Positions 1 to 64,000 of a stretch of 64,000 nt of DNA are shown in pieces. The DNA is from Zygnema cylindricum (Eukaryota > Streptophyta > Zygnematophyceae > Zygnematales > Zygnemataceae). Position 1 is the stretch's first letter. Every line of letters starts with the position of its first letter. The stretch lies in assembly GCA_037447655.1 (NCBI GenBank), contig JBBHKE010002929.1:124001-188000 (forward strand), in the 5' to 3' direction. The position numbers were made by a program, and so were the translations under genes. A model generated the notes under the pieces. The model searched no databases. It was not told the origin of the DNA and saw only the letters and a list, made by a program, of their open reading frames with translations.

Positions 1-237
1 TTGCAGATCTTTAGTGACAGCATGAGTTCGATGGCGCTTGTGAAAAATCTGGTCTTTCACAAGCAAAAAAAACATATTCGCATCTAGTGGCATTTTGTAC
101 GCGATTTGGTTGTTGCGAAGGAGATTGAGTTTACGTACGTGTCAACTTTGGAGGAGGCCGCAGACATGTTGACTAAGGCAGCGGTTTATGATGTACTTTT
201 ACGTGGACGACCTAAGTTAGGTTTATTTTCAGTTTAA
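1..237 (+). pseudogene. Ty1/copia RNase H 3' end (broken)
   Basis: This is the last part of a copia polyprotein, cut by the window edge. Reading from base 1 it matches the usual end of copia RNase H: an LVFHKQKKHI stretch, then WHFVRDLVV, then TLEEAADMLTKA, closing with TAA at 235-237. A TAG at 85-87 stands where a Lys is normal (HIRI-stop-WHFVRD), so this copy is inactive. A purine-rich tract (about 251-262) follows and then a TG that starts an LTR. Family assignment is firm from the motif order; the rest of the element is outside the window. Confidence 0.8.
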
Positions 238-263
238 GAGGGGATTCACAAAGAGAGGGGGAT

Positions 264-900
264 TGTTTGGTTCTTTGTGAAACGACGTCTCAGTTATGTT
301 GAGCGTCGTAATAAAATGTTATATTGTTACGCGTGGCGTGGCATGATTAGTTTAGTTTTATATAGTTTGGTTTTGGTTTTTTTGCGTGCGTAGTACCTAG
401 TACCCTAGTATTGTACGGCGGTATGTTTGTTTCGTACACTACCGCGTACTTTATGTAGTTTCGGTAGTTGTTTGTTTTGATTGGCTCGTGCGCGTACTTT
501 TGTACGACGTGTTGTTGTCCTATACTTGTTGTTTCGTGAGAGAGAGTATTTAGGACTTAGTCGTTTGGGAGAAAAGTATCTATTGTAAGGGGAAAACTTC
601 CGGTGAAATATATTTGTCTTTTGCTGGAGTGTCTTCTTCTTGCTGTCTCTTGCTTCTGCATCATACTTTATCTTTCTTCTATCCTTGTGTGTATCGATCC
701 TTACATACAATGTCACGAAAAGTCATGTGACGTCACAAGCAGTTACAAAAGTAACGTGCGTCATCACAGATTGTACACTGTAGACAGCCGTCACGGGCAT
801 TGTCGACGTCTACAATTGTCACGATCTCGAGTGACAACTTCGTTTGGTACACATAGGGACACCCGAAATCCGGGTCCGCCGGATCTGCGCTAAAAAACAA
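264..900 (+). repeat. 3' LTR of the left-edge copia element
   Basis: The LTR starts with TG right after a polypurine tract. It holds many GTAC words and the motif TAGGACTTAG (551-560) that recurs in other LTRs of this window. No second copy is present, so the right end is a guess. Confidence 0.45.
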
Positions 901-940
901 AGTAAATTCTCTAAGTTTCAAGTACATGGAGACGCACCCT

Positions 941-1043
941 TACTGACGGTACACTTGGCCGAGTATTGCTGCCCTTACAGATGACAGAGTGAGTGTTACT
1001 GACGGTACAATCGGATGAGAGAGTGAGTGTTACTGACGGTACA
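941..1043 (+). repeat. short direct repeats, TACTGACGGTACA
   Basis: TACTGACGGTACA occurs at 941-953, 997-1009 and 1031-1043. The first and third copies also share the following GGCCGAGTATTG. This is a small local duplication; no function is evident. Confidence 0.7.
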
Positions 1044-2562
1044 ATTGGCCGAGTATTGTTGACCTTAGAATTTCAGAGACCTCCCGATGTATCCTCCTCC
1101 AGATGTAGCCTCACCCTAATCTGTCTTTTCTTGACCTTGTGCATAATCGCTGCATTTTACTTTGCAGCGGTCAAACTCAGCGTCACCGAGTATTCCTCGT
1201 CTTTGTCGTCTTGCCGGATTTTTCAAGCCATTGAGAGGTACAGTACTGTACGGCTTTATCAACGCTATAAAGGTTTACAGAATAAACGCGTGAAGGCAGA
1301 TTGGAACTCGAACCGTCAAACTTGTTGCGTTTCTAAGATTGTTCGTATACCACTATTAGTCTTGATGTTCTTTCCCGCACTTAATAACATCTTTTCTCCG
1401 TACACACTTGTTCGCCGGAAGGCGAGAACCTTACCTTTAAATTGCGACCGTCAGATTATTATTCCGACACGTGTGCCCGTTGAAATAGCTGTTTTAAGTG
1501 GCGAAAATAACATTAAACCCTCATAGCGACAGACGGTGTAATTTTCAAATTGCGTTGACAAATTCCATACGAAGCCAAAGGTCACATTGATCGCGACCGT
1601 CGATTGGGGAAGGCTTTCGGCCGTCGTTAGCTATTGGTTCTATCTAAGGGTGGGTAGCCCGGAATTTTAGTGTGATAACAACGGCGCTGTTTCTGGTCCA
1701 CTCGTTTCCATGAAATGGTTGCCGGACTTTTTAGTGAGAGGGCGACGGCAACTAAAACTGTTTATGTAAACAGTGCCGTACTCACATATTTTCTGCCGGC
1801 CAAGTTAGGGCTGTAATGACTGCAAATGTTTTGACAGCAATGGCGACAGTAGGCTTTACTGGAAGGGTCTTGATTTTCGGCTGCACCTGAGGGAGGTATA
1901 ACGCTGCGAGATTTTGTACCCTGTTCCGCTGTCGTGTAGTAACAAAAGATGCTTAACGTTTACCACAAATCTTATCGAAATTGGCATACCCAGCCGTACG
2001 GAAACTTGTCAAATTGAGGGGTGTGAAGTGGACGGTTTATCGAATTACACTTTGAGAATTGACACGTGTAACATGTACGGAGATTACACTACGCCGCTCA
2101 GAAAAAAAAATAAAAATAGCTACAGTACTATAGTTCATCACCCTTGAATCACACCCTTCAATCATAACAAAAGAAGTCTTCGTTTGTATATTTGTGTACA
2201 CACGTGGGGACCGACCTTTTAATTTGTCTTTTTGTGTTTTCGGTTCAAGGACGAAATGTTTTTACCAGCGCAGATCATTTCTAAATAAAGTTGTCGCGTG
2301 TACTACAAAGTACACCGTACCTATTAGTGTTGATGTTTTTTCCACCAAAACATTTTTATCCGTAACGTTTGTCGGATTGTGAATTTACGGTTGCGATTGA
2401 AAGGTAAGATTTGTCAGTCGATTGGCGGTCTCTCCAGATAATCTGATATGTGCATGAGAAAGATGTTAAGTGGGAAAAATTATTAACCCTTTTCGCAACC
2501 CGGAAAATGAAACAAAACCGCCATTAATTCCCAACGTGGTATCTCCTAATTTTCCAAGGTCA
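1044..2562. other. intergenic stretch, no supported gene
   Basis: The longest frame here (993-1526, +, 177 codons) has one hydrophobic stretch (LTLICLFLTLCIIAAFYFAA) but no family resemblance, and it begins inside the short repeats. I do not call it a gene. Nothing else was recognised. Confidence 0.5.
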
Positions 2563-2685
2563 ATGAACTCGACGAGTTTTTTAACTTTGATTTTTTTGTT
2601 TTCTTTTTTGTTATGTTCTTTTCCCACCTCGTCCCAAACCCAGTTCTTTAGTCCAGTGCCTCCTCACAAACTTAACCCCCAAAGT
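2563..2685 (+). CDS. possible first exon with signal peptide (weak)
   Basis: An ATG at 2563 opens a 41-codon frame. It starts MNSTSF and continues with a strongly hydrophobic core (LTLIFLFSFLLC) and a small-residue cleavage-like region (FPTSSQTQ), which is the shape of a secretory signal peptide. It could be the start of the large secreted protease gene that begins to be readable at 4,611. I could not find a clear donor site or the linking exon, so the connection is inference. It could equally be a chance frame in AT-rich DNA. Confidence 0.25.
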
Positions 2686-2699
2686 TGAATTAACTGCTT

Positions 2700-4610
2700 G
2701 CGGTTTCACCCCGAAAGTTTGGGGAAAGGGTGTTTACAACGGATTTACGGTTCCAGTTGTGAATGGGCACGGACGTGAACGGCATTTGGCAGAAAGGAGT
2801 GACGAGCCTAGTCAACAGTGTGATGGATTGGAGGGCAAAGCTAGGACAGTTGGCCTTCCACCAAAATGTACTACACGCGTTTGCCGAATCTGCAAATGAA
2901 CTCAGAACATGCCCTTTTCTTTTTTTCATCGGCGTTTTTTTTAATACGTGTTCTCTTATCTGATTGATCCTGTTTTATAAGTTTCGACGGAATGAATTTT
3001 GTACGGTTCACGGCCCGCGCTTGCTTTTGTTCTTCAAACGGTGCATTCCGAACATGATGCCCGATATGGCGGAGTTGCTGCTTTTTGGTGGCGCAGCGAA
3101 AATGGTTTTGACGCATAGAACTGCGTTTTTATCCACCGCTACGCTCCAAACGGTCAAAACTAACTGCCCCAAACTGTCACCGTGCATTTTGTAATTTCAT
3201 GAATTACGCGATCATTTAAATTTATGACATCCGTTTTCCCATTTTTCAATTGTGAACCACGCAAATAACCTTAACTATTTAGTTAGTAGTCACTAGTCAG
3301 CATTTATTTTGCCCAGAGAATTTATTTAATTCCCAACCCTAAATCAAAGGTTTAACGTGCGAAAATACGGAAAACTGTATGTACGATTCACCTGTAAAAT
3401 GCGCATACTGTACGTGGTATTGATATATAGTACGTACTTTATACTGCGTCACAATATATATATACTTTCTATCTCACTGTACAGTTGTACCGTACGCACC
3501 GTAGAATGCTGGCTTAGTGTTAATGTTTTTCGCAAATTAAATGTCTTTTCTCCGACACCTCGTCAGATTGTTGATCCGACGCTGCGATTGAAACACAAAT
3601 CTCAGCCCGATGGCGGTCCCAAACTGAAAATTGGACGCGTAGGAGAAAAAGTTTATAAACCATAGCACACGACACAGGGCCGAAAAACTGGCCCCAAATT
3701 ACGGGCTGGGGCGGGAACCCATTTGTTGGAGTTTGGCAAAATGAATCAAAAGATTATTGGAGTGACTAAAATATTTGTACCTGCAGATTTTGTCGGTTCT
3801 GATGCCAAACCCCTCTCTACTTCCCCACTTCTCTCTCCCCTCTCTCCTCCCTCCTTTCTCCCTTCTCCCTCTCTCTCTTTCTCCTTCCTCTCTCCCAATG
3901 CATTTTAGGTAATTAATTAGAATTAAGAAATTCCCTTGATAAAAAGATTCTCCAGGTCATTGTTTGTATTCTTAACTACAGAAATAACTCTCTTTTTCCT
4001 CCAAAAGCCTCGAGCCAGGAGGCCAAGACTCCCATTGAGATTTAAAATTAGAGTGGCCATCTGCCAGGTAATGGATTTTGTTAAGGTTTTGAGTCAAATG
4101 AAAAGTTAACCCATAACGATTGATATTGATAACGATCCTTCTCTCTCCTCTCCCCCCTAAGATCCAAAACCAAGCTTTTATGTCCATTTTATATTTATAT
4201 TTTTTTGCATAAATGGTTTTATGTCAAATTGAAGCTTGACAGGAAGGCAAATGAAACTAAAATTTTTTAAAATGCTCTTCAATTACAAAACTCGCAGTTT
4301 GGTGACTGAGTGCAGAAAAATGTAAAGTTTTTGTGTAAATTTCAAGACGATGGCTTTTATCCCGATCTCTCCGAGTGGCCTCTATGCAGGTGCATTTTCT
4401 TACCCTCTTACCTCTGAGGTCTAAACTAGAAATTATTGAAGGAATTTTGTGTTTTAATATGCATTTACTAGCCACTCGTGTCAACAATGTTGTCTTTCAG
4501 GTTGTTTGACTTTTTGGGGACACAAACAAAACTGTTTTTTGTCTTTTATTTACATTTGAAGGAGTTGTTTAGTTCGTTACTGACAAAGATGGATTTTTGC
4601 AACTTTTCAG
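2700..4610. other. probable 5' region or long first intron of the protease gene
   Basis: No exon could be supported here. The first visible exon at 4,611 starts in the middle of a CBM14 domain with phase 2, so the missing half-domain must lie upstream, probably in this stretch. A C/T-rich run lies at about 3,810-3,900. Open frames here are short and resemble nothing known. Confidence 0.4.
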
Positions 4611-5628
4611 CGCATTCTACGAGTGTACTGGTGGTCTTTTGGTAAAATACTCAATTTGTAATAATGGGCTTCTCTTCAATTCACAAGCAAAAGGCTGTGA
4701 CCTTCCCCATTTGTCTTCTTGCAACCGAAATGTAATTGCATCGAATGCGGAAGAACACCAAGAAGGAGAAGTAGAAGAGATCAACTCTAATGTTAATAAT
4801 GGTTTGCGATTACCCACAAAAATAATTTCTACTGAGTACGCGGATCCCAAAGGACACGAGTATACTCATCATGGTCGATCCCTAATTAATAATCCCAGTA
4901 AGGGAAAACATTCCCTAGGAGTAGGAAAACATCCTCCAGGAGTAGGAAAACATCCTCCAGGAGTAGGAAAACATCCTCCAGGAGTAGGGAAACATCCTCC
5001 AGGAGTAGGAAAACATCCTCCAGGAGTAGGAAAACATCCTCCAGGAGTAGGGAAACATCCTCCAGGAGTAGGAAAACATCCTCCAGGAGTAGGGAAACAT
5101 CCTCCAGGAGTAGGGAAACATCCTCCAGGAGTAGGAAAATATCCTCCAGGAGTAGGGAAACATCCTCCAGGTAAACATTCTCCGGGAAAAGGAAAGCCTC
5201 CGGGACAAGGACACCATCCTCCAGGGAAGGGAGAGCATCCTCCAGGGAAGGGAGAGCATCCTCCAGGAAAAGGAAAGCATCCTCCAAATAATGGACGAAA
5301 ACGAGGACATCATCCTCCTGGAAAAGGAAGACATCCTCCGGGTAGAGGGAGACATCCTCCAGGAGTGGGAGGGCATAGAGGAGACCCATGTTTTCGGGGA
5401 CCACATGATCCTCCCATAAAGAACAAGAACAGAACGAGACCAGACGGAGCATGTTTACCAAGTCCCCCTTCCCCCCCTAACTCTTCTCCTTCCCCTAATT
5501 TCATGCCTCCTATTTTCTCACCGCCCATTGTCCCAACTCCAATTTTCCTATCTCCTCTTTATTACCCGACTCCTCCGCCTCCCTTCTACGAGTTTCTGAC
5601 ATGGAACTTGACGGCTTTAGTCACAGTG
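4611..5628 (+). other. exon: CBM14 second half, HPPGVGK repeat, Pro-rich linker
   Basis: The exon opens in phase 2 after a good acceptor (aacttttcag) and gives SAFYECTGG, then ICNNGLLFNSQAKGCDLP and SSC. These are the second half of a CBM14/peritrophin-A chitin-binding domain. An acidic linker (HQEGEVEEINSN) follows, then a Gly-His-Pro-Pro-Gly-Val repeat, HPPGKG variants, a Cys pair (DPCFRG, GACLP) and a Pro/Ser-rich end. The GTGAGT donor is at 5629. The intron cuts this CBM14 at the same place and phase as in the second CBM14 (between Cys and Ser-Ala-Phe), which supports the exon start. Confidence 0.8.
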
Positions 5629-8600
5629 GTGAGTGGGAATGAGCGAGGGGGAGAGGGGGAGAAAGTTTTGGATGCCTTGCTTGTTACTGGTTTTTTTTAC
5701 AAATAGTGGGAGATGGGTGCTTGAGTTTTTTAGTTTGACGGTCTTGTTGAACATTTGGTGATTGATGTTTTCTTTACGGTTTATTGTTTGATCTTCTGTA
5801 GTAGTTTTTTTTTTTTTTTTTTTTTTTTTTCTGAACTCTTTTAGCCTTTCGTCTAATGTTTTGAGTGTGGTGCAGGTAGACGATGGCTGTTGCCAAGGGA
5901 GAAAAAATGGCACTTTTCAAAATTTTCTCGTCCGCCCTGCTTGCAGGTGAGTTGACACGTTTGAAACTTTCTAACTTCATTGAAATTGACAATCATGTTT
6001 CTCAAAAGATTTGTATATCTCAAGAGCCTTTCTGTCAGTCAGTTACCAAACATTATCCACGACATATATTAACCAACTGTTTTCATTTTTGCTTGGTATA
6101 GTGCCTTTTGTAAGTGCGACATTGATGGAAATTTTGTGAGCGGTGGAGTTTGTCCTGATGACCTTTTATGGGATGAAGGGAATGCAACCTGCGATTATTT
6201 TCCATTTGTAATTTGCAACAATGGAACATATAATACTCCACCTCCTCCTGCATTGCCAAATCTGGTATGTAGACCGAAAACAGAAATATTTTTTGAAACA
6301 ATAGGCAAGTACATTCTATGAATTCATTTGAGTAAAGTGTACAGCATTCATGTATCCATGAAAATGAAAGGTAAAAAACTAACATGTTTTGGAGGCAGAC
6401 TTTGTAATGGAATTGCTGCTTGATTCCAACGTTTTTTTTTAGTTTAAATGTCAGACACTCGATAAAAGTGAGATGGTATGACAAGCATTTTACAGTGCAT
6501 AAGAACTGACTCTTGCGTTTCCAATCTGGTTTGGGTATAATCAGCCGAATAACGGAGTTCTTACCACTGGATTTATCGATCATTATGCGGCAGTTGAAGA
6601 CTGTGTTGCTCCTTCTTGTACACCATTGGAGTATGTAAAAGAAAATTATCTCTTCAGATACATGAGCGTTCCGAGCTCAAAGATACGTGAAAGTATTTCT
6701 TGGACAAACTACAGTACCCAAGTCCGATACCAGGGGGTTTGCAGTGAGCTCGTGAATTCCTTCTTTCCCAAATTGCATATTTAAAATTAGAGTTCCAAGT
6801 ATTGTTTCGGCAAAGTTACAGTCTTTCTTTTCGCAGAAGGGAGAAGGAACAGGAGGAGCAAGAGCGAGAAAATGACGAAAGAACAAGGAATCAAACGGGA
6901 TTTTGTACCTGGCTTCGTTTGATAATTTTTCTTGTTGTTCCATTATTCAGGTGGATGCTGGGCGTATGCTGTTGTGGAGGCGATCGAGATCGCAATTAGC
7001 ATCAACGACTATTCAGTGGGTTCTCCCCTTTCTGTACAACAAATGCTTGATTGCCTGTCACAAAACGGAGTCACATGTGAAGGAGGAGATCCTCGGGATG
7101 CTTTAGAATATGTTGCACAACGTGGAGGGCTTAATTATGAATCTGATTATCCTCAGTTAACCGGGGAAGTGAGAGCTGGAACTTGCAAGACCACTCTGGT
7201 GAGAACTCCTGCAAAATTAATCTCATTTTTTTGCAAAAACATTCCCGAATATATGTTTATGCCTAACACAGATAAGCAGCAAGATGTAATGTTTGTTTGG
7301 TTGTCTGTTTATTTGTATTTTTTTAGGATTTCCATCAATTATGTGTTTTTGACTTAGTGCCGATGTTACCATGTTTTTTCCCATTAGGTGTATTCCACAC
7401 ATATTCATGTTTCTAGCAGACAGGTTCACCTAATACCCGGACAAAAGGCAACCTGTTGACTGACTGCGTTTATAATGATCGTGGACAACACTAATACTGG
7501 AGAAAGTTCCTGTTCTTGGGTCAACAGGAGGGTGCTTACGATACAGGAAGGAGTAAGGTAGTAGGATGGGAAACAATTTCGAGTGGAAATGCGACAGCAC
7601 TCATGCAAGTTGTCAACAGTCAACCCGTAGTAATTGGGATTTCCACTCTGTGTTTATCGATATATACATACACTTCTGTAAGTCAAACAGCACTTCTTAT
7701 ATTCATGTGTTTTAATGAAATATCTCAAAATTAAATACTTTTACTGCCATTGCTGCTCTCGGATGCATTAATCATTTAATTTATTTTTCTAATGTTAAGC
7801 GGCCACTAAATTCACTCACATCTTGATATTCTGAAAAATCAAATGGTTTAGAAGTTGCAAAAGCTTAGAAATTGGACCACACCCAATGAACGATTTCCAC
7901 AGTTTATCTATCAGTTATGGATGACGGATACTGATTTATTCCTCGGTTTTTCGCAGGGAATATTTTATGATGCCGAGAACGAATGTGATGGTATTCCAAA
8001 CCATAATATGCTTGTGATGGGATATGGCACGACGGATGATGGTGTTCCCTACTGGCTGGCCAAAAACTCATGGGGCACGGCATGGGGAGAAAATGGGTAT
8101 ATTCGTTTGTATCGTAACATGACTGGATTGGGAGTTGGAAATATGTACCAAATGGCTCCAGTTTATCCTGTCATTAACCCTTTCCCAACAGGATTTCCTG
8201 GTACTCTTGGAACAAGTCGACGTCTCTTGCGTAAGTTTTTCACTGTGTTAATTTTGTTTTGGTTATAGATTGTTTCCGTTGATCAAGAGAAATGAGATCA
8301 ATCTTTTGTCAGATTTGTCTGGGGAGTTTAGATTTATTAGAAAACACATTTTATGAGTTTAATTATGTATATGGACAAAACCAAATGGATCAGTGGGACT
8401 TTTCATTCAACTCATTTTGTTGTCATAATCTTGTGGGATTTCTTCTTTTGTGTGGAAAATGCAGAAAATACCAATAATCCTCCGCCACATTTGCTAACAT
8501 ATGAGGATCTCTTGCAAAGCCAAATGCCATCCACAACCTCACTTGCTCCTTCTCCTAGTCTTTACCCGATCGACTCTCCTTTCCCATCTCAAAGTTTTGA

Positions 8601-11600
8601 ACCGGCACCAGGGCCAGCACCTCAAGTCTCTCCCATCTCAGCTCCTCCTCCTCCAACGCCAACTCCTCTTCCTTCCATATTATTTCCTCCGCCACTCACT
8701 CCAAATCCTCTTCCTTTCCCCATGATCCCCACTCCCGCTCCTTTTCCTCCCACCATCGCGCCATCAATCCCTTCTCCTGCTCCTTCTCCTGGTCTACGCC
8801 CGATTGAGTCTCCCTTCCCATCACCAAATTTCGAACCCGCACCAGGGCCAGCACCTCAAGTCTCTCCCATCTCACCACCTTCTCCACCTCCAACTCCAAC
8901 TCCTCTTCCTTCCATGTTATCTCCTCCGCCACTCACTCCAAATCCTCTTCCTTTCCCCATGATCCCCACTCCCGCTCCTTCTCCTCCCACCATCGCGCCA
9001 TCAATCCCTTCTCCTGCTCCTTCTCCTGGTCTACGCCCGATTGAGTCTCCCTTCCCATCACCAAATTTCGAACCCGCACCAGGGCAAGCACCTCAAGTCT
9101 CTCCCATCTCACCACCTTCTCCACCTCCAACTCCAACTCCTCTTCCTTCCATGTTATCTCCTCGGCCACTCACTCCAAATCCTCTTCCTTTCCCCATGAT
9201 CCCCACTCCCGCTCCTTCTCCTCCCACCATCGCGCCATCAATCCCTTCTCCTGCTCCTTCTCCTGGTCTACGACCGATTGAGTCTCCCTTCCCATCACCG
9301 AATTTTGAACCCGCACCAGGGCCAGCAACTCAAGTCTCTCCCACCCCAACTCCTTCTCCAACTCCAACTCCTCTTCCTTCCGTATTATCTCCTCCGCCAC
9401 CCATTGCTCCTGGTCCACCAAATCCTTTTCCTCCAACCATCACGCCATCAATCCCTTCTATTGCTCCGTCTCCTGGTCTACCCCCGATTGACTCTCCCTT
9501 CCCATCACCAAATTTTGAACCGGCACCAGGGCCAGCACCTCAAGTCTCTCCCACCCCAACTCCTTCTCCAACTCCAACTCCTCTTCCTTCCGTATTATCT
9601 CCTCCGCCACCCATTGCTCCTGCTCCCACTCTTTTTACTCCTCCTCCCACCACTCCCGGCCCGTCTCCTTCTCCTACTTTCCGTCCTCCCACTCCCACTC
9701 CCACTCCAACGTCTACTCCTCCAACAACTCCTCCGGACTCGCCTCCTTCTCTTCCTCCTCCTCCTCCGGACTCGCCTCCTTCTCCTCCTCCTCCTCCTCC
9801 TCCTCCCACCATTCCCTCCCCGACTCCTTTTACTCCTCCTCCCACCACTCCCGCCCCATCTCCTACTCCTCCTTTCCCTCCTCCCACTCCCACTCCAACG
9901 TCTTCTCCTCCTACTCCAATAACTCCCACCTCATCTCCTTCTCCTTCTCCTCCTCCTCCCACCATTCCCTCCCCGTCTCCTTCTCCTCCTTTCCCTCCTC
10001 CCACTCCAACGTCTTCTCCACCTTCTCCAATAACTCCCACCTCGTCTCCTTCTCCTTCTCCTCCTCCTCCCACCATTCCCTCCCCGACTCCTTTTACTCC
10101 TCCTCCCACCACTCCCGCCCCGTCTCCTTCTCCTCCTTTCCCTCCTCCCACTCCAACGTCTTCTCCACCTTCTCCAATTACTCCCACCACGTCTCCTTCT
10201 CCTCCTCCCACAACTACAACCCCGTCTCCTTCTCCTCCTTTCCCTCCTCCCACTCCCACTCCAACGTCTTCTCCTCCAACAACTCCTTCGGACTCGTCTC
10301 CTTCTCCTCCTCCTCACCCCCCTCCTCCCACCATTCCCTCCCCGACTCCTTTTACTCCTCCTCCCACCACTCCATCCCCGTCTCCTTCTCCTGCCTTCCC
10401 ACTTCCCACTCCCACTCCAACTTCTTCTTCTCCCCCTCCTCCAATAACTCCCAACTCGTCTCCTTCTCCTCCTCCTCCTCCCACCATTCCCTTCCCGACT
10501 CCTTTTACTCCTCCTCCCACCACTCCCGCCCCGTCTTCTTCTCCTCCTTTCCCTCCTCCCTCTCCCGCCCCAACGTCTTCCTCTCCTCCTCTTCCTCCAA
10601 TAACTTCGAACTCATCTCCTTCTCCTCCTCCTCCCCCCACTCTCTCTCCGACTCCTTCCCTCCCTCCTCCCCCAACTACTCCGGCTCCATCTCCTTCTTC
10701 TCCTTTTCCACCCACCACTCCCGCCCCGTCTCCTTCTTCCCTTCCTCCTTCCCCCACAACTCCCGTTCCATCTCCTTCTTTACTTCCTCCTCCACCTCCA
10801 TCTACCAATCCTCCACCACCAAAATCAATCTGTAAGTTGAATAAATTCCGCTATTGAATTTCGTACATAGGACTGATTTTCTGTACTGTTTTGTAGTGAA
10901 GATCTGCATACTGTAATAGTTGCCAGTGGGTTTACAAGTGTGTTAAATTTAGCGAGGTTTTTGAAAAATATTAAAGAAATAATCTTAACAAAGGTGACTT
11001 TTCTAAAAGACGACTATTTAACATTCATCATGAGACCTCTACTTGTAATGCGACCATCTCTCTACTATCATTTCTCTTCTTTCCTTCTGTTCTCTTGCTC
11101 TTTTTTCTCTCTCACCCTAAACATTTCTACCCTTTCTGCTCCTTAATCAAATGACCATTGACAGAATTCACAGAAACAAAAACAGAGTCGTGACTCATTG
11201 AGAAGAAAATTCTAGTCCTGTGGAATTAAACTGCTAATTCAGGTTTTACAAGTAAAGCCCTAATAATCAACTCATGATGTTGAAAAACTAAACTGTGAAA
11301 AACGAATACATTGAAATTTGACTGTGAAAACCTCAAACCTGTGGTATCTTGACTACACTCCTTATTAATAAAAATATTGATGACCTAATCTTGATTACAG
11401 TGACCGCCTGCGACGGAGGAATCATCTATAATTCATGTGGTGGAGGAATATGTGTGCCTGATCCAACGAATTTTACAACGTACACGTGTATCTGTCCCAG
11501 TGGCTACACAAATGTGACAAGCGACGACGGAAATGAAATTTGCACACTCAGTGAGTTCTTTAAACTGATATTTTGGTTGATATGGTTTAAAACAGTTCAA

Positions 11601-14600
11601 AACATCATTGAAGGACAGAAGCAGCCAGTCACTAAGTTTCTTTAACCTCAATATTGACTGATATTGTTTAAAACTATTCAGTTGATCATGGTACCACAAG
11701 CATTTACAAAACAGTCATATAATAAAACTTTCTAAATCAGTCATATGATTGGCAGCAGCCACTTAATAAGCTTCCTTAACTAAGGCTTTGACTGATACTG
11801 TTTAAAATAGTTCATATAATCATGGAACTTCCTAACTGTTCATGGTATATTTTGTGATGCAGTTGATGTTTGCGGAGCAAAAACATACAATCCTTGTGGT
11901 GTTGGCACGTAAGTTTTTCCATTCACTTTCTTCGTTTTTCCATGTGTAAGGAGGTTTTCATTCGCATAAAGGCGATTGATTAGGCTTAGGGTGATGTCAA
12001 GTGAGAATTAGTTTTTTGTGTTGGTAATAGGGTGAAAGTATTGTCATTAGGGTTCAAGTTGAGGGTTCTGGTTTAGGGTTCAAATTTTGCTTTCAGGTTC
12101 ACACCCTAGTAAACCCTAAAAAAAAACCCTAAAAAAATCTAAAAAATCTTGGGTTCAGGTTTAAGATTTAGGTTCTGTATCCATGATGTTAAAGCTTTGT
12201 CAACGATGTTTTTCATCCAGATGCATCAATGACAACAAAGGAAAATATACTTGCGATTGTACAAATTTCCCCGGATTCGCTCCTTATGTTAGATCAGTCG
12301 ACGGTTCTGCAACTTGTGAACCAGGTACGACTCACAGATTCAAAAGTGCGATTTCGTGCCCCTATATTTACGCACTAAACTACTAAATAGCTTTAGTGCG
12401 AAAATGGCACATGTAATACGTACTTTATTGTTGAAAAAGTGATTGTATTGGCATGAAATGCACATTAATAGATTGAAAATTTAGAATTTAAATTAAATTG
12501 GCAGGTTTTAAATGCCTTTAATAAATAAATGGTTCAAACTTTAAGTCAGAGACTACAGTAACTTACTTTTTATTTATTGTTTTAGCACGTCTATTTTGGA
12601 ATTCTAAATCGATATCTACAGAGTGAATGCATGAACAAAGGGTCCATATTTTAGTTAAACAGTTGAGTTAGAGACATTGATATGTGTGATTAATTTCATT
12701 ATGGCTAACAAAGGCAAGATGTTTAATGATTCTGCATGGTGAACTTTCAAGATTTCAAGAAATCCGCGTCCCTAGGCTTCTCTTTTTTTATATTGCCAAT
12801 TCCACTAGATTCTCAGTTATAGCCACTTCCTTTTTTTTTTCCGTGAAGAGTTTAAAACATTATGGAGTGGTCCAGGTTTTTTGAACATGACTAGCTCGGA
12901 ATTTACTCAATTGGAAAAAATGTACCAAACCTTGTTGTGAATTTGTATTAGCTGTAATGCCACAGACATAAACTTGCTACCGCAACCCACACTATTCACA
13001 GTAAGCAGTAAAGCTGATTGTGTTTATTCTCTAAAAAAGATCAAAAAGATTTGGCATAGTATTAAATCTACCAAGAAGGACTTTTAGAGTATCAAATCCA
13101 ACAATCTATATTTTTCTAATCGCAGGGTAACAAATTCAAAGATCGAGGTTTTAAGAGTATCAACTTTTAGCGATTTAAGAATCGCTGTTACCAAATCCAA
13201 CGATAAAAATGTGCATGATATTAAATTTGATGATCGAGAATAGCAACGTTCAAATCTGATGGTCAAAATTTGTTGAGGGTCAACTACACTGGTCGAAAGT
13301 GCACAGTTTCTAAGTCCAACGATCAAAAATTACAAAATGTCAAATTCAACGGTCGAGAATTGCAGAGTCATGAATTCAGATGGCTTACCAATATGTCAAT
13401 ATATATATTTTTTTAATATGTCAATCTTGCAAGTGTGTTGGCAGCGGAGGAAATTTCTTTCGAGAATTTGACTTACACTGTTCCTGATGGAGGGCTCACT
13501 TGTGCAACAATCGCTGAGACAAACCTTTTGGATCCCATCGATTTTCTGTATCTCAATCCGGTGAGTTTTTCCACTCCTTCCTCTTTTTTTTTCTCTCCTT
13601 TTCTAAATGTTGACTATCTAATTTCTTGGAGAAAATATCACCATTCAGTTTGGTTTTGTTAATTGTCATTTTGATAGCACATTTTTCTCCAATCACCAAT
13701 ATTTTTTCAAGGTTTTCTTTAATCATTTTCACAACATTTTCAGCCTTGACAAAGGCTAAAAGTTTAAAAATCACGCATAAAGTGGATGTATGTAATGGTT
13801 TCCAACTGTGGGTTTTTTGGCAGCATCTTGATCCTTTTTGTGGAAAAGGTACAAATGCGTTATTGGTTACTGGAGGAACACAAGTTGCAATTGGGCCTGT
13901 GGCTAAAGAGGGAATTACATGTGGAGTAATTTATACAACTCAGGCGGTAAGCTGTTCCCACTTTTACCCACCAAATTTATTGCAAATGGTATACAAATGG
14001 CGGGTCCTTTTTTACCCACCAAAATCTTTATGAACGTTACATATCTTTAGAATAATTTGTGGGTCCCTTTATTACCCACCGAACATATTACAAATGTTAA
14101 TATCTCTTGACATAATTGGTCGTGTATGTGGCTTAATGCCCCTTGTACCGTCAAGTACGGAGTACATACAGAAAATGTACCGGTTACGTGTATCGGGTAG
14201 GATTCAGTCGGAAATTGCAAAACAATTGAAGTGGTCCCCCCATTCTAAACGGAGCAAAGCTGCCTATGGAATTGAGTTATTCAAGTAGCTTTTCACTTGT
14301 TAGAAACCTACCACTTGGATAAGAACAACACGTCGACCAAAAACTATGTCAATGCAAAACCGTTCACTGTAAATCGCTATTACAGTTAGAAACGCTTATT
14401 CTTTGCCAGATTTCTTGATCTTATTACCGTCCATGACAATTATTGTCTGTCATAAATTATCACTCCATTCAGATCTAAATGAATAACATTAACAATGTCC
14501 TGATACTACTAATTTATTTACTCTATTGCCGTACCGGATGTAATAAAACTTGACACACCCAGCGTGACTCTAACAATGTGGCCGATATGGCGATGTAAAC

Positions 14601-17600
14601 CAGTTCATTGTTTAAAAATCTACATATTGGAAATTGAAAAATGGAAATAAAAAAATGGTCCGTCGGTATGCACGGCTGCTTCTATCTGTACATTTTAATG
14701 AAAAACAATGGTATTATTTGTTCTTCCGTGAAATTCGCAGTTGATTGGTATGTCATTTTTCCACACATCATTCCAAAGAAAATAGCAAAAATATTAGGTT
14801 CTCTGCCTACATCAGGGACAAAAACTGCATCAGACATCAGGTTCTGGTGACCTGATGCCCATCAGATTTGAAGGTTTATTATGATGTGATTTTGAGTTTC
14901 TGACCTGTCATAATGAAGCTAATTCATGTCTTCTTTGTGGTTTACAGACCGATACATGTAACAGTGTTGTGCAACTGTTTACTGCCCCACCAAAATCTTT
15001 CAGTTTGGCAGCTTTGACAGCCATCAATCCATCCAGTGGTTTAAACTGCACCAATCCGGATGCATCTCTGCCCGCAAATTTGCAGGTATATTCCCTCTCC
15101 CTCTCCCTCTCCCTCACTGCCCCGACAAACTCTTTCAGTTTGGCAACTTTGACAGCCATAGTAGCAAATAGAGTGGAAAGAATGGGAACAGACAGAATGC
15201 TCTGTTTTGATTAATGATTTCAAAACTGATACAAAACATAAGAAAAAGACAAGCTAAATAGAGAAAATATCTTGAGAGTACCCTCTCAAGGACTGAAACG
15301 TACTTTCCTATTTTGAAGGGGCACTTGACCTTTCGGTCAAGAGCCAGGGTCAAGATTTATAACCAGATCTTGACCAGAATCTAATTACGTGAAAGTACAT
15401 TGATTGTAAAAACAAAGAAAGACCGAAATACTGAAATCCTAGATACTAGGACAGACTGCACAGACTGTAGAATTCTGAATAGCGAAATTCTAGATGACAG
15501 AATTCAGAATTTCGCTATTGAACAGAAACATTAACTTCTATCAAAGATTACTCTTCTAACACCCCCCCTCTTTGTTAGAAGGTAAGACCGGCAGACGCTC
15601 GGTGCAATTCGAACTGAGGTCGATAGAGAGACTTGGTAAGGAAGTCCGCCATCTGGAGAGAAGTCTGGCAGTATTGAAAGGTGAGAATTCCAGTCGCGAT
15701 AGTTTCCCGTGTAAAGTGAAACTGGATGTCTATGTGCTTGGTTCGTCGGTGATGAACGGGGTTACTCATTAGAGCGAGGGCGCCTTGTGAGTCACAAAAT
15801 ATCTGAGTTGGGGAAGTTTGGGGAAATTGAAGATTTCCAAGGAGAGATCGAAGCCAGATCGCTTCCTTGGCAGCATGTGTCGCTGCCATATATTCAGCCT
15901 CAGTTGAGGAGAGGGCAACAGTAGGTTGTTTTTTGGAGGCCCAGGAGACGAGAGCTCCTCCGAGTGAGAAGCATACACCAGAGGTGGAGCGGCGGGTGTC
16001 GAGATCTCCCCCCGAGTCCGCATCGCAAAAGCCAATGAGGGTAGGAGAGTTGCCACCGAAGAAGGTAAGGCGTAGGGTTTTGGTGCCTTGCAGATAGCGG
16101 AGGACTCGCTTAGCCGCAAGGAGGTGCTCAGGTGTTGGGTTAGAAACAAATTGACTAAGCTGCCCGACTGCAACAGCAATGTCTGGCCTAGTGCCAGTCA
16201 TGGCATACATGAGGCTGCCGACCATGGATCTATATAGGTCATGGATGTCTCCGTGGACAGGACCACCAGAGTTGGAAGCAAGTTTTGTGTTTGCATCTAA
16301 AGGAGTGGAGACAGGAGTGCAGTTTGACATAGAAAACCTTTCTAGGACCTCAGAGATATACTTTTCTTGAGAGAGGTAAAGGGTTTTGGTAAGACGATCA
16401 CGGGTTACTAAAATTCCAAGGCAAAATTCCAATTCCCCTAAATCTGTCATTGCAAAGTAAGAGTTAAGCATGCTTTTGACGTGCAGAATTGCAGACAGAG
16501 AGGGACTAGAGAGAACAAGATCATCGACTTAAATGATGATGATTAAAAGGGACTCGTCTTTACCTTTGAAGAATATACCAAAATCGGCTGCAAGCTTACA
16601 GAAGCCTTCACGTATGAGAATGGCTTCAAGATGTTCACTCCAAACGCGAGGGGCTTGCTTCAAGCCGTAAAGAAATTTGAGGAGGCGACAGACGAGATGC
16701 TCATTTCCCGGGGAGATGTAACCTTCTGGTTGGCGGACAAATATTTCTTCCTTGAGGGCGCCATAGAGGAACGCCGTTTGCACATCCATCTGATGGACGT
16801 GCCAGTCTTGAGAGGCGGCGAGAGAGAGAAGGATGCGGATAGAGGCGAATTTGGCCACAGGTGCATAAGTCTCCGTAAAGTCGAGCCCTTCTTTTTGAAG
16901 AAATCCCTTTGCAACAAATCTGGCTTTGAACCGATCTAGGGTTCCGTCAGATTTTGTTTTGACTCTTAACACCCATTTAGAGCCGATGACTTTTCGATCT
17001 TTGGGGAGGGGTGTAAGCTCCCAAGTTTTATTTTTTTGGAGAGACAAGAATTCCGCATCTGTAGCCGCTTTCCACTCTGCGGCATACGGGCCTGCCATGG
17101 CCAAAGCAAAGGTTGGAGGGACATCAAAAGTGGCAATATTGGCAACACCATGAGTGACGCGCCTAGCTTCAATTCTGGCACTTTTCCGGAGGCCAACGGG
17201 CTGAGCGGGCAAAGGTGTTTCTGGAAGGACACGGGGAATAACGTAAAAAGGCTCATTTGGGCGGATGGGAGAGAGGGAGTAGGGATCAGAGAGTGTCCTT
17301 TGAAGAGGTAGGGAGTTTGATGAAGGGGAAGGAGTAGATGAGGTTTGGGTAAGGGAAGGGGAGGAAATAGTGAGAGGAGAGGCAAGAACATAGGGATTAG
17401 AGAGATATGTGGAGGATATTATTGAAACTGGGGCTGTTGGAGGAGGCGAGGTGTAAACGGAAGGGGAAAGGGAAGGAGGAGAGGGATAAAGGAGTTTGTG
17501 TAACAAGGGAGTTTCATCGAATGTGACATCGCGGCTGAGTGTAACTTGGCGTTCCTGGATTAGCCAAATTCGGTATGCCTTTGATTCGTTCGAATATCCG

Positions 17601-20600
17601 ACCATGTAGCCGAGTTTTGCATGGCTGCTCCATTTTCCAGCGGGCGTAAGATCCTTGATCCACGCAACACTACCGAATATGCGTAAGTGGCTGACGCTCG
17701 GTTTTGTTCCTGTCCAAGCCTCGTGAGGTGTGAGATTAGGGAGACTGGAAGTCGGACATAGATTTCAGAGATAGTTTGCCGTAGTAACGGATTTTCCCCA
17801 GAATATTGTTGGGAGACCGGCAAAATGGACCATGGAGCGTGTCATGTTGATGACGACACGGTTGTACCGTTCGGCGACACCATTCTGTTGAGGTGTGTAT
17901 GTCACTGTGGTCTGGTGTGTGATTCCATGAGGAGAGAGAAACGAGGCGAATTCTGTGGAGCAGAATTTATCGCCGTTATCTGTACGGAGAACTTTGATGC
18001 GAGAATTGTGGAAATTTTCTACTTTTGCTTTAAATTGTTGAAAAGTAGCAAAAGTATCTGATTTTCGACGAATTAGGTAGATGTGACAGTAGCGTGTTGC
18101 GTCGTCAATAAATGTGACAAAGTATTGAGAGCCGTTGTGACTGTGAACTGACATTGGTCCACATAGATCAGAGTGGATCAAATCAAGTGGTCTGTTAGAT
18201 TTGGACGTACTTGAGGGAAAAGAAGGTCGAGAGAACTTTCCTTCGACGCAACCGGAACAAAATGGAAGTTTTTGATTGGTCAAGGGTTCTAGTCCAGTTA
18301 TAAGACCCTTGGTCAAGTCGTGGAGACTAGATCGGGACAGGTGACCATATCGGAGGTGCCACTTGGAGAAGATGGCTTGTGAGGAAGCGACAGCCATGTT
18401 GGCGAATCCAATGGGCGAGAAGAACGAGAGGATATAGATGTCGCCTCTTTTTACTCCGAATCCGACCGTTGATTTTGTTGAGGATAAAAAGTCAACTCGG
18501 TCGGAGGAAAAGACGGTTGTTGCTCCTTGTTTCAAGGCCGCACCGACAGAGAAGAGATTTTTTCGTAGTTCCGGGACAAAAAGGACGCTGGAGAGGGAAA
18601 TATTGGTTTGACGGTTGGTCGAAGGTGTGACTGTACGACCGATATGAGTGGCCGTGAGGGTACTCTTGTTGCCAAGTATGATTGGCATTGGAGGACTGAG
18701 TGGAGTCATAAATGAGAACCAATCGGCGCGAGATGATAAGTGGTGAGATGCAACCGAATCAATGATCTAAGTGGAGTCAGGGACCTGAGATGATTGTTGT
18801 ACTGCAGAGGACAAAGCGAATCCATAATCGGATTGTGTCATTGATGGCGGCGGACTGACATTGTCTACCGGTGGTTGGAGTACGGGCGGTTGGGTAGAAG
18901 CCGACAATGGATAAGTAGGAATGTATATTGGGATTCGCGATCTGGAGTGATCCGCCAGATGAGTTGGGCCGTACGGATAGTGGGATTCGACAAAAGGGTT
19001 GGTCTGGGAGTACGCCAAATTTCCAAGGGCAAAAGTACTTTCAGCCGATGAAGCTTGACCGTGGTATAATCCACGCCCTCCGGGTTGTCCTCGTCCACCA
19101 GTACGGCCGGGTCCACCTTGTCGTTCATTTTTGCGTTTAAGCGCCGGACACACATCTATGATGTGATCTGACGCTCGACAATAGCGACAATAGCGACAGG
19201 TGGGAGAAGGAGATTTTGGCGGCCTGGGATTGGGTGAAAAGGTCGCCAGAGCCACTCCTGATTTTGTTTGAAAAGATTGTTTCATTTCCTCGTGAACCAG
19301 TCGCGCAGTTAGGGTCGCGCAGTTAGAGTCAGAATAGTCAGAGCAACTGGCGAGTTGTCAAGGGAAGAAATGAGGGAGGAATAGTAATCCGGTAAACCTC
19401 CCAGGATGGCCGAAATAAGATCATCATCGGAGATTGGCGATTTGATGCTCTTAAGTTGACCGGCCAGCGACTTGAGATGTTGGACGTAGGTTTGAATAGA
19501 ATCAGTAGGCAGCTTGCGATAAGTATTCAGCTGCCTTTTGAGAAAGAGCTTGTTGGACCAGGATTGATTCTCATATGCAGAGGTCAATAGTGACCATGCA
19601 TTGTGAGCAGACACTGCGTCGCGGACAATGTCGATCTGTGATGACTCTAGAGCGAGGACAAGCCGAGAGTGGGCCTCCTCGATTTTAGCGAGCCAAATTG
19701 TTTTGGCAGCAGCGTCAGTTGGTTCAAGTTCGCTGCCACTAATGATCGACCAAAGTTTCTCACGACGAAATAGATGTTCTATCTGGTATTTCCAACCGTA
19801 AAAGTCTGTCCCATTAAATTGGCAACGGTATTGGCGTTGCCGGGCCCATAACCTGTGAAAGGTGAAGCCATAGTAGCAAATAGAGTGGAAAGAATGGGAA
19901 CAGACAGAATGCTCTGTTTTGATTAATGATTTCAAAACTGATACAAAACATAAAAAAAAGACAAGCTAAATAGAGAAAATATCTTGAGAGTACCCTCTCA
20001 AGGACTGAAACGTACTTTCCTATTTTGAAGGGGCACTTGACCTTTCGGTCAAGAGCCAGGGTCAAGATTTATAACCAGATCTTGACCAGAATCTAATTAC
20101 GTGAAAGTACATTGATTGTAAAAATAAAGAAAGACCGAAATACTGAAATCCTAGATACTAGGACACACTGCACAGACTGTAGAATTCTGAATAGCGAAAT
20201 TCTAGATGACAGAATTCAGAATTTCGCTATTGAACAGAAACATTAACTTCTATCAAAGACTACTCTTCTAACATCCCTCTCCCTCTCCCTCTCCCTCTCC
20301 CTCTCCCTCCCTCTCCCTCTCCCTCTTGCCCTCCCCTCCCTCTCCCCCTGCCCCCCCCCCCTCCCTCGTGCTCTCCCTCTCCCGCCCTCTCCCTCTCACT
20401 CTCTCTCGCCCTCTCTCATATTATACATTATATCTTTGCAGATATGTGTGGAGAACAGTACTGCCTACCTGAACCAGCAATGTGCGTCATACTATCAAAT
20501 TAAAACCGAGGATCAGAGTAAAAATTGTGAATTTTTGTATAAAGGAATAACAACGGCACTCGAATTTTTTTCGCTGAATCCTGGACTTCGATGCAACAAT

Positions 20601-21346
20601 CTTATTCCTGCGGATCTTGTAAGAAATTATGATCCTTTTCTTTTACTGGTTAAGTATGTAGGAGTTTAATGTCGAAGTTGAAGAATATTTTTGTTCAAAA
20701 GTAGGCTAAGGTGAACATCTGTTTGGAGAAATCTGGTTTCTGTTGAAGTTTGTCTTTTTGTGGATGATAACTTATATTTTATATTTGATGTTCTATGTTT
20801 AAAGTTTGAAGAACAACCTTTTATACACGTTTTTTACTTGAGCGTACACATCGACTACTTGTTTACATTTTTATAAACGCCGTGTTTAGTCTGTCAGGTT
20901 TTGTGATTGCCATTCTCTAATAGCCGAGTTTTAGTTCTAGATTTTTTGTTCCTTTCCTAGAGGAATAAAAAACGTGAAAACTAAAGTGAATCCAACTGAT
21001 CGAACCATTTTTTATTTGTTTTCCTTCACTCTCTTTTCAGGTTTGTGTCCTTCCGGCCGATCCTCAAGTTTATGGAGCCACTGGCTGTGGCAAAGGTTGT
21101 ACTAATGCAAACATAAAGAATAAAGTCACCACTCTAGTGACCCTCAAAAAAGGATGGCGTTGTTTGACAATTTTAACATCTCAAGCGATTTTTAAATGTA
21201 GTACCTCTCTTTATTCTTGCCTCAATGCCGGTGCTGCTTGTAACAACAAGAAACTCACAGTTAACAAAAAAGTATGCGGGCCGGGATCAAAAAATACATT
21301 CAAAACTAAGTGTAATAGTGTTGCGCTAAAATTAAACGTAGGTTAA
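4611..21346 (+). CDS. CBM14/papain/EGF/LysM multidomain extracellular cysteine protease
   Basis: Sixteen exons, all GT-AG with matching phases: 4611-5628, 5876-5946, 6102-6264, 6545-6743, 6951-7198, 7528-7677, 7957-8230, 8465-10831, 11401-11550, 11863-11908, 12221-12324, 13445-13560, 13824-13946, 14948-15085, 20442-20618, 21041-21346 (TAA). They give 1,882 residues; the N-terminus is missing. Numbering from the GCA at 4612: CBM14 half-domain 1-36, HPPGVGK and Pro-rich region 100-339, CBM14 342-400, C1A peptidase about 465-680 (Gln480, Cys486, His632, Asn653), Pro-rich stalk 709-1496, EGF-like 1498-1546 and 1547-1597, LysM about 1605-1660, 1668-1725 and 1735-1785, Cys-rich tail to 1882. Expected role (inference): a secreted peptidase held on chitin or other GlcNAc-containing wall material. 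No I29 propeptide is visible. A copia element occupies intron 15086-20441. Confidence 0.85.
4921..5172 (+). repeat. 21-bp minisatellite encoding HPPGVGK
   Basis: About twelve nearly identical 21-bp units (GTAGGAAAACATCCTCCAGG with small changes) run in frame. Each encodes Gly-Val-Gly-Lys-His-Pro-Pro. Shorter HPPGKG units continue to about 5,370. The unit length is a codon multiple, so copy changes keep the frame. Confidence 0.95.
5876..6264 (+). other. exons: second CBM14 (peritrophin-A) domain
   Basis: Two exons (5876-5946 and 6102-6264) join in phase 2. They encode VDDGCCQGRKNGTF, then a PACSAFCKCD junction, then GGVCPDDLLWDEGNATCDY and FPFVIC. Cys spacing and the Asp-Gly, Ala-Phe and Asp-Tyr positions follow the CBM14 chitin-binding pattern known mainly from animal peritrophins and chitinases. 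A short NGTYNTPPPPALPNL linker leads to the peptidase. The domain is complete here, unlike the first copy. Confidence 0.82.
6545..8230 (+). other. exons: papain-family (C1A) peptidase domain
   Basis: Four exons (6545-6743, 6951-7198, 7528-7677, 7957-8230) form one C1A domain. Joining 6743 to 6951 gives RYQGVCSGCWAYAVVEA, with oxyanion Gln and nucleophile Cys six residues apart as in papain. Next come QQMLDCLSQNGVTCEGGDP, GGLNYESDYPQL, NSQPVVIGIS, the His motif PNHNMLVMGYGT and the Asn motif AKNSWGTAWGENGYIRLY. All catalytic positions are present. Only about 50 residues separate CBM14 from the mature start (ESISWTNY), too short for an I29 inhibitor propeptide, and no ERFNIN-like helix is visible. 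Frames and phases are intact, so it looks functional. Confidence 0.9.
8465..10831 (+). other. exon: Pro/Ser/Thr-rich stalk (788 residues)
   Basis: One uninterrupted 2,367-bp exon, entered in phase 1 at AG|AAAATACC and left at the GTAAGT donor 10,832. It encodes almost only Pro, Ser, Thr and Ala with a few Phe, Gly and Leu. The first half has long SPAPSPGL...PNFEPAPGPAPQ units; the second half has short units such as PSPTPFTPPPTTPAPSPS. This resembles hydroxyproline-rich wall glycoprotein rods of plants and green algae, where prolines are hydroxylated and O-glycosylated. Its job is probably to hold the peptidase away from the LysM end. Reverse-strand Gly-rich frames over it are shadows. Confidence 0.9.
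8696..9436 (+). repeat. 237-bp tandem repeat inside the Pro-rich exon
   Basis: Three consecutive copies with a 237-bp period (79 codons) differ at only a few bases. Further diverged copies lie on both sides, from about 8,550 to 9,610. The near identity suggests recent expansion or gene conversion. Confidence 0.9.
11401..12324 (+). other. exons: two EGF-like modules
   Basis: The first EGF-like module is one exon (11401-11550): ACDGGIIYNSCGGGICV, then YTCICPSGYTNVT and a closing EICTL. It has six Cys in EGF order with the C-x-C and Gly-Tyr signature. The second is built from two exons (11863-11908 and 12221-12324): DVCGAKTYNPCGVG, then CINDNKGKYTCDCTNFPGF and ATCEP. All joins preserve phase (1, 1, 2, 1). 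EGF modules in secreted green-lineage proteins usually serve as spacers or protein contacts. Confidence 0.78.
12040..12130. repeat. degenerate telomere-like motifs inside an intron
   Basis: The intron before the second half of the second EGF contains scattered TTTAGGG/TTAGGG words (around 12,050-12,085) and inverted AAACCCTAAA words (12,110-12,130). They are too degenerate to be a telomere end. Confidence 0.5.
13086..13380. repeat. degenerate intronic tandem repeat
   Basis: The intron upstream of LysM1 contains about seven loose copies of a 40-45-bp unit built around CAAATCCAACGATCNAAAATT. The copies are strongly diverged, so period and limits are approximate. Confidence 0.55.
13445..15085 (+). 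other. exons: LysM modules 1 and 2
   Basis: LysM1 spans exons 13445-13560 and 13824-13946: LTYTVPDGGLTCATIAETN, then DFLYLNP joined to HLDPFCGKGTN and a GGTQVAI end. LysM2 begins GITCGVIYTTQA and continues in exon 14948-15085 with DTCNSVVQLF, AALTAINPSSGLNC and NLQ before the next exon supplies ICV. The Tyr/Thr start, Cys, Leu-x-x-(I/L)NP and final Cys-Val are LysM hallmarks; LysM binds peptidoglycan, chitin and related GlcNAc polymers. Introns inside or at the end of the modules are all phase 0. Intron 13947-14947 holds three loose copies of a TTTACCCACC-containing unit (about 13,965-14,100) and nothing else recognised. Confidence 0.8.
15116..15159 (+). repeat. partial duplicate of the LysM2 exon
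   Basis: These 44 bases match 14981-15024 inside the LysM2 exon at 40 of 44 positions. The copy lies in the intron, after a CCCTCT run and immediately next to the copia LTR. Confidence 0.85.
15160..15561 (-). repeat. 3' LTR of the intronic copia element
   Basis: This copy matches 19,872-20,273 at a constant offset of 4,712. On the - strand it begins TGTTAGAAG next to a purine-rich tract (GGGGGGGTG). Confidence 0.88.
15575..17605 (-). pseudogene. copia reverse transcriptase and RNase H
   Basis: Two frames read down the - strand. 17605-16529 covers the end of the integrase region and RT: WELTPLPKDRKVIGSKWV, RFKARFVAKGFLQKEG, QMDVQTAFLYGALKEEIF and FLYGLKQAPRVW. 16471-15575 carries the rest of RT and RNase H: GSLMYAMTGTRPDIAVAVG, STEAEYMAATHAAKEAIWL, FCDSQGALAL and HHRRTKHIDIQFHF. 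The two are separated by a TAA exactly where the Tyr of the catalytic YVDD motif should be (IIII-stop-VDDLVLS). That single nonsense change would truncate RT in its active site; the rest reads well. Confidence 0.85.
17560..18709 (-). pseudogene. copia integrase
   Basis: The frame 18709-17765 carries the pre-integrase HHCC zinc finger (KWHLRYGHLSRSSLHDL, then FCSGCVEGKFSR) and the catalytic core: first Asp in LIHSDLCGPMSVHSH, second in LRTDNGDKFCS, and Glu in TPQQNGVAERYNR. The DDE triad is present. A frame break near 17,770 (NYL followed by a shifted frame, 17823-17560) interrupts the C-terminal part, so this copy is not cleanly continuous with RT. Confidence 0.83.
18767..19935 (-). pseudogene. 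copia gag with CCHC knuckle
   Basis: The N-terminal part (19935-19309) has FNGTDFYGWKYQIEHLFRRE and a body ending LTILTLTARP. The C-terminal part (19285-18767) has the zinc knuckle CRYCRASDHIIDVC (CX2CX4HX4C) and a Gly/Arg-rich stretch. A frame break near 19,300 separates them. The first residues of the long frame come from the LTR; the real start is probably the ATG at about 19,870, right at the LTR edge, followed by a frameshift near 19,820. Confidence 0.78.
19872..20273 (-). repeat. 5' LTR of the intronic copia element
   Basis: This is the second LTR copy, differing from 15,160-15,561 at about four bases (for example at 19,953, 20,126, 20,166 and 20,260). The gag start abuts its inner edge. 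Confidence 0.88.
20274..20420 (+). repeat. CCCTCT microsatellite
   Basis: A C/T-only tract of CCCTCT units with interruptions lies in the host intron just right of the copia LTR. A shorter copy of the same tract (about 15,092-15,115) lies left of the element, after the LysM2 donor. Confidence 0.92.
20442..21346 (+). other. exons: LysM3 and Cys-rich C-terminus
   Basis: Exon 20442-20618 supplies ICVENSTAYLNQQCASYY and QIKTEDQSKNCEFLYKGI, then FFSLNPGLRCNNLIPADL; exon 21041-21346 starts VCVLPADPQVYG. Together these form the best LysM of the three (Cys, LNPGL-x-CNNL, final VCV). The remaining about 90 residues have at least eight Cys (GCGKGCTN, KGWRCLTI, LYSCLNAGAACNN, KVCGPGS) and end KLNVG. 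I do not recognise this tail; regular Cys suggests a disulfide-bonded module. AATAAA-like signals lie about 21,660. Confidence 0.82.
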
Positions 21347-23017
21347 GAATTCCCAAAACAAAACATTATATTGTAGGATGTTCATATGATCGATCTGCGC
21401 TTTTTTGGTAGATTGCCTATTGGTGTCTCTTTTTTTTAGTCTCGATTAAGTCTTTTGTCTTGAATAAGTTATTATTATACATTGTTGGTTGAAATGTTTA
21501 GAGGTATTTATTGTAGACCAACTCTCACGATTTATTTACGTTTGATAACTTAACAGGTAGTTTATTGGTGAGCATTAGATGTTTGATGTCCAATGAACAA
21601 CAACTTAATAAGTTTTTTTTTCTGTGATCGTTGTTCGATAGCATCTTACAAATTGTTTCTAAATAAATGTAATTATTCAAGTGTACGGTTTTACGAGTTA
21701 TGGTGTAATTGATCCGTCTTACTTAATGTAAATGTTATTATTTAAAAAATATAAATACTTCTTACGGATGATTTTTCATCCCACTATGACAAGGGAATTT
21801 TTTCTACTAATTAAATTGATTGGGGTCATTGATTTTATGGCATTGTTTAGTGTGTTGTCCTTAGTTCTATTTGATTCACGTATTTTTTGTTCTTTTGCTT
21901 CTTATTGTGTTTTTTTGCGCTAGGCTTTTTCCCCTTTCATTCTTTTGTGTTTTGCCCTTTTTTTATTATTCCTTGTACTTTTTGTATGTTTATTGCATGT
22001 TTTTTTTTTTACTTCCTGCTGACAAGGTGTTTTTAAATTGAAAAGTTAAAAAAAATCTGAAAATCATTGAGCTCCGACAACTAAAAATTCTCAAGTATTC
22101 GATTATGGATGACCGGTCAAAAATGTATCTATTAGTGCTCTTAGCTTCCAAGTTGACATGTAAGACAAAAAAAAAGTTTGGTTTTTTGAAAACATTACAT
22201 TAAAAGCAAAGCAGTACACCGCGAATCATTATTAGAGTAAAGAAAGAATTAGAGTAAAAAAAGGGGAAAATATAATTAGAGTAATGAACTCTAATTTGTG
22301 CAATAGAACTTTTTCAAATAGGAATTTACTCTAATTCATTTAAGTACTCTAATTTGGCACGCTAATTTCTCTACTGTAAATAAGGTATCCGTACAGAATC
22401 TGACAAAACGTACAGTTTATCGTCCCTATGACGTTTGCACTACGCGGTTTGTTAAATCGCAGTTATATGAAAACGGTCTGTATTAAATCATTATTTGTAC
22501 CTTTTTACTTATAAAAGTGCAATTTTGCACGGTCAGACGTCGTCCGTACTCCACACTATTTAAAAAGAACCTATATTAGACTAATAAAACGCTAATTAAA
22601 TCTTACCTTAAAGAGTATAATGAAAATTTAGAATCAATTACTCTATTAAACGTGATAAAGTCGAAATTTAGGGCGACCAAATTAGCGTTATTTACTCTAA
22701 TTATGATTCCCGGTGTAGTGAATGATGCCAAAAACGGCTTGAATGGCAATTTACCATTGGGATACTCGTACGGAAAAACTCAAAGCTTTTTCTTAGAAAT
22801 TGCAATAAGAATATTTGATGTCGGGATATTATTAGTTTAGGGAATTGATCATGACAGTGACTGTTTTGGTTACGCACAGTCACTTAGGTCATTTTGTCGA
22901 AAACTGTACGTTTGAAGTACACATTGGTACAAATAAAGTACCGATGAGTACAAATTTGACGGTCAATCGGTTGGACAAATTTGACGTTCAAAAAATTGTT
23001 TCAACCGCTTAAATTTT
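21347..23017. other. AT-rich intergenic region with TTACTCTAAT cluster
   Basis: No gene is seen. ATTAGAGTAA occurs at 22231, 22248 and 22275, and the inverted form TTACTCTAAT at 22326 and 22692, with shorter ACTCTAAT copies at 22288 and 22345. Clustered short motifs in both orientations resemble sub-terminal repeats of DNA transposons. A broken Harbinger element lies just to the right, but the link is inference. Confidence 0.55.
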
Positions 23018-23513
23018 TGCCGCGCTTGCGAACATCGACCATCATAATAAAATTAGAAATTCACACGGCCCGCGAACGTTTACGGTAACAAAACTGAGGT
23101 AACCACATGTAAATAAAAGTGTTGCAGGCAGTCACTTTTTGTCATTACGTGAGCTCCACGGTGAGAGCACGTTGGATATTAACTTAGCCGCAAAACTGAA
23201 ATTTAGTCGTCTAAGCGTTACATTGAACTTAGGGTCAAGTTCCATCAGTCGTTTCTGTAATCGTACGGTCAACTCTACGGGTCGTGTTAATTGAGAGTGG
23301 ACTTCCATTACGCGCCTCAATAATTGTACGGAAAATTTTACTGAAGGGCGTGCCTTCCATTAGGTCGCGTTTGTAAACCACTTTTTGTTTGCGTGGCTCA
23401 TTCTAGTTGTTATAAAGTTTATTTCCGCATTTAAACCATTTGCCTTCCGTAACCGAGCACTATAATTGACTGCTGTAACAAGTGTTTCTGTTAACTGTTT
23501 ATTAATTGTAAGT
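23018..23513. repeat. 496-bp direct repeat, copy 1
   Basis: It starts TGCCGCGCTTGCG and matches 26468-26963 base for base as far as I compared, with a constant offset of 3,450. A 62-codon frame inside is identical in both copies but shows no family signature. Confidence 0.92.
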
Positions 23514-23759
23514 CAACACTGCAGCAGAGCACATGAAAATTAAGATGGTACTTGAATCCTTAAATCAGGGCATTGTTGTTGATGGAACAATACATTTGTG
23601 TTTTATAGCGAGGATGGTAAGCATGTGATTGTTGTGACAAGAACCACGACTGTAATTGACAAATTTAAGTCATCAAACATTTATCAAACATGGAAATTAG
23701 TCATTTTAAGCAAATTGAAAGATGTAAGTGCAAAGGTAGTTGACCACTTATTGAAAACT

Positions 23760-24370
23760 GCAAACTGGAAATTGTAAATGAGAACACATGCAGTTGAATG
23801 ATATGGGGACACATAGAGACAGAGACGATAACACATGCAGAGACAGGGATTGTAACTGAATCTTATAACTTATAACACATGGTGTCGACAAAAAGACAAA
23901 GTGGACACATAGACAGAGAAACATAGGAGAGTGCAACGGAGACATAAAGAGAAAGAGACAGAGAGACGCATACAGAGTATACCGCATAGCGAGTATACAT
24001 CATAGAAAGTATACCGCATAGAGAGACAGATAGGCAGGTGACGAGACAGGAGACGAGACAAAGAGTCAAAAACACAAAGATAGAGCATAATAAAAGAGAC
24101 AAAGACAGAGAGGTAGAGACAGACAGAAGACAAAGACACATGACAAAGAACGACATTGAGATAGAGATAGAGACAAAGAGACAGGAAAAAGATATACGTG
24201 ACAATCAAAGAGACAAGACAGAGATAAATGACAAAAATACACAAGACACAGACACAGACACAAAGACACTAAAAGCCAAAAGATAGTAAAGAGATAAATA
24301 GATAGAGGCAGCATCAGAAAGCGACATATGAAGATTGTCACAAGAGACAAGAGACACAGACATGCCATAA
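23760..24370. repeat. degenerate GACA/GAGA-rich tract
   Basis: Purine-rich sequence of loose AGACA/GAGACA units. It produces long shadow frames on both strands (Arg/Asp/Lys-rich on +, Leu/Ser/Cys-rich on -) that I do not regard as genes. Confidence 0.75.
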
Positions 24371-24601
24371 TATAGAAATCAAAGTAGAAACACTAGAAAT
24401 TGTATGCCAAATGTTAAAAAACATAAAAGAAAAATGTTGACTATGATATTCCACTGAAATTTGATATTTATACATCACAAATAACATCAACAGTATAATT
24501 ATTTTGCTAAACCAAAAAACGATAAAATTGTACAAAAAAATGTAATCTTTATAAAAAAGGTGCCTAAATGTCGCTACCGTATATCCAACATATCAAAACC
24601 A

Positions 24602-25959
24602 TTACTCATCAAGGTCCATGTCATCGGTAGTATCTTCAGTACTGCTATGATGAAGCGTTCGCTCAACGTCATCAACTTCGATATCCATATCCCTCACTTC
24701 GGCATCCGAGATGTATACACCGTCATCGTTATGTTCCCCATTCCATGTCTTTGTAACATAGTCACATAAAACATCTTTTATTTTCATACCTTTGACTTTG
24801 GTAAATCTAGGACCATCCCTTCTTCTTTCCACTTCTCCACCTCGTTGTTCCCGTTGTTATCGCTGTTTTTGAGCCATAGCGATTCGAGCGGCTCTTTGTC
24901 GAAGGTCACTTTCATTCTTTGCTTGTTCGTTTTGAAACTAAAACTCCCAATCGATGTCTGTTTCAATCCGTGCAATGGAGATATTGCGCAAAATACAAGC
25001 AGCCAAAATGAATGTAAACAACAACTTTTGTTGAGAACGCAATATCTTCAAAAGGAATCCTCATGGCATTTCAACTTCCCGAATGCTATCTCCGCCACTT
25101 TTTTAAGTGATGCATGCTCAAAATTAAACTTGGTTTGCGATGGAGTTATTTGTGTACCACGGTACGGCACTATCAAATGGGGGTGCAATGCGTAGCCGGC
25201 ATCCCTTACAAGGTATAGAAATATGTTAGTATTTTCCCATCGGAAAACATTACCGTTAGCATGCATATTTTCCTCGAAATTTTCTGCCAATTTTGATCTT
25301 CTGAAAATTCTAGAATCGTGAATCAATCAAGGTGATCCCAAATTCATATCTTTAAATCTCATTCGGTGGTCTACTACTGTCTGCACTACAGTTGAATATT
25401 TTTTTTTCATCGTAATAGTCTATCAGATCCGTGTCGTTCCCAAGTGTAATTACAATGTGTGTGCAATCTATAGCACCTACAAAATTAGGTACCCCATTTT
25501 TTTCCGAAAAACATTCTTTTGTGTCTTGCAATTCTTTCTCCGTCGACCATCGAATCCAATATCGTAGCTTTTCAACAATAGCCTCCATAACCTTCCGAAA
25601 AACTTCACACACGGTTGTGATTCCCACACCAAACTCGCTGAAGTACGTATCAATTCTCTTTCGTGACCTAATCGCATCAATGCAATGCGAATCTGTTTCT
25701 CCACACTAAGTTGTCTATTAGCAATGTTTTGGAGCCCTGGGGGAGGGAAGGTGAACAACTCATTTTGTAGTTCACTAACCAAAAAATTCACACTATCTTT
25801 TTTAAAGCGAAAAAGTTGACGAAATCGTTCATCGTTATAACATTGCAATTCTTCATTTGCCAAATGTATCGACTTTGGTTCGATATAATACACACCATTT
25901 GATTGAGGTTGAGCAATTGTTTGTCGATGGTGTGTCCTAGTTGTAAATCCGGCCACCAA
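24602..25959 (-). pseudogene. PIF/Harbinger transposase (frame-broken)
   Basis: Several - strand frames line up as one DDE_Tnp_4/HARBI1-type transposase. 25959 downward gives an N-terminal helical region (LQCYNDERFRQLFRFKKDSV, IRIALMRLGHE). 25627-25352 contains NGVPNFVGAIDCTHIVI with the first catalytic Asp. 25326-25048 contains RDAGYALHPHLIVPY (second Asp) and FNFEHASLKKVAEIAFGKLK (catalytic Glu). Smaller downstream frames supply an acidic tail. At least two frameshifts and a stop break the reading; introns are a weaker alternative. The usual MYB-like partner gene was not seen, and terminal inverted repeats could not be identified. Confidence 0.8.
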
Positions 25960-26467
25960 TTTCGTTATAGCCGTTTGAGTAATTTGTCGAATTTGTCAGT
26001 CGTCAAATATGGACGACAGGAATGTTTTGATGACAATTTGGATGATCGTTAACAAGACAAGTGACAAATTTTGAGTTATCAACACCAAATATTGTTTTTT
26101 TCTGATCTTGATCGGCCCTGAAAAATAATGGCCACTTTTAATGTTAAAATCCATACATTTTGTCAAATATTCAGTAGGCATGTTTCTATGATATATATCA
26201 ATTCCACCTTTTTAATTAATCTATGTTACTTTCACTTGCGTAAATGTGAAGTTGAAATGACTTTCATGTATGAATCATCTCGTTTACATACATACCATGA
26301 ATTCCACTTTCGTCTATAAATGCACCTTAAAATAAAAACAACTTGTCGATTTCAATTTAATTTCTTTTTTTAAAAACATTTAATGTCAATATATCAAATA
26401 GAAGAGTACAATGTTTAGTTCATATTTAGAATGGAGTTCAGATTGTAAGCATTTCAAACTTTTATAA
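25960..26467. other. AT-rich filler, no gene
   Basis: The stretch between the transposase start and direct-repeat copy 2 has only short frames. Nothing was recognised. Confidence 0.5.
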
Positions 26468-26963
26468 TGCCGCGCTTGCGAACATCGACCATCATAATAA
26501 AATTAGAAATTCACACGGCCCGCGAACGTTTACGGTAACAAAACTGAGGTAACCACATGTAAATAAAAGTGTTGCAGGCAGTCACTTTTTGTCATTACGT
26601 GAGCTCCACGGTGAGAGCACGTTGGATATTAACTTAGCCGCAAAACTGAAATTTAGTCGTCTAAGCGTTACATTGAACTTAGGGTCAAGTTCCATCAGTC
26701 GTTTCTGTAATCGTACGGTCAACTCTACGGGTCGTGTTAATTGAGAGTGGACTTCCATTACGCGCCTCAATAATTGTACGGAAAATTTTACTGAAGGGCG
26801 TGCCTTCCATTAGGTCGCGTTTGTAAACCACTTTTTGTTTGCGTGGCTCATTCTAGTTGTTATAAAGTTTATTTCCGCATTTAAACCATTTGCCTTCCGT
26901 AACCGAGCACTATAATTGACTGCTGTAACAAGTGTTTCTGTTAACTGTTTATTAATTGTAAGT
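26468..26963. repeat. 496-bp direct repeat, copy 2
   Basis: This is the second copy of 23018-23513. It ends ATTAATTGTAAGT exactly as copy 1 does, and is joined directly to a truncated copia integrase at 26,964. Confidence 0.92.
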
Positions 26964-29465
26964 AAAGTCTGAAGCATCAACTTACTTCAAAGAATATAAA
27001 GCTTGGAGTGAGAAGTTCCATGAAACCCCCATTAAGAGGACAAGGAGTGATAATGGGGGGAATATACCTCTAACCAATTTGAGGAATATCTGAGAGATGA
27101 GGGAGTGCAACACCAGAAAACTGTACCATATAACCCGGAACAAAATGGGTTAGCTGAGAGGTTGAATAGAACACTAGGAGATATTGCATACAGTATGTTG
27201 GCAGACAAGAAAATAGGAAAGAGATTTTGGGCAGAGGCAATGAACTGTGCCAACTATATTAAAAATAGAGTCCTTACCTCAGCTTTAAAGGGAGTGACAC
27301 CTTATGAGAGATGGGTTGGAAGAAAACCAGATATCTCACACCTTAAAGTATTTGGTAGCCAAGTTTACAATCTTGACACGGATAGGAAAAAGTGGAAACT
27401 AGATGCTAAGGGAAAACCTAGATACTTTATGGGATATGATGAGGATGTTAAAGGATATAGAGTCTATGACTTAGCAAAGAAAGATATCATTCTGGTCAAA
27501 CATTTAGTTGTCATGGATGAAGGGAAGTCATTTGACCCCTTCAAATATACAAAGAAGATAAGGATCAGATTTGAGTCCGAAAGTGAGGAGAACTTGGTTG
27601 TTCCCGAAAGGGTCATGAGTGAAACCGTGATTGCAGATTCAGGGGAGATACTGTATACGATGACTCACCGGAAACTTCTCCTATGGATTTTTAGGACACA
27701 GAAGAAGCGGGAACGGAACCAGCTTCCATGGACAGGGGAGCCGATGAGACAATGAGAAAGAACCCAAGACTTCCATCCATTCCAGCTTTGGAGTTTGAGG
27801 GAGGAAGGAGGAGCAACAAAATGATACAAGAAAAACAAGCCGCTCATAAGGTAACTAAGCTGTCTCACCCAGATGAGCCTCAGTCTTACTCGGAGGCATT
27901 GAATTGTCCAGAGAAAAAAAGATAGATTAGAGCCATAAACGATGAGATGGCTTCTATCATGGAAGCAAATACTTGGGAACTAACGGATTGTCCTCCAGAC
28001 AGAAAACCAATTGGGTGTAAATGGGTATTTAAACAAAAACTGAACCAAGATAATACCATTGAGAGATATAAGGCTCGATTGGTAGCGAAGGGGTTCACCC
28101 AAAAGGAGGGGATTGACTATGGGAGACCTTTGCTCCAGTTGTTCGGTTCCCATCAGTAAGGATTCTCCTCAGCCTGGCAGCAGCGGAAGACATGGAAATA
28201 CACCAGATGGACATTAAGACTGCATTTCTTAATGGTGAATTAGAGGAAGAAATTTTCTGAGACTACCCGAGGGGTTCGTGGAAGAAGGAGAAGAGAGCAA
28301 AGTCTGCAGGCTCATAAAGTCCTTATATAGACTAAAGCAGGCTCCCCGACAGTGGAATAAGAAACTAGATGAGTTTCTTACAAGTTTGGGATATACCCGC
28401 ATCAGCTCTGACCATTCTATCTATATGTTTGAAGATGAGAATGGTGTCATTTTTATTGCAATTTATGTGGATGATCTGCTTCTGTTGAGTAAATCCTTTG
28501 AAAAGATCGATTTGTTAAAAACAGATCTTAGAAGCAGATTTGATATGAAGGATTTAGGGGAGGCAAAATATATTTTCGAGATTCAAATGGAGAGAGATAG
28601 GGGGAAGAAGATTATCAGACTTACTCAGAAAGAAGCAATATGTAATATGCTTGAGAAATTCCAGATGGAAAATGCTAACAGTTGTACCACTCCCATGGAC
28701 TTGAAAATAGTGAGTGATGGGAGTGTAGAAGAAGGAGTGATGATCTTAGATGATCAGACGAGTCCAGATGAGAGAGAGTTTATGAAGTCTATCCCTTATA
28801 GACAGGTCGTAGGAAGTTTAATCTATTTTATGAATTGTACCAGGCCGGACATAGCGGCAGCAGTTGGAGTACTCAGTAGGAGTCCTAATGATCCTAGGAA
28901 GAGAGACTGGTAGGCAGCCAAGAGAGTCATGAGATATCTGGTAGGAACCAGGGAGTTATGGTTGCATTTGGGAGGGGGGCACACTAACATCACTACTTGG
29001 AGTGATGCCAGTTATGGGGACGCACCTATGAGAAGATGCACTTCTGGGTTTGTGTTGTATGTTGGGGAAGGGGCTTGCTGTTGGAGCAATAAGCAACAAA
29101 AGGTGGTTCCTCAGTCTACTATGGAGGCTGGGTATATAGCGTCTTGTTCTGCTGTAAAAGAACTAATGTGGGTGAAGTCATTGTTGCAAGACCTGGGGTA
29201 TATGAAGGAGGGAGTGCATGAAGTGTTTTGTGATAATCAAGCGGCCATAGCAATTGTAGCCAATCCAAAACATCATTTTAAGGCTAAACATATGGACATA
29301 AGATTAAGTTTTGTAAGAGAAAAAGATGGGAATAGAATAGTGAATCTTGTATATAAATCTGATGAGGAAATGGTGGCTGACATGATGACCAAACCTGTGC
29401 CCTCTCCAAAGTTAAAATATTGTAGAGAAAAGTGTGGATTAAAACTGAAGTTAAAGTTAGACTAG
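26964..29465 (+). pseudogene. 5'-truncated Ty1/copia pol (integrase, RT, RNase H)
   Basis: The copy starts abruptly in the integrase core (YFKEYKAWSEKFHETPIK, SDNGG) and continues with VPYNPEQNGLAERLNRTLGD, HLKVFGSQVYNLD and a linker. RT follows: [67 protein letters not shown] and YVDDLLLLS. RNase H (28929-29465) ends QSTMEAGYIASCSAVKEL, FCDNQAAIAI, HHFKAKHMDIRL and DMMTKPVPSPKL. Stops (for example about 27,755, 28,258 and 28,911) and frameshifts make it inactive. Gag and the 5' half are missing; the break coincides with the end of the 496-bp repeat. A closely similar RNase H lies at 63,046-63,582 on the other strand. Confidence 0.88.
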
Positions 29466-29478
29466 AAAATAACTGGAG

Positions 29479-30440
29479 TGTGAAATAAGTAGTTTTTAGT
29501 ATATTTTCTAGGTCTAAATTTGTTAGAAAAGAAAATGTAGGCAGCCTGCCTCTATCTCTTCTCTCTCTCTCTCGCCCCCATACTTGTTGTAGTCATTAAA
29601 GGAGAGAGAGAGAGAGAGCAATGGAGCCATGGCTGCCTCAACTCCATAGGAAGGACTAAAGAGTGGCTTAAGCCACTCTCAACAAAAGGTTGAGTCCGGC
29701 AGGACTCGAACCCCGACCGGCAGAGCGCGGCGTAGCCGTTAGCTCTAACCAGTCTGTCGTAGAAGTCCGTTAGGAGATATAGGGTTTCATTACTATTTAA
29801 ACTATTGTAATGTACTAGATTCATTTAATTGAAACTCTTATCGCCACGCATAGATATAGTTCTACAAAATACAAAGTATTGTACTTCTTTGAAATGGATA
29901 TCGCGCATTTTGTTTCAACAACGAAACAAATATCGCACAAGTATTTATTACGGCCGAGATTGAATTTCGCGTCAAATCTAACGGCGCACATCATCGCCGA
30001 AATCCCGGAATGGTCATTTTGGCATTTAGTGACGAGGCATGACCTGGCCCCACGTGGGAAGACATCATTCGGTCACGAGAATTCCGAGGAACGTACAAAC
30101 GAGTGGAAAGTGGACACGCTTCCACTTAATGGCCTTGTCGTAAAGAGGTCGTACAGAAAGTACATCGGTAGTAGTACTTTATAGTACTATACAGTTTTGT
30201 GATTGGTTCGTACAGGCAGTAGAAAGGAGCTGTGAGAGGGAATTAGGAAAAACTAGAACTTAGGAAAATTTAGGTAGATAGTCCTCTCTCTCTGAGAGTT
30301 TGTATAAATTGGCATCTTTGCCACCCTATAACTTATCGCTTGGTTGGCCTTTTCAGTGATTCTTTTTTCTACGGACTCAGGGGAGTCCAGGCTACATAAG
30401 GGTGCAGTCAAATTGTCAGTTTGCCTTCTTGGGCAGCAGT
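29479..30440 (+). repeat. copia LTR shared between two internal regions
   Basis: It starts TGTGAAATAAG after a GAAAATAACTGGAG polypurine tract. It carries a CT-run/GA-run pair, the AGCCATGGCT palindrome (29625-29634), an antisense tRNA-like stretch (about 29,692-29,768), GTAC words, a TATAAATTGGC box (30,303) and the GGACTC/GAGTCC hairpin (30,373-30,388). A new gag start follows, so this LTR is 3' end of one element and 5' end of the next. The right end is approximate. Confidence 0.75.
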
Positions 30441-30502
30441 GGTTGTGGCTTAAAGTGGGTTAGTTAAATACTATCTAGAGGCTTCCTGTATTCTGTGGTC
30501 CA

Positions 30503-32417
30503 ATGGAGGACACAGAATTGCAAGTCACAGATGCGACAACAGAAAACAAGCAACATGAGTATGTCATTTTTCACCATCAACAACAAGTGTATTTTTCGGT
30601 GCAACCCTTTCCCATATGTACACTTTCTGATACTACACCGCTTGTTCCTGATACGAATGCTTCTCAACTACATCGAAATCCGGAGGAAGAGACTGCTATA
30701 ACTTTGGATCCTGCAGCAGTTTCAACACCACGAAATTCGAGATTGCGAACCATTTTAGCCTCAGAATTTCCTGGGGGAAGAAGATCTAGCAGTCGTCTGC
30801 AAACGAGTTCTCACTTTGCTTTTTCTATAGCATCAGGGTAGCCTATGACCATCAAAAAGGCCTTCTCATCAGTGGAGAGAAACCACTTGATTGAGGCGGT
30901 CAACGACCTGATGAAGTCGATTATGGAGGCACAGACATGGGAGCTAGTGGACCTGCCCCCGGGGAGAAAAGCCATTGGAAGCAAGTGGGTTTTCAAAGTC
31001 AAACTGAATCCGGACAACACTATTGAAAGGTATAAGCTCAGACTTGTGGCCAAAGGGTACAACCCGAAAGAAGGTATTAACTTTGAGGAAACCTTCTCCC
31101 CAGTCGTCAGATTTCCTACTGTCAGAATTTTGTGGAGTTTAGCTACTATAGAAAACATGGAAATACATCAAATGGATGTTAAGACAACCTTTTTGCATGG
31201 AGAGTTAGAAGAAAATATTGCTATGCAACAAACTCAAATGTATGAGGAAAAAGGAAAAGAAAAGTCAGTCTGTAAAGTGATAAAATCTTTGTATGGGCTG
31301 AAAAAAAGCCCCTAGACAATGGAATCTCAAGTTAGATGAATTTCTAACTAGTCTAGGATTCAAAAGAATGAGTTCAGATCATTAAGTATATGTCTTACAA
31401 GGGGAGGATGGGATTCTTTATATCGCTATATATGTGGATGATCTTTTACTAATAAGTAAATCCATGGATGAAATATACCGTATTAAAGCAGCTTTGAGGT
31501 CTAGGTTTAAAATGAAAGACCTCGGTGAGGCCAAATATATATGGGGCAAACAAGTTGAAAGGGATAGAAATAACAGAATGATTATGCTAACCCAGAAAAA
31601 AGCTATAGGGAACATGCTTGAAAAAATTGAGATAAAGGATATGAAGGGATTTGTAACTCCCATGGACGTTAGACAGAAGCAGGAGGGGAGTGAATCAAAC
31701 TCGGGCATAATGGTTAGTGAAAGCTTTGAGTCAAGGGAGGAAGAGTTTATGTCTACAAAGCCATACAGACAGGTAGTGGGGAGTCTTATTTATTTTATGA
31801 ATTGTACGAGACCTGATATTGCTGCAGCTATTGGAGTCCTAAATAGGATTCTTCAGAATCCTAAAAGAGCAAATTGGGAAGCAGCAAAGAGGGTTCTGGG
31901 ATACCTGGCAGGTACCAGAAACCTCAAGCTTATACTCGGAGGAGAAGAGGTAAAACTACAGACTTGGAGCGATGCCAGCGATGGAGATATGCCAAGTCGG
32001 AAATCAACAACCGGATTCCTTCTGAATATTGTGAATGGAACTTGCTGCTAGAGCAGTAAATTGCAGAAGGACACGGCTCAGTCTACGTTGGAGTTGGAAT
32101 ACATGGCAGCTAGTTCTGCCCTCAAGGAACTTCTATGGGTTAAGGCCACTTTGCATGAACTTGGATATATGCAAACCGGTCCTCAGGTTATATGGTGTGA
32201 CAACCAGGCAGCCATTGCTATTTCCTCTAACCCTAGTCATCATTTTAAAAGCAAACATATGGATGTCAGACTACACTTTGTGAGAGAAAATGTGCTTGCA
32301 AGAGTGATAAAAATGAGTTATTTACCGGATGAGAAGATGGTGGTTGATATGCTGACTAAAGCTCTTCCAACTCCTAAGTTGCAGTTTTGCAAACAGTCTA
32401 CTGGGTTGAGTGAGTAA
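30503..32417 (+). pseudogene. internally deleted, chimeric copia element
   Basis: It opens with MEDTELQVTDA, the same start as the gag of the element at 62,042 on the - strand. Within a few codons it passes into a different family's integrase-RT linker (HEYVIFHHQQQ, then LRTILASEFPGGRRSSSRLQ). RT follows (VDLPPGRKAIGSKWVFKVKL, FSPVVRFPTVRIL, HQMDVKTTFLHGELEENI, VDDLLLISKSM) and RNase H (GSLIYFMNCTRPDIAAAIG, YMAASSALKELLWV, CDNQAAIAISSNPSHHFK, KALPTPKL). All of gag and integrase is deleted. Stops or shifts occur at about 31,315, 31,384 and 32,050. The RT/RNase H resembles the copies at 34-35 kb and 51-52 kb rather than its upstream LTR's family. Confidence 0.82.
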
Positions 32418-32440
32418 GTGAGTCTAAAGATTTAGGGGTG

Positions 32441-33250
32441 TGTTGAAATAAGAATTCTTAATACTCAATAAACAGAGCTATGAGGAGAGACCAAGTACTT
32501 AGAATATTTTTGGTGTAGGTAAGCTCTAATACTTACCTCATTTAGTGTGACAGTAGCAGCACTAATTTTGAGTGTATTGTTCTTCTGCAGGGACACGCGT
32601 CAAAAAATGAACATCATACTGGTTTTACAGAAAGGCGCCGACACACTTTACCACGCGTTCACATCGAACGAATATTGTTGAAGAATCAAACGAACGGATA
32701 CTCAACCGATTGTCCGAAAGAATGGTGGTACAACATTCAACGACGACCGTAGATGTGAATCGAGTGAACAGACGAGATTCACGTGGGACCACAGAATGAC
32801 TCATCACTTTGACCGACCTCAGGTGACATGGACCACTTGATCAACAGTCGGATGGACGTTAGCATCCACTACTGACTAAGTACCTGGAACACTACTGTAC
32901 GGGAAACTCTTTTCATATCTGAAACAAAGTAGTTTGTTGCTTAGCTGATTAGAATTTATTGTTCCACTAAGTATATTTTTGTCTAGTAGTCAAATAGGGT
33001 TTGGACGTACTCACAATACAAATAACGTACTGATTCGGCACCTTGTCGTAGTATAGTACAGTACTGTTGTTCCAAGTGTAGACATCTGATTAGTTAGTTT
33101 TTAGTAGATACTCTCTATGAGTATAAAGTTAAGACTTAGCCAAAATTGAATCTATGAAGTATTGAGATCTAGCTCTCTAAGGGACAGTTTTTGGGAAACT
33201 TCCAAGTGTTGTATCTTATGGTATACTGGTTCAATTAGGCTGCAATTTTG
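32441..33250 (+). repeat. 3' LTR of the chimeric copia element
   Basis: It starts TGTTGAAATAAG after GATTTAGGGGTG (polypurine). It has GTAC words, and TATAAAGTTAAGACTTAGCC (33,122 onward) as likely core promoter. The right limit is uncertain. Confidence 0.65.
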
Positions 33251-34073
33251 GGAATTGTCAGACTGCATGTGACACTGTATTATGTGGATTTTGGTGTTAT
33301 TTGGACACTTTGTGTCCTCTCTATGTTATATCAAAGTTGGATGTTTGATAAGATTTCTCGTTGCTTTTGCTGAAGTCTATGTCTACATCTACTACTACTC
33401 GTGGACATTCAATTGCAACGGTGGTTGTAAAACAACATACGTTGTGTCGCCGATGCAATTGTACCAAAGAAGTACGTCAAAAACAAACTACCACTAAGAT
33501 CAAAGTATTCCTAATCCCGCCAAACTATTCTACCATAGTATAATCAACACTACTCATGATCTACACTAAGTGATTGTATAAACGCTTGTCGGCTAAGTCA
33601 TTTGTGATTATTTCATGAATCTCGTCCGTTGACTAAATTCGTATCAATCGCTGTTGCGTTGTACTGTACGTAATCATATTCATTTGAATCGCGGCTGTGT
33701 TGTCCGTACGAACCATGTCAAACATGAACGCAATTGTGTTGTTCTGTCTGCGTCGCAGTTGCCTTGCCCTGAACTGTGTCGCAGCTGCGTTGTCCCATTT
33801 GATGTGTGACATATGTATTTTGATGTACGTGCCTTTCCCAAATACCTATACGCTTGTCTTTGTAGATTTATCTTATGGTTGACACACTAGTTTACCGAGA
33901 CTTAAAGCTTTCCAAAATCAACACTCCCCTAAAGCTTTAGACTCACTGTATCTCCGCAGCTGCGATGTCAAAGCCGCGCAGCTGCGACGTCACACTAGCA
34001 CAGCATGGCAGCATAGCAGGGCAGCATGGCAGCTCTGCAACGCAACAAATCACCTAGCTACCTAGTCCCACTA
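33250..34073 (-). repeat. probable 3' LTR of the reversed copia fragment at 34-35 kb
   Basis: On the - strand it begins TGTAGTGGGACTAGG after AAAATCAGGG. It contains a dense cluster of GCAGC/GCTGCG words (33,690-34,110). The far end is not defined; it abuts the + strand LTR. Confidence 0.5.
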
Positions 34074-34139
34074 CACCCTGATTTTGGACTAGCGCAGCAT
34101 GGCTGTATCGTAGTGCGGCGACTCAACTATTCACTCAAT

Positions 34140-35255
34140 CCCACTGCATCCTTACAATACTTCAACTGAATAGCAGGAAGGGCTTTCGTAAGCACATCAA
34201 CAATCATTTTTTCATCTGGCAGATAACAGAATTTAATCACCCTAGAGAACATTTTTTCTCTTACAAAGTGTAATCTCACATCCATGTGCTTACTCTTGAA
34301 GTGATGACTTGTGTAAGAGGCAATGGCAATGGCAGCCTAGTTATCACACCAGATCACCTGTGGACCAACCTGCATATATCCCAATTATTGGAGTATGGAT
34401 TTTACCCATAAGATTTCCTTGAGAGCTGAACTTGCTGCCATATATTTTGACTCCATCGTTGATTCTGGTGTGACCTTTTGAAGTTTGCTGCTCCAGCAGT
34501 AAGTCTCGTTCCCTATTTGTGGAACAAATCTCGTAGTGGATTTCCGGCTTGGCATGTCGCCATAACTTGCATCACTCCACGTTAGCAACTTAACTTCTCC
34601 TTAGCCTAGTGTGAGTTTGAGGTCTTTGGTTCCTGCCAAATATTTTAAGACTCTCCTTGCTGCATCACAATCAGACTTTCTTGGATTCTCCAGACTTCTG
34701 CTCAGTACCCCAACTTCTACAGCAATATGTGGACAGGTACAGTTCATGAAATATATCAAGCTTCCCACTATCTGTCTGTAAGGTATTAGTGTCATAATAT
34801 CATCCTCCCCTTTCCCTCAATACTCAGTAATAATGACACTTAGTTCTGTTTCTTCTCCCTCTAACTTTTGCCGAAAATCCATTGGAGTTAAACATCCTTT
34901 TGCCCCCCGCATTCCATACTTATCTAACATGTTTCCAATAGCCTCTTTTTGAGTCAATTTTATTATTCTCTTATTTCTATCACTCTCTACATGTTTACCC
35001 AAAATATATTTTGCCTCACCGAGGTCTTTCATTTTGATTCATGAATTTAAGGCAGTTTTGATTTTGTTAATTTCAGCCATTGATTTGCTAATTAGCAGTA
35101 AATCATCTACATACACTGCTATATACACTATCCCATCCTCGCCCTTTAGAACGTTGACAGAGTGATCAGAACTTATCCTTTGAAATCTTAGGCTAGTTAA
35201 GAATACGTCAAGTTTAAGATTCCATTGTCTAGGGGCCTGTTTTAGAGAAGTGAAC
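34140..35255 (-). pseudogene. copia RT/RNase H fragment, reversed
   Basis: Frames on the - strand give RT pieces (MKDLGEAKYILGKHVESDRN, QKEAIGNMLDKYG, GSLIYFMNCTCPHIAVEVG) and RNase H pieces (TWSDASYGDMPSRKSTTRF, QKVTPESTMESKYMAASSAL, KEILWVKSILQ). They are separated by stops. It is cut at about 35,255 inside RT (QAPRQWN region), where the next reversed copia begins. It belongs with the family at 51-55 kb by sequence. Confidence 0.8.
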
Positions 35256-35274
35256 TATTAATTACCTCTTTTAA

Positions 35275-38200
35275 CACTCCCCTTAATTCCTAGTCACTTT
35301 TCAATTATAATCCACAGTTTTCTCTGCGATAAATGAACTTAGGGGAAGGCACTAGTTTTGTCATCATGTCTGCAATCATTTCTATATCAATTTTATGAAC
35401 CAATTTAATAATTTTATTTTCAACCTTTTCTCCGACAAAGCTTAGTCTAATATCCATATGCTTAGCGTTAAAGTGATGTTTCGGATTAGTTCCAATAAAG
35501 TTAGCAGCTTGATTATCACAAAAAACATTTTGAGTTTTAGAATTCATGAACCCAAGTTCTTGAAGAAGAGATTTAACCCATATTAATTCTTTGGTGGCAA
35601 CACAGGAAGCCATGTATTTAGCCTCCATAGTGGATTGAGAAACTACTTTTTGTTGCTTGCTACTCTAACAACATGCACCGGATCCAATTTGCAACATATA
35701 TCTAGTCGTACACCGCCTTAAAGACACATTTTTATAACTGGCATCACTCTAGGTGGTGATGTCAATGTGCTCCCCTGCCAAATGCTACCATAATTCCCTT
35801 GTCCCCACCAGATACCTCATCACCCTTTCAGGAGTCTCCCAGTCTTTCTTTATTGGTTCATTTAGAATTCTACCAAGGACACCTACAGCTGCAGCTATAT
35901 CCCGACGGGTACAGTTTATAAAATAAATTAAACTACCTACAATCTTCTGATAAGGGATATTTTCCATAAATTTTCTTTCTATCTCATCCATCTCATCATT
36001 AATGATCAATATTCCTCTCTCTTCACTCCCCTCAAACACTTTTTCAAATCCATAGGAGTAATACATCCGTTTGTTTTTTCCATCTGAAATTTTTCCAGCA
36101 TATTACCGATTGCTTCTTTTTGAGTGAGTCTTGTAATTCTATTCCCTTTATCTCTCTCCATCTGAATTCCCAAAATGTACTTTGCTTCGCCGAAAACTTT
36201 CATATCAAAACTCTTCTAAGATCCCGTTTTAGTTTGTGAATTTTATCTAAGGACTTGCTTAATACCAAAAAATCATCCACAAAAATAGCTTTAAATATCA
36301 CTCTATTCTCATCCTCAAATAAATATATAGAGTGATCTGAACTGATTGTGATATACCCCAAGCCGGTCAAAAATTCGTCGAGCTTTATATTCCACTGTCG
36401 CGGGGCTTGCTTAAGCCCATAGAGTGATTTTATCAGTTTGTAAACTTTGTTTTCTTCCCCACTTTCCACGAATCCTTCCGGTTGCCTCATGTAAATTTCT
36501 TCTTCCAACTCTCCGTGCAAAAAGGTCGTTTTAATATCCATCTGGTGTATTTCATTATCCTACGATGCGGCTATACTTAAAAGGATTCTAACAGAAGGAA
36601 ATTTGACTACAGGTGCAAAGGTTTCTTCGTAGTCTATCCCCTCTTTCTGAGTATAACCTTTTCCAACTAACCTAGCTTTGTACCTCTCAATGGTATTATT
36701 TGAGTTTAATTTAAGTTTAAAAACCCACTAACATCCGATCGCTTTTCGGTCCGGTGGACTATCTACCAACTCTCATGTGTTGATTTCCATGATAGAGGCC
36801 ATTTTTTCATTTATAGCTGTGATCCACCGGCTACTTTTTGGAGTGTTTATGGCCTCTAAGTATGTTTTAGGTTCATCTGGGTGAGACATCTTTGTGAGTT
36901 GGTTATTTATTTGTCTTCCTTGAAGTCGTTTACTACTTTTTCTTCCCCCTTCAAAATCGGACGCCGGTATGGAAGGCATCCTTGGGTTTCGTTTAAGGAG
37001 ATTTTCAACTCCCCTATCTTCCAATTCCGGTGTCTCATCAAGTTCCTCATCAGTTTCCACTTCCTATTGTGGCGTTGCCTCGGATGTTGTCCTTTCCTCC
37101 TTCTCCTTTGGTAGATCTGCAGATTTTTCTTTTTCTCCCTCTTCCTTCTCTTCATTTTCAAAGTCAAAGTCAGAAAACTGATCTGTATCAAATCTGATTT
37201 TGACTTCCTTATTATATTTGAATGGATCAATGGACTTCTCTTCATTCATCACCACTATGTGTTTTACCAAAATTATATCTCTCTTTTTTAAGTCATACAC
37301 TTGGTATCCTTTTGTGCTCTCATCATATCCTACAAGATATCTTGGCTTCCCTCTCCCCTCTAACTTCCATTTAGTCTTATCAAAATCCAAAATGTAGACT
37401 TGACTTCCGAACACTCTCAAACTAGACAAATCAGGCTTTCTTCCTGTCCACCTCTCATACGGAGTTTCCTCCTTATTTGCTGAAGTTAAGACTCAATTTT
37501 TGATGAATTAGCATAGTTCATAGACTCCGCCCAAAACTGTAACCCTATCCTCTTATCAGTTAACATACTTCTGGACATATCTCCTAAAGTTTTATTCACT
37601 TTTTGCTACTCCATTTTGTTCCGGATTATAGGGAACAATTTTCTCATGATGAATTCCTTATTCTTTAAGATATTCTTCAAATTCCCTTGAGGTGTATTCT
37701 ATCCTAGTATCACTTCTTATCTCTTTTATTGAGGTTTCATTTAGCTTTTCACTCCATACTTTATAATCTTTGAAACATCTTAATACCTCTGACTTATGTC
37801 TGAGAAAGTATACCTTCGTGTATTTAGACCAATCATCTATAATGGTTAACATCCATCTGTTCCCCCCATGTGAAGCATACCTAGCAAATCCCCAAACATC
37901 AGTGTGAACTAGATCTAATACTTTCTCTCTCCTAAATTTGGTTGCCTTTGGAAATGTAAGTCTATGAATCTTCCCTTGGGCACATCCACTACAATCATCA
38001 ACGGTCTCATCATCCTCAAAAATAATACCCTCCACTATTCCCTTTTTTTTCATTTACTTTAATCTATCTAGATGCACATGCCCCTACCTTTTATGCCAAA
38101 GCATCATCTCACTTGTACACGAGTAGAGAACACTCTTTTCATTGCAATGAACAATCCTGAACATCCTTTGACTGCCTTTCTCAACTATGAAATAAACCTC

Positions 38201-39760
38201 ATTATTCAAGCTTGCTGTGACGATTCCTTTCCTAGTTCCTGTTTAAAACTCTTTTTCATCTAGGACAGATGTTAAGACTAGGTTCTTGCTAAGATTTGGA
38301 ATGTAAAGAATGTTTGAGAGTGTTACAATTGAGGCATTTCCATCAACTAGAACCTTCAAGTCAACAGTTCCAACCAGACTTGTGGTTTCTACTCTACCAT
38401 TTCCGTACTCTATCTCAACTGTAGGGATCTTTCTCAGTTTAGTGAACCACCGCTTATCTTTGCACATATGCATTGAAGCCCTTGAGTCTATGATCCACCT
38501 ATCTTCGGGTGGATCCCTCTTACCTCCGAAAGCACACTTTTGTCTCCGTGGAATGTCGACATGCTTTTCAATGTTTTTCGGATGAAGAAGAAGCTCCTTT
38601 TGTGGTTTAGTTTTTCTTCCACTTCCTCATCATGAAATTGAGTCAGGAAAGCCTTTTTCTTTCCTCCATCTCTTGAGGTTCTTTGACCATCTTTCAGTCG
38701 AAGATCTGATAGTTTGACACAATCTGCGATATAGTGTCCCAGTTTCTAGCAGAAGTGACATAATCCTCCTCGAGAAGTTCCTCTCCCCTGTCTATCAAAT
38801 CTGCCACCTCCTTATCCTCTTCCACCAAAGTTTCGATAGGGATCTTTCCCTCTCTCCTCATCACGCTTCCGCCAATACGCTCGTGTGACAATGCTTGAAC
38901 ACTTGGACTCCCTCTCCTAAACTCTATGGTGCTTTCTTTCACTAAAATCATTCCCACTGTGTCATCCCAATTCCAATTGCTATCTCCTATTTCATGCAAT
39001 CGGTTAATGATATTCTCATACTCTTCAAGTAGTTTCATCATTATTGTGTTCACTCTTTGTCTCTCAGACCATGAGTTACGTGCACTCTCTAACTCTCCAA
39101 ATAATGCTCCTAAATCATTGCAATAATTATTCATACTTCCTCTTTTATAAGTATAAGCTGCAATTTTATTTTCCGCCAATTGTTGTTGCTGCAATGATCC
39201 ACTCTTATATTTGTTGACTAGTGATATGCAAATCTGAGATGAATATTTGACATGCATAAGGGGAATGGCAATGCCCTTTGCTACACTTTTAAATATTAAG
39301 AGCTTAGCAACCTTGTCTTTGTAGTTCCACTTTTCATACTCGGATCTTTAGGTCTGAACCCTTGTCGCCGTTGCTAGTGGTGCTACTGCCGGTATCGCCT
39401 TCGACAATGGTGTAGCTTGAGTTGCAACTCCTCCCTTTTCTCCTTCAATGACAATCTCCTTTCCTTCATCAACTTCATCCTCGGTGATGGTGGCAGTTGT
39501 TCTACGAACAGAAGTGGAGGAGGTGCTAGAAAAACGTGTCCCTCCAAACCCAGGTGGAGGTGGGCATCGAATTTGTCCAGACACTATGCCCTATAGATGC
39601 TTCTCAAATAGTTCTCCCTCCATTATCATTTCCCACTACAAAAAGTCTGATATATAAAATATGGGCACCTTAGAGGGTGGGCCCATAACCTGAAATTTTG
39701 TGGTCTCTATTGACCCACAAAATGAGCCTATGTAAAGCCTCTGGGATAATATTTGCCCCT
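35275..39760 (-). pseudogene. near full-length copia, reversed and degenerate
   Basis: Order on the - strand. Gag is 39,700-38,700 (HL-stop-GIVSGQIRCPPPPGFGG, VNTIMMKLLEEYENII, degenerate knuckle CHFC-stop-KLGHYIADC). Protease/pre-integrase is 38,473-38,000 (GNGRVETTSLVGTVDLKVL, DDCSGCAQGKIHRLTFP). Integrase core is 38,000-37,560 (LVHTDVWGFARYASHG, IRSDTRIEYTSREFEEYL). A linker of 37,429-36,773 follows. RT is 36,780-35,785 (MDIKTTFLHGELEEEIYMRQ, LYGLKQAPRQWNIK), and RNase H runs to 35,305 (MEAKYMASCVATKELIWV). Many stops are present. The 3' LTR survives only as about 20 bp (TGTTAAAAGAGG after AAGGGGAG at about 35,274). The 5' LTR is missing; a gag-only element starts at 39,793. Confidence 0.85.
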
Positions 39761-39792
39761 TCCACTTTCCCACTGAATAAGTTCCAACCGGG

Positions 39793-40857
39793 TGTTGATA
39801 TTTGGGTATTTTCTAGGTTTTTATTAGATAGAAAAGAGTAGAGGCATTCTGCATCTGACTCCCTTCTCCAAGCCCCCACACTTGTCGTAGTCATTGAAGG
39901 CTGGAGAGGGAGCTAGAGCCATGGCTGCCTAAGCTTTCCAGAGAGACAGGAATGGATAATAGGTATGTTTACCAAAAAGGTATTTGACGGACCCTGGTGT
40001 TGATCCTGGTACCTACCGTCCGTCAAACGTCCAGTAGCCGTTAGCTTTGTCCATTTAGTCTAAAAATGGAGGGTTTGATAAATATTTAAATAGTTATAGG
40101 TAGGATTTTCCATTTAACTGCGTTACGATATTTAGTACATAGAGACAGTTTAATTTAGTACGGAGTACGGTACGCGGACGGAACGGATACCGCACATTTT
40201 TTTTCGCTATCGAAACAAATACCGCTCACCAATTTTTGACGGCTAAAATTGAATGCCGGTTTAAATCGGACGGCCGCGATAAATGCCGAGATCGCGGAAA
40301 AGGTTTTTTGGCGTTTGCGGACGTCACCACTCTGAATGACACGTGGCGACATTGTACAGGTTGCGGAATCTCCGGAAAGGAACATAACAAATCTGGATGT
40401 GACAAATATCACACTATAACACCATCGTACAATATCCGTACGGAAAGTACTCCGGCGCCTGTACTTTCTCTACAGTACCGTTTTTCTGACGTGGCATGAC
40501 CTGGCGCCACGTGGAGGGATAAGATTTGGAAGCAGGAATTTTGGGGATTATAAGAGCGAATCCGGATAGGACACGTGTTAAGTTTTTAGCCATGTCGTAC
40601 GATGGCCGTACAAAAGGTACATCGGCAAGTGTACCTTTATGTACTATACACTAATTTGATTGGTCCGTACTTCACAACTAGAGGGTTTAGAGAGGGGTTT
40701 AGGACTTAGAATATTTCTGGTAGGTAGCTGCCTCTCCCAGAGAGCACCTTGTATAAATGGCAAACTTTGGCCAGCCATAACTATCAATTCAGTTGACCAA
40801 ATTCAGTGATTCTTGTTGTTGCGGACTCACGGGAGTCCAAGCTACACACGGGTGTAG
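39793..40857 (+). repeat. 5' LTR of gag-only element 1
   Basis: It starts TGTTGATATTTGGG and is matched by 43,024 onward. It carries AGCCATGGCT (39,917-39,926), sixteen GTAC words between 40,115 and 40,670, TAGGACTTAG (40,700-40,709), a TATAAATGGC box (40,752) and two adjacent hairpins (40,823-40,857). The right end is set at the hairpins but could lie slightly beyond. Confidence 0.75.
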
Positions 40858-41108
40858 TCGGTCAGAGTTATTGCCTGCCTGGGTGGCTGTATTTCTAAGG
40901 GAAAGTCAAAGTGGGGAAATGTGTCCAAATCTCATATTCTAACTTTGCATTTTGTGGTGGAACTGAGCACACAGAAAGTCTTACTCCACAGGGGTGAAGC
41001 TTTAATGGGTTTTTGATTGTCAAAGGGTCAATCATTTGGGTTTTTAATCAATTTGAAGTCCGCACTATCTAGATTAGCTTCATTTGGACCTGCGAATTCT
41101 GTGTGGCA

Positions 41109-42995
41109 ATGGAGCCCATAGAATTTCGGGTTATGGGCCCACCATCTAGGGTGCCTATGTTCGATGGAACAGACTTCACTTATTAGGAGTTCACGATGGA
41201 GGGATTGCTTTTCGAGAAGCACTTATGGGGAATTGTTTCGGGACAAGTAAGATGTCCGCCACCGGGCTTTGGAGGAGCTCACTATGGAGAATCATCTGGG
41301 GCTGCCCAAAAAACCAACCAGAGTTCAGATGCAACGGAAGGTGAAGGGAAAAACATTATTTTGGATGGGGAAGTAGGGGAGAAGGATAAAGGGACACCTA
41401 TGGTGAGGGGAGCTAGGCTCTCGGCTACGGTTCCACCTATGGGGGTTATAACTGAACTAAAAATTGAAGAAAATGATAGAATTATTTGGGAATATAAAAA
41501 CACTATAGCAAAACATCTCATACTTAGATATATGTCTAAGTCCGTACCTATCACTCTTTTAAGTCTAGTCAAGTCTTCACAGATATGGGAAGCACTAATT
41601 CAGATTTATAAGAGTGAGACTATACAGAGGCAGCAGTTACTAAAACAGGAAATAGAGGCCTATGTTTATAAAGGCGGTAGCATGATAGAGTTTTGCAATA
41701 ATATTGCTGCGTTATATGTTGAGCTTCCTTGTGCGGGATATGTAGAATCTGAGGAGAGAAAGATTAATACACTAATCATAAAGCTTCCATATGAGTACGA
41801 ATACATCATTTACCGTATGCAGGGAACGGATGTCTCCTCATGGACTTGGAGCATTACCATGGGGATAATTCTTGTGAGGGAAAGCACTTTGGAGCTTCGC
41901 AGGGGAAGTGATAGGGGGACTGCATTTACTGCTGATGGTGACTGGCGGAAGCGTAATATGAAGAATGACGGTAACGAGCGGAAGCGTGATGAAAGGAAGA
42001 AAGACAAAGGTAAACCTTATCGAAACTTCGGTGGAAGGAGAGGGAGAGGAAAAGAAAGGGGAACTTTGAAAAAGGGGATTTGCTTCGCTTGTAGGAAACC
42101 GGGTCACTATATGGAGGAGTGTCCTCGTTTGGAAGAACTTAGAAGTTGGAGTGTGAATGAGGAGGAAGAAGGGGAAGAGGAGAAAGAGGATGAAAAAGTT
42201 TTGGAGCTTCTTCACATCGGTAGAATGGAGAAGAAAGAAAAGTACACGGAAATTCCACGAAGACAACAGTGTGCTTTTGGAGGTATTAGAGAAGTAAAGG
42301 GAAGGGAGGTACTTGAGGGAGTTAGACATGATGTGGATGTCAAGGAGTGTAGAAAGTATGACTTAGAAATGAGTAAGTCGGATCTAGGACCAATTATTGA
42401 AAAAGGGAAAAATAAAAATAATGAGGAGAATTTTTTAGATATTTTGGAAAAAGAAAACTGGTCGGAAAAGGAGACTTCAACGGATTCCGAGGAAAGGGGA
42501 GAAGTGAAACTAGGAGTTTTAAAGGAAGAAGAGGAATACTTAATGAAAGGTTTAGGGGAGGAGAAATGTTTATTGGGAATAAATTTAGAAAGTGAGAGTG
42601 GAAAGAAATCCATGGGAGAGAGTGAGGAAAGTTCATGTTTTGGGGGTAATGGGTTTGACCTCACTAAAGGGAGTGATGATATTTATGAAGGTGTGCCTGT
42701 AAAAGGGTTAGCCTCAGGGTGTGTAATGCAGATTGGAGATGCGGTTGTTTGTTTGAATTGCAAGAGGGAAAGTGGATTTAGTGTGGATGGAAAAGAGATG
42801 AGGTGGATAAAATCTTTGCTCGGATTTATGATAAGTGGGATGCTAAATGAAATGTGTGATGCAATTATAATTTCATTTCATCTAATGCAGTGTTTTAAAT
42901 ACGAGAGCATATTTCTTAAGTTATATAAAAGGAAAAAGAAAAGAAAAAGGAAAAAGGGGAGGGAGTGTTTTGTTTATTTTGTTTGTAAGAGTTGA
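41109..42995 (+). pseudogene. gag with charged C-terminal extension, no pol (element 1)
   Basis: An ATG at 41109 gives a gag-type N-terminus (IEFRVMGPPSRVPMFDGTDF). A TAG at 41184-41186 replaces Trp; the second copy at about 44,383 has TGG. From 41196 a clean 599-codon frame follows: a GIVSGQVRCPPPGFGG region, the copia gag core (TLIIKLPYEYEYII, GIILVRESTLELRRGS), a basic stretch and the zinc knuckle CFACRKPGHYMEEC (about 42,080). Instead of protease, integrase and RT, about 290 residues of Glu/Lys-rich sequence follow and end in KRKKKRKRKKGRECF. The polypurine tract and 3' LTR come within 30 bp of the stop. Gag resembles the reversed copia at 35-39 kb. Confidence 0.82.
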
Positions 42996-43023
42996 AAGGA
43001 AGTAGACTAGAAAATAAGGGGAG

Positions 43024-44057
43024 TGTTGATATTTGGGTATTTTCTAGGTCTTTATTAGATAGAAAAGGGTAGAGGCAGTCTGCCTCTGACTCCTTTCTCC
43101 AAGCCCCCACACTTGTCGTAGTCACTGAAGGCTGGAGAGTGAGCTAGAGCCATGGCTGCCTAAGCTCTTCAGAGAGACAGGAGTAGATAAATATGTTTAC
43201 TAAAAAGATGTTTGACAGATCCAGGAATTCATCCCGGTACCTACCGGCCGTCAAACATCCCGCAGTCGTTAGATTTGTCCATTTAGTCTAGGACTAGTGC
43301 TGGTACGTATAGGGTTTGATAAATATCTAAATAGTTAAAAGTAGGATTTTCCATTTAACTGGGTTACGGTATATAGGGCATAGAAACAGTTGTACTTTTA
43401 GTACCGGACGAAATAAATAGTACGGACATTTATTTCGACGGTCCGTTTTAATTACGATGTCAATCGGACGGCCGTGGTTAGCCCCGACATCGCGGAAAGT
43501 AAAATTGGCAGTTTGCAGACGCCGCCACTCCGGATGACACGTGGCAACATCGTACGGGATTACGGAATTTCCGGAACGGCAGAAAACAAATCCGAGAGTG
43601 ACAAATGTCGCACTCTGGCGACATCGTACAATGTACGTACAGAAAGTACTCCGGCACTTGTACTTTCTTGTACGGTACCATTTTTATGACGGCGCATGAC
43701 CTGGCGCCACGTGGAGAGATAAGATTTGGAGGCAGGAATTCTGGAGATTATAAGAGCGAATCCGGATAGGACATTTGTTGACTTTTTAGCCATGTTGTAC
43801 GATGACCGTACAAAAGGTACACCGGCATCTGTACCTTTATGTACTATACAGTAATGTCATTGGTCCGTACCTCAGTACTAGAGGGTTTAGAGAGGGGTTT
43901 AGGACTTAGAATATTTCGGGTAGGTAGCTGACTCTCCCAGAGAGCACCTTGTATAAATGGCAAACTTTGGCCAGCCATAACTATCAACTCAGTTGACCAA
44001 ATTCAGTGATTCTTGTTGCTGCGGACTCAGGGGAGTCCAGGCTACACAGGGGTGTAG
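43024..44057 (+). repeat. 3' LTR of gag-only element 1, also 5' LTR of a partial second unit
   Basis: It begins TGTTGATATTTGGG right after AAAATAAGGGGAG. It repeats 39,793 onward with moderate divergence (shared palindrome 43,148-43,157, TAGGACTTAG 43,900-43,909, TATAAATGGC about 43,952, hairpins 44,023-44,057). The match continues into gag, so the LTR is followed by another internal region. Confidence 0.8.
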
Positions 44058-44308
44058 TCGGTCAGAGTCTTTGCCTGCCTGGGTGGCTGCATTTCTAAGG
44101 GAAAGTCAAAGTGGGTAAATGTGTCCAAATCTCATATTCTAACTTTGCATTCTGTAGTGAAACTGACCACACAGAAAGTCTTTCTTCACAGGGGTGAAGC
44201 TGTAATGGGGTTCTGATTGTCAAGGAGTCAATCATTTGGGTTTATATTAACTTGGAGTCGGCACTATCTAGATTAGCTTCCTTTGGACCTGCGAATTCTG
44301 TGTGGCAA

Positions 44309-44769
44309 TGGAGCCTATAGAATTTCAGGTTATGGGCCCACCTTATAGGGTGCCTATGTTCGATGGAACAGACTTCACTTATTGGGAGTTCACGATGGAG
44401 GGTTTGCTTTTCGAGAAGCACTTGTGGGGAATTGTTTCGGGACAAGTGAGGTGTCCGCCACCCGGCTTTGGTGGAGCTCACTATGGAGAATCATTTGGGG
44501 CTGCCCAGAAAACCAACCGGAGTTCAGATGCAACGGAAGGTGAAGGGAAAATCATTACCGTGGAAGGGGAAATAGGGGAGAACGATAAAGGGACACCTAT
44601 GGTGAGGGGAGCTAGGCTCTCGGCTACGGTTCCACTTGTGGGAGTTATAACTGAACCAAAAACTGAAGAAAATGATAGAAAAATTTGGGAATATAAAAAC
44701 ACTATAGCAAAAGATCTCATACTTAGATATGTGTCTAAGTCTATAGCTATCACTCTTTTAAATCTAACC
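44309..44769 (+). pseudogene. truncated second gag copy (element 1 family)
   Basis: The frame repeats the start of the gag at 41,109 (IEFQVMGPPYRVPMFDGTDF, then WEFTMEGLLFEKHLWGIVSG) without the amber stop. It stops abruptly at 44,769, where an unrelated LTR begins. The preceding leader (44,058-44,308) is also repeated from 40,858-41,108. Confidence 0.85.
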
Positions 44770-45436
44770 AATTAGGCTAAGTAAGAGCTACACTACGCCT
44801 AAGCAAAATTAGCCTACGTTTAGTCTACTTTACATGCATGAAACTACTAAAGATGTTGGCGAATAGGCGGCCAACATCGTCTGCCGTACGCCTGACAAAA
44901 TCCACTGTCCGAGGGTAAAAACCCTCCCTAACTACATGTGCGCGCGAACCTACATGGGTTCGCGACTTAAATAAATGAATTGTGTATCGAAGCGTCGCCC
45001 GAAAATCGCGATGCGCCTCCAAACGATACTCCGCGTACATATTTCGAAATTGCGTGCATACGCACGAATTGAAGCATACCGCACGAAATAAAAGGTCTAG
45101 CACGAAACATTTCCTGGAAATCGCGATGCGTCGCTCAAACGATATTTCGCGTCCATAATTCAAAAATCGCATACCTGCGCACAAAATGAAACATATAAAA
45201 CGTGCGCACAGAATTAGTATGTATGTAATTGTATGTGAACGCAAATCGCGTTCACATCATAAACAAATAAACTGACAACAAACTCGCACGTGCGAACGCA
45301 AAAATCAAACGTGCGTGCATCAAATCGCGCGTGCATGCACAAAACCGCGCGTGCGTGCGAAATACCGTGCGTGCGTGCAAAATACCGCGCGTGCGTGCAA
45401 AATACCGTGCGCGCGGGCAACCGACACGATGCGGCA
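44770..45436 (-). repeat. 3' LTR of the gag-protease element
   Basis: It matches 50,492-51,157 with about a dozen visible differences. It contains CG-rich alternating GCGTGCGTGC units (about 45,310-45,415). A polypyrimidine run at about 45,635 suggests the true LTR may extend to about 45,610, in which case the right-hand copy is truncated. Confidence 0.8.
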
Positions 45437-45648
45437 TGACAGCTGTCGTGAATGAGAGGCAAGCAAGTAAACATGCATCACAACTAGCAAAGTCATGCTC
45501 ACAAACATATACAACAACGGAAATAAATATAAAAAGTCAAAAAAATATATACACCATGAGAATGAACAAAGGTGAAAATGACCCAAGAAAGAAGGGGAAG
45601 AATACTCCCCTAGAGTGAAGTGAACCCAATAATTCCCCCCCCAGCTCC

Positions 45649-47140
45649 TTAGCCTGTGGAGGAGCCGGTCAACACAGCTGAGGGCCTGGAACAGATACGG
45701 AGGTAGTAATGGTCAACCCGGTTGAAAGATAATGGAGAAGAGAGGCACTCCATGTGGAACCCTTGGTCACCACCTGTACATGCATAAACACTCTGCAAAC
45801 TCAACATCCCATTAGTATCACTATCCACCACAGTGAGAATGTGTGGAAAGACCTCGGTGTCGACGGTATGGATTATTTTCGAGAAAAACGAGTCGCCATT
45901 GTCTTCTCGAAGTTCGTTACTGGAAAATGCAGGGAGAGTGGAAGCCGAATGTGCCATAGTGGGCAACGGCTTGCGAGCAGAGACAAGAGGGAGGCAGATT
46001 TTGTGACCGGGAAAATTAGAGGGACGGTAGGAGAAGGTCTGATCATGCATATCTACTCCTCCACCGATTCGGAAGATAACATCTTGTCCCACTAAGCATT
46101 CGTAGTCGTTTGATTTGGTGACCAATGCTCGGACACAAAATTCTACGGACTCACTCTCGGTTCCGTTGTGAAACCGAAAGACAAGCGGGTCCTTGGTAAT
46201 TCCAAGCACCGACTCCGTGGTACCGGCTGAAGTAAGAAGGCCGAGTAGACGTGGCTTGGAGCTTGTCTGTTGTCAGACCAAGCTTGAGCGTAAATCCGGA
46301 TCCAAGGATCACGGGTTTGGCTCCAGTGTCCATGAGAGGGAGAGAAGGAGAAACACCATTAACGGAGAAGGACATTCGAGAATTGTCCAGGAAACTGATG
46401 TGAGGATCAAGGTCACGACGCTCATCCGCCGTAACCGGGTGAATAACGGAAAGACTACGGTTCAGTTGCAACGCCCTCAAAGCGGCGGCTGCAGCGAACT
46501 CATCAACAACGAGAGAGGCTTTAGGAACCTCATTAGGAAAAGGAGAGGCCCTGGGGGCTTCATCAATCATGGCAGACAGGATGCTTAGCCGTTCTTTGAC
46601 TCGATGTGCCTCATGTATAGTACTATCCAGAATGGTGAGAGCTTCAACCACAATAGAGGAAGTTGTGTCTGGTAGAGGAGAGAGAGATTCTTTCTCAAAA
46701 GAAAGTGGAATACGGGAATTCTGTAATTTACCGTCTCGATTATGATCAAGGGATCCCTTATCGAAAGTGGCTGCGCGTTGTTGGACCGTGGAATCCTGGA
46801 GGATTCGACCAACCAACGATGGCGTGTGGACGACTGTCCTTGCCATCCCCGTGAACTGGGGTTTCATTTCGGCCATGAAGGCAGCGAATTGCTCCTTCAT
46901 CATGGCGGCCATCATGACTTGTAACTCGGCCTTTTCCCTCTCTCTTCGAGAGATCTTAGGTGGAGTCGCCTCTTTCTCTGTCTCGGTAGGAGGAGTGACC
47001 GGCTTGGCAGAACGGGCGGGAATTCCACCGTTTTGAATCTGATTCTGATAGGAAAAATTAGGATCCTTAACGTGGCAACGGTGGACATAATGTCCCTTCT
47101 GGTTGCAATGGGTGCATGTGGCCGACTTATCCGGGCACAT
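45649..47140 (-). pseudogene. zinc knuckles and retroviral-type aspartic protease
   Basis: Reading down from 47,180 the - strand has two CCHC boxes: CF-stop-CGNTGHDARMC, with TGA where one residue should be, then CTHCNQKGHYVHRC. An Ala/Arg/Glu-rich linker follows (SRREREKAELQVMMAAMMKE), then the protease core SFSVNGVSPSLPLMDTGAKP with the catalytic DTGA. A frame change at about 46,200 leads to 46,209-45,649, which supplies the second half (VFRFHNGTESESVEFCVRAL, CLVGQDVIF). This is a gag-asp protease fold. The terminal 100 residues match nothing I know. The frameshift and stop suggest decay. Confidence 0.75.
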
Positions 47141-47179
47141 GCGGGCATCGTGCCCCGTGTTTCCACATCAGAAACACAA

Positions 47180-48364
47180 TCGGTCTCCGGAATTAAATGG
47201 TGGATTTCCCATGGCTGGCGTCTTTGGAGGCCTATTAGAAGGCCACGGGTTCCTCGGAGGAGAAAGTCGAGAAGCGACTTCCGAACGATCATGAGCTTCC
47301 CACCAACATGATTGCATCTCATATTCTACCGCATATTGAGCGGCTTGATCAAATGTAAATTTCAGACCGTAAGTCTAAGTGAGATGACTTTGTATAAAAC
47401 GTTTCGATTGATCTAGAAACTGTCCAACAAATTTTTGAACAGCTTCCGCATCGGACATTAGGTCCGGTAAAGCTTCTCGCAAAGTCTCCATGCGAGCACG
47501 TAAAGCAGGGGCAGTTTCTCCTGGTTTACGCGTGAAATTCATCAATTATTTTACCTGATCGGGGTTTAGCATCCGATACTCGGCTTCTAAGAAATCGAAC
47601 ATAACATTTAGTGGATCGCGCAACAAAATTATCATCCCTGGTTGTGCTGGGACAGCAGCACGAGCGGCCATAGCATATTGGCGCGGAATTTTTGGGACTG
47701 CGGGAATTAGGACAACACCTTGAGCATCTAAGACCTCGGGAAAAGCGGCCTGGAATGGAATATCCGCTTGACCTATGACCTCGGGTGTACCAGCAAAAGG
47801 AGGGGAAAATTCTGTCATCGCGAGTATAGCATCATACTTGCGAGAATATAATGTAAGGGCCGAACCTCTGAGGTACAGACCTAGAAGAGAAAATGCCACA
47901 CGAAGATCAAATCGATCTTGATATCGAAATGCAAAATCATGCATTTCGGTATCATAAAGCATACGGAAATGGGATAAAGACATGGTATCCTTCATCCCTA
48001 AAAAGCAAAATTGCGTTTTCCCCATGCCCCCCTCTGAAAAGGAAGCCATGTCGTCAAAGGGAGAATGCACTAGTGGTTCCAAATTTGGACCGACCGAAAA
48101 CAGAAATGATGTGAGAGGATGGAAAAAGATTTCCTCTGAAAAGTCTCTTTCGGTTCTATCTAGGGATGACCTAGAGGAAACTGAGGATAATGATGAGACT
48201 GTGGTCAATACTGACCGAACAGACGGAGATCTAGGGGCCGCAACCGAAACAGGTGCGTCCGTAGACTCGGAGAAACTGGAAAGGTCTAACTGCGGTGGAC
48301 GGAAAACTGTCCCGCCGCGGGTAGATCCGGATTGATAACGTAAGTTATCCCAATCCGTGGGCAT
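47180..48364 (-). pseudogene. gag (capsid) of the gag-protease element
   Basis: 48,364-47,546 begins MPTDWDNLRYQ with a Ser-rich N-terminus (TVSSLSSVSSRSSLDRTE). It continues with a capsid-like region (RMLYDTEMHDFAFRYQDRFD, LLGLYLRGSALTLYSRKYDA) and a FDFLEAEYRMLNPDQVK end. A stop follows, and the same frame or its neighbour continues MNFTRKPGETAPALRARMET and LPDLMSDAEAVQKFVGQFLD, the usual retrotransposon gag core, to the knuckles. One stop at about 47,545 and another at about 47,375 break it. It is not alignable by eye to the copia gags in this window. Confidence 0.7.
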
Positions 48365-50491
48365 AAACGAAGAGAAAACCCTCGATTACGACTAGGAAAG
48401 AACGGAACGACCTAATCGAGGTGCGTCAAATGGAAGGCCAAACCACACAAGACAAGCTAACACACGAAGTCTCTATCAAGACCCGGTGGTCAGATCTAGC
48501 AAGAAGCCGGAATACCAAAACCTCTACCCTGCAAACAATGGGCAAGGCCGAAAGGCCAAATCTATAAAAACAAACACAAAACTATCCAGGCACCTTTCGG
48601 TGCAGATCTACAGCGGCACAGACAGAAAGTTGTCTAAACAGTGCCACCCACGACAAGATCTATAAAAATAAACACCAATCCAGATAATCACAAGGAAACT
48701 CAAGGCCACTCACGGCCAGATAGCATGCAAAGAAAGCAAAGAGAATGCAAATGCTCAAAAAGAAAGGTTTGTAAGAGAACCAATCCACACCGATCCCTTA
48801 CACGAGTGTCGACACTATATCGTAACGCTCCTGCACCCAAAAGGCATCGTAATACTTACAAACACCTTTAATACTCTGGTGAGTATTAAAAGTGAACCGG
48901 ACTTGGTTGAAGCAAGTCGGATTTTGCAGAGTCCTCAGGAACGTGATCCGCCTCGGTTCCGAATAGTCGTACCCAGGACCACCACTAAACACCCAGGCAA
49001 TTAGTATCCTGTTAGGGTATGCGTATCAGCGCTATGCCAAGCTATACCCAACTATAAAGCAATGATAATTATATGTTATAATTCGTGCAAATTTAATATA
49101 TATGAATATATATTTTTACTTTGCTAGGTTTTATGAATGATTAGATTTGGCAAAGGATAAAGAAAGAGAATATAAAATCCACCACAAACCAAACATCAAC
49201 TAGACAGCAAAGGAAGTTGCACTAAAGGAAAGAAAGATAATAAATATTCAGAAAAGTTCAAAATAAAACACAAAATAAGGTAAAATTGGGCAAAAAGGTT
49301 TCTCAAACCCTAATACCACGCTGCAAAAATCAAAAATCTGCGACCAAGGGATGGTAATATGCTGACCTAGGGTTAAGAATTCCAAAAAATAAACCCTAAA
49401 TCCGCCCAAACCCTAAATCTGCGGCCCAAACCCTAAATCTGCGGCCAAACCCTAATTCCGCAGATTAACCCTAAAAATCTGACACAAAATCAGACCTAAA
49501 TCTGCAGACTAGAAATAGAGTGGCAACAAGATAGAAAGAAAAGATTGCAAGAAAGAAAGAAAAAGAACAAAACAAAATGTTTTTTTTTTTTTTTTTTTTT
49601 ATAAAATAAAATTAATAAATTTATTTATTTTTATAATATTTTCTTCAAAGGCAAAACTGAAAGCAAAAGCAATAATAAAGAGAAAGTAGAATGAAGCTTG
49701 TAGAAAAATAAAGCAAAGTCAAAAGGAAAAAACCAACTCAAAAATTGGTGGAAGAAAATCTAGAAATGAAAAAAATAGATTTTCTATTGAAAATAATTTA
49801 AGTTTTATATTTGATTTATTTTATCACACAAAATTGAGAAAAAAAACTGAAAATGAAAGGTAAATAGGCAGGAAAATAAAATGCTAAAACAAGAATAAAA
49901 ACCGGATATGAAAGGTAATATTTTTTTAATTAAATAAAATATATATTTTTAATAATTTAATATTAAAACAAATAGACTTTTAGAAAATGTGATTCTTTTG
50001 GACAAGAATGCTAAGCCAGGAGGTAGCCACTAGGCTCTCTGGTCTTTATCACATTCTCTACAAGAGTTATCCCGTTACGACAGCAAAGCAAGAAATATTC
50101 CCACCGGAACAAGGGAAAATCCAAATACGATCAAAAATACACTCCTTTCAAGCCAACCGAAATACAAACAAGACACAAACACACAACCAAACCGTCAAGC
50201 TGCCCGAGGAAGGCACAGCAAGGTCCAAATGTGCTCCCCCACGATCTCCAATTCCACACTTCCACCAAAAGACAAACTTTGGAGGGAAACCTTCCGGACG
50301 TGGCCTTAGGCCGTGTGGATTAAAAACGTGGGCAAAAATAAAAGGGGAAATATTCTTAACCTATCTAGCCTCTACAGCTAGCTAGCAAGGAGAAGAAAGA
50401 CACGTGGGCAATCGGTGAGAGAGAGAGCAAGAGAAAAGCTCCGCTGCCAAGAGAAAATTCTTGTCCAAAAGCTAAATTCTCTAAGTATGAG
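48365..50491 (-). other. long non-coding leader of the gag-protease element
   Basis: About 2.1 kb between the 5' LTR and gag has no supported gene. It contains three AAACCCTAAATCTGCGGCC-like units (about 49,395-49,455), a 20-plus T run at about 49,580 and AT-rich sequence. No tRNA-complementary primer site could be named. Confidence 0.55.
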
Positions 50492-51157
50492 AATTAGGCT
50501 AAGTAAGAGCTACACTAGGCCTAAGCAAAATTAGCCTACGTCTAGTCTACTTTACATGCATGAAACTACTAAAGATGTTGGCCAATAGGCGGCCAACATC
50601 GTCTGCCGTACGCCTGACAAAATCCACTGTCCGAGGGTAAAAACCCTCCCTAACTACATGTGCGCGCGAACCTACATGGGTTCGCACTTAAATAAATGAA
50701 TAGTGTATCGAAGCGTCGCCCGAAAATCGCGATGCACCTCCAAACGATACTCCGCGTACATATTTCGAAATCGCGTGCATACGCACGAATCGAAGCATAC
50801 CGCACGAAATAAAAGGTCTAGCACGAAACATTTCCGGAAATCGCGATGCGTCGCTCAAACGATATTTCGTGTCCATAATTCAAAAATCGCATACCTGCGC
50901 ACAAAATGAAACATATAAAACGTGCGCACAGAATTAGTATGTATGTAATTGTATGTGAACGCAAATCGCGTTCACATCATAAACAAATAAACTGACGACA
51001 AACTCGCACGTGCGAACGCAAAAAATCAAACGTGCGTGCATCAAATCGCGCGTGCATGCACAAAACCGCGCGTGCGTGCGAAATACCGTGCGTGCGTGCA
51101 AAATACCGCGCGTGCGTGCAAAATACCGTGCGCGCGGGCAACCGACACGATGCGGCA
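50492..51157 (-). repeat. 5' LTR of the gag-protease element
   Basis: This is the second copy of 44,770-45,436. It ends at GATGCGGCA, directly joined to the reversed copia RNase H. Confidence 0.8.
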
Positions 51158-54100
51158 GGACACTCCATCGTTGATTGGGCAGTGATCTTCTGAAGCTTGC
51201 TGCTCCAACAGCACGTTCTGTTTCCTACTTGTAAAACATATCCTGTTGTCGATCGTTTGCTCGACATTTCACCGTAGCTCGCATCACTGCACGTTTGAAG
51301 TTTTATTTCGTCTCCACCTAGAGTTAGCTTGATCTCTCGAGTCCTTGCTAAGTATCTTAGCACTCGTTTTGCTGCCTCCCAATCTGATTTTCTTGGATTT
51401 TGCAGTCATCTGCTTAGAGCACATATTGTTGCCGCAATATCCAGACACGTGCCATTCATAAAATAGATTACACTCCCAACAATCTGTCGATAGGGAATCT
51501 TTTCTATGAATTCTGACTCTGCTATTTCTACACTCTCTCCCACAATTATTCTTGAGTCTATTTCTACTCCCTCTAATTTATGTTTGAATTCCATAAGAGT
51601 GGCAGCTCCTTTTACATCCTTTTTGTCAATTTTTTCCAGCATATTCCCTACAGCATCTTTCTTTGTAAGTCTAATAATTCTTTTAGTCCTATCTCTCTCT
51701 ATTTGTATACCAACAATATACTTAGCCTCCCCTAAATCTTTCATTTCAAATTTGGATTTTAAGACCGTTTTGATATTGTTAATACCCTCAATTATTTTTA
51801 AAATAATCAACAAGTCATCAACATATACAGCAAGAAAAATTGTTCCATCTTCTCCTTCCATAACATAAACTAAGCGATCAGAACTAATCCTAGTGAAACC
51901 GCGACTAGTCTGATACTCGTCTAATTTTAGATTCCATTGCCTCGGGGCCTGCTTGAGCCCATAAAGTGATTTCAGTAGTTTGCACACCAGATTTTCTTTT
52001 CCCTTTTCTTAGTACATTTCTGGTTGTTTCATATATATTACTTCTTCTAGTTCCCCGTGTAAGAAGGCAGTCTTAACATCCACCTGATGTAATTCCATAT
52101 TTTCTATGGCTGCCAATGTTAACAGAATGCGGACAGTTGGAAATCTGACAACTGGTGAAAATGTCTCTTCATAATCAATTCATTCTTTTTGATTATAACC
52201 CTTTGCTACTAGCCTAGCTTTGTATCTGTCGATGGTATTATGAGGATTAAGCTTTAATTTAAAGACCCACTTACTCCCAATTGCTTTTCGATCGGAAGGA
52301 AGTTCCACGAGTTCCCACGTTTGGGCCTCCATAATCGATTTCATTTCATCATTTGCTGCTGCTATCCATTGTTCTTTTTCCGATGCACAAAACGCTTGTT
52401 GAATTGTGAGAAGCTCCTCAGAATTTGTATTGAATGCATAATGGTTTGCACTTGCATGTCGTCGACTACTTGTCTTTCTTCCCCCAAAAATTCTGAGGCT
52501 GAAATTGAATGAAGCCTTACATTGCGTTTCTGTGAGACTATATGACCATTTGTGTTTTGGTTCGAAAAGTTAGCGACGAGATGCTTTCGTCGCTCGTTCA
52601 GCGACGACGTCGTTTCGTCGCTAATTTGCGTATTTCCGCCGATTTCTTGTTCAACAATTTGATAAATTCGTCGTTGGTTCAAAGTCGGGCCAGTTTGGTC
52701 CCGTGGTTTGTTGACGTCTCCAGCTCCTCCTGTCGAAGGGTCAGCGACGACTCCATCTCGTCGTTGGTTCAGCGATGAGATAATCTCATCGCTATCCATG
52801 TTCGGTGTTTCGCCTATATTCAAGGTTGGCCACGGTTTGTGTTCCATAATAACATATTCGGCAGTTTTCTCAACCTTTTTCTCTGCGGTCATTTGAAAGA
52901 CATCAACTGACTTCTCTTCATCTTTAATTCTAATAGTCCTAGTGACAAAGATTGTCTTTTTATCATGCACGTATACTCTATATCCTTTTGATTGATCATC
53001 GTAGCCTAGTATGATTCTTGCTACACCTTTTGGCTCCATTTTCCTTTATGTGGAGAATTATCTAACATGACAACATTGCTTCCAAATACTCTAAAATGAC
53101 TAACTTCTGGTTTGGTTCCTGACCATAATTCATACGACGTCTTCCCTTTAACTGCTCTAAATTTTATTCAATTTTTAATGTATGCCGCACAAGTGAAGGC
53201 TTCAGCCCAGAATTTCGCATTTATATTTTTGTTTGCCAACATTGATCCAGCACTATCTGATAGTGTTTTGTTAACTCTCTCAGCTACACCATTCTGTTCT
53301 GGAGAATATGGTACCGTTAAATGACGAGAAATTCTGTTTTCTTTAAGATAGTTGATGAAATCCCGTGATACGTACTCCCCGCCATTATCTGATCTCAACG
53401 TTAAGATAAGAACCCCGTGAATTTTCTCGCTCCATATCTTGAATTCTTTGAAACGAGAGAGCACCTCACTTTTCTCTTTCATAAAATAGATTTTTGTGAA
53501 CCTAGAATAGTCATCTGTAAAGGTCACCATGAATCGAAATCCACCAGGTGATGGTATCAGAGCTGGTCCCCATACATCAGAGTGAATTACTTCTAACACT
53601 CTACCTGCTCTATGGCTGCTTTCGGAAGGAAAAGGATTTTTATGAATATTTCCGAGAGCACATCCATCACAAAAATGTTTTTTTTTGCTATTGATTTTGA
53701 CTCCTGTAATTATACCTTTTTTATCCATTCTGTCAAGACTTTCATAGTGGACATGACCAAGTCTTTTATGCCATAAGTTATTGTCAGAGAGGACAGCCGA
53801 ATACAAAACATCTTTTCCATTAATATTGGCAATATCAAGCCTATACATCAGATTTGGACCTCGGGTTCCTACCAGTGCTACTCTACCTTGTTTTTTGACT
53901 ACTTGCTTTCCATTTTTCAGCAGCACTTCAAAGTCTTTGCTTTCTACAAGCGAAGTGGAGAAGAGGCTTTTCTTGAAGTCAACAACATAGAGAACATCGT
54001 TGAGTTTTCTTTCAACTTGTTTACCGTTAATGAGAACTTTGAGTGTTGGCGTGTCTTTAGCGTTAAATATGACAAACTGTCCGTCCGCATAATAAATTTT

Positions 54101-55162
54101 CTTCGGAGATATTGGGTGAAGATTATCAAAATATGCTATGTTCCAACACATATGTTGAGACGCTCCGGTATCGATGATCCACCCAAAGTCCCTATCTCCT
54201 TCAGTTGTGATGTTCAACGTAAACAATTCCTTGTCAGATGGTTCGGAAAAAGTGAGGACTTCATCCTCGTTTTTGTTCGTCTCTGAAGAAAAAGTCGATG
54301 TTTTTGCAGGTTGTCGAATTTTCGGTTTTCTGATAAACCATCTTTGTCAAAATACACCTGTCTCATAAGCTTTAATATAATCAGGGCAGCTCCTATATCC
54401 ATGTCCTTTTGCATTACAATAATAACACATGTCAGGTTTGCGAGGAACTTGATTCTGATTATTATGAAACTTTTTCTTTTAAAAAGTTTGCGCGTTAAAA
54501 GCTTTTGCCTGTCCAATACCTTTAAATGCTTCTTAACTAGACTCTTCATCTAGGACATACTCAATTGCTATCGCTAAATTCGAATCAGCTTCTGCGAGTT
54601 TTTTCAGATTATCAGAGGCTCCTTTATATTCACTAAGAAGCCCTCTCATTAGTAACAAAGCTTGTAGATCATCAAGAAACGTACCACTTGAACATGCATT
54701 TTCTACTATTGGTGTTCTCAGACCATAACAATACTCAGCCATAGTACCGCCGGTATACTTATACTCCCAGATTTTTCCAGCCGTAATCATCTACTGCTGC
54801 ACATTAGTTTTGGTGTGCATCTTTTTACATAGAATTCTATATTTTTGACGTTTTTTTCATGTGAATATGCGTCATAGCGAGCTTATTTGAAATAAGCATT
54901 TTAATAGGGTGGAGACACTGCAAATTTTTCTTTTTCCAGCTGGCGTCTGATTCCGCCAAAGATCCGTCCACCACGTCCATCAAATTCGAGTTAAGAAAGT
55001 ATAGTTCCACCATATCCGCTCAATATATATATATATATATTCCTTGCCATCAAAGATAGGAGTTCTTGACGGTGGGCCCATAACCTGTTGTTTTATGATA
55101 GCCTGCGCAGCACCAGCAGTTGCTGAAGTATAAGCCATCACAGAACCAAAGATAGGAAGCAC
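51158..55162 (-). pseudogene. reversed copia polyprotein (gag to RNase H)
   Basis: Gag begins near 55,140 (KQQVMGPPSRTPIFDGKEYI) and continues IWEYKYTGGTMAEYCYGL and the knuckle CYYCNAKGHGYRSC (about 54,440). Protease (DFGWIIDTGASQHMCWN), pre-integrase (LWHKRLGHVHYESLDRMDKK, FCDGCALGNIHKNPF) and integrase core (VIHSDVWGPALIPSPGG, RSDNGGEYVSRDF, YSPEQNGVAERVNKTLSD) form a 352-codon frame (54,226-53,168). A linker with odd SLNQRR repeats follows, then RT (VDDLLIILK, FMNGTCLDIAATICALSR) and RNase H to QKITAQSTME. RNase H is cut there by the neighbouring LTR. Few stops are present, so this is the least decayed reversed copy apart from the intronic one. Confidence 0.87.
52572..52793. repeat. four 23-nt hairpins sharing one stem
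   Basis: AGCGACGA-N7-TCGTCGCT occurs at 52572-52594 (loop GATGCTT) and 52600-52622 (loop CGTCGTT). Variant AGCGACGA-CTCCATC-TCGTCGTT is at 52743-52765 and AGCGATGA-GATAATC-TCATCGCT at 52771-52793. In the last copy both arms changed together, which keeps the stem paired. The units lie in the integrase-RT linker and encode the SDE-SSLN and NQRR/NERR peptide repeats on the - strand. Confidence 0.9.
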
Positions 55163-55169
55163 TCAAGAT

Positions 55170-55840
55170 ACTAACTTTGATCCACTGCACAAAGCAGTCA
55201 ATAAGACTAAATGGTCCCAAACTAAATGAGAGTAGAGTTTATTGCGTGTGGTGACAACTCACAAAGTTTCAAGCAAAACGCCCAATTAACCCCAGAGATA
55301 CACCCCAGAGTATATCCCTTAAATTGCACATATATGCTCTTTGAAACCTCATAAAAGGAATACATGAAAGTAACTAAGTCCTAGAATTTATACAAATAAA
55401 TTTTACTACTCTCTAATTAGCCAATCACAGCGGTGTAAAGAATGTTACGGTACTATTTAACTGTACTCTAATATTCTCTAACTAATTACCTGATGTATGT
55501 TAAATTTATCTACAATGTCTACTGTTTAGTACCGTACAGACGAACCTTAATTGTCTACGGACGTCTATTACTAACCGAACACACTAATATACAATTACGT
55601 GTGATGACAAACTCCTGTTGGTTTTTGGAAACCGTTAGTCCTCTCTTTATCACATTGATATGCTGCTATGCTGCCATGCTGCGCTGGTCACACCGCAGAC
55701 ATAGCAGCATGTATGAAAAAGATATTGTGCTGCCATGCTACGTTGGTCACATCGCAGCCATAGCAGCTTGCGTACTAAGTACTAAGAGTATTGAACATAC
55801 GGAATTGGACTTCAAGTGACGCGAAGAAACATAGACGAAA
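55170..55840 (-). repeat. 5' LTR of the reversed copia at 51-55 kb
   Basis: On the - strand it has TATAAATTCTAGGACTTAG (55,374-55,392) as core promoter, GTAC words and a GCAGC/GCTGC cluster (55,655-55,770). Limits are approximate. Confidence 0.55.
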
Positions 55841-55850
55841 GTGTTGAATG

Positions 55851-56470
55851 TGTTGGAGAAATAGACGGCGGATCGCTAAACGATCCGATGATTAACATTC
55901 GAAATGATTTAAATTGTTCGTCGGCCGTACGAAACATAATGCGGCGGTCAACATGTGATGAATTAGACGCCATCGGAGCTACGGACGGCAGCGCCGTCAG
56001 TTTGGTGAGGGACGCGAAATCGCGTCCATCACATGATATTTATTTTGGACGGTCTTGATTCGTTTGACGGAATTCGTACGACGTGTAAATATTTAACAAT
56101 GTTTTGTCCTCTGTATTTAATTATTATTGTAGATCTTAGGTACACTCACATTAATAGAGGGAGTTGATTGATTACGTACGGCTGGTATGCCTCCGTACAG
56201 TTAGTAGTAAGCTATAGTGTATATTTGTAGGACTTAGTCATTTCTAGAATTAGGAACTTTTTGGACAGAAACTGTTTCTGCTCCTTTTTGGGAATTTCAT
56301 CTGAGAATTGCTCTAAGTTTTATAGGCAGAATTATCCGAAATTTTGCATGTGTGTTCCTCCTTGTGTGGGCAATATTGTGGCAAATTTGCAGACATATTG
56401 TGAGTCTGATTTGCTTGGGGCTTCATTGTGAAGTTGGTCATATTTATCAAAGTTGTGGCAGGCTGTTATT
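55851..56470 (+). repeat. 5' LTR of gag-only element 2
   Basis: It matches 58,740-59,230 from GCGCCGTCAGTTTGGTGAGG (55,990) to about 56,470. It contains TAGGACTTAG (56,228-56,237). The first 130 bp are diverged or shorter than in the 3' copy, so the start is uncertain. Confidence 0.65.
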
Positions 56471-56659
56471 CCATCAAACCTTAGATATTGTCATAGGGTT
56501 TATTTATATTGATTATTCCATGAAACCCTAAATGTTGTTGTATGTTAAATGGAGGATGCATTTCAAATGATTGTTCATTGGCCTAGCTTCGCCTAGCTTC
56601 TTGCATGATAGTTTGGGTGGCTTCTGCGGTCTATTTTAGACTAAAGAACAACAAAATCC

Positions 56660-58096
56660 ATGGCTGAAAATGGCTATGGACAACAGGTTATGGGCCCACG
56701 CCCTTGGCTACCCATTTTGGATGAATCAACCTTGCCCATATTTGATGGTTTTAAATATTACTATTGGATGAGTATGATGGAGAGCTACTTGAAGTCAAGG
56801 AAGCTAATGGATGTGGTGGACGGGACATGTGTTGAATCATCGGTTGGATGGGAGGAGAAGAACAATGAGTGTATCCTGATTATCAAGCTATCCTTCAATG
56901 AGGAATTTGTATTGACTTACCTTGGTCTGGAAAGTGCAGCTGAGTTATGGAAGTGCTTAGAATGTGGATATCAAAGACTTCTGTGTATCACTGGATGAGT
57001 AGTGTCACAAAAATAGTTGAGTATAAGTATGATGGAGGTAGTATGATAAATTACTGTATTGGGTTACAAATATTGTTGTTTGTAGAAAATGAGATTGCAG
57101 GTGGAAACTTTACAAATGCTCAAAAGGCTTTTCTGTTAATAAAAGGATTACCTAAGGAATATAGATGTGCTTTAGATAGAATAAAACAGGTTGATTAAAG
57201 TGATTGGAACTTACAATTAGCAATCAGGTGTGTTTTAGAAGAAGAGACCAATAATGAGGCTCTAAAGATTAGGGGGAATTTTCAAGGTGTCAGATCACAG
57301 TTTCAAAGAAATAAGAGAAGTAAAAAGCTAGAAAATTGTTTTTATTGTAATGATGTAGGACATACTTTCAGGGTATGTCCTCTATATAAAAGTGCATGTC
57401 TCACAGGAAATTTCAGAGAAGGGTGGGACAACAACCGAGTTCAACCCCCTATACAAAGGCAACGGAATGCATTTACTAATCCGAGGAAATATTGTGAAGA
57501 TAAAAGGGTTACACCTTCTTTCGAGAAATTTGTTTATTTGCCGACCGTCATTTTTGGAAATATGGAGAAGGAGGACAGAGGGGGAAAAATAATTGTCACC
57601 GAAGATGGTGTGGAGGAAAAGGAGACAGAAAAGGACGCGGTTTTAGAAACTTTTTCTGGTGACAGATTGGTGAGTGAAAAATGCTTACAAGTGGGAGAGT
57701 TAAGTGAAGTAAAAGGAGTGGGAGGAAAAGATGAGGAAGTGATGGTGGAACAGAAAAAAAAATGTGGATGTGGAATTTAATGACCTTAGAGAAGATGATA
57801 GGAAAAATGTTCGGATTATTGGGGTAAGAAAGGGAGTTTGTAATTTTGGAAAACGAAATAAAACTGCAAAAATTGGAAAAATAGGAAAAGAAACCCGGAA
57901 GAGAAGATTAGTGAAGAAAAAGGCAGGAATTAGAATTCATGACATTAAAAGGGTAGAAAACGGTGACAAAGATGTAAACTTACATAAAACACAAAAATTC
58001 ATTAAGAAAACAAAGAAAATAGGCAGGACTCAAAAGATCACTAGTAGAAGAAAACATGTTCCGAAAGTGGTTAAAAGAAGACGGCGTGAAAAGTAA
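56660..58096 (+). pseudogene. gag plus basic C-terminal ORF, no pol (element 2)
   Basis: MAENGYGQQVMGP opens a copia gag (IFDGFKYYYWMSMMESYLKS), which continues in shifted frames (VEYKYDGGSMINYCIGL, AFLLIKGLPKEYRCALDRI). The knuckle CFYCNDVGHTFRVC lies at about 57,335. Downstream, 57,538-57,780 is acidic/Lys-rich (EDGVEEKETEKDAVLE) and 57,764-58,096 is very basic, ending PKVVKRRRREK. No protease, integrase or RT is present before the 3' LTR. At least three frame breaks occur. Its gag resembles that of the reversed copia at 51-55 kb (IWEYKYTGGTMAEYCYGL). Confidence 0.75.
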
Positions 58097-58527
58097 GTTT
58101 ACGGAGGTGACTACCATTAAAATTCAGTAATATATGTAAAATTTCGAATTTTGCATTTTGTTTTTGTAAAATTAGTTGAAAAGAAAGTTTAATTTTTGAG
58201 GACTCAAGAAGAGGCAACGGTAGCAATGGTTTTTTGGAGAGGACGCATTTTTGGAAGAAATGGTAGAAGGAACTTGGACCAGTAACGCAGTTAGAGCAGT
58301 AACGCAGCTGGAGGAGTGGTGAATCGGCAAAAGCAGTTCGCGTCGCAACGTAGCCACGTAGCGCAGCAACGCAGCATCACAACGCAGCCTCGCAACGCAG
58401 AGGAAGCAGTGGTGACGTTTGAACGAAAGGGAAAAAGGGAGGAAATTTGAAGGTACGAAAAGGTAGATTTAATTTTAACACGCAACATATTTCATTTCGG
58501 ATGCACGAAACTATATTTTCGGGGGAG
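58097..58527 (+). other. non-coding tail of gag-only element 2
   Basis: No gene. A cluster of CGCAGC/GCAACGCAGC words lies at 58,285-58,405. The stretch ends in a polypurine tract, TTCGGGGGAG, directly before the LTR. Confidence 0.6.
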
Positions 58528-59230
58528 TGCTGTTTTGAAAAGATAGTTTCGTGCATACACGACATTTCGTATGCAAAGTATTAATTGTATTTACTATGGA
58601 AGTTCGAAATGAAAGTGGCGTGAGCGGCACTTATTGGAAAAGGATGCCGACAGTACGGACTAATTTGGTTGAGGTGACGTCAGCTCGTCAAGTGCATTGT
58701 GTGACCACGCAACACGACATCAAGGATGTCGAATAAAGATCTACATACGGCGGCGCCGTCAGTTTGGTGAGGGACGCGAAATCGCGTCCATCACATGATA
58801 TTTATTTTGGACGGTTCCGATTCGTTTGACGGAATTCGTAAGACTTGTAAATATTTAACATTGTTTTGTCATGTGTATTAATTGTCAGTGTAGATGAGGT
58901 ACACTCACATTAATAGAGGTAGTCGATTGATTACGTACGGCTGGTATGCCTCCGTACAGTTAATAGTAAGCTGTAGTATATATTTGTAGGACTTAGTCAT
59001 TTTGAGACTTAGGAACTTTTTGGACAGAAAGTGTTTATGCTCCTTTTTGGGTTTTTCATCTGAGAATTGCTCTCACTTTTATTGGCAAAATTCTAAGAAA
59101 TTTTTCATGTGTGTTCCTCCTTGTATTGGAAATATTGTGGCAAATTTTCATACCTAGTGTGCGTCTTGTTTAATTGGGGCTTCATTGTGAAGTTGGTCAA
59201 ATTAGTCAAAGTTCTGGCAAGCTGTTTTTC
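58528..59230 (+). repeat. 3' LTR of gag-only element 2, also 5' LTR of a partial second unit
   Basis: It starts TGCTGTTTTG after the polypurine tract and carries TAGGACTTAG at 58,987-58,996. It matches the 5' copy from 58,740. A gag start follows about 220 bp later. Confidence 0.7.
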
Positions 59231-59448
59231 TGCAACTATGACTAGGTGATGTGGGAATTCTGGTTGGTATATTTATATGAAATTTGGTGGGGATACTAAG
59301 TGGCTTAGGCACTATCATATTGTGAAGTTTCAGCTTGGTTTGGTTAGGTTGAGTAGTTTCAGCTTGGTTTGGTTATTCTGTAGAATTCTGAGTGGAATCA
59401 AAGGAGGCTGTTTTGGGGTAGTCTGTGGTGCTTCCGAGGGTACATTCA

Positions 59449-59530
59449 TGGCTGAAAAGGGCTATGAACAACATATGTCACTTATGCTGATTTTTGGCTT
59501 GAGTTCCTTGGGCATTCGCTGTAATGCTGA
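59449..59530 (+). pseudogene. truncated gag start after the second LTR (element 2)
   Basis: MAEKGYEQHM at 59,449 repeats the gag start MAENGYGQQVM of 56,660. Resemblance is lost after about 15 codons. A 22-bp direct duplication (TTTCAGCTTGGTTTGGTTA) lies just upstream at about 59,328-59,372. Confidence 0.6.
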
Positions 59531-59535
59531 GGTTG

Positions 59536-62042
59536 TTATGAGGTTATGGAGAGCTCCGATATCCACCACTGCATCTTGATACCCGAGTATCCATTAGGTT
59601 TAAAATTACCTGCCTTTTTAATAATAAGAGCCACCGACAGGGCCTTATAATCTCTTTCCGCCATAGAAGTTTTCGGTTTTGTCGACATGAAGACTTTCTT
59701 GGGTGGTTCTGCCAAAGCGACTCTTTCCCTCCTGGTGTGAATCTCTTTCCCTAGTGCTTGAATGAGGATTTTTTCAGGCAAATTGTGGAAGGAAGCTAGC
59801 ATTTTGACGTGAGTTAGGGAGTAGTGCATCAGGTGTTGTACTAGCATAATGCCAATTTGGAGGAAAGAGGGTGAGCTTTGGGCAATGAAATCAGTGAGTC
59901 CTCATCTTTCGATTTCTCTTGTTCCCCCCCCCTCTGCTTCCTCACTCTTTGCGTCATAATTCCCTATTAGAGGTGTAATTGGCGAATCTTTTGGTGGTCA
60001 TTCAGCCAAGTATCGGTCGAACCATTCTTGATTTGTTTCAGTGGTCAAATCATCTTTTTTCGGCTGTGGTTTCTTGTAATCCACGAAACCATAGAAAGTT
60101 TCTTTAGAGCCGGAGGAGGCGGATGGGTTGGTTTTAGGCCCAGCCCAATGTGACTATTCAAAAAGATAGCTCGCGATGTGAAGGATAAAGGGCCGGTGGC
60201 TTTGCGGCTGTTGTTTTTTGGTTCCATCGACTATTTGTCCTTTCTCTGTGAGGAAGAGGTAGAGCGAAGTTGCTGTTGAGTGTCCCCTACTTCGACGTTC
60301 CACGCTCTAGACCGAAATGTCCGAGCCTGATGAGCCTTTAGAGGCTCCATATCCCAACCCATGAGGTCATCATCATCTCCACCGACCGTGGTCTGTTGTT
60401 CTAGCTCCGCTAGTTTTTGTAGCAATTCTTGTTTCTGTTTCTGCATTTTGAGCCGGCGTCAAAGGTTGAGGTGTGCGGGCATTTGATCCCTAGTGGAGAG
60501 CAACTAATTCTGCTGCCATGGCGACCAATTGAGTACTCTGCTGCTGCATGATATGTTCTGGCGTCAGTCTACTTGGTCTTGGTTCATCGGGATATCGACG
60601 TCCCCAAGGATACAAAAGTTGCAATGGTAGAGGATTAACGGTTGTTTCTCTTTCGCCTGTGAACAAAGCATATTGCATCATTTCCTTTGGGACCCCATTC
60701 TTGCGGAAACATTGCCCTTTCTTAAGGCCCATGAACCCACAAGCCAACCATTTTGACCCGTTAGTTGTGTACTTCCCCCTTAGCTCATTAGAGATTTGAG
60801 CATCATCAAATTTAGGAAGTCTGATTTATCTTAACAGGGATTGAGAAATCTTAGCAGTTTCAAAAAGCGGAGTAAGTTTCAAGTTTCCATGGTTACCGGC
60901 GTGATTTCCCCTCTCCTGCTCCCAGCCTACGTTCCCGCTGCTTTCGGATTATTTCTGCACGTACTTTCTCAAACTTTTTTTGTTTGATAGTGAGTTTTGG
61001 GTTGAGCTTCATGGGGCATTGTTTCCACCCGTGACCGGTTTGGTTGAAGTTCAAGCAATTGTACAGATATACCTTTTCATCCGCACCCATTCTAGGTTTG
61101 GATCTGGTCTCAACATCCTGTTTTCTTAAGCTTCCGCAAAGCTTGAAGCTATGTTTGTTCCTCTTGGTTAACAGAGGATTCTCCCGCAAAACCTGCAAAG
61201 TTGGCTTGTGCTTTGCCAGTAACAACCTTTTCTCTCTCCTCGCTGTGTACAAAATGATCATATAACTTCATTGCAGTCAATAAAAATTCTTGCGTCGTGG
61301 GATTCCCGTCGTGGATTGCCTCACTAGCAATCTTATTATCTAGAGCTGCCTGTCTTGTTGGCCTAAACGAATTCTGAACAGCAACATAGTATTTTGTGGG
61401 CATCGCTGCTGTATGAATTCTAAACAGCTTGGTCTTCTGACAGAGGCTTGAGAGGCGGTTGACCAACATCTGCGGAGTTTCATTTTTCAAACATTGCAAT
61501 TCCGTGAACTCCTTGATTGCAGTTTCGTTCTTTTATGAATAAAGAAGTATCCAGACGTCTAGAAGAGTGGTGTAAGGAGTTGGGTTGGCAACCATCCGGG
61601 TGGCTGCCATGGCGGCCTGTAGGGCTTGCAGATGGTTGACATAGGCCCTACCTTGGGCGTGCAGTTTCATGTCCATAATGAGAGTGGAGGTGACACGAAC
61701 TGATGCGGCGGCACCCAGGTCTATTGCTACCTGAAAGGCTTTGGCATCCAAAGCCGGATCTAAGATTTTGATGCTAGAAGCCATCAACAAGGGTTGACGC
61801 TCCTTATAGTTGGCCAAAGCTCCTCGAGCTAGATAGATGACCATCATAGGAAAAAGAGTTGTCTCTAAATCCCCAAGGATGGCCCCTCCCCTGTATTTGT
61901 TAATTTCGGACTGCGTGAAGGATTTCCATAGAAATTCAAAATCAGAAAAAGCAATTTTCGAGTTGTCCCCTACAAAGATCCGGATTTCCCCCATTCTCCT
62001 TTCTTCCTTGATAGGACTAGTGTGCAATTCTGTGTCCTCCAT
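59536..62042 (-). pseudogene. gag-like polyprotein of a non-autonomous LTR element, with protease remnant
   Basis: MEDTELHTSPIKEE (62,042) opens a frame to 61,533 with KIAFSDFEFLWKSFTQSEIN and NHLQALQAAMAATRM. 61,499-61,149 continues as a gag core (LKNETPQMLVNRLSSLCQKT, AALDNKIASEAIHDG). 61,261-60,893 has a degenerate knuckle, CLNFNQTGHGWKQC, with Phe for the second Cys. Further frames (60,747-60,045) are Gln- and Pro-rich. Near 59,570 a shifted frame reads DAVVDIGAL, like an aspartic protease site. No RT, integrase or RNase H is present. It follows a copia-family LTR on the same strand but its gag is unlike the copia gags here. Confidence 0.62.
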
Positions 62043-62099
62043 TGGACTACAAAATTCAAGAAGCCTCTAAATAGTTTTTAACTAACCCACTTCAAGCCA

Positions 62100-63032
62100 C
62101 AACCACTGCTGCCCTAGAAGGCAAACTGACAACGTCACCACACCCCTGTGCAGATTGGACTCCCGTTAGTGCGTAGCAAAAAGAATCACTGAAAACGGCC
62201 AACTAGCCGATAAGTTATGAGCTGGCAAAAAATGCCAATTTTATACAAAGCTCTCTAAGAGAGAGGTGGATACCTACCAAATTTTCCTATGTCCTAAACC
62301 CCTCTCACAACCTCTATCTACTGAAGGAGGAACCTATCGCTCGAGTGTAAAGTACAGAAAGGTGCTACGGTCGATGTCTTTTCTGTACGGCATGTGTAGG
62401 ACAAGGCCACTGAGTTGACGCGTGTCACCCTTCCACTCGTCCGTATGTTCGACAGATGTCCTGCGACCAAATGTTATCCCTCCACATGGGGCCAGGTCAT
62501 TCCACATCCATTAAAGCCAAAGTGACCATTCTGCGATCTCGGCAATGATATATGCTGTTGGATTAAATCTGACATTAAATTTTAGTCGTCGAAACAAATG
62601 TCCGATTCATTTATTTCGTGCGAAATGACCTTTGCACTGAAACTTTAACTAGTTCTATGTTCCTTTGTTCACATTTTAGTTAATCGATTTCAAGTCAATG
62701 TACAAGTTGAAATATGTATCAAACCCTATGTACTTTAACGGACTTCTACGACAGACTAGTTAGAGCTAACGGCTACGCCATACTCTATTGGTCGGAGGTT
62801 CGAGTCTTGTCGAACTCAATCTTTTGTTGAGAGTAACATAAGTCACTCTTTAGTCCTGCTTGTTGAACTAAGGCAGCCATGGCTCAACCACCCTCTCTAT
62901 CTTTCTGTGACTACAACAAGTATGGTGGCTAGACAAAGGAGGTGGAGGCAGGCTGTCCGCTTTTTTTTTTTTTCTTTTTATACTCATATATTTAGACCTA
63001 TAAAATACCTTAACAGTCTAGTAATTTAAACA
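62100..63032 (-). repeat. copia LTR, reversed, shared between two internal regions
   Basis: On the - strand it starts TGTTTAAATTAC after AAATCAGGGGAG. It carries the AGCCATGGCT palindrome (62,875-62,884), a tRNA-like stretch (about 62,750-62,830), the TAGGACATAG variant (62,287-62,296) and TATAAAATTGGC (about 62,235). It resembles the LTR at 29,479. A copia RNase H lies on one side and the MEDTEL gag on the other. Confidence 0.75.
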
Positions 63033-63045
63033 CTCCCCTGATTTT

Positions 63046-64000
63046 CTAGTCTAATTTTAACTTCAGTTTTAGTCCACTTTTTTCTCTGCAATGTTTTAAT
63101 TTGGGAGAGGGCATTGGTTTTGTCATCATATCAGCCACCATTTCCTCATCAGATCTAAAAACAAGATTCATAATCTTATTCTCAACTTTTTCTCTCACAA
63201 AACTCAATCTTCTGTCTACATGATTAGCTTTAAAATGATGTTTTGGGTTGGCTGCAATTGCAATGGCAACTTGATTATCACAAAACACTTCATGCACTCC
63301 GTTTTTCATATACCCCAATTCTTGCAACAAGGATTTGACGCACATTAACTCTTTCTCAGCAAAACAAGAGGCGATGTACTCAGCCTCCATAGTAGACTGA
63401 GCAACAACCTTTTGTTGCTTGCTGCTCCAAGAACAAACACCTTCCCCCTTATATAACACATACCTTGAAGTGCATGTTCTCATAGGTGCATCCCCATAAC
63501 TGGCATCACTCCAAGTAGTGATATCAGTGTGTTCCCCTTCCAAATGCAACCATAACTCTTTGGTTCCTACCAGATACCTCATGACACTCTTAGTTGCCTC
63601 CCAATCTTTCTTCCAAGGATCGTTAAGACTTTAAATGCTGCCGCTATGATTGGCCTTGTACTGTTTATAAAATAGATCAAACTTCTAACGACCTGTCTAT
63701 AAGAAATGGACTTCATAAACTCTCTCCTCTAGACTCATCTGATCATCTAAGATTATCACTCCTCCTTCCACACTCTCATCACTTATTTTATTCAAGTCCA
63801 TGGGAGTGGTACAACCGTTTGCCAATTCCATCTAGAATTTCTCAAGCATATTACTTATTGGTTTTTTATGAGTTAGTTTGATAATCCTTTTCCACCTATT
63901 TCTCTCCATTTGGATCCCAAAAATATATCTTGCCTCCTCTAAATCTTTCATATCAAATCTGCTTCTAAGATCTTTCTTTAACTCATTGATCTTTTCCAAA
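63046..64000 (-). pseudogene. copia RT/RNase H, reversed, cut by the window end
   Basis: The RNase H frame (63,582-63,046) reads ITTWSDASYGDAPMRTCTSR, VVAQSTMEAEYIASCFAEKE, EVFCDNQVAIAIAANPKHHF and ends LKLKLKLD. It is closely similar to the + strand copy at 28,929-29,465. RT pieces continue to the window end in broken frames (MKDLEEARYIFGIQMERN region near 63,900). A stop at about 63,633 and others show decay. Confidence 0.85.

Follow-up and report, generated by a model that had tools for sequence, protein, structure and literature searches.

Does a single gene of the alga Zygnema cylindricum place a cysteine protease between two unrelated kinds of chitin-binding module, as the original prediction held for this locus, and what might such a protein do? 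The gene (18 exons, + strand of contig C2201) reads as a single open frame of 1,959 residues, and its sequence supports a peptidase standing between two unrelated module kinds that putatively bind GlcNAc polymers. The domain order is a signal-like peptide, a CBM14 module, a GKHPPGV repeat, a second CBM14, a C1A peptidase, a rod, two EGF-like modules and four LysM-like units. Coordinates below refer to the window, namely the whole stretch of 64,000 nucleotides that was analysed, unless the contig is named.

Gene structure and continuity

C2201:119731-119886, i.e. window -4269 to -4114 (+): exon 1, ATG and signal-like peptide, from a match in paralogue A
4316..4389 (+): exon 2, opens CBM14 no. 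1 and codes for its first half, an exon also found in paralogues A, B and D
4611..5628 (+): exon 3, remaining half of CBM14 no. 1, followed by the GKHPPGV-type repeat and a Pro-rich linker
5876..5946 (+): exon 4, first half of CBM14 no. 2 (Pfam CBM_14)
6102..6264 (+): exon 5, remaining half of CBM14 no. 2 (Pfam CBM_14)
6545..6743 (+): exon 6, pre-peptidase segment and peptidase start with Q19
6951..7198 (+): exon 7, carries the catalytic Cys25 of the peptidase in SGCWAY (Pfam Peptidase_C1)
7528..7677 (+): exon 8, peptidase middle (Pfam Peptidase_C1, exons 6-9)
7957..8230 (+): exon 9, carries His159 and Asn175, also catalytic residues of the peptidase
8465..10831 (+): exon 10, Pro/Ser/Thr-rich rod
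11401..11550 (+): exon 11, EGF-like module 1 (Pfam EGF)
11863..11908 (+): exon 12, 46 nt, start of EGF-like module 2, an exon also found in A, B and D
12221..12324 (+): exon 13, remainder of EGF-like module 2
13445..13560 (+): exon 14, start of LysM-like unit 1 (hhalign against the Closterium/Spirogloea LysM block)
13824..13946 (+): exon 15, closes LysM-like unit 1 and opens unit 2 (hhalign)
14948..15085 (+): exon 16, LysM-like unit 2 (hhalign)
15154..20165 (-): LTR retroelement in intron 16, not part of the gene, with repeats at 15154-15453 and 19866-20165
20442..20618 (+): exon 17, LysM-like unit 3 (hhalign)
21041..21346 (+): exon 18, LysM-like unit 4 and stop codon (hhalign, Closterium alignment)

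All sixteen exons predicted between 4611 and 21346 were found, flanked by AG and GT and consistent in phase, and the stop codon (21344-21346) is in frame with every exon. The earlier list had overlooked two more, the exon at 4316-4389 and the start exon. The latter, which the prediction had listed as still to be found, was located about 4.2 kb to the left of the window through its counterpart in paralogue A (46% identity, E 9e-14, a phase-0 donor common to both); its signal-like peptide was called from hydropathy rather than with SignalP. Intron 1 is long as well. An open reading frame at 3399 that starts MRILYV was considered as signal exon and rejected, as were further hydrophobic ATG frames inside the window, since the candidate of paralogue A has a single strong match and this is outside the window. 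An alternative acceptor of exon 6 at 6496 was likewise rejected, for it breaks the frame.

Could two genes have been read as one, with CBM14-peptidase and EGF-LysM as separate transcripts? Hydrophobic ATG frames do occur between the rod and the EGF-like modules in the window copy, A and D; yet they are absent in B, differ among copies, and in the window copy have no donor in the needed phase. A single in-phase frame, the agreement of A, B and D in exon order and phase, and the occurrence of C1, EGF-like and LysM modules in single predicted proteins of Closterium and Spirogloea all argue against separate transcripts, which are therefore judged very improbable.

A second doubt concerns the state of the gene. 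Intron 16 measures 5,356 bp in the window copy, versus 112 bp in A and 152 bp in B, and houses the LTR element, whose repeat pieces are 99% alike; a recent insertion might thus halt production of the full protein. Damage in all three close copies points the same way: the rods of A and B carry one frame change each, and D is broken at the expected end of exon 16 and start of exon 17. On the other hand, the frame and splice sites of the window copy are intact, the insertion is intronic, and intron 1 is long too, so that decay of this copy seems improbable.

The modules

CBM14 is mainly an animal module, recognised by six cysteines in a usual spacing. Both predicted CBM14 modules stand, each above the Pfam CBM_14 cut-off of 22.1 bits: no. 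1 (exons 2 and 3) at 31.6 bits, E 1.8e-7, and no. 2 (exons 4 and 5) at 26.8 bits, E 5.8e-6. What did not hold is the extent of no. 1, only half of which had been included, its first half being the exon at 4316-4389. Counted by eye on the translation, the gaps between the six cysteines are 16-5-11-11-7 in no. 1 and 16-5-11-12-7 in no. 2, the latter carrying two extra cysteines. The closest solved structures to no. 1, by sequence match, are the CBM14 modules of a chitinase (PDB 6g9c, E 7e-6) and of chitotriosidase (6so0, E 4.5e-4), which are parts of animal chitinases, not of proteases.

The claim of a complete C1A peptidase is borne out (Pfam Peptidase_C1 over exons 6-9, E 4.1e-46, 158 bits, above its cut-off; plant cysteine endopeptidase in PDB, E 1.6e-34), and Q19, C25, H159 and N175 are all present in the window copy and in paralogues A, B and D. 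Papain-like zymogens usually bear an I29 inhibitor propeptide. Among the pieces scanned, none matched I29 at any E of 10 or below, and therefore the usual papain zymogen route is unsupported here; similarly, I29 (PF08246) is listed for 0 of 11 algal database hits, against seven other hits that have it.

The long Pro-rich rod and the two EGF-like modules were likewise confirmed. The rod, encoded by exon 10, comprises 790 residues, including 355 Pro, 126 Ser and 103 Thr; the EGF-like modules are two stretches above the Pfam EGF cut-off (E 2.1e-6), and exon 12 has further matches at the C1461 and C1898 loci.

Pfam LysM gave no match up to E=10 in the window copy or in paralogues A and B, a negative that by the prediction's own criterion of profile significance would refute its LysM call; however, the block by itself aligns with its Closterium/Spirogloea relatives in hhalign (probability 96.2, E 2.7e-9), the best of 60 shuffled controls reaching E 0.009, and this profile-profile evidence outweighs the Pfam result. 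LysM-like units are thus present, four in number rather than the three announced, and the supposedly separate Cys-rich tail dissolves, since in the alignment it falls on LysM unit four of Closterium. The LysM-like modules of the window protein are degenerate, and their sugar binding may have been lost, given that Pfam misses them. Single-sequence AlphaFold2 gave poor models: for exon 17 a helical fold only, at pLDDT 74, with the other four models at 39-64, and for exon 18 pLDDT 31.

Relatives within the Zygnema genome

The predicted fusion of all modules into one protein rests on the paralogues. Three close loci (A, B and D) repeat the window exons in order; the exons for the repeat and the rod could not be placed reliably in A and B and were left out there, and a search of about 13.7 kb upstream of B did not reveal its signal exon. 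One CBM14 module was scanned in each of A and B (Pfam, 33.4 and 34.2 bits). Two diverged loci retain CBM14, peptidase and EGF along with LysM, the last at least in part, and in all five or six further genome copies also join CBM14 to the peptidase. A whole-genome scan with Pfam CBM14 returned no matches, I think because an intron splits the module, and its controls likewise gave none; searching with a single exon, exon 5, yielded eight matches, with seven loci at E<=1e-3, the window locus included.

In the peptidase tree (18 rows, a 66-residue row from C1052 being left out) the CBM14-bearing peptidases form one clade (SH 0.976, UFBoot 100) inside a large family. Pairwise tests by region among the window copy and its three close copies gave dN/dS of 0.13-0.63 in 22 of 24 cases; the other two, both on CBM14 no. 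1, show no sign of constraint (A-D 1.08, B-D 0.79, at dS 0.10-0.13, with D represented by its aligned exon parts).

The family might be mainly a chitin-binding scaffold or decoy in which catalysis is optional. In the C1898 copy, which has CBM14, C1, a Pro-rich stretch, two EGF modules and the beginning of a LysM block, the catalytic Cys is replaced by Thr (ACG); C1321 and C139, devoid of CBM14, have Ser there, with His and Asn kept. Since one CBM14-bearing and two CBM14-less copies lack the catalytic Cys, protease activity appears not to be essential to all members. Against a mainly scaffolding family, Cys25 is kept in 15 of the 18 aligned peptidases (among them the window copy, two ordinary papains and two sequences from other algae), and peptidase dN/dS is 0.20-0.25 in each of the six pairs among the window copy, A, B and D; I regard it as a poor candidate.

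Possible role and comparison with known systems

With moderate confidence, the gene is best explained as encoding a cysteine protease that is secreted, acts extracellularly, belongs to the CBM14-bearing clade of a C1A-EGF-EGF-LysM family and would be concentrated on chitin-bearing surfaces; likely, it is a wall-held protease tethered to chitin or GlcNAc material. Its signal peptide would direct the protein to the wall. Pro/Ser/Thr-rich rods are typical of wall HRGPs, and this one, probably hydroxylated and glycosylated as in those proteins, would space and hold it. The CBM14 modules in front and the LysM block behind would bind GlcNAc-containing polymers, thereby concentrating the peptidase on the walls of chytrids or other fungi, or on chitin-like material of the alga's own wall, where it would cleave proteins, possibly in defence or wounding. 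Crosslinking, which the prediction had also proposed, finds no support in the sequence.

Alternatively, the protease may remodel the own wall during conjugation, zygospore wall formation or cell release, its modules binding endogenous GlcNAc-containing glycans or glycoproteins. The HRGP-like composition of the rod is consistent with this, as are the many related peptidase genes in the same genome and the proteases of the Volvox extracellular matrix described in PMC9818292; yet pathogen binding fits the same modules equally well, and a purely endogenous role appears rather unlikely. A bolder scenario, unlikely as it stands, is that in an alga close to the origin of land plants an animal-type CBM14 joined an old C1A-EGF-LysM family, giving extracellular proteins tethered twice to chitin. 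They would form a chitin-binding net in the apoplast that is partly protease, partly scaffold, and whose binding architecture can outlast catalysis. Its target could be chytrids, or it could serve wall building; the replacement of C25 by Thr with the modules kept belongs to the same picture.

Should the favoured reading, a protease held on chitin-bearing surfaces, be true, algae close to the base of the land-plant lineage would employ secreted proteases that two unrelated chitin-type modules direct to their targets. It then becomes testable whether these proteins serve as antifungal weapons, as wall tools or as scaffolds, and a CBM14 in an algal protease raises the question of gene transfer or loss. 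According to PMC6362431, C1A-lectin combinations were not retained in vascular plants.

Searched alone, the EGF-LysM region retrieved 0 of 4,087 candidates at E<=0.001, while CBM14 no. 2 plus peptidase, compared with proteins of similar length, retrieved four of 3,052, CBM14 being listed for none of them; among the literature matches listed, with subscription papers mostly beyond reach, there was no description of the full architecture or of an algal CBM14.

A Volvox carteri cysteine protease, reportedly described in 1998 by Amon, Haas and Sumper (Plant Cell 10:781), is said to be induced by pheromone and wounding and to combine an extensin-like module with three repeats of a chitin-binding domain; it is not known to have CBM14 or EGF. 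This likeness is drawn from the description, not from sequence. The suggested link to volvocine wound proteases fits insofar as Chlamydomonas joins a C1 peptidase and LysM in one protein (PMC2728734; C1A with LysM also in PMC6362431), although the alga, judged by its nearest protein relatives, is not volvocine. Those Chlamydomonas proteins, likened by description alone, differ in that CBM14 is not mentioned in the parts available.

The nearest protein relatives come from Closterium spp. and Spirogloea muscicola (P0001-P0007, P0009, P0010, P0014), all of them unnamed products. They share the order of peptidase, two EGF-like modules and LysM block, the EGF match of the Spirogloea protein being below cut-off, and have no I29 listed, like the window protein; all but P0014 align at 26-31% identity over 46-84% of the rodless query. 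Unlike it, none of the ten scanned has CBM14, no long Pro/Ser/Thr rod was seen in them, and Pfam LysM is matched in nine of ten, eight above cut-off. The predicted window protein thus has the C1A-EGF-EGF-LysM order of a known algal protease type; what is new, as read from the gene models, is the N-terminal pair of CBM14 modules, together with a copy that keeps the modules without the catalytic Cys.

Layout of the window gene and its modules

On the + strand of the window, one open frame runs across 17 exons from 4316 to 21346, each preceded by AG and all but the last followed by GT; the start exon lies outside the window on the same contig (C2201:119731-119886), giving the window protein, W, a total of 18 exons and 1,959 residues. 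The original prediction, a gene at 4611 to 21346 joining CBM14, C1A peptidase, rod, EGF and LysM modules, was a real observation and in substance correctly read: its 16 exons were right (AG/GT flanks, one open frame), exon 2 (4316-4389) was missed and exon 1 lay beyond its view. The parts of W are, in order:

N-terminus, ahead of the first CBM14: signal-like peptide
From about residue 58: CBM14 no. 1
Between both CBM14 modules: 17 HPPG units forming a repeat, and a linker rich in Pro
From about residue 421: CBM14 no. 2
Between CBM14 no. 2 and the peptidase: short segment, no I29 match
Q557, C563, H709, N730 (from motif positions): C1A peptidase
Exon 10 product: rod of 790 residues (355 Pro, 126 Ser, 103 Thr)
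From residues 1575 and 1625: two EGF-like modules
Motifs at 1682, 1743, 1813, 1888: four LysM-like units

Pfam profiles bear out CBM14 (E 1.8e-7 and 5.8e-6), Peptidase_C1 (E 4.1e-46) and EGF (E 2.1e-6), all above cut-off, and the one CBM14 module scanned in each of the close paralogues A and B passes as well; LysM was not found in the Pfam scans of W, A and B. The LysM reading is based on relatives from Closterium and Spirogloea, which supply 11 of the 27 proteins matched, among 6,170 candidates, by a query of W without its rod. In the ten such relatives scanned, Peptidase_C1 is present in 10/10, LysM is above cut-off in eight, below it in one and absent in one, and CBM14 was not found up to E=1. 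Aligned by hhalign with four relatives' proteins, the LysM blocks of W, A and B gave a probability of 96.2 (E 2.7e-9), the best control values being E 0.0093 in 30 column shuffles and 0.011 in 30 Cys-fixed shuffles. Because this match beats the shuffles though Pfam fails, the C-terminal units are, by sequence comparison, LysM by descent and degenerate in sequence, with ligand binding putative. AlphaFold2 gave uninformative models for single LysM-like exons.

Close copies and the single-gene reading

The single-gene reading rests on conservation among genomic copies, namely A (+ strand) and B (- strand), in opposite orientation on C1983, and D on C2114, 74-92% identical to the W protein region by region. 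All 16 non-repeat exons of A were found with AG/GT, 15 of them unchanged in length, as were all 15 exons sought in B (13 unchanged), the search in both permitting only lengths equal modulo 3. In D, 18/18 exon queries match in order; the match is weak for the rod and covers 31/46 residues of exon 16 (LysM-like unit 2), and the signal exon, also present in A, matches at 58% over 36/52 residues. Nei-Gojobori dN/dS, computed for four regions and six pairs, was 0.13 to 0.63 in 22 of 24 tests; no constraint was seen in CBM14 no. 1 for A-D (1.08) and B-D (0.79), at dS 0.10-0.13.

W is the sole fully intact copy found among the four, defects being noted in each of A, B and D. The Pro-rich rods of A and B carry one frame change each within a low-complexity SPPPP run (L009-L012, C1983), due either to assembly error or to damage. 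D has a stop just past the 31 aligned residues of exon 16 (L027, C2114, about 2497-2680) and an altered start of exon 17 (LysM-like unit 3), the copy being broken between these exons.

Were the EGF-LysM part a separate gene, it could start at one of the hydrophobic ATG frames lying between rod and EGF in W, A and D; since such frames are absent in B, mutually unlike where present, and in W without a donor in the required phase, a separate gene is not favoured over the single one.

Intron 16 of W holds an LTR retroelement (window 15154-20165, - strand), which we take to be Copia-like, judging by its frames and motifs. Its coding region is split over several frames, and its insertion is probably recent, because its repeat ends are 99% alike. 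Retroelement-like ORFs are numerous on both strands at 1-240 and about 25000-64000; among ORFs of at least 130 aa, viewed by eye, no clear gene besides the protease was noticed in the window.

Spread of the fusion and the peptidase family

A genome-wide search for the second exon of CBM14 no. 2 yielded 8 matches among 8 candidates, seven at E<=1e-3 (C2201, the window; C1803; C2114; C1983 twice; C1461; C1898) and one weak (C2110:156710-156820, E 0.016). A same-strand peptidase-exon match lies within 4 kb at 7/7 of the stronger loci. The C1803 copy, whose scores equal those of C2114, may be an allele of it. The C1461 and C1898 copies, mostly 30-57% identical per exon, have CBM14 split at a position matching W (first half weak in C1898, 0.03), the peptidase with EGF modules, and a LysM block that is at least partly present; C1461 also has a GKHPP repeat, and C1898 a Pro-rich stretch ahead of EGF. 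CBM14 no. 1 was not found within the stretches of them examined.

The wider C1A family of this genome is large: in the peptidase-exon search 150 of 156 candidates scored as matches at E<=1e-3, ordinary papains (e.g. C1970, C547) and possible alleles included. Five loci, out of 20 initially chosen, were sampled from it (C1052, C39, C1470, C2114, C784). C1 with EGF occurs in C1052, C39, C1470 and C784, with LysM too in 2/4, and CBM14 was not found in these four stretches of 6.1-7.5 kb. C1, EGF and LysM, and no CBM14, were seen in C1321 and C139.

A tree of 18 peptidases (from this genome, 14 family members and two ordinary papains; one sequence each from Closterium and Spirogloea) unites the six CBM14-bearing copies in one clade (SH 0.976; UFBoot 100), and the Closterium sequence clusters with CBM14-less copies (0.945; 77); of two old branches, therefore, either one gained CBM14 or the other lost it. 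Cys25 is retained in 15/18. Thr (ACG) replaces it in C1898 (L029, near 3680 of the reverse complement), a copy which still has CBM14, EGF, a Pro-rich stretch and the first part of LysM, and Ser (AGC) in the C1-EGF-LysM copies C1321 (L013) and C139 (L015). The catalytic His and Asn are present in 18/18; position 19, within the aligned stretch in 7 rows only, is Q in 7/7.

Putative role and known systems

W is most likely an extracellular protease, which the rod would hold in the wall and which the modules of both ends would direct to GlcNAc polymers. The lack of an I29 match, in W by Pfam scan and in the 11 algal relatives by their listed domains, suggests an activation unlike that of usual papain zymogens. 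A Volvox protein (Amon et al. 1998) reportedly combines protease, extensin and chitin-binding parts; owing to this analogy and to the chitinase-type CBM14 match, a role in defence against chitin-walled parasites and in the wounding response is favoured, remodelling of the alga's own wall being a serious rival.

No description of CBM14 joined to C1A was found in the literature searched, whose coverage is incomplete, and a word search of the Zygnema genome paper (PMC11096116) and its preprint found no occurrence of "LysM" or "papain". Streptophyte algal LysM is discussed in a receptor context in PMC7289718 and PMC11289646. Peptidase_C1 is joined to LysM in Chlamydomonas (PMC2728734); according to PMC6362431, algae combine C1A with LysM, EGF occurs with other lectin domains (GNA and ricin B), and vascular plants retained no C1A-lectin combination. 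The basic kind of protein is already known in algae; what is novel is that CBM14 comes as a pair, that the layout is double-ended and that some members lack the nucleophile.
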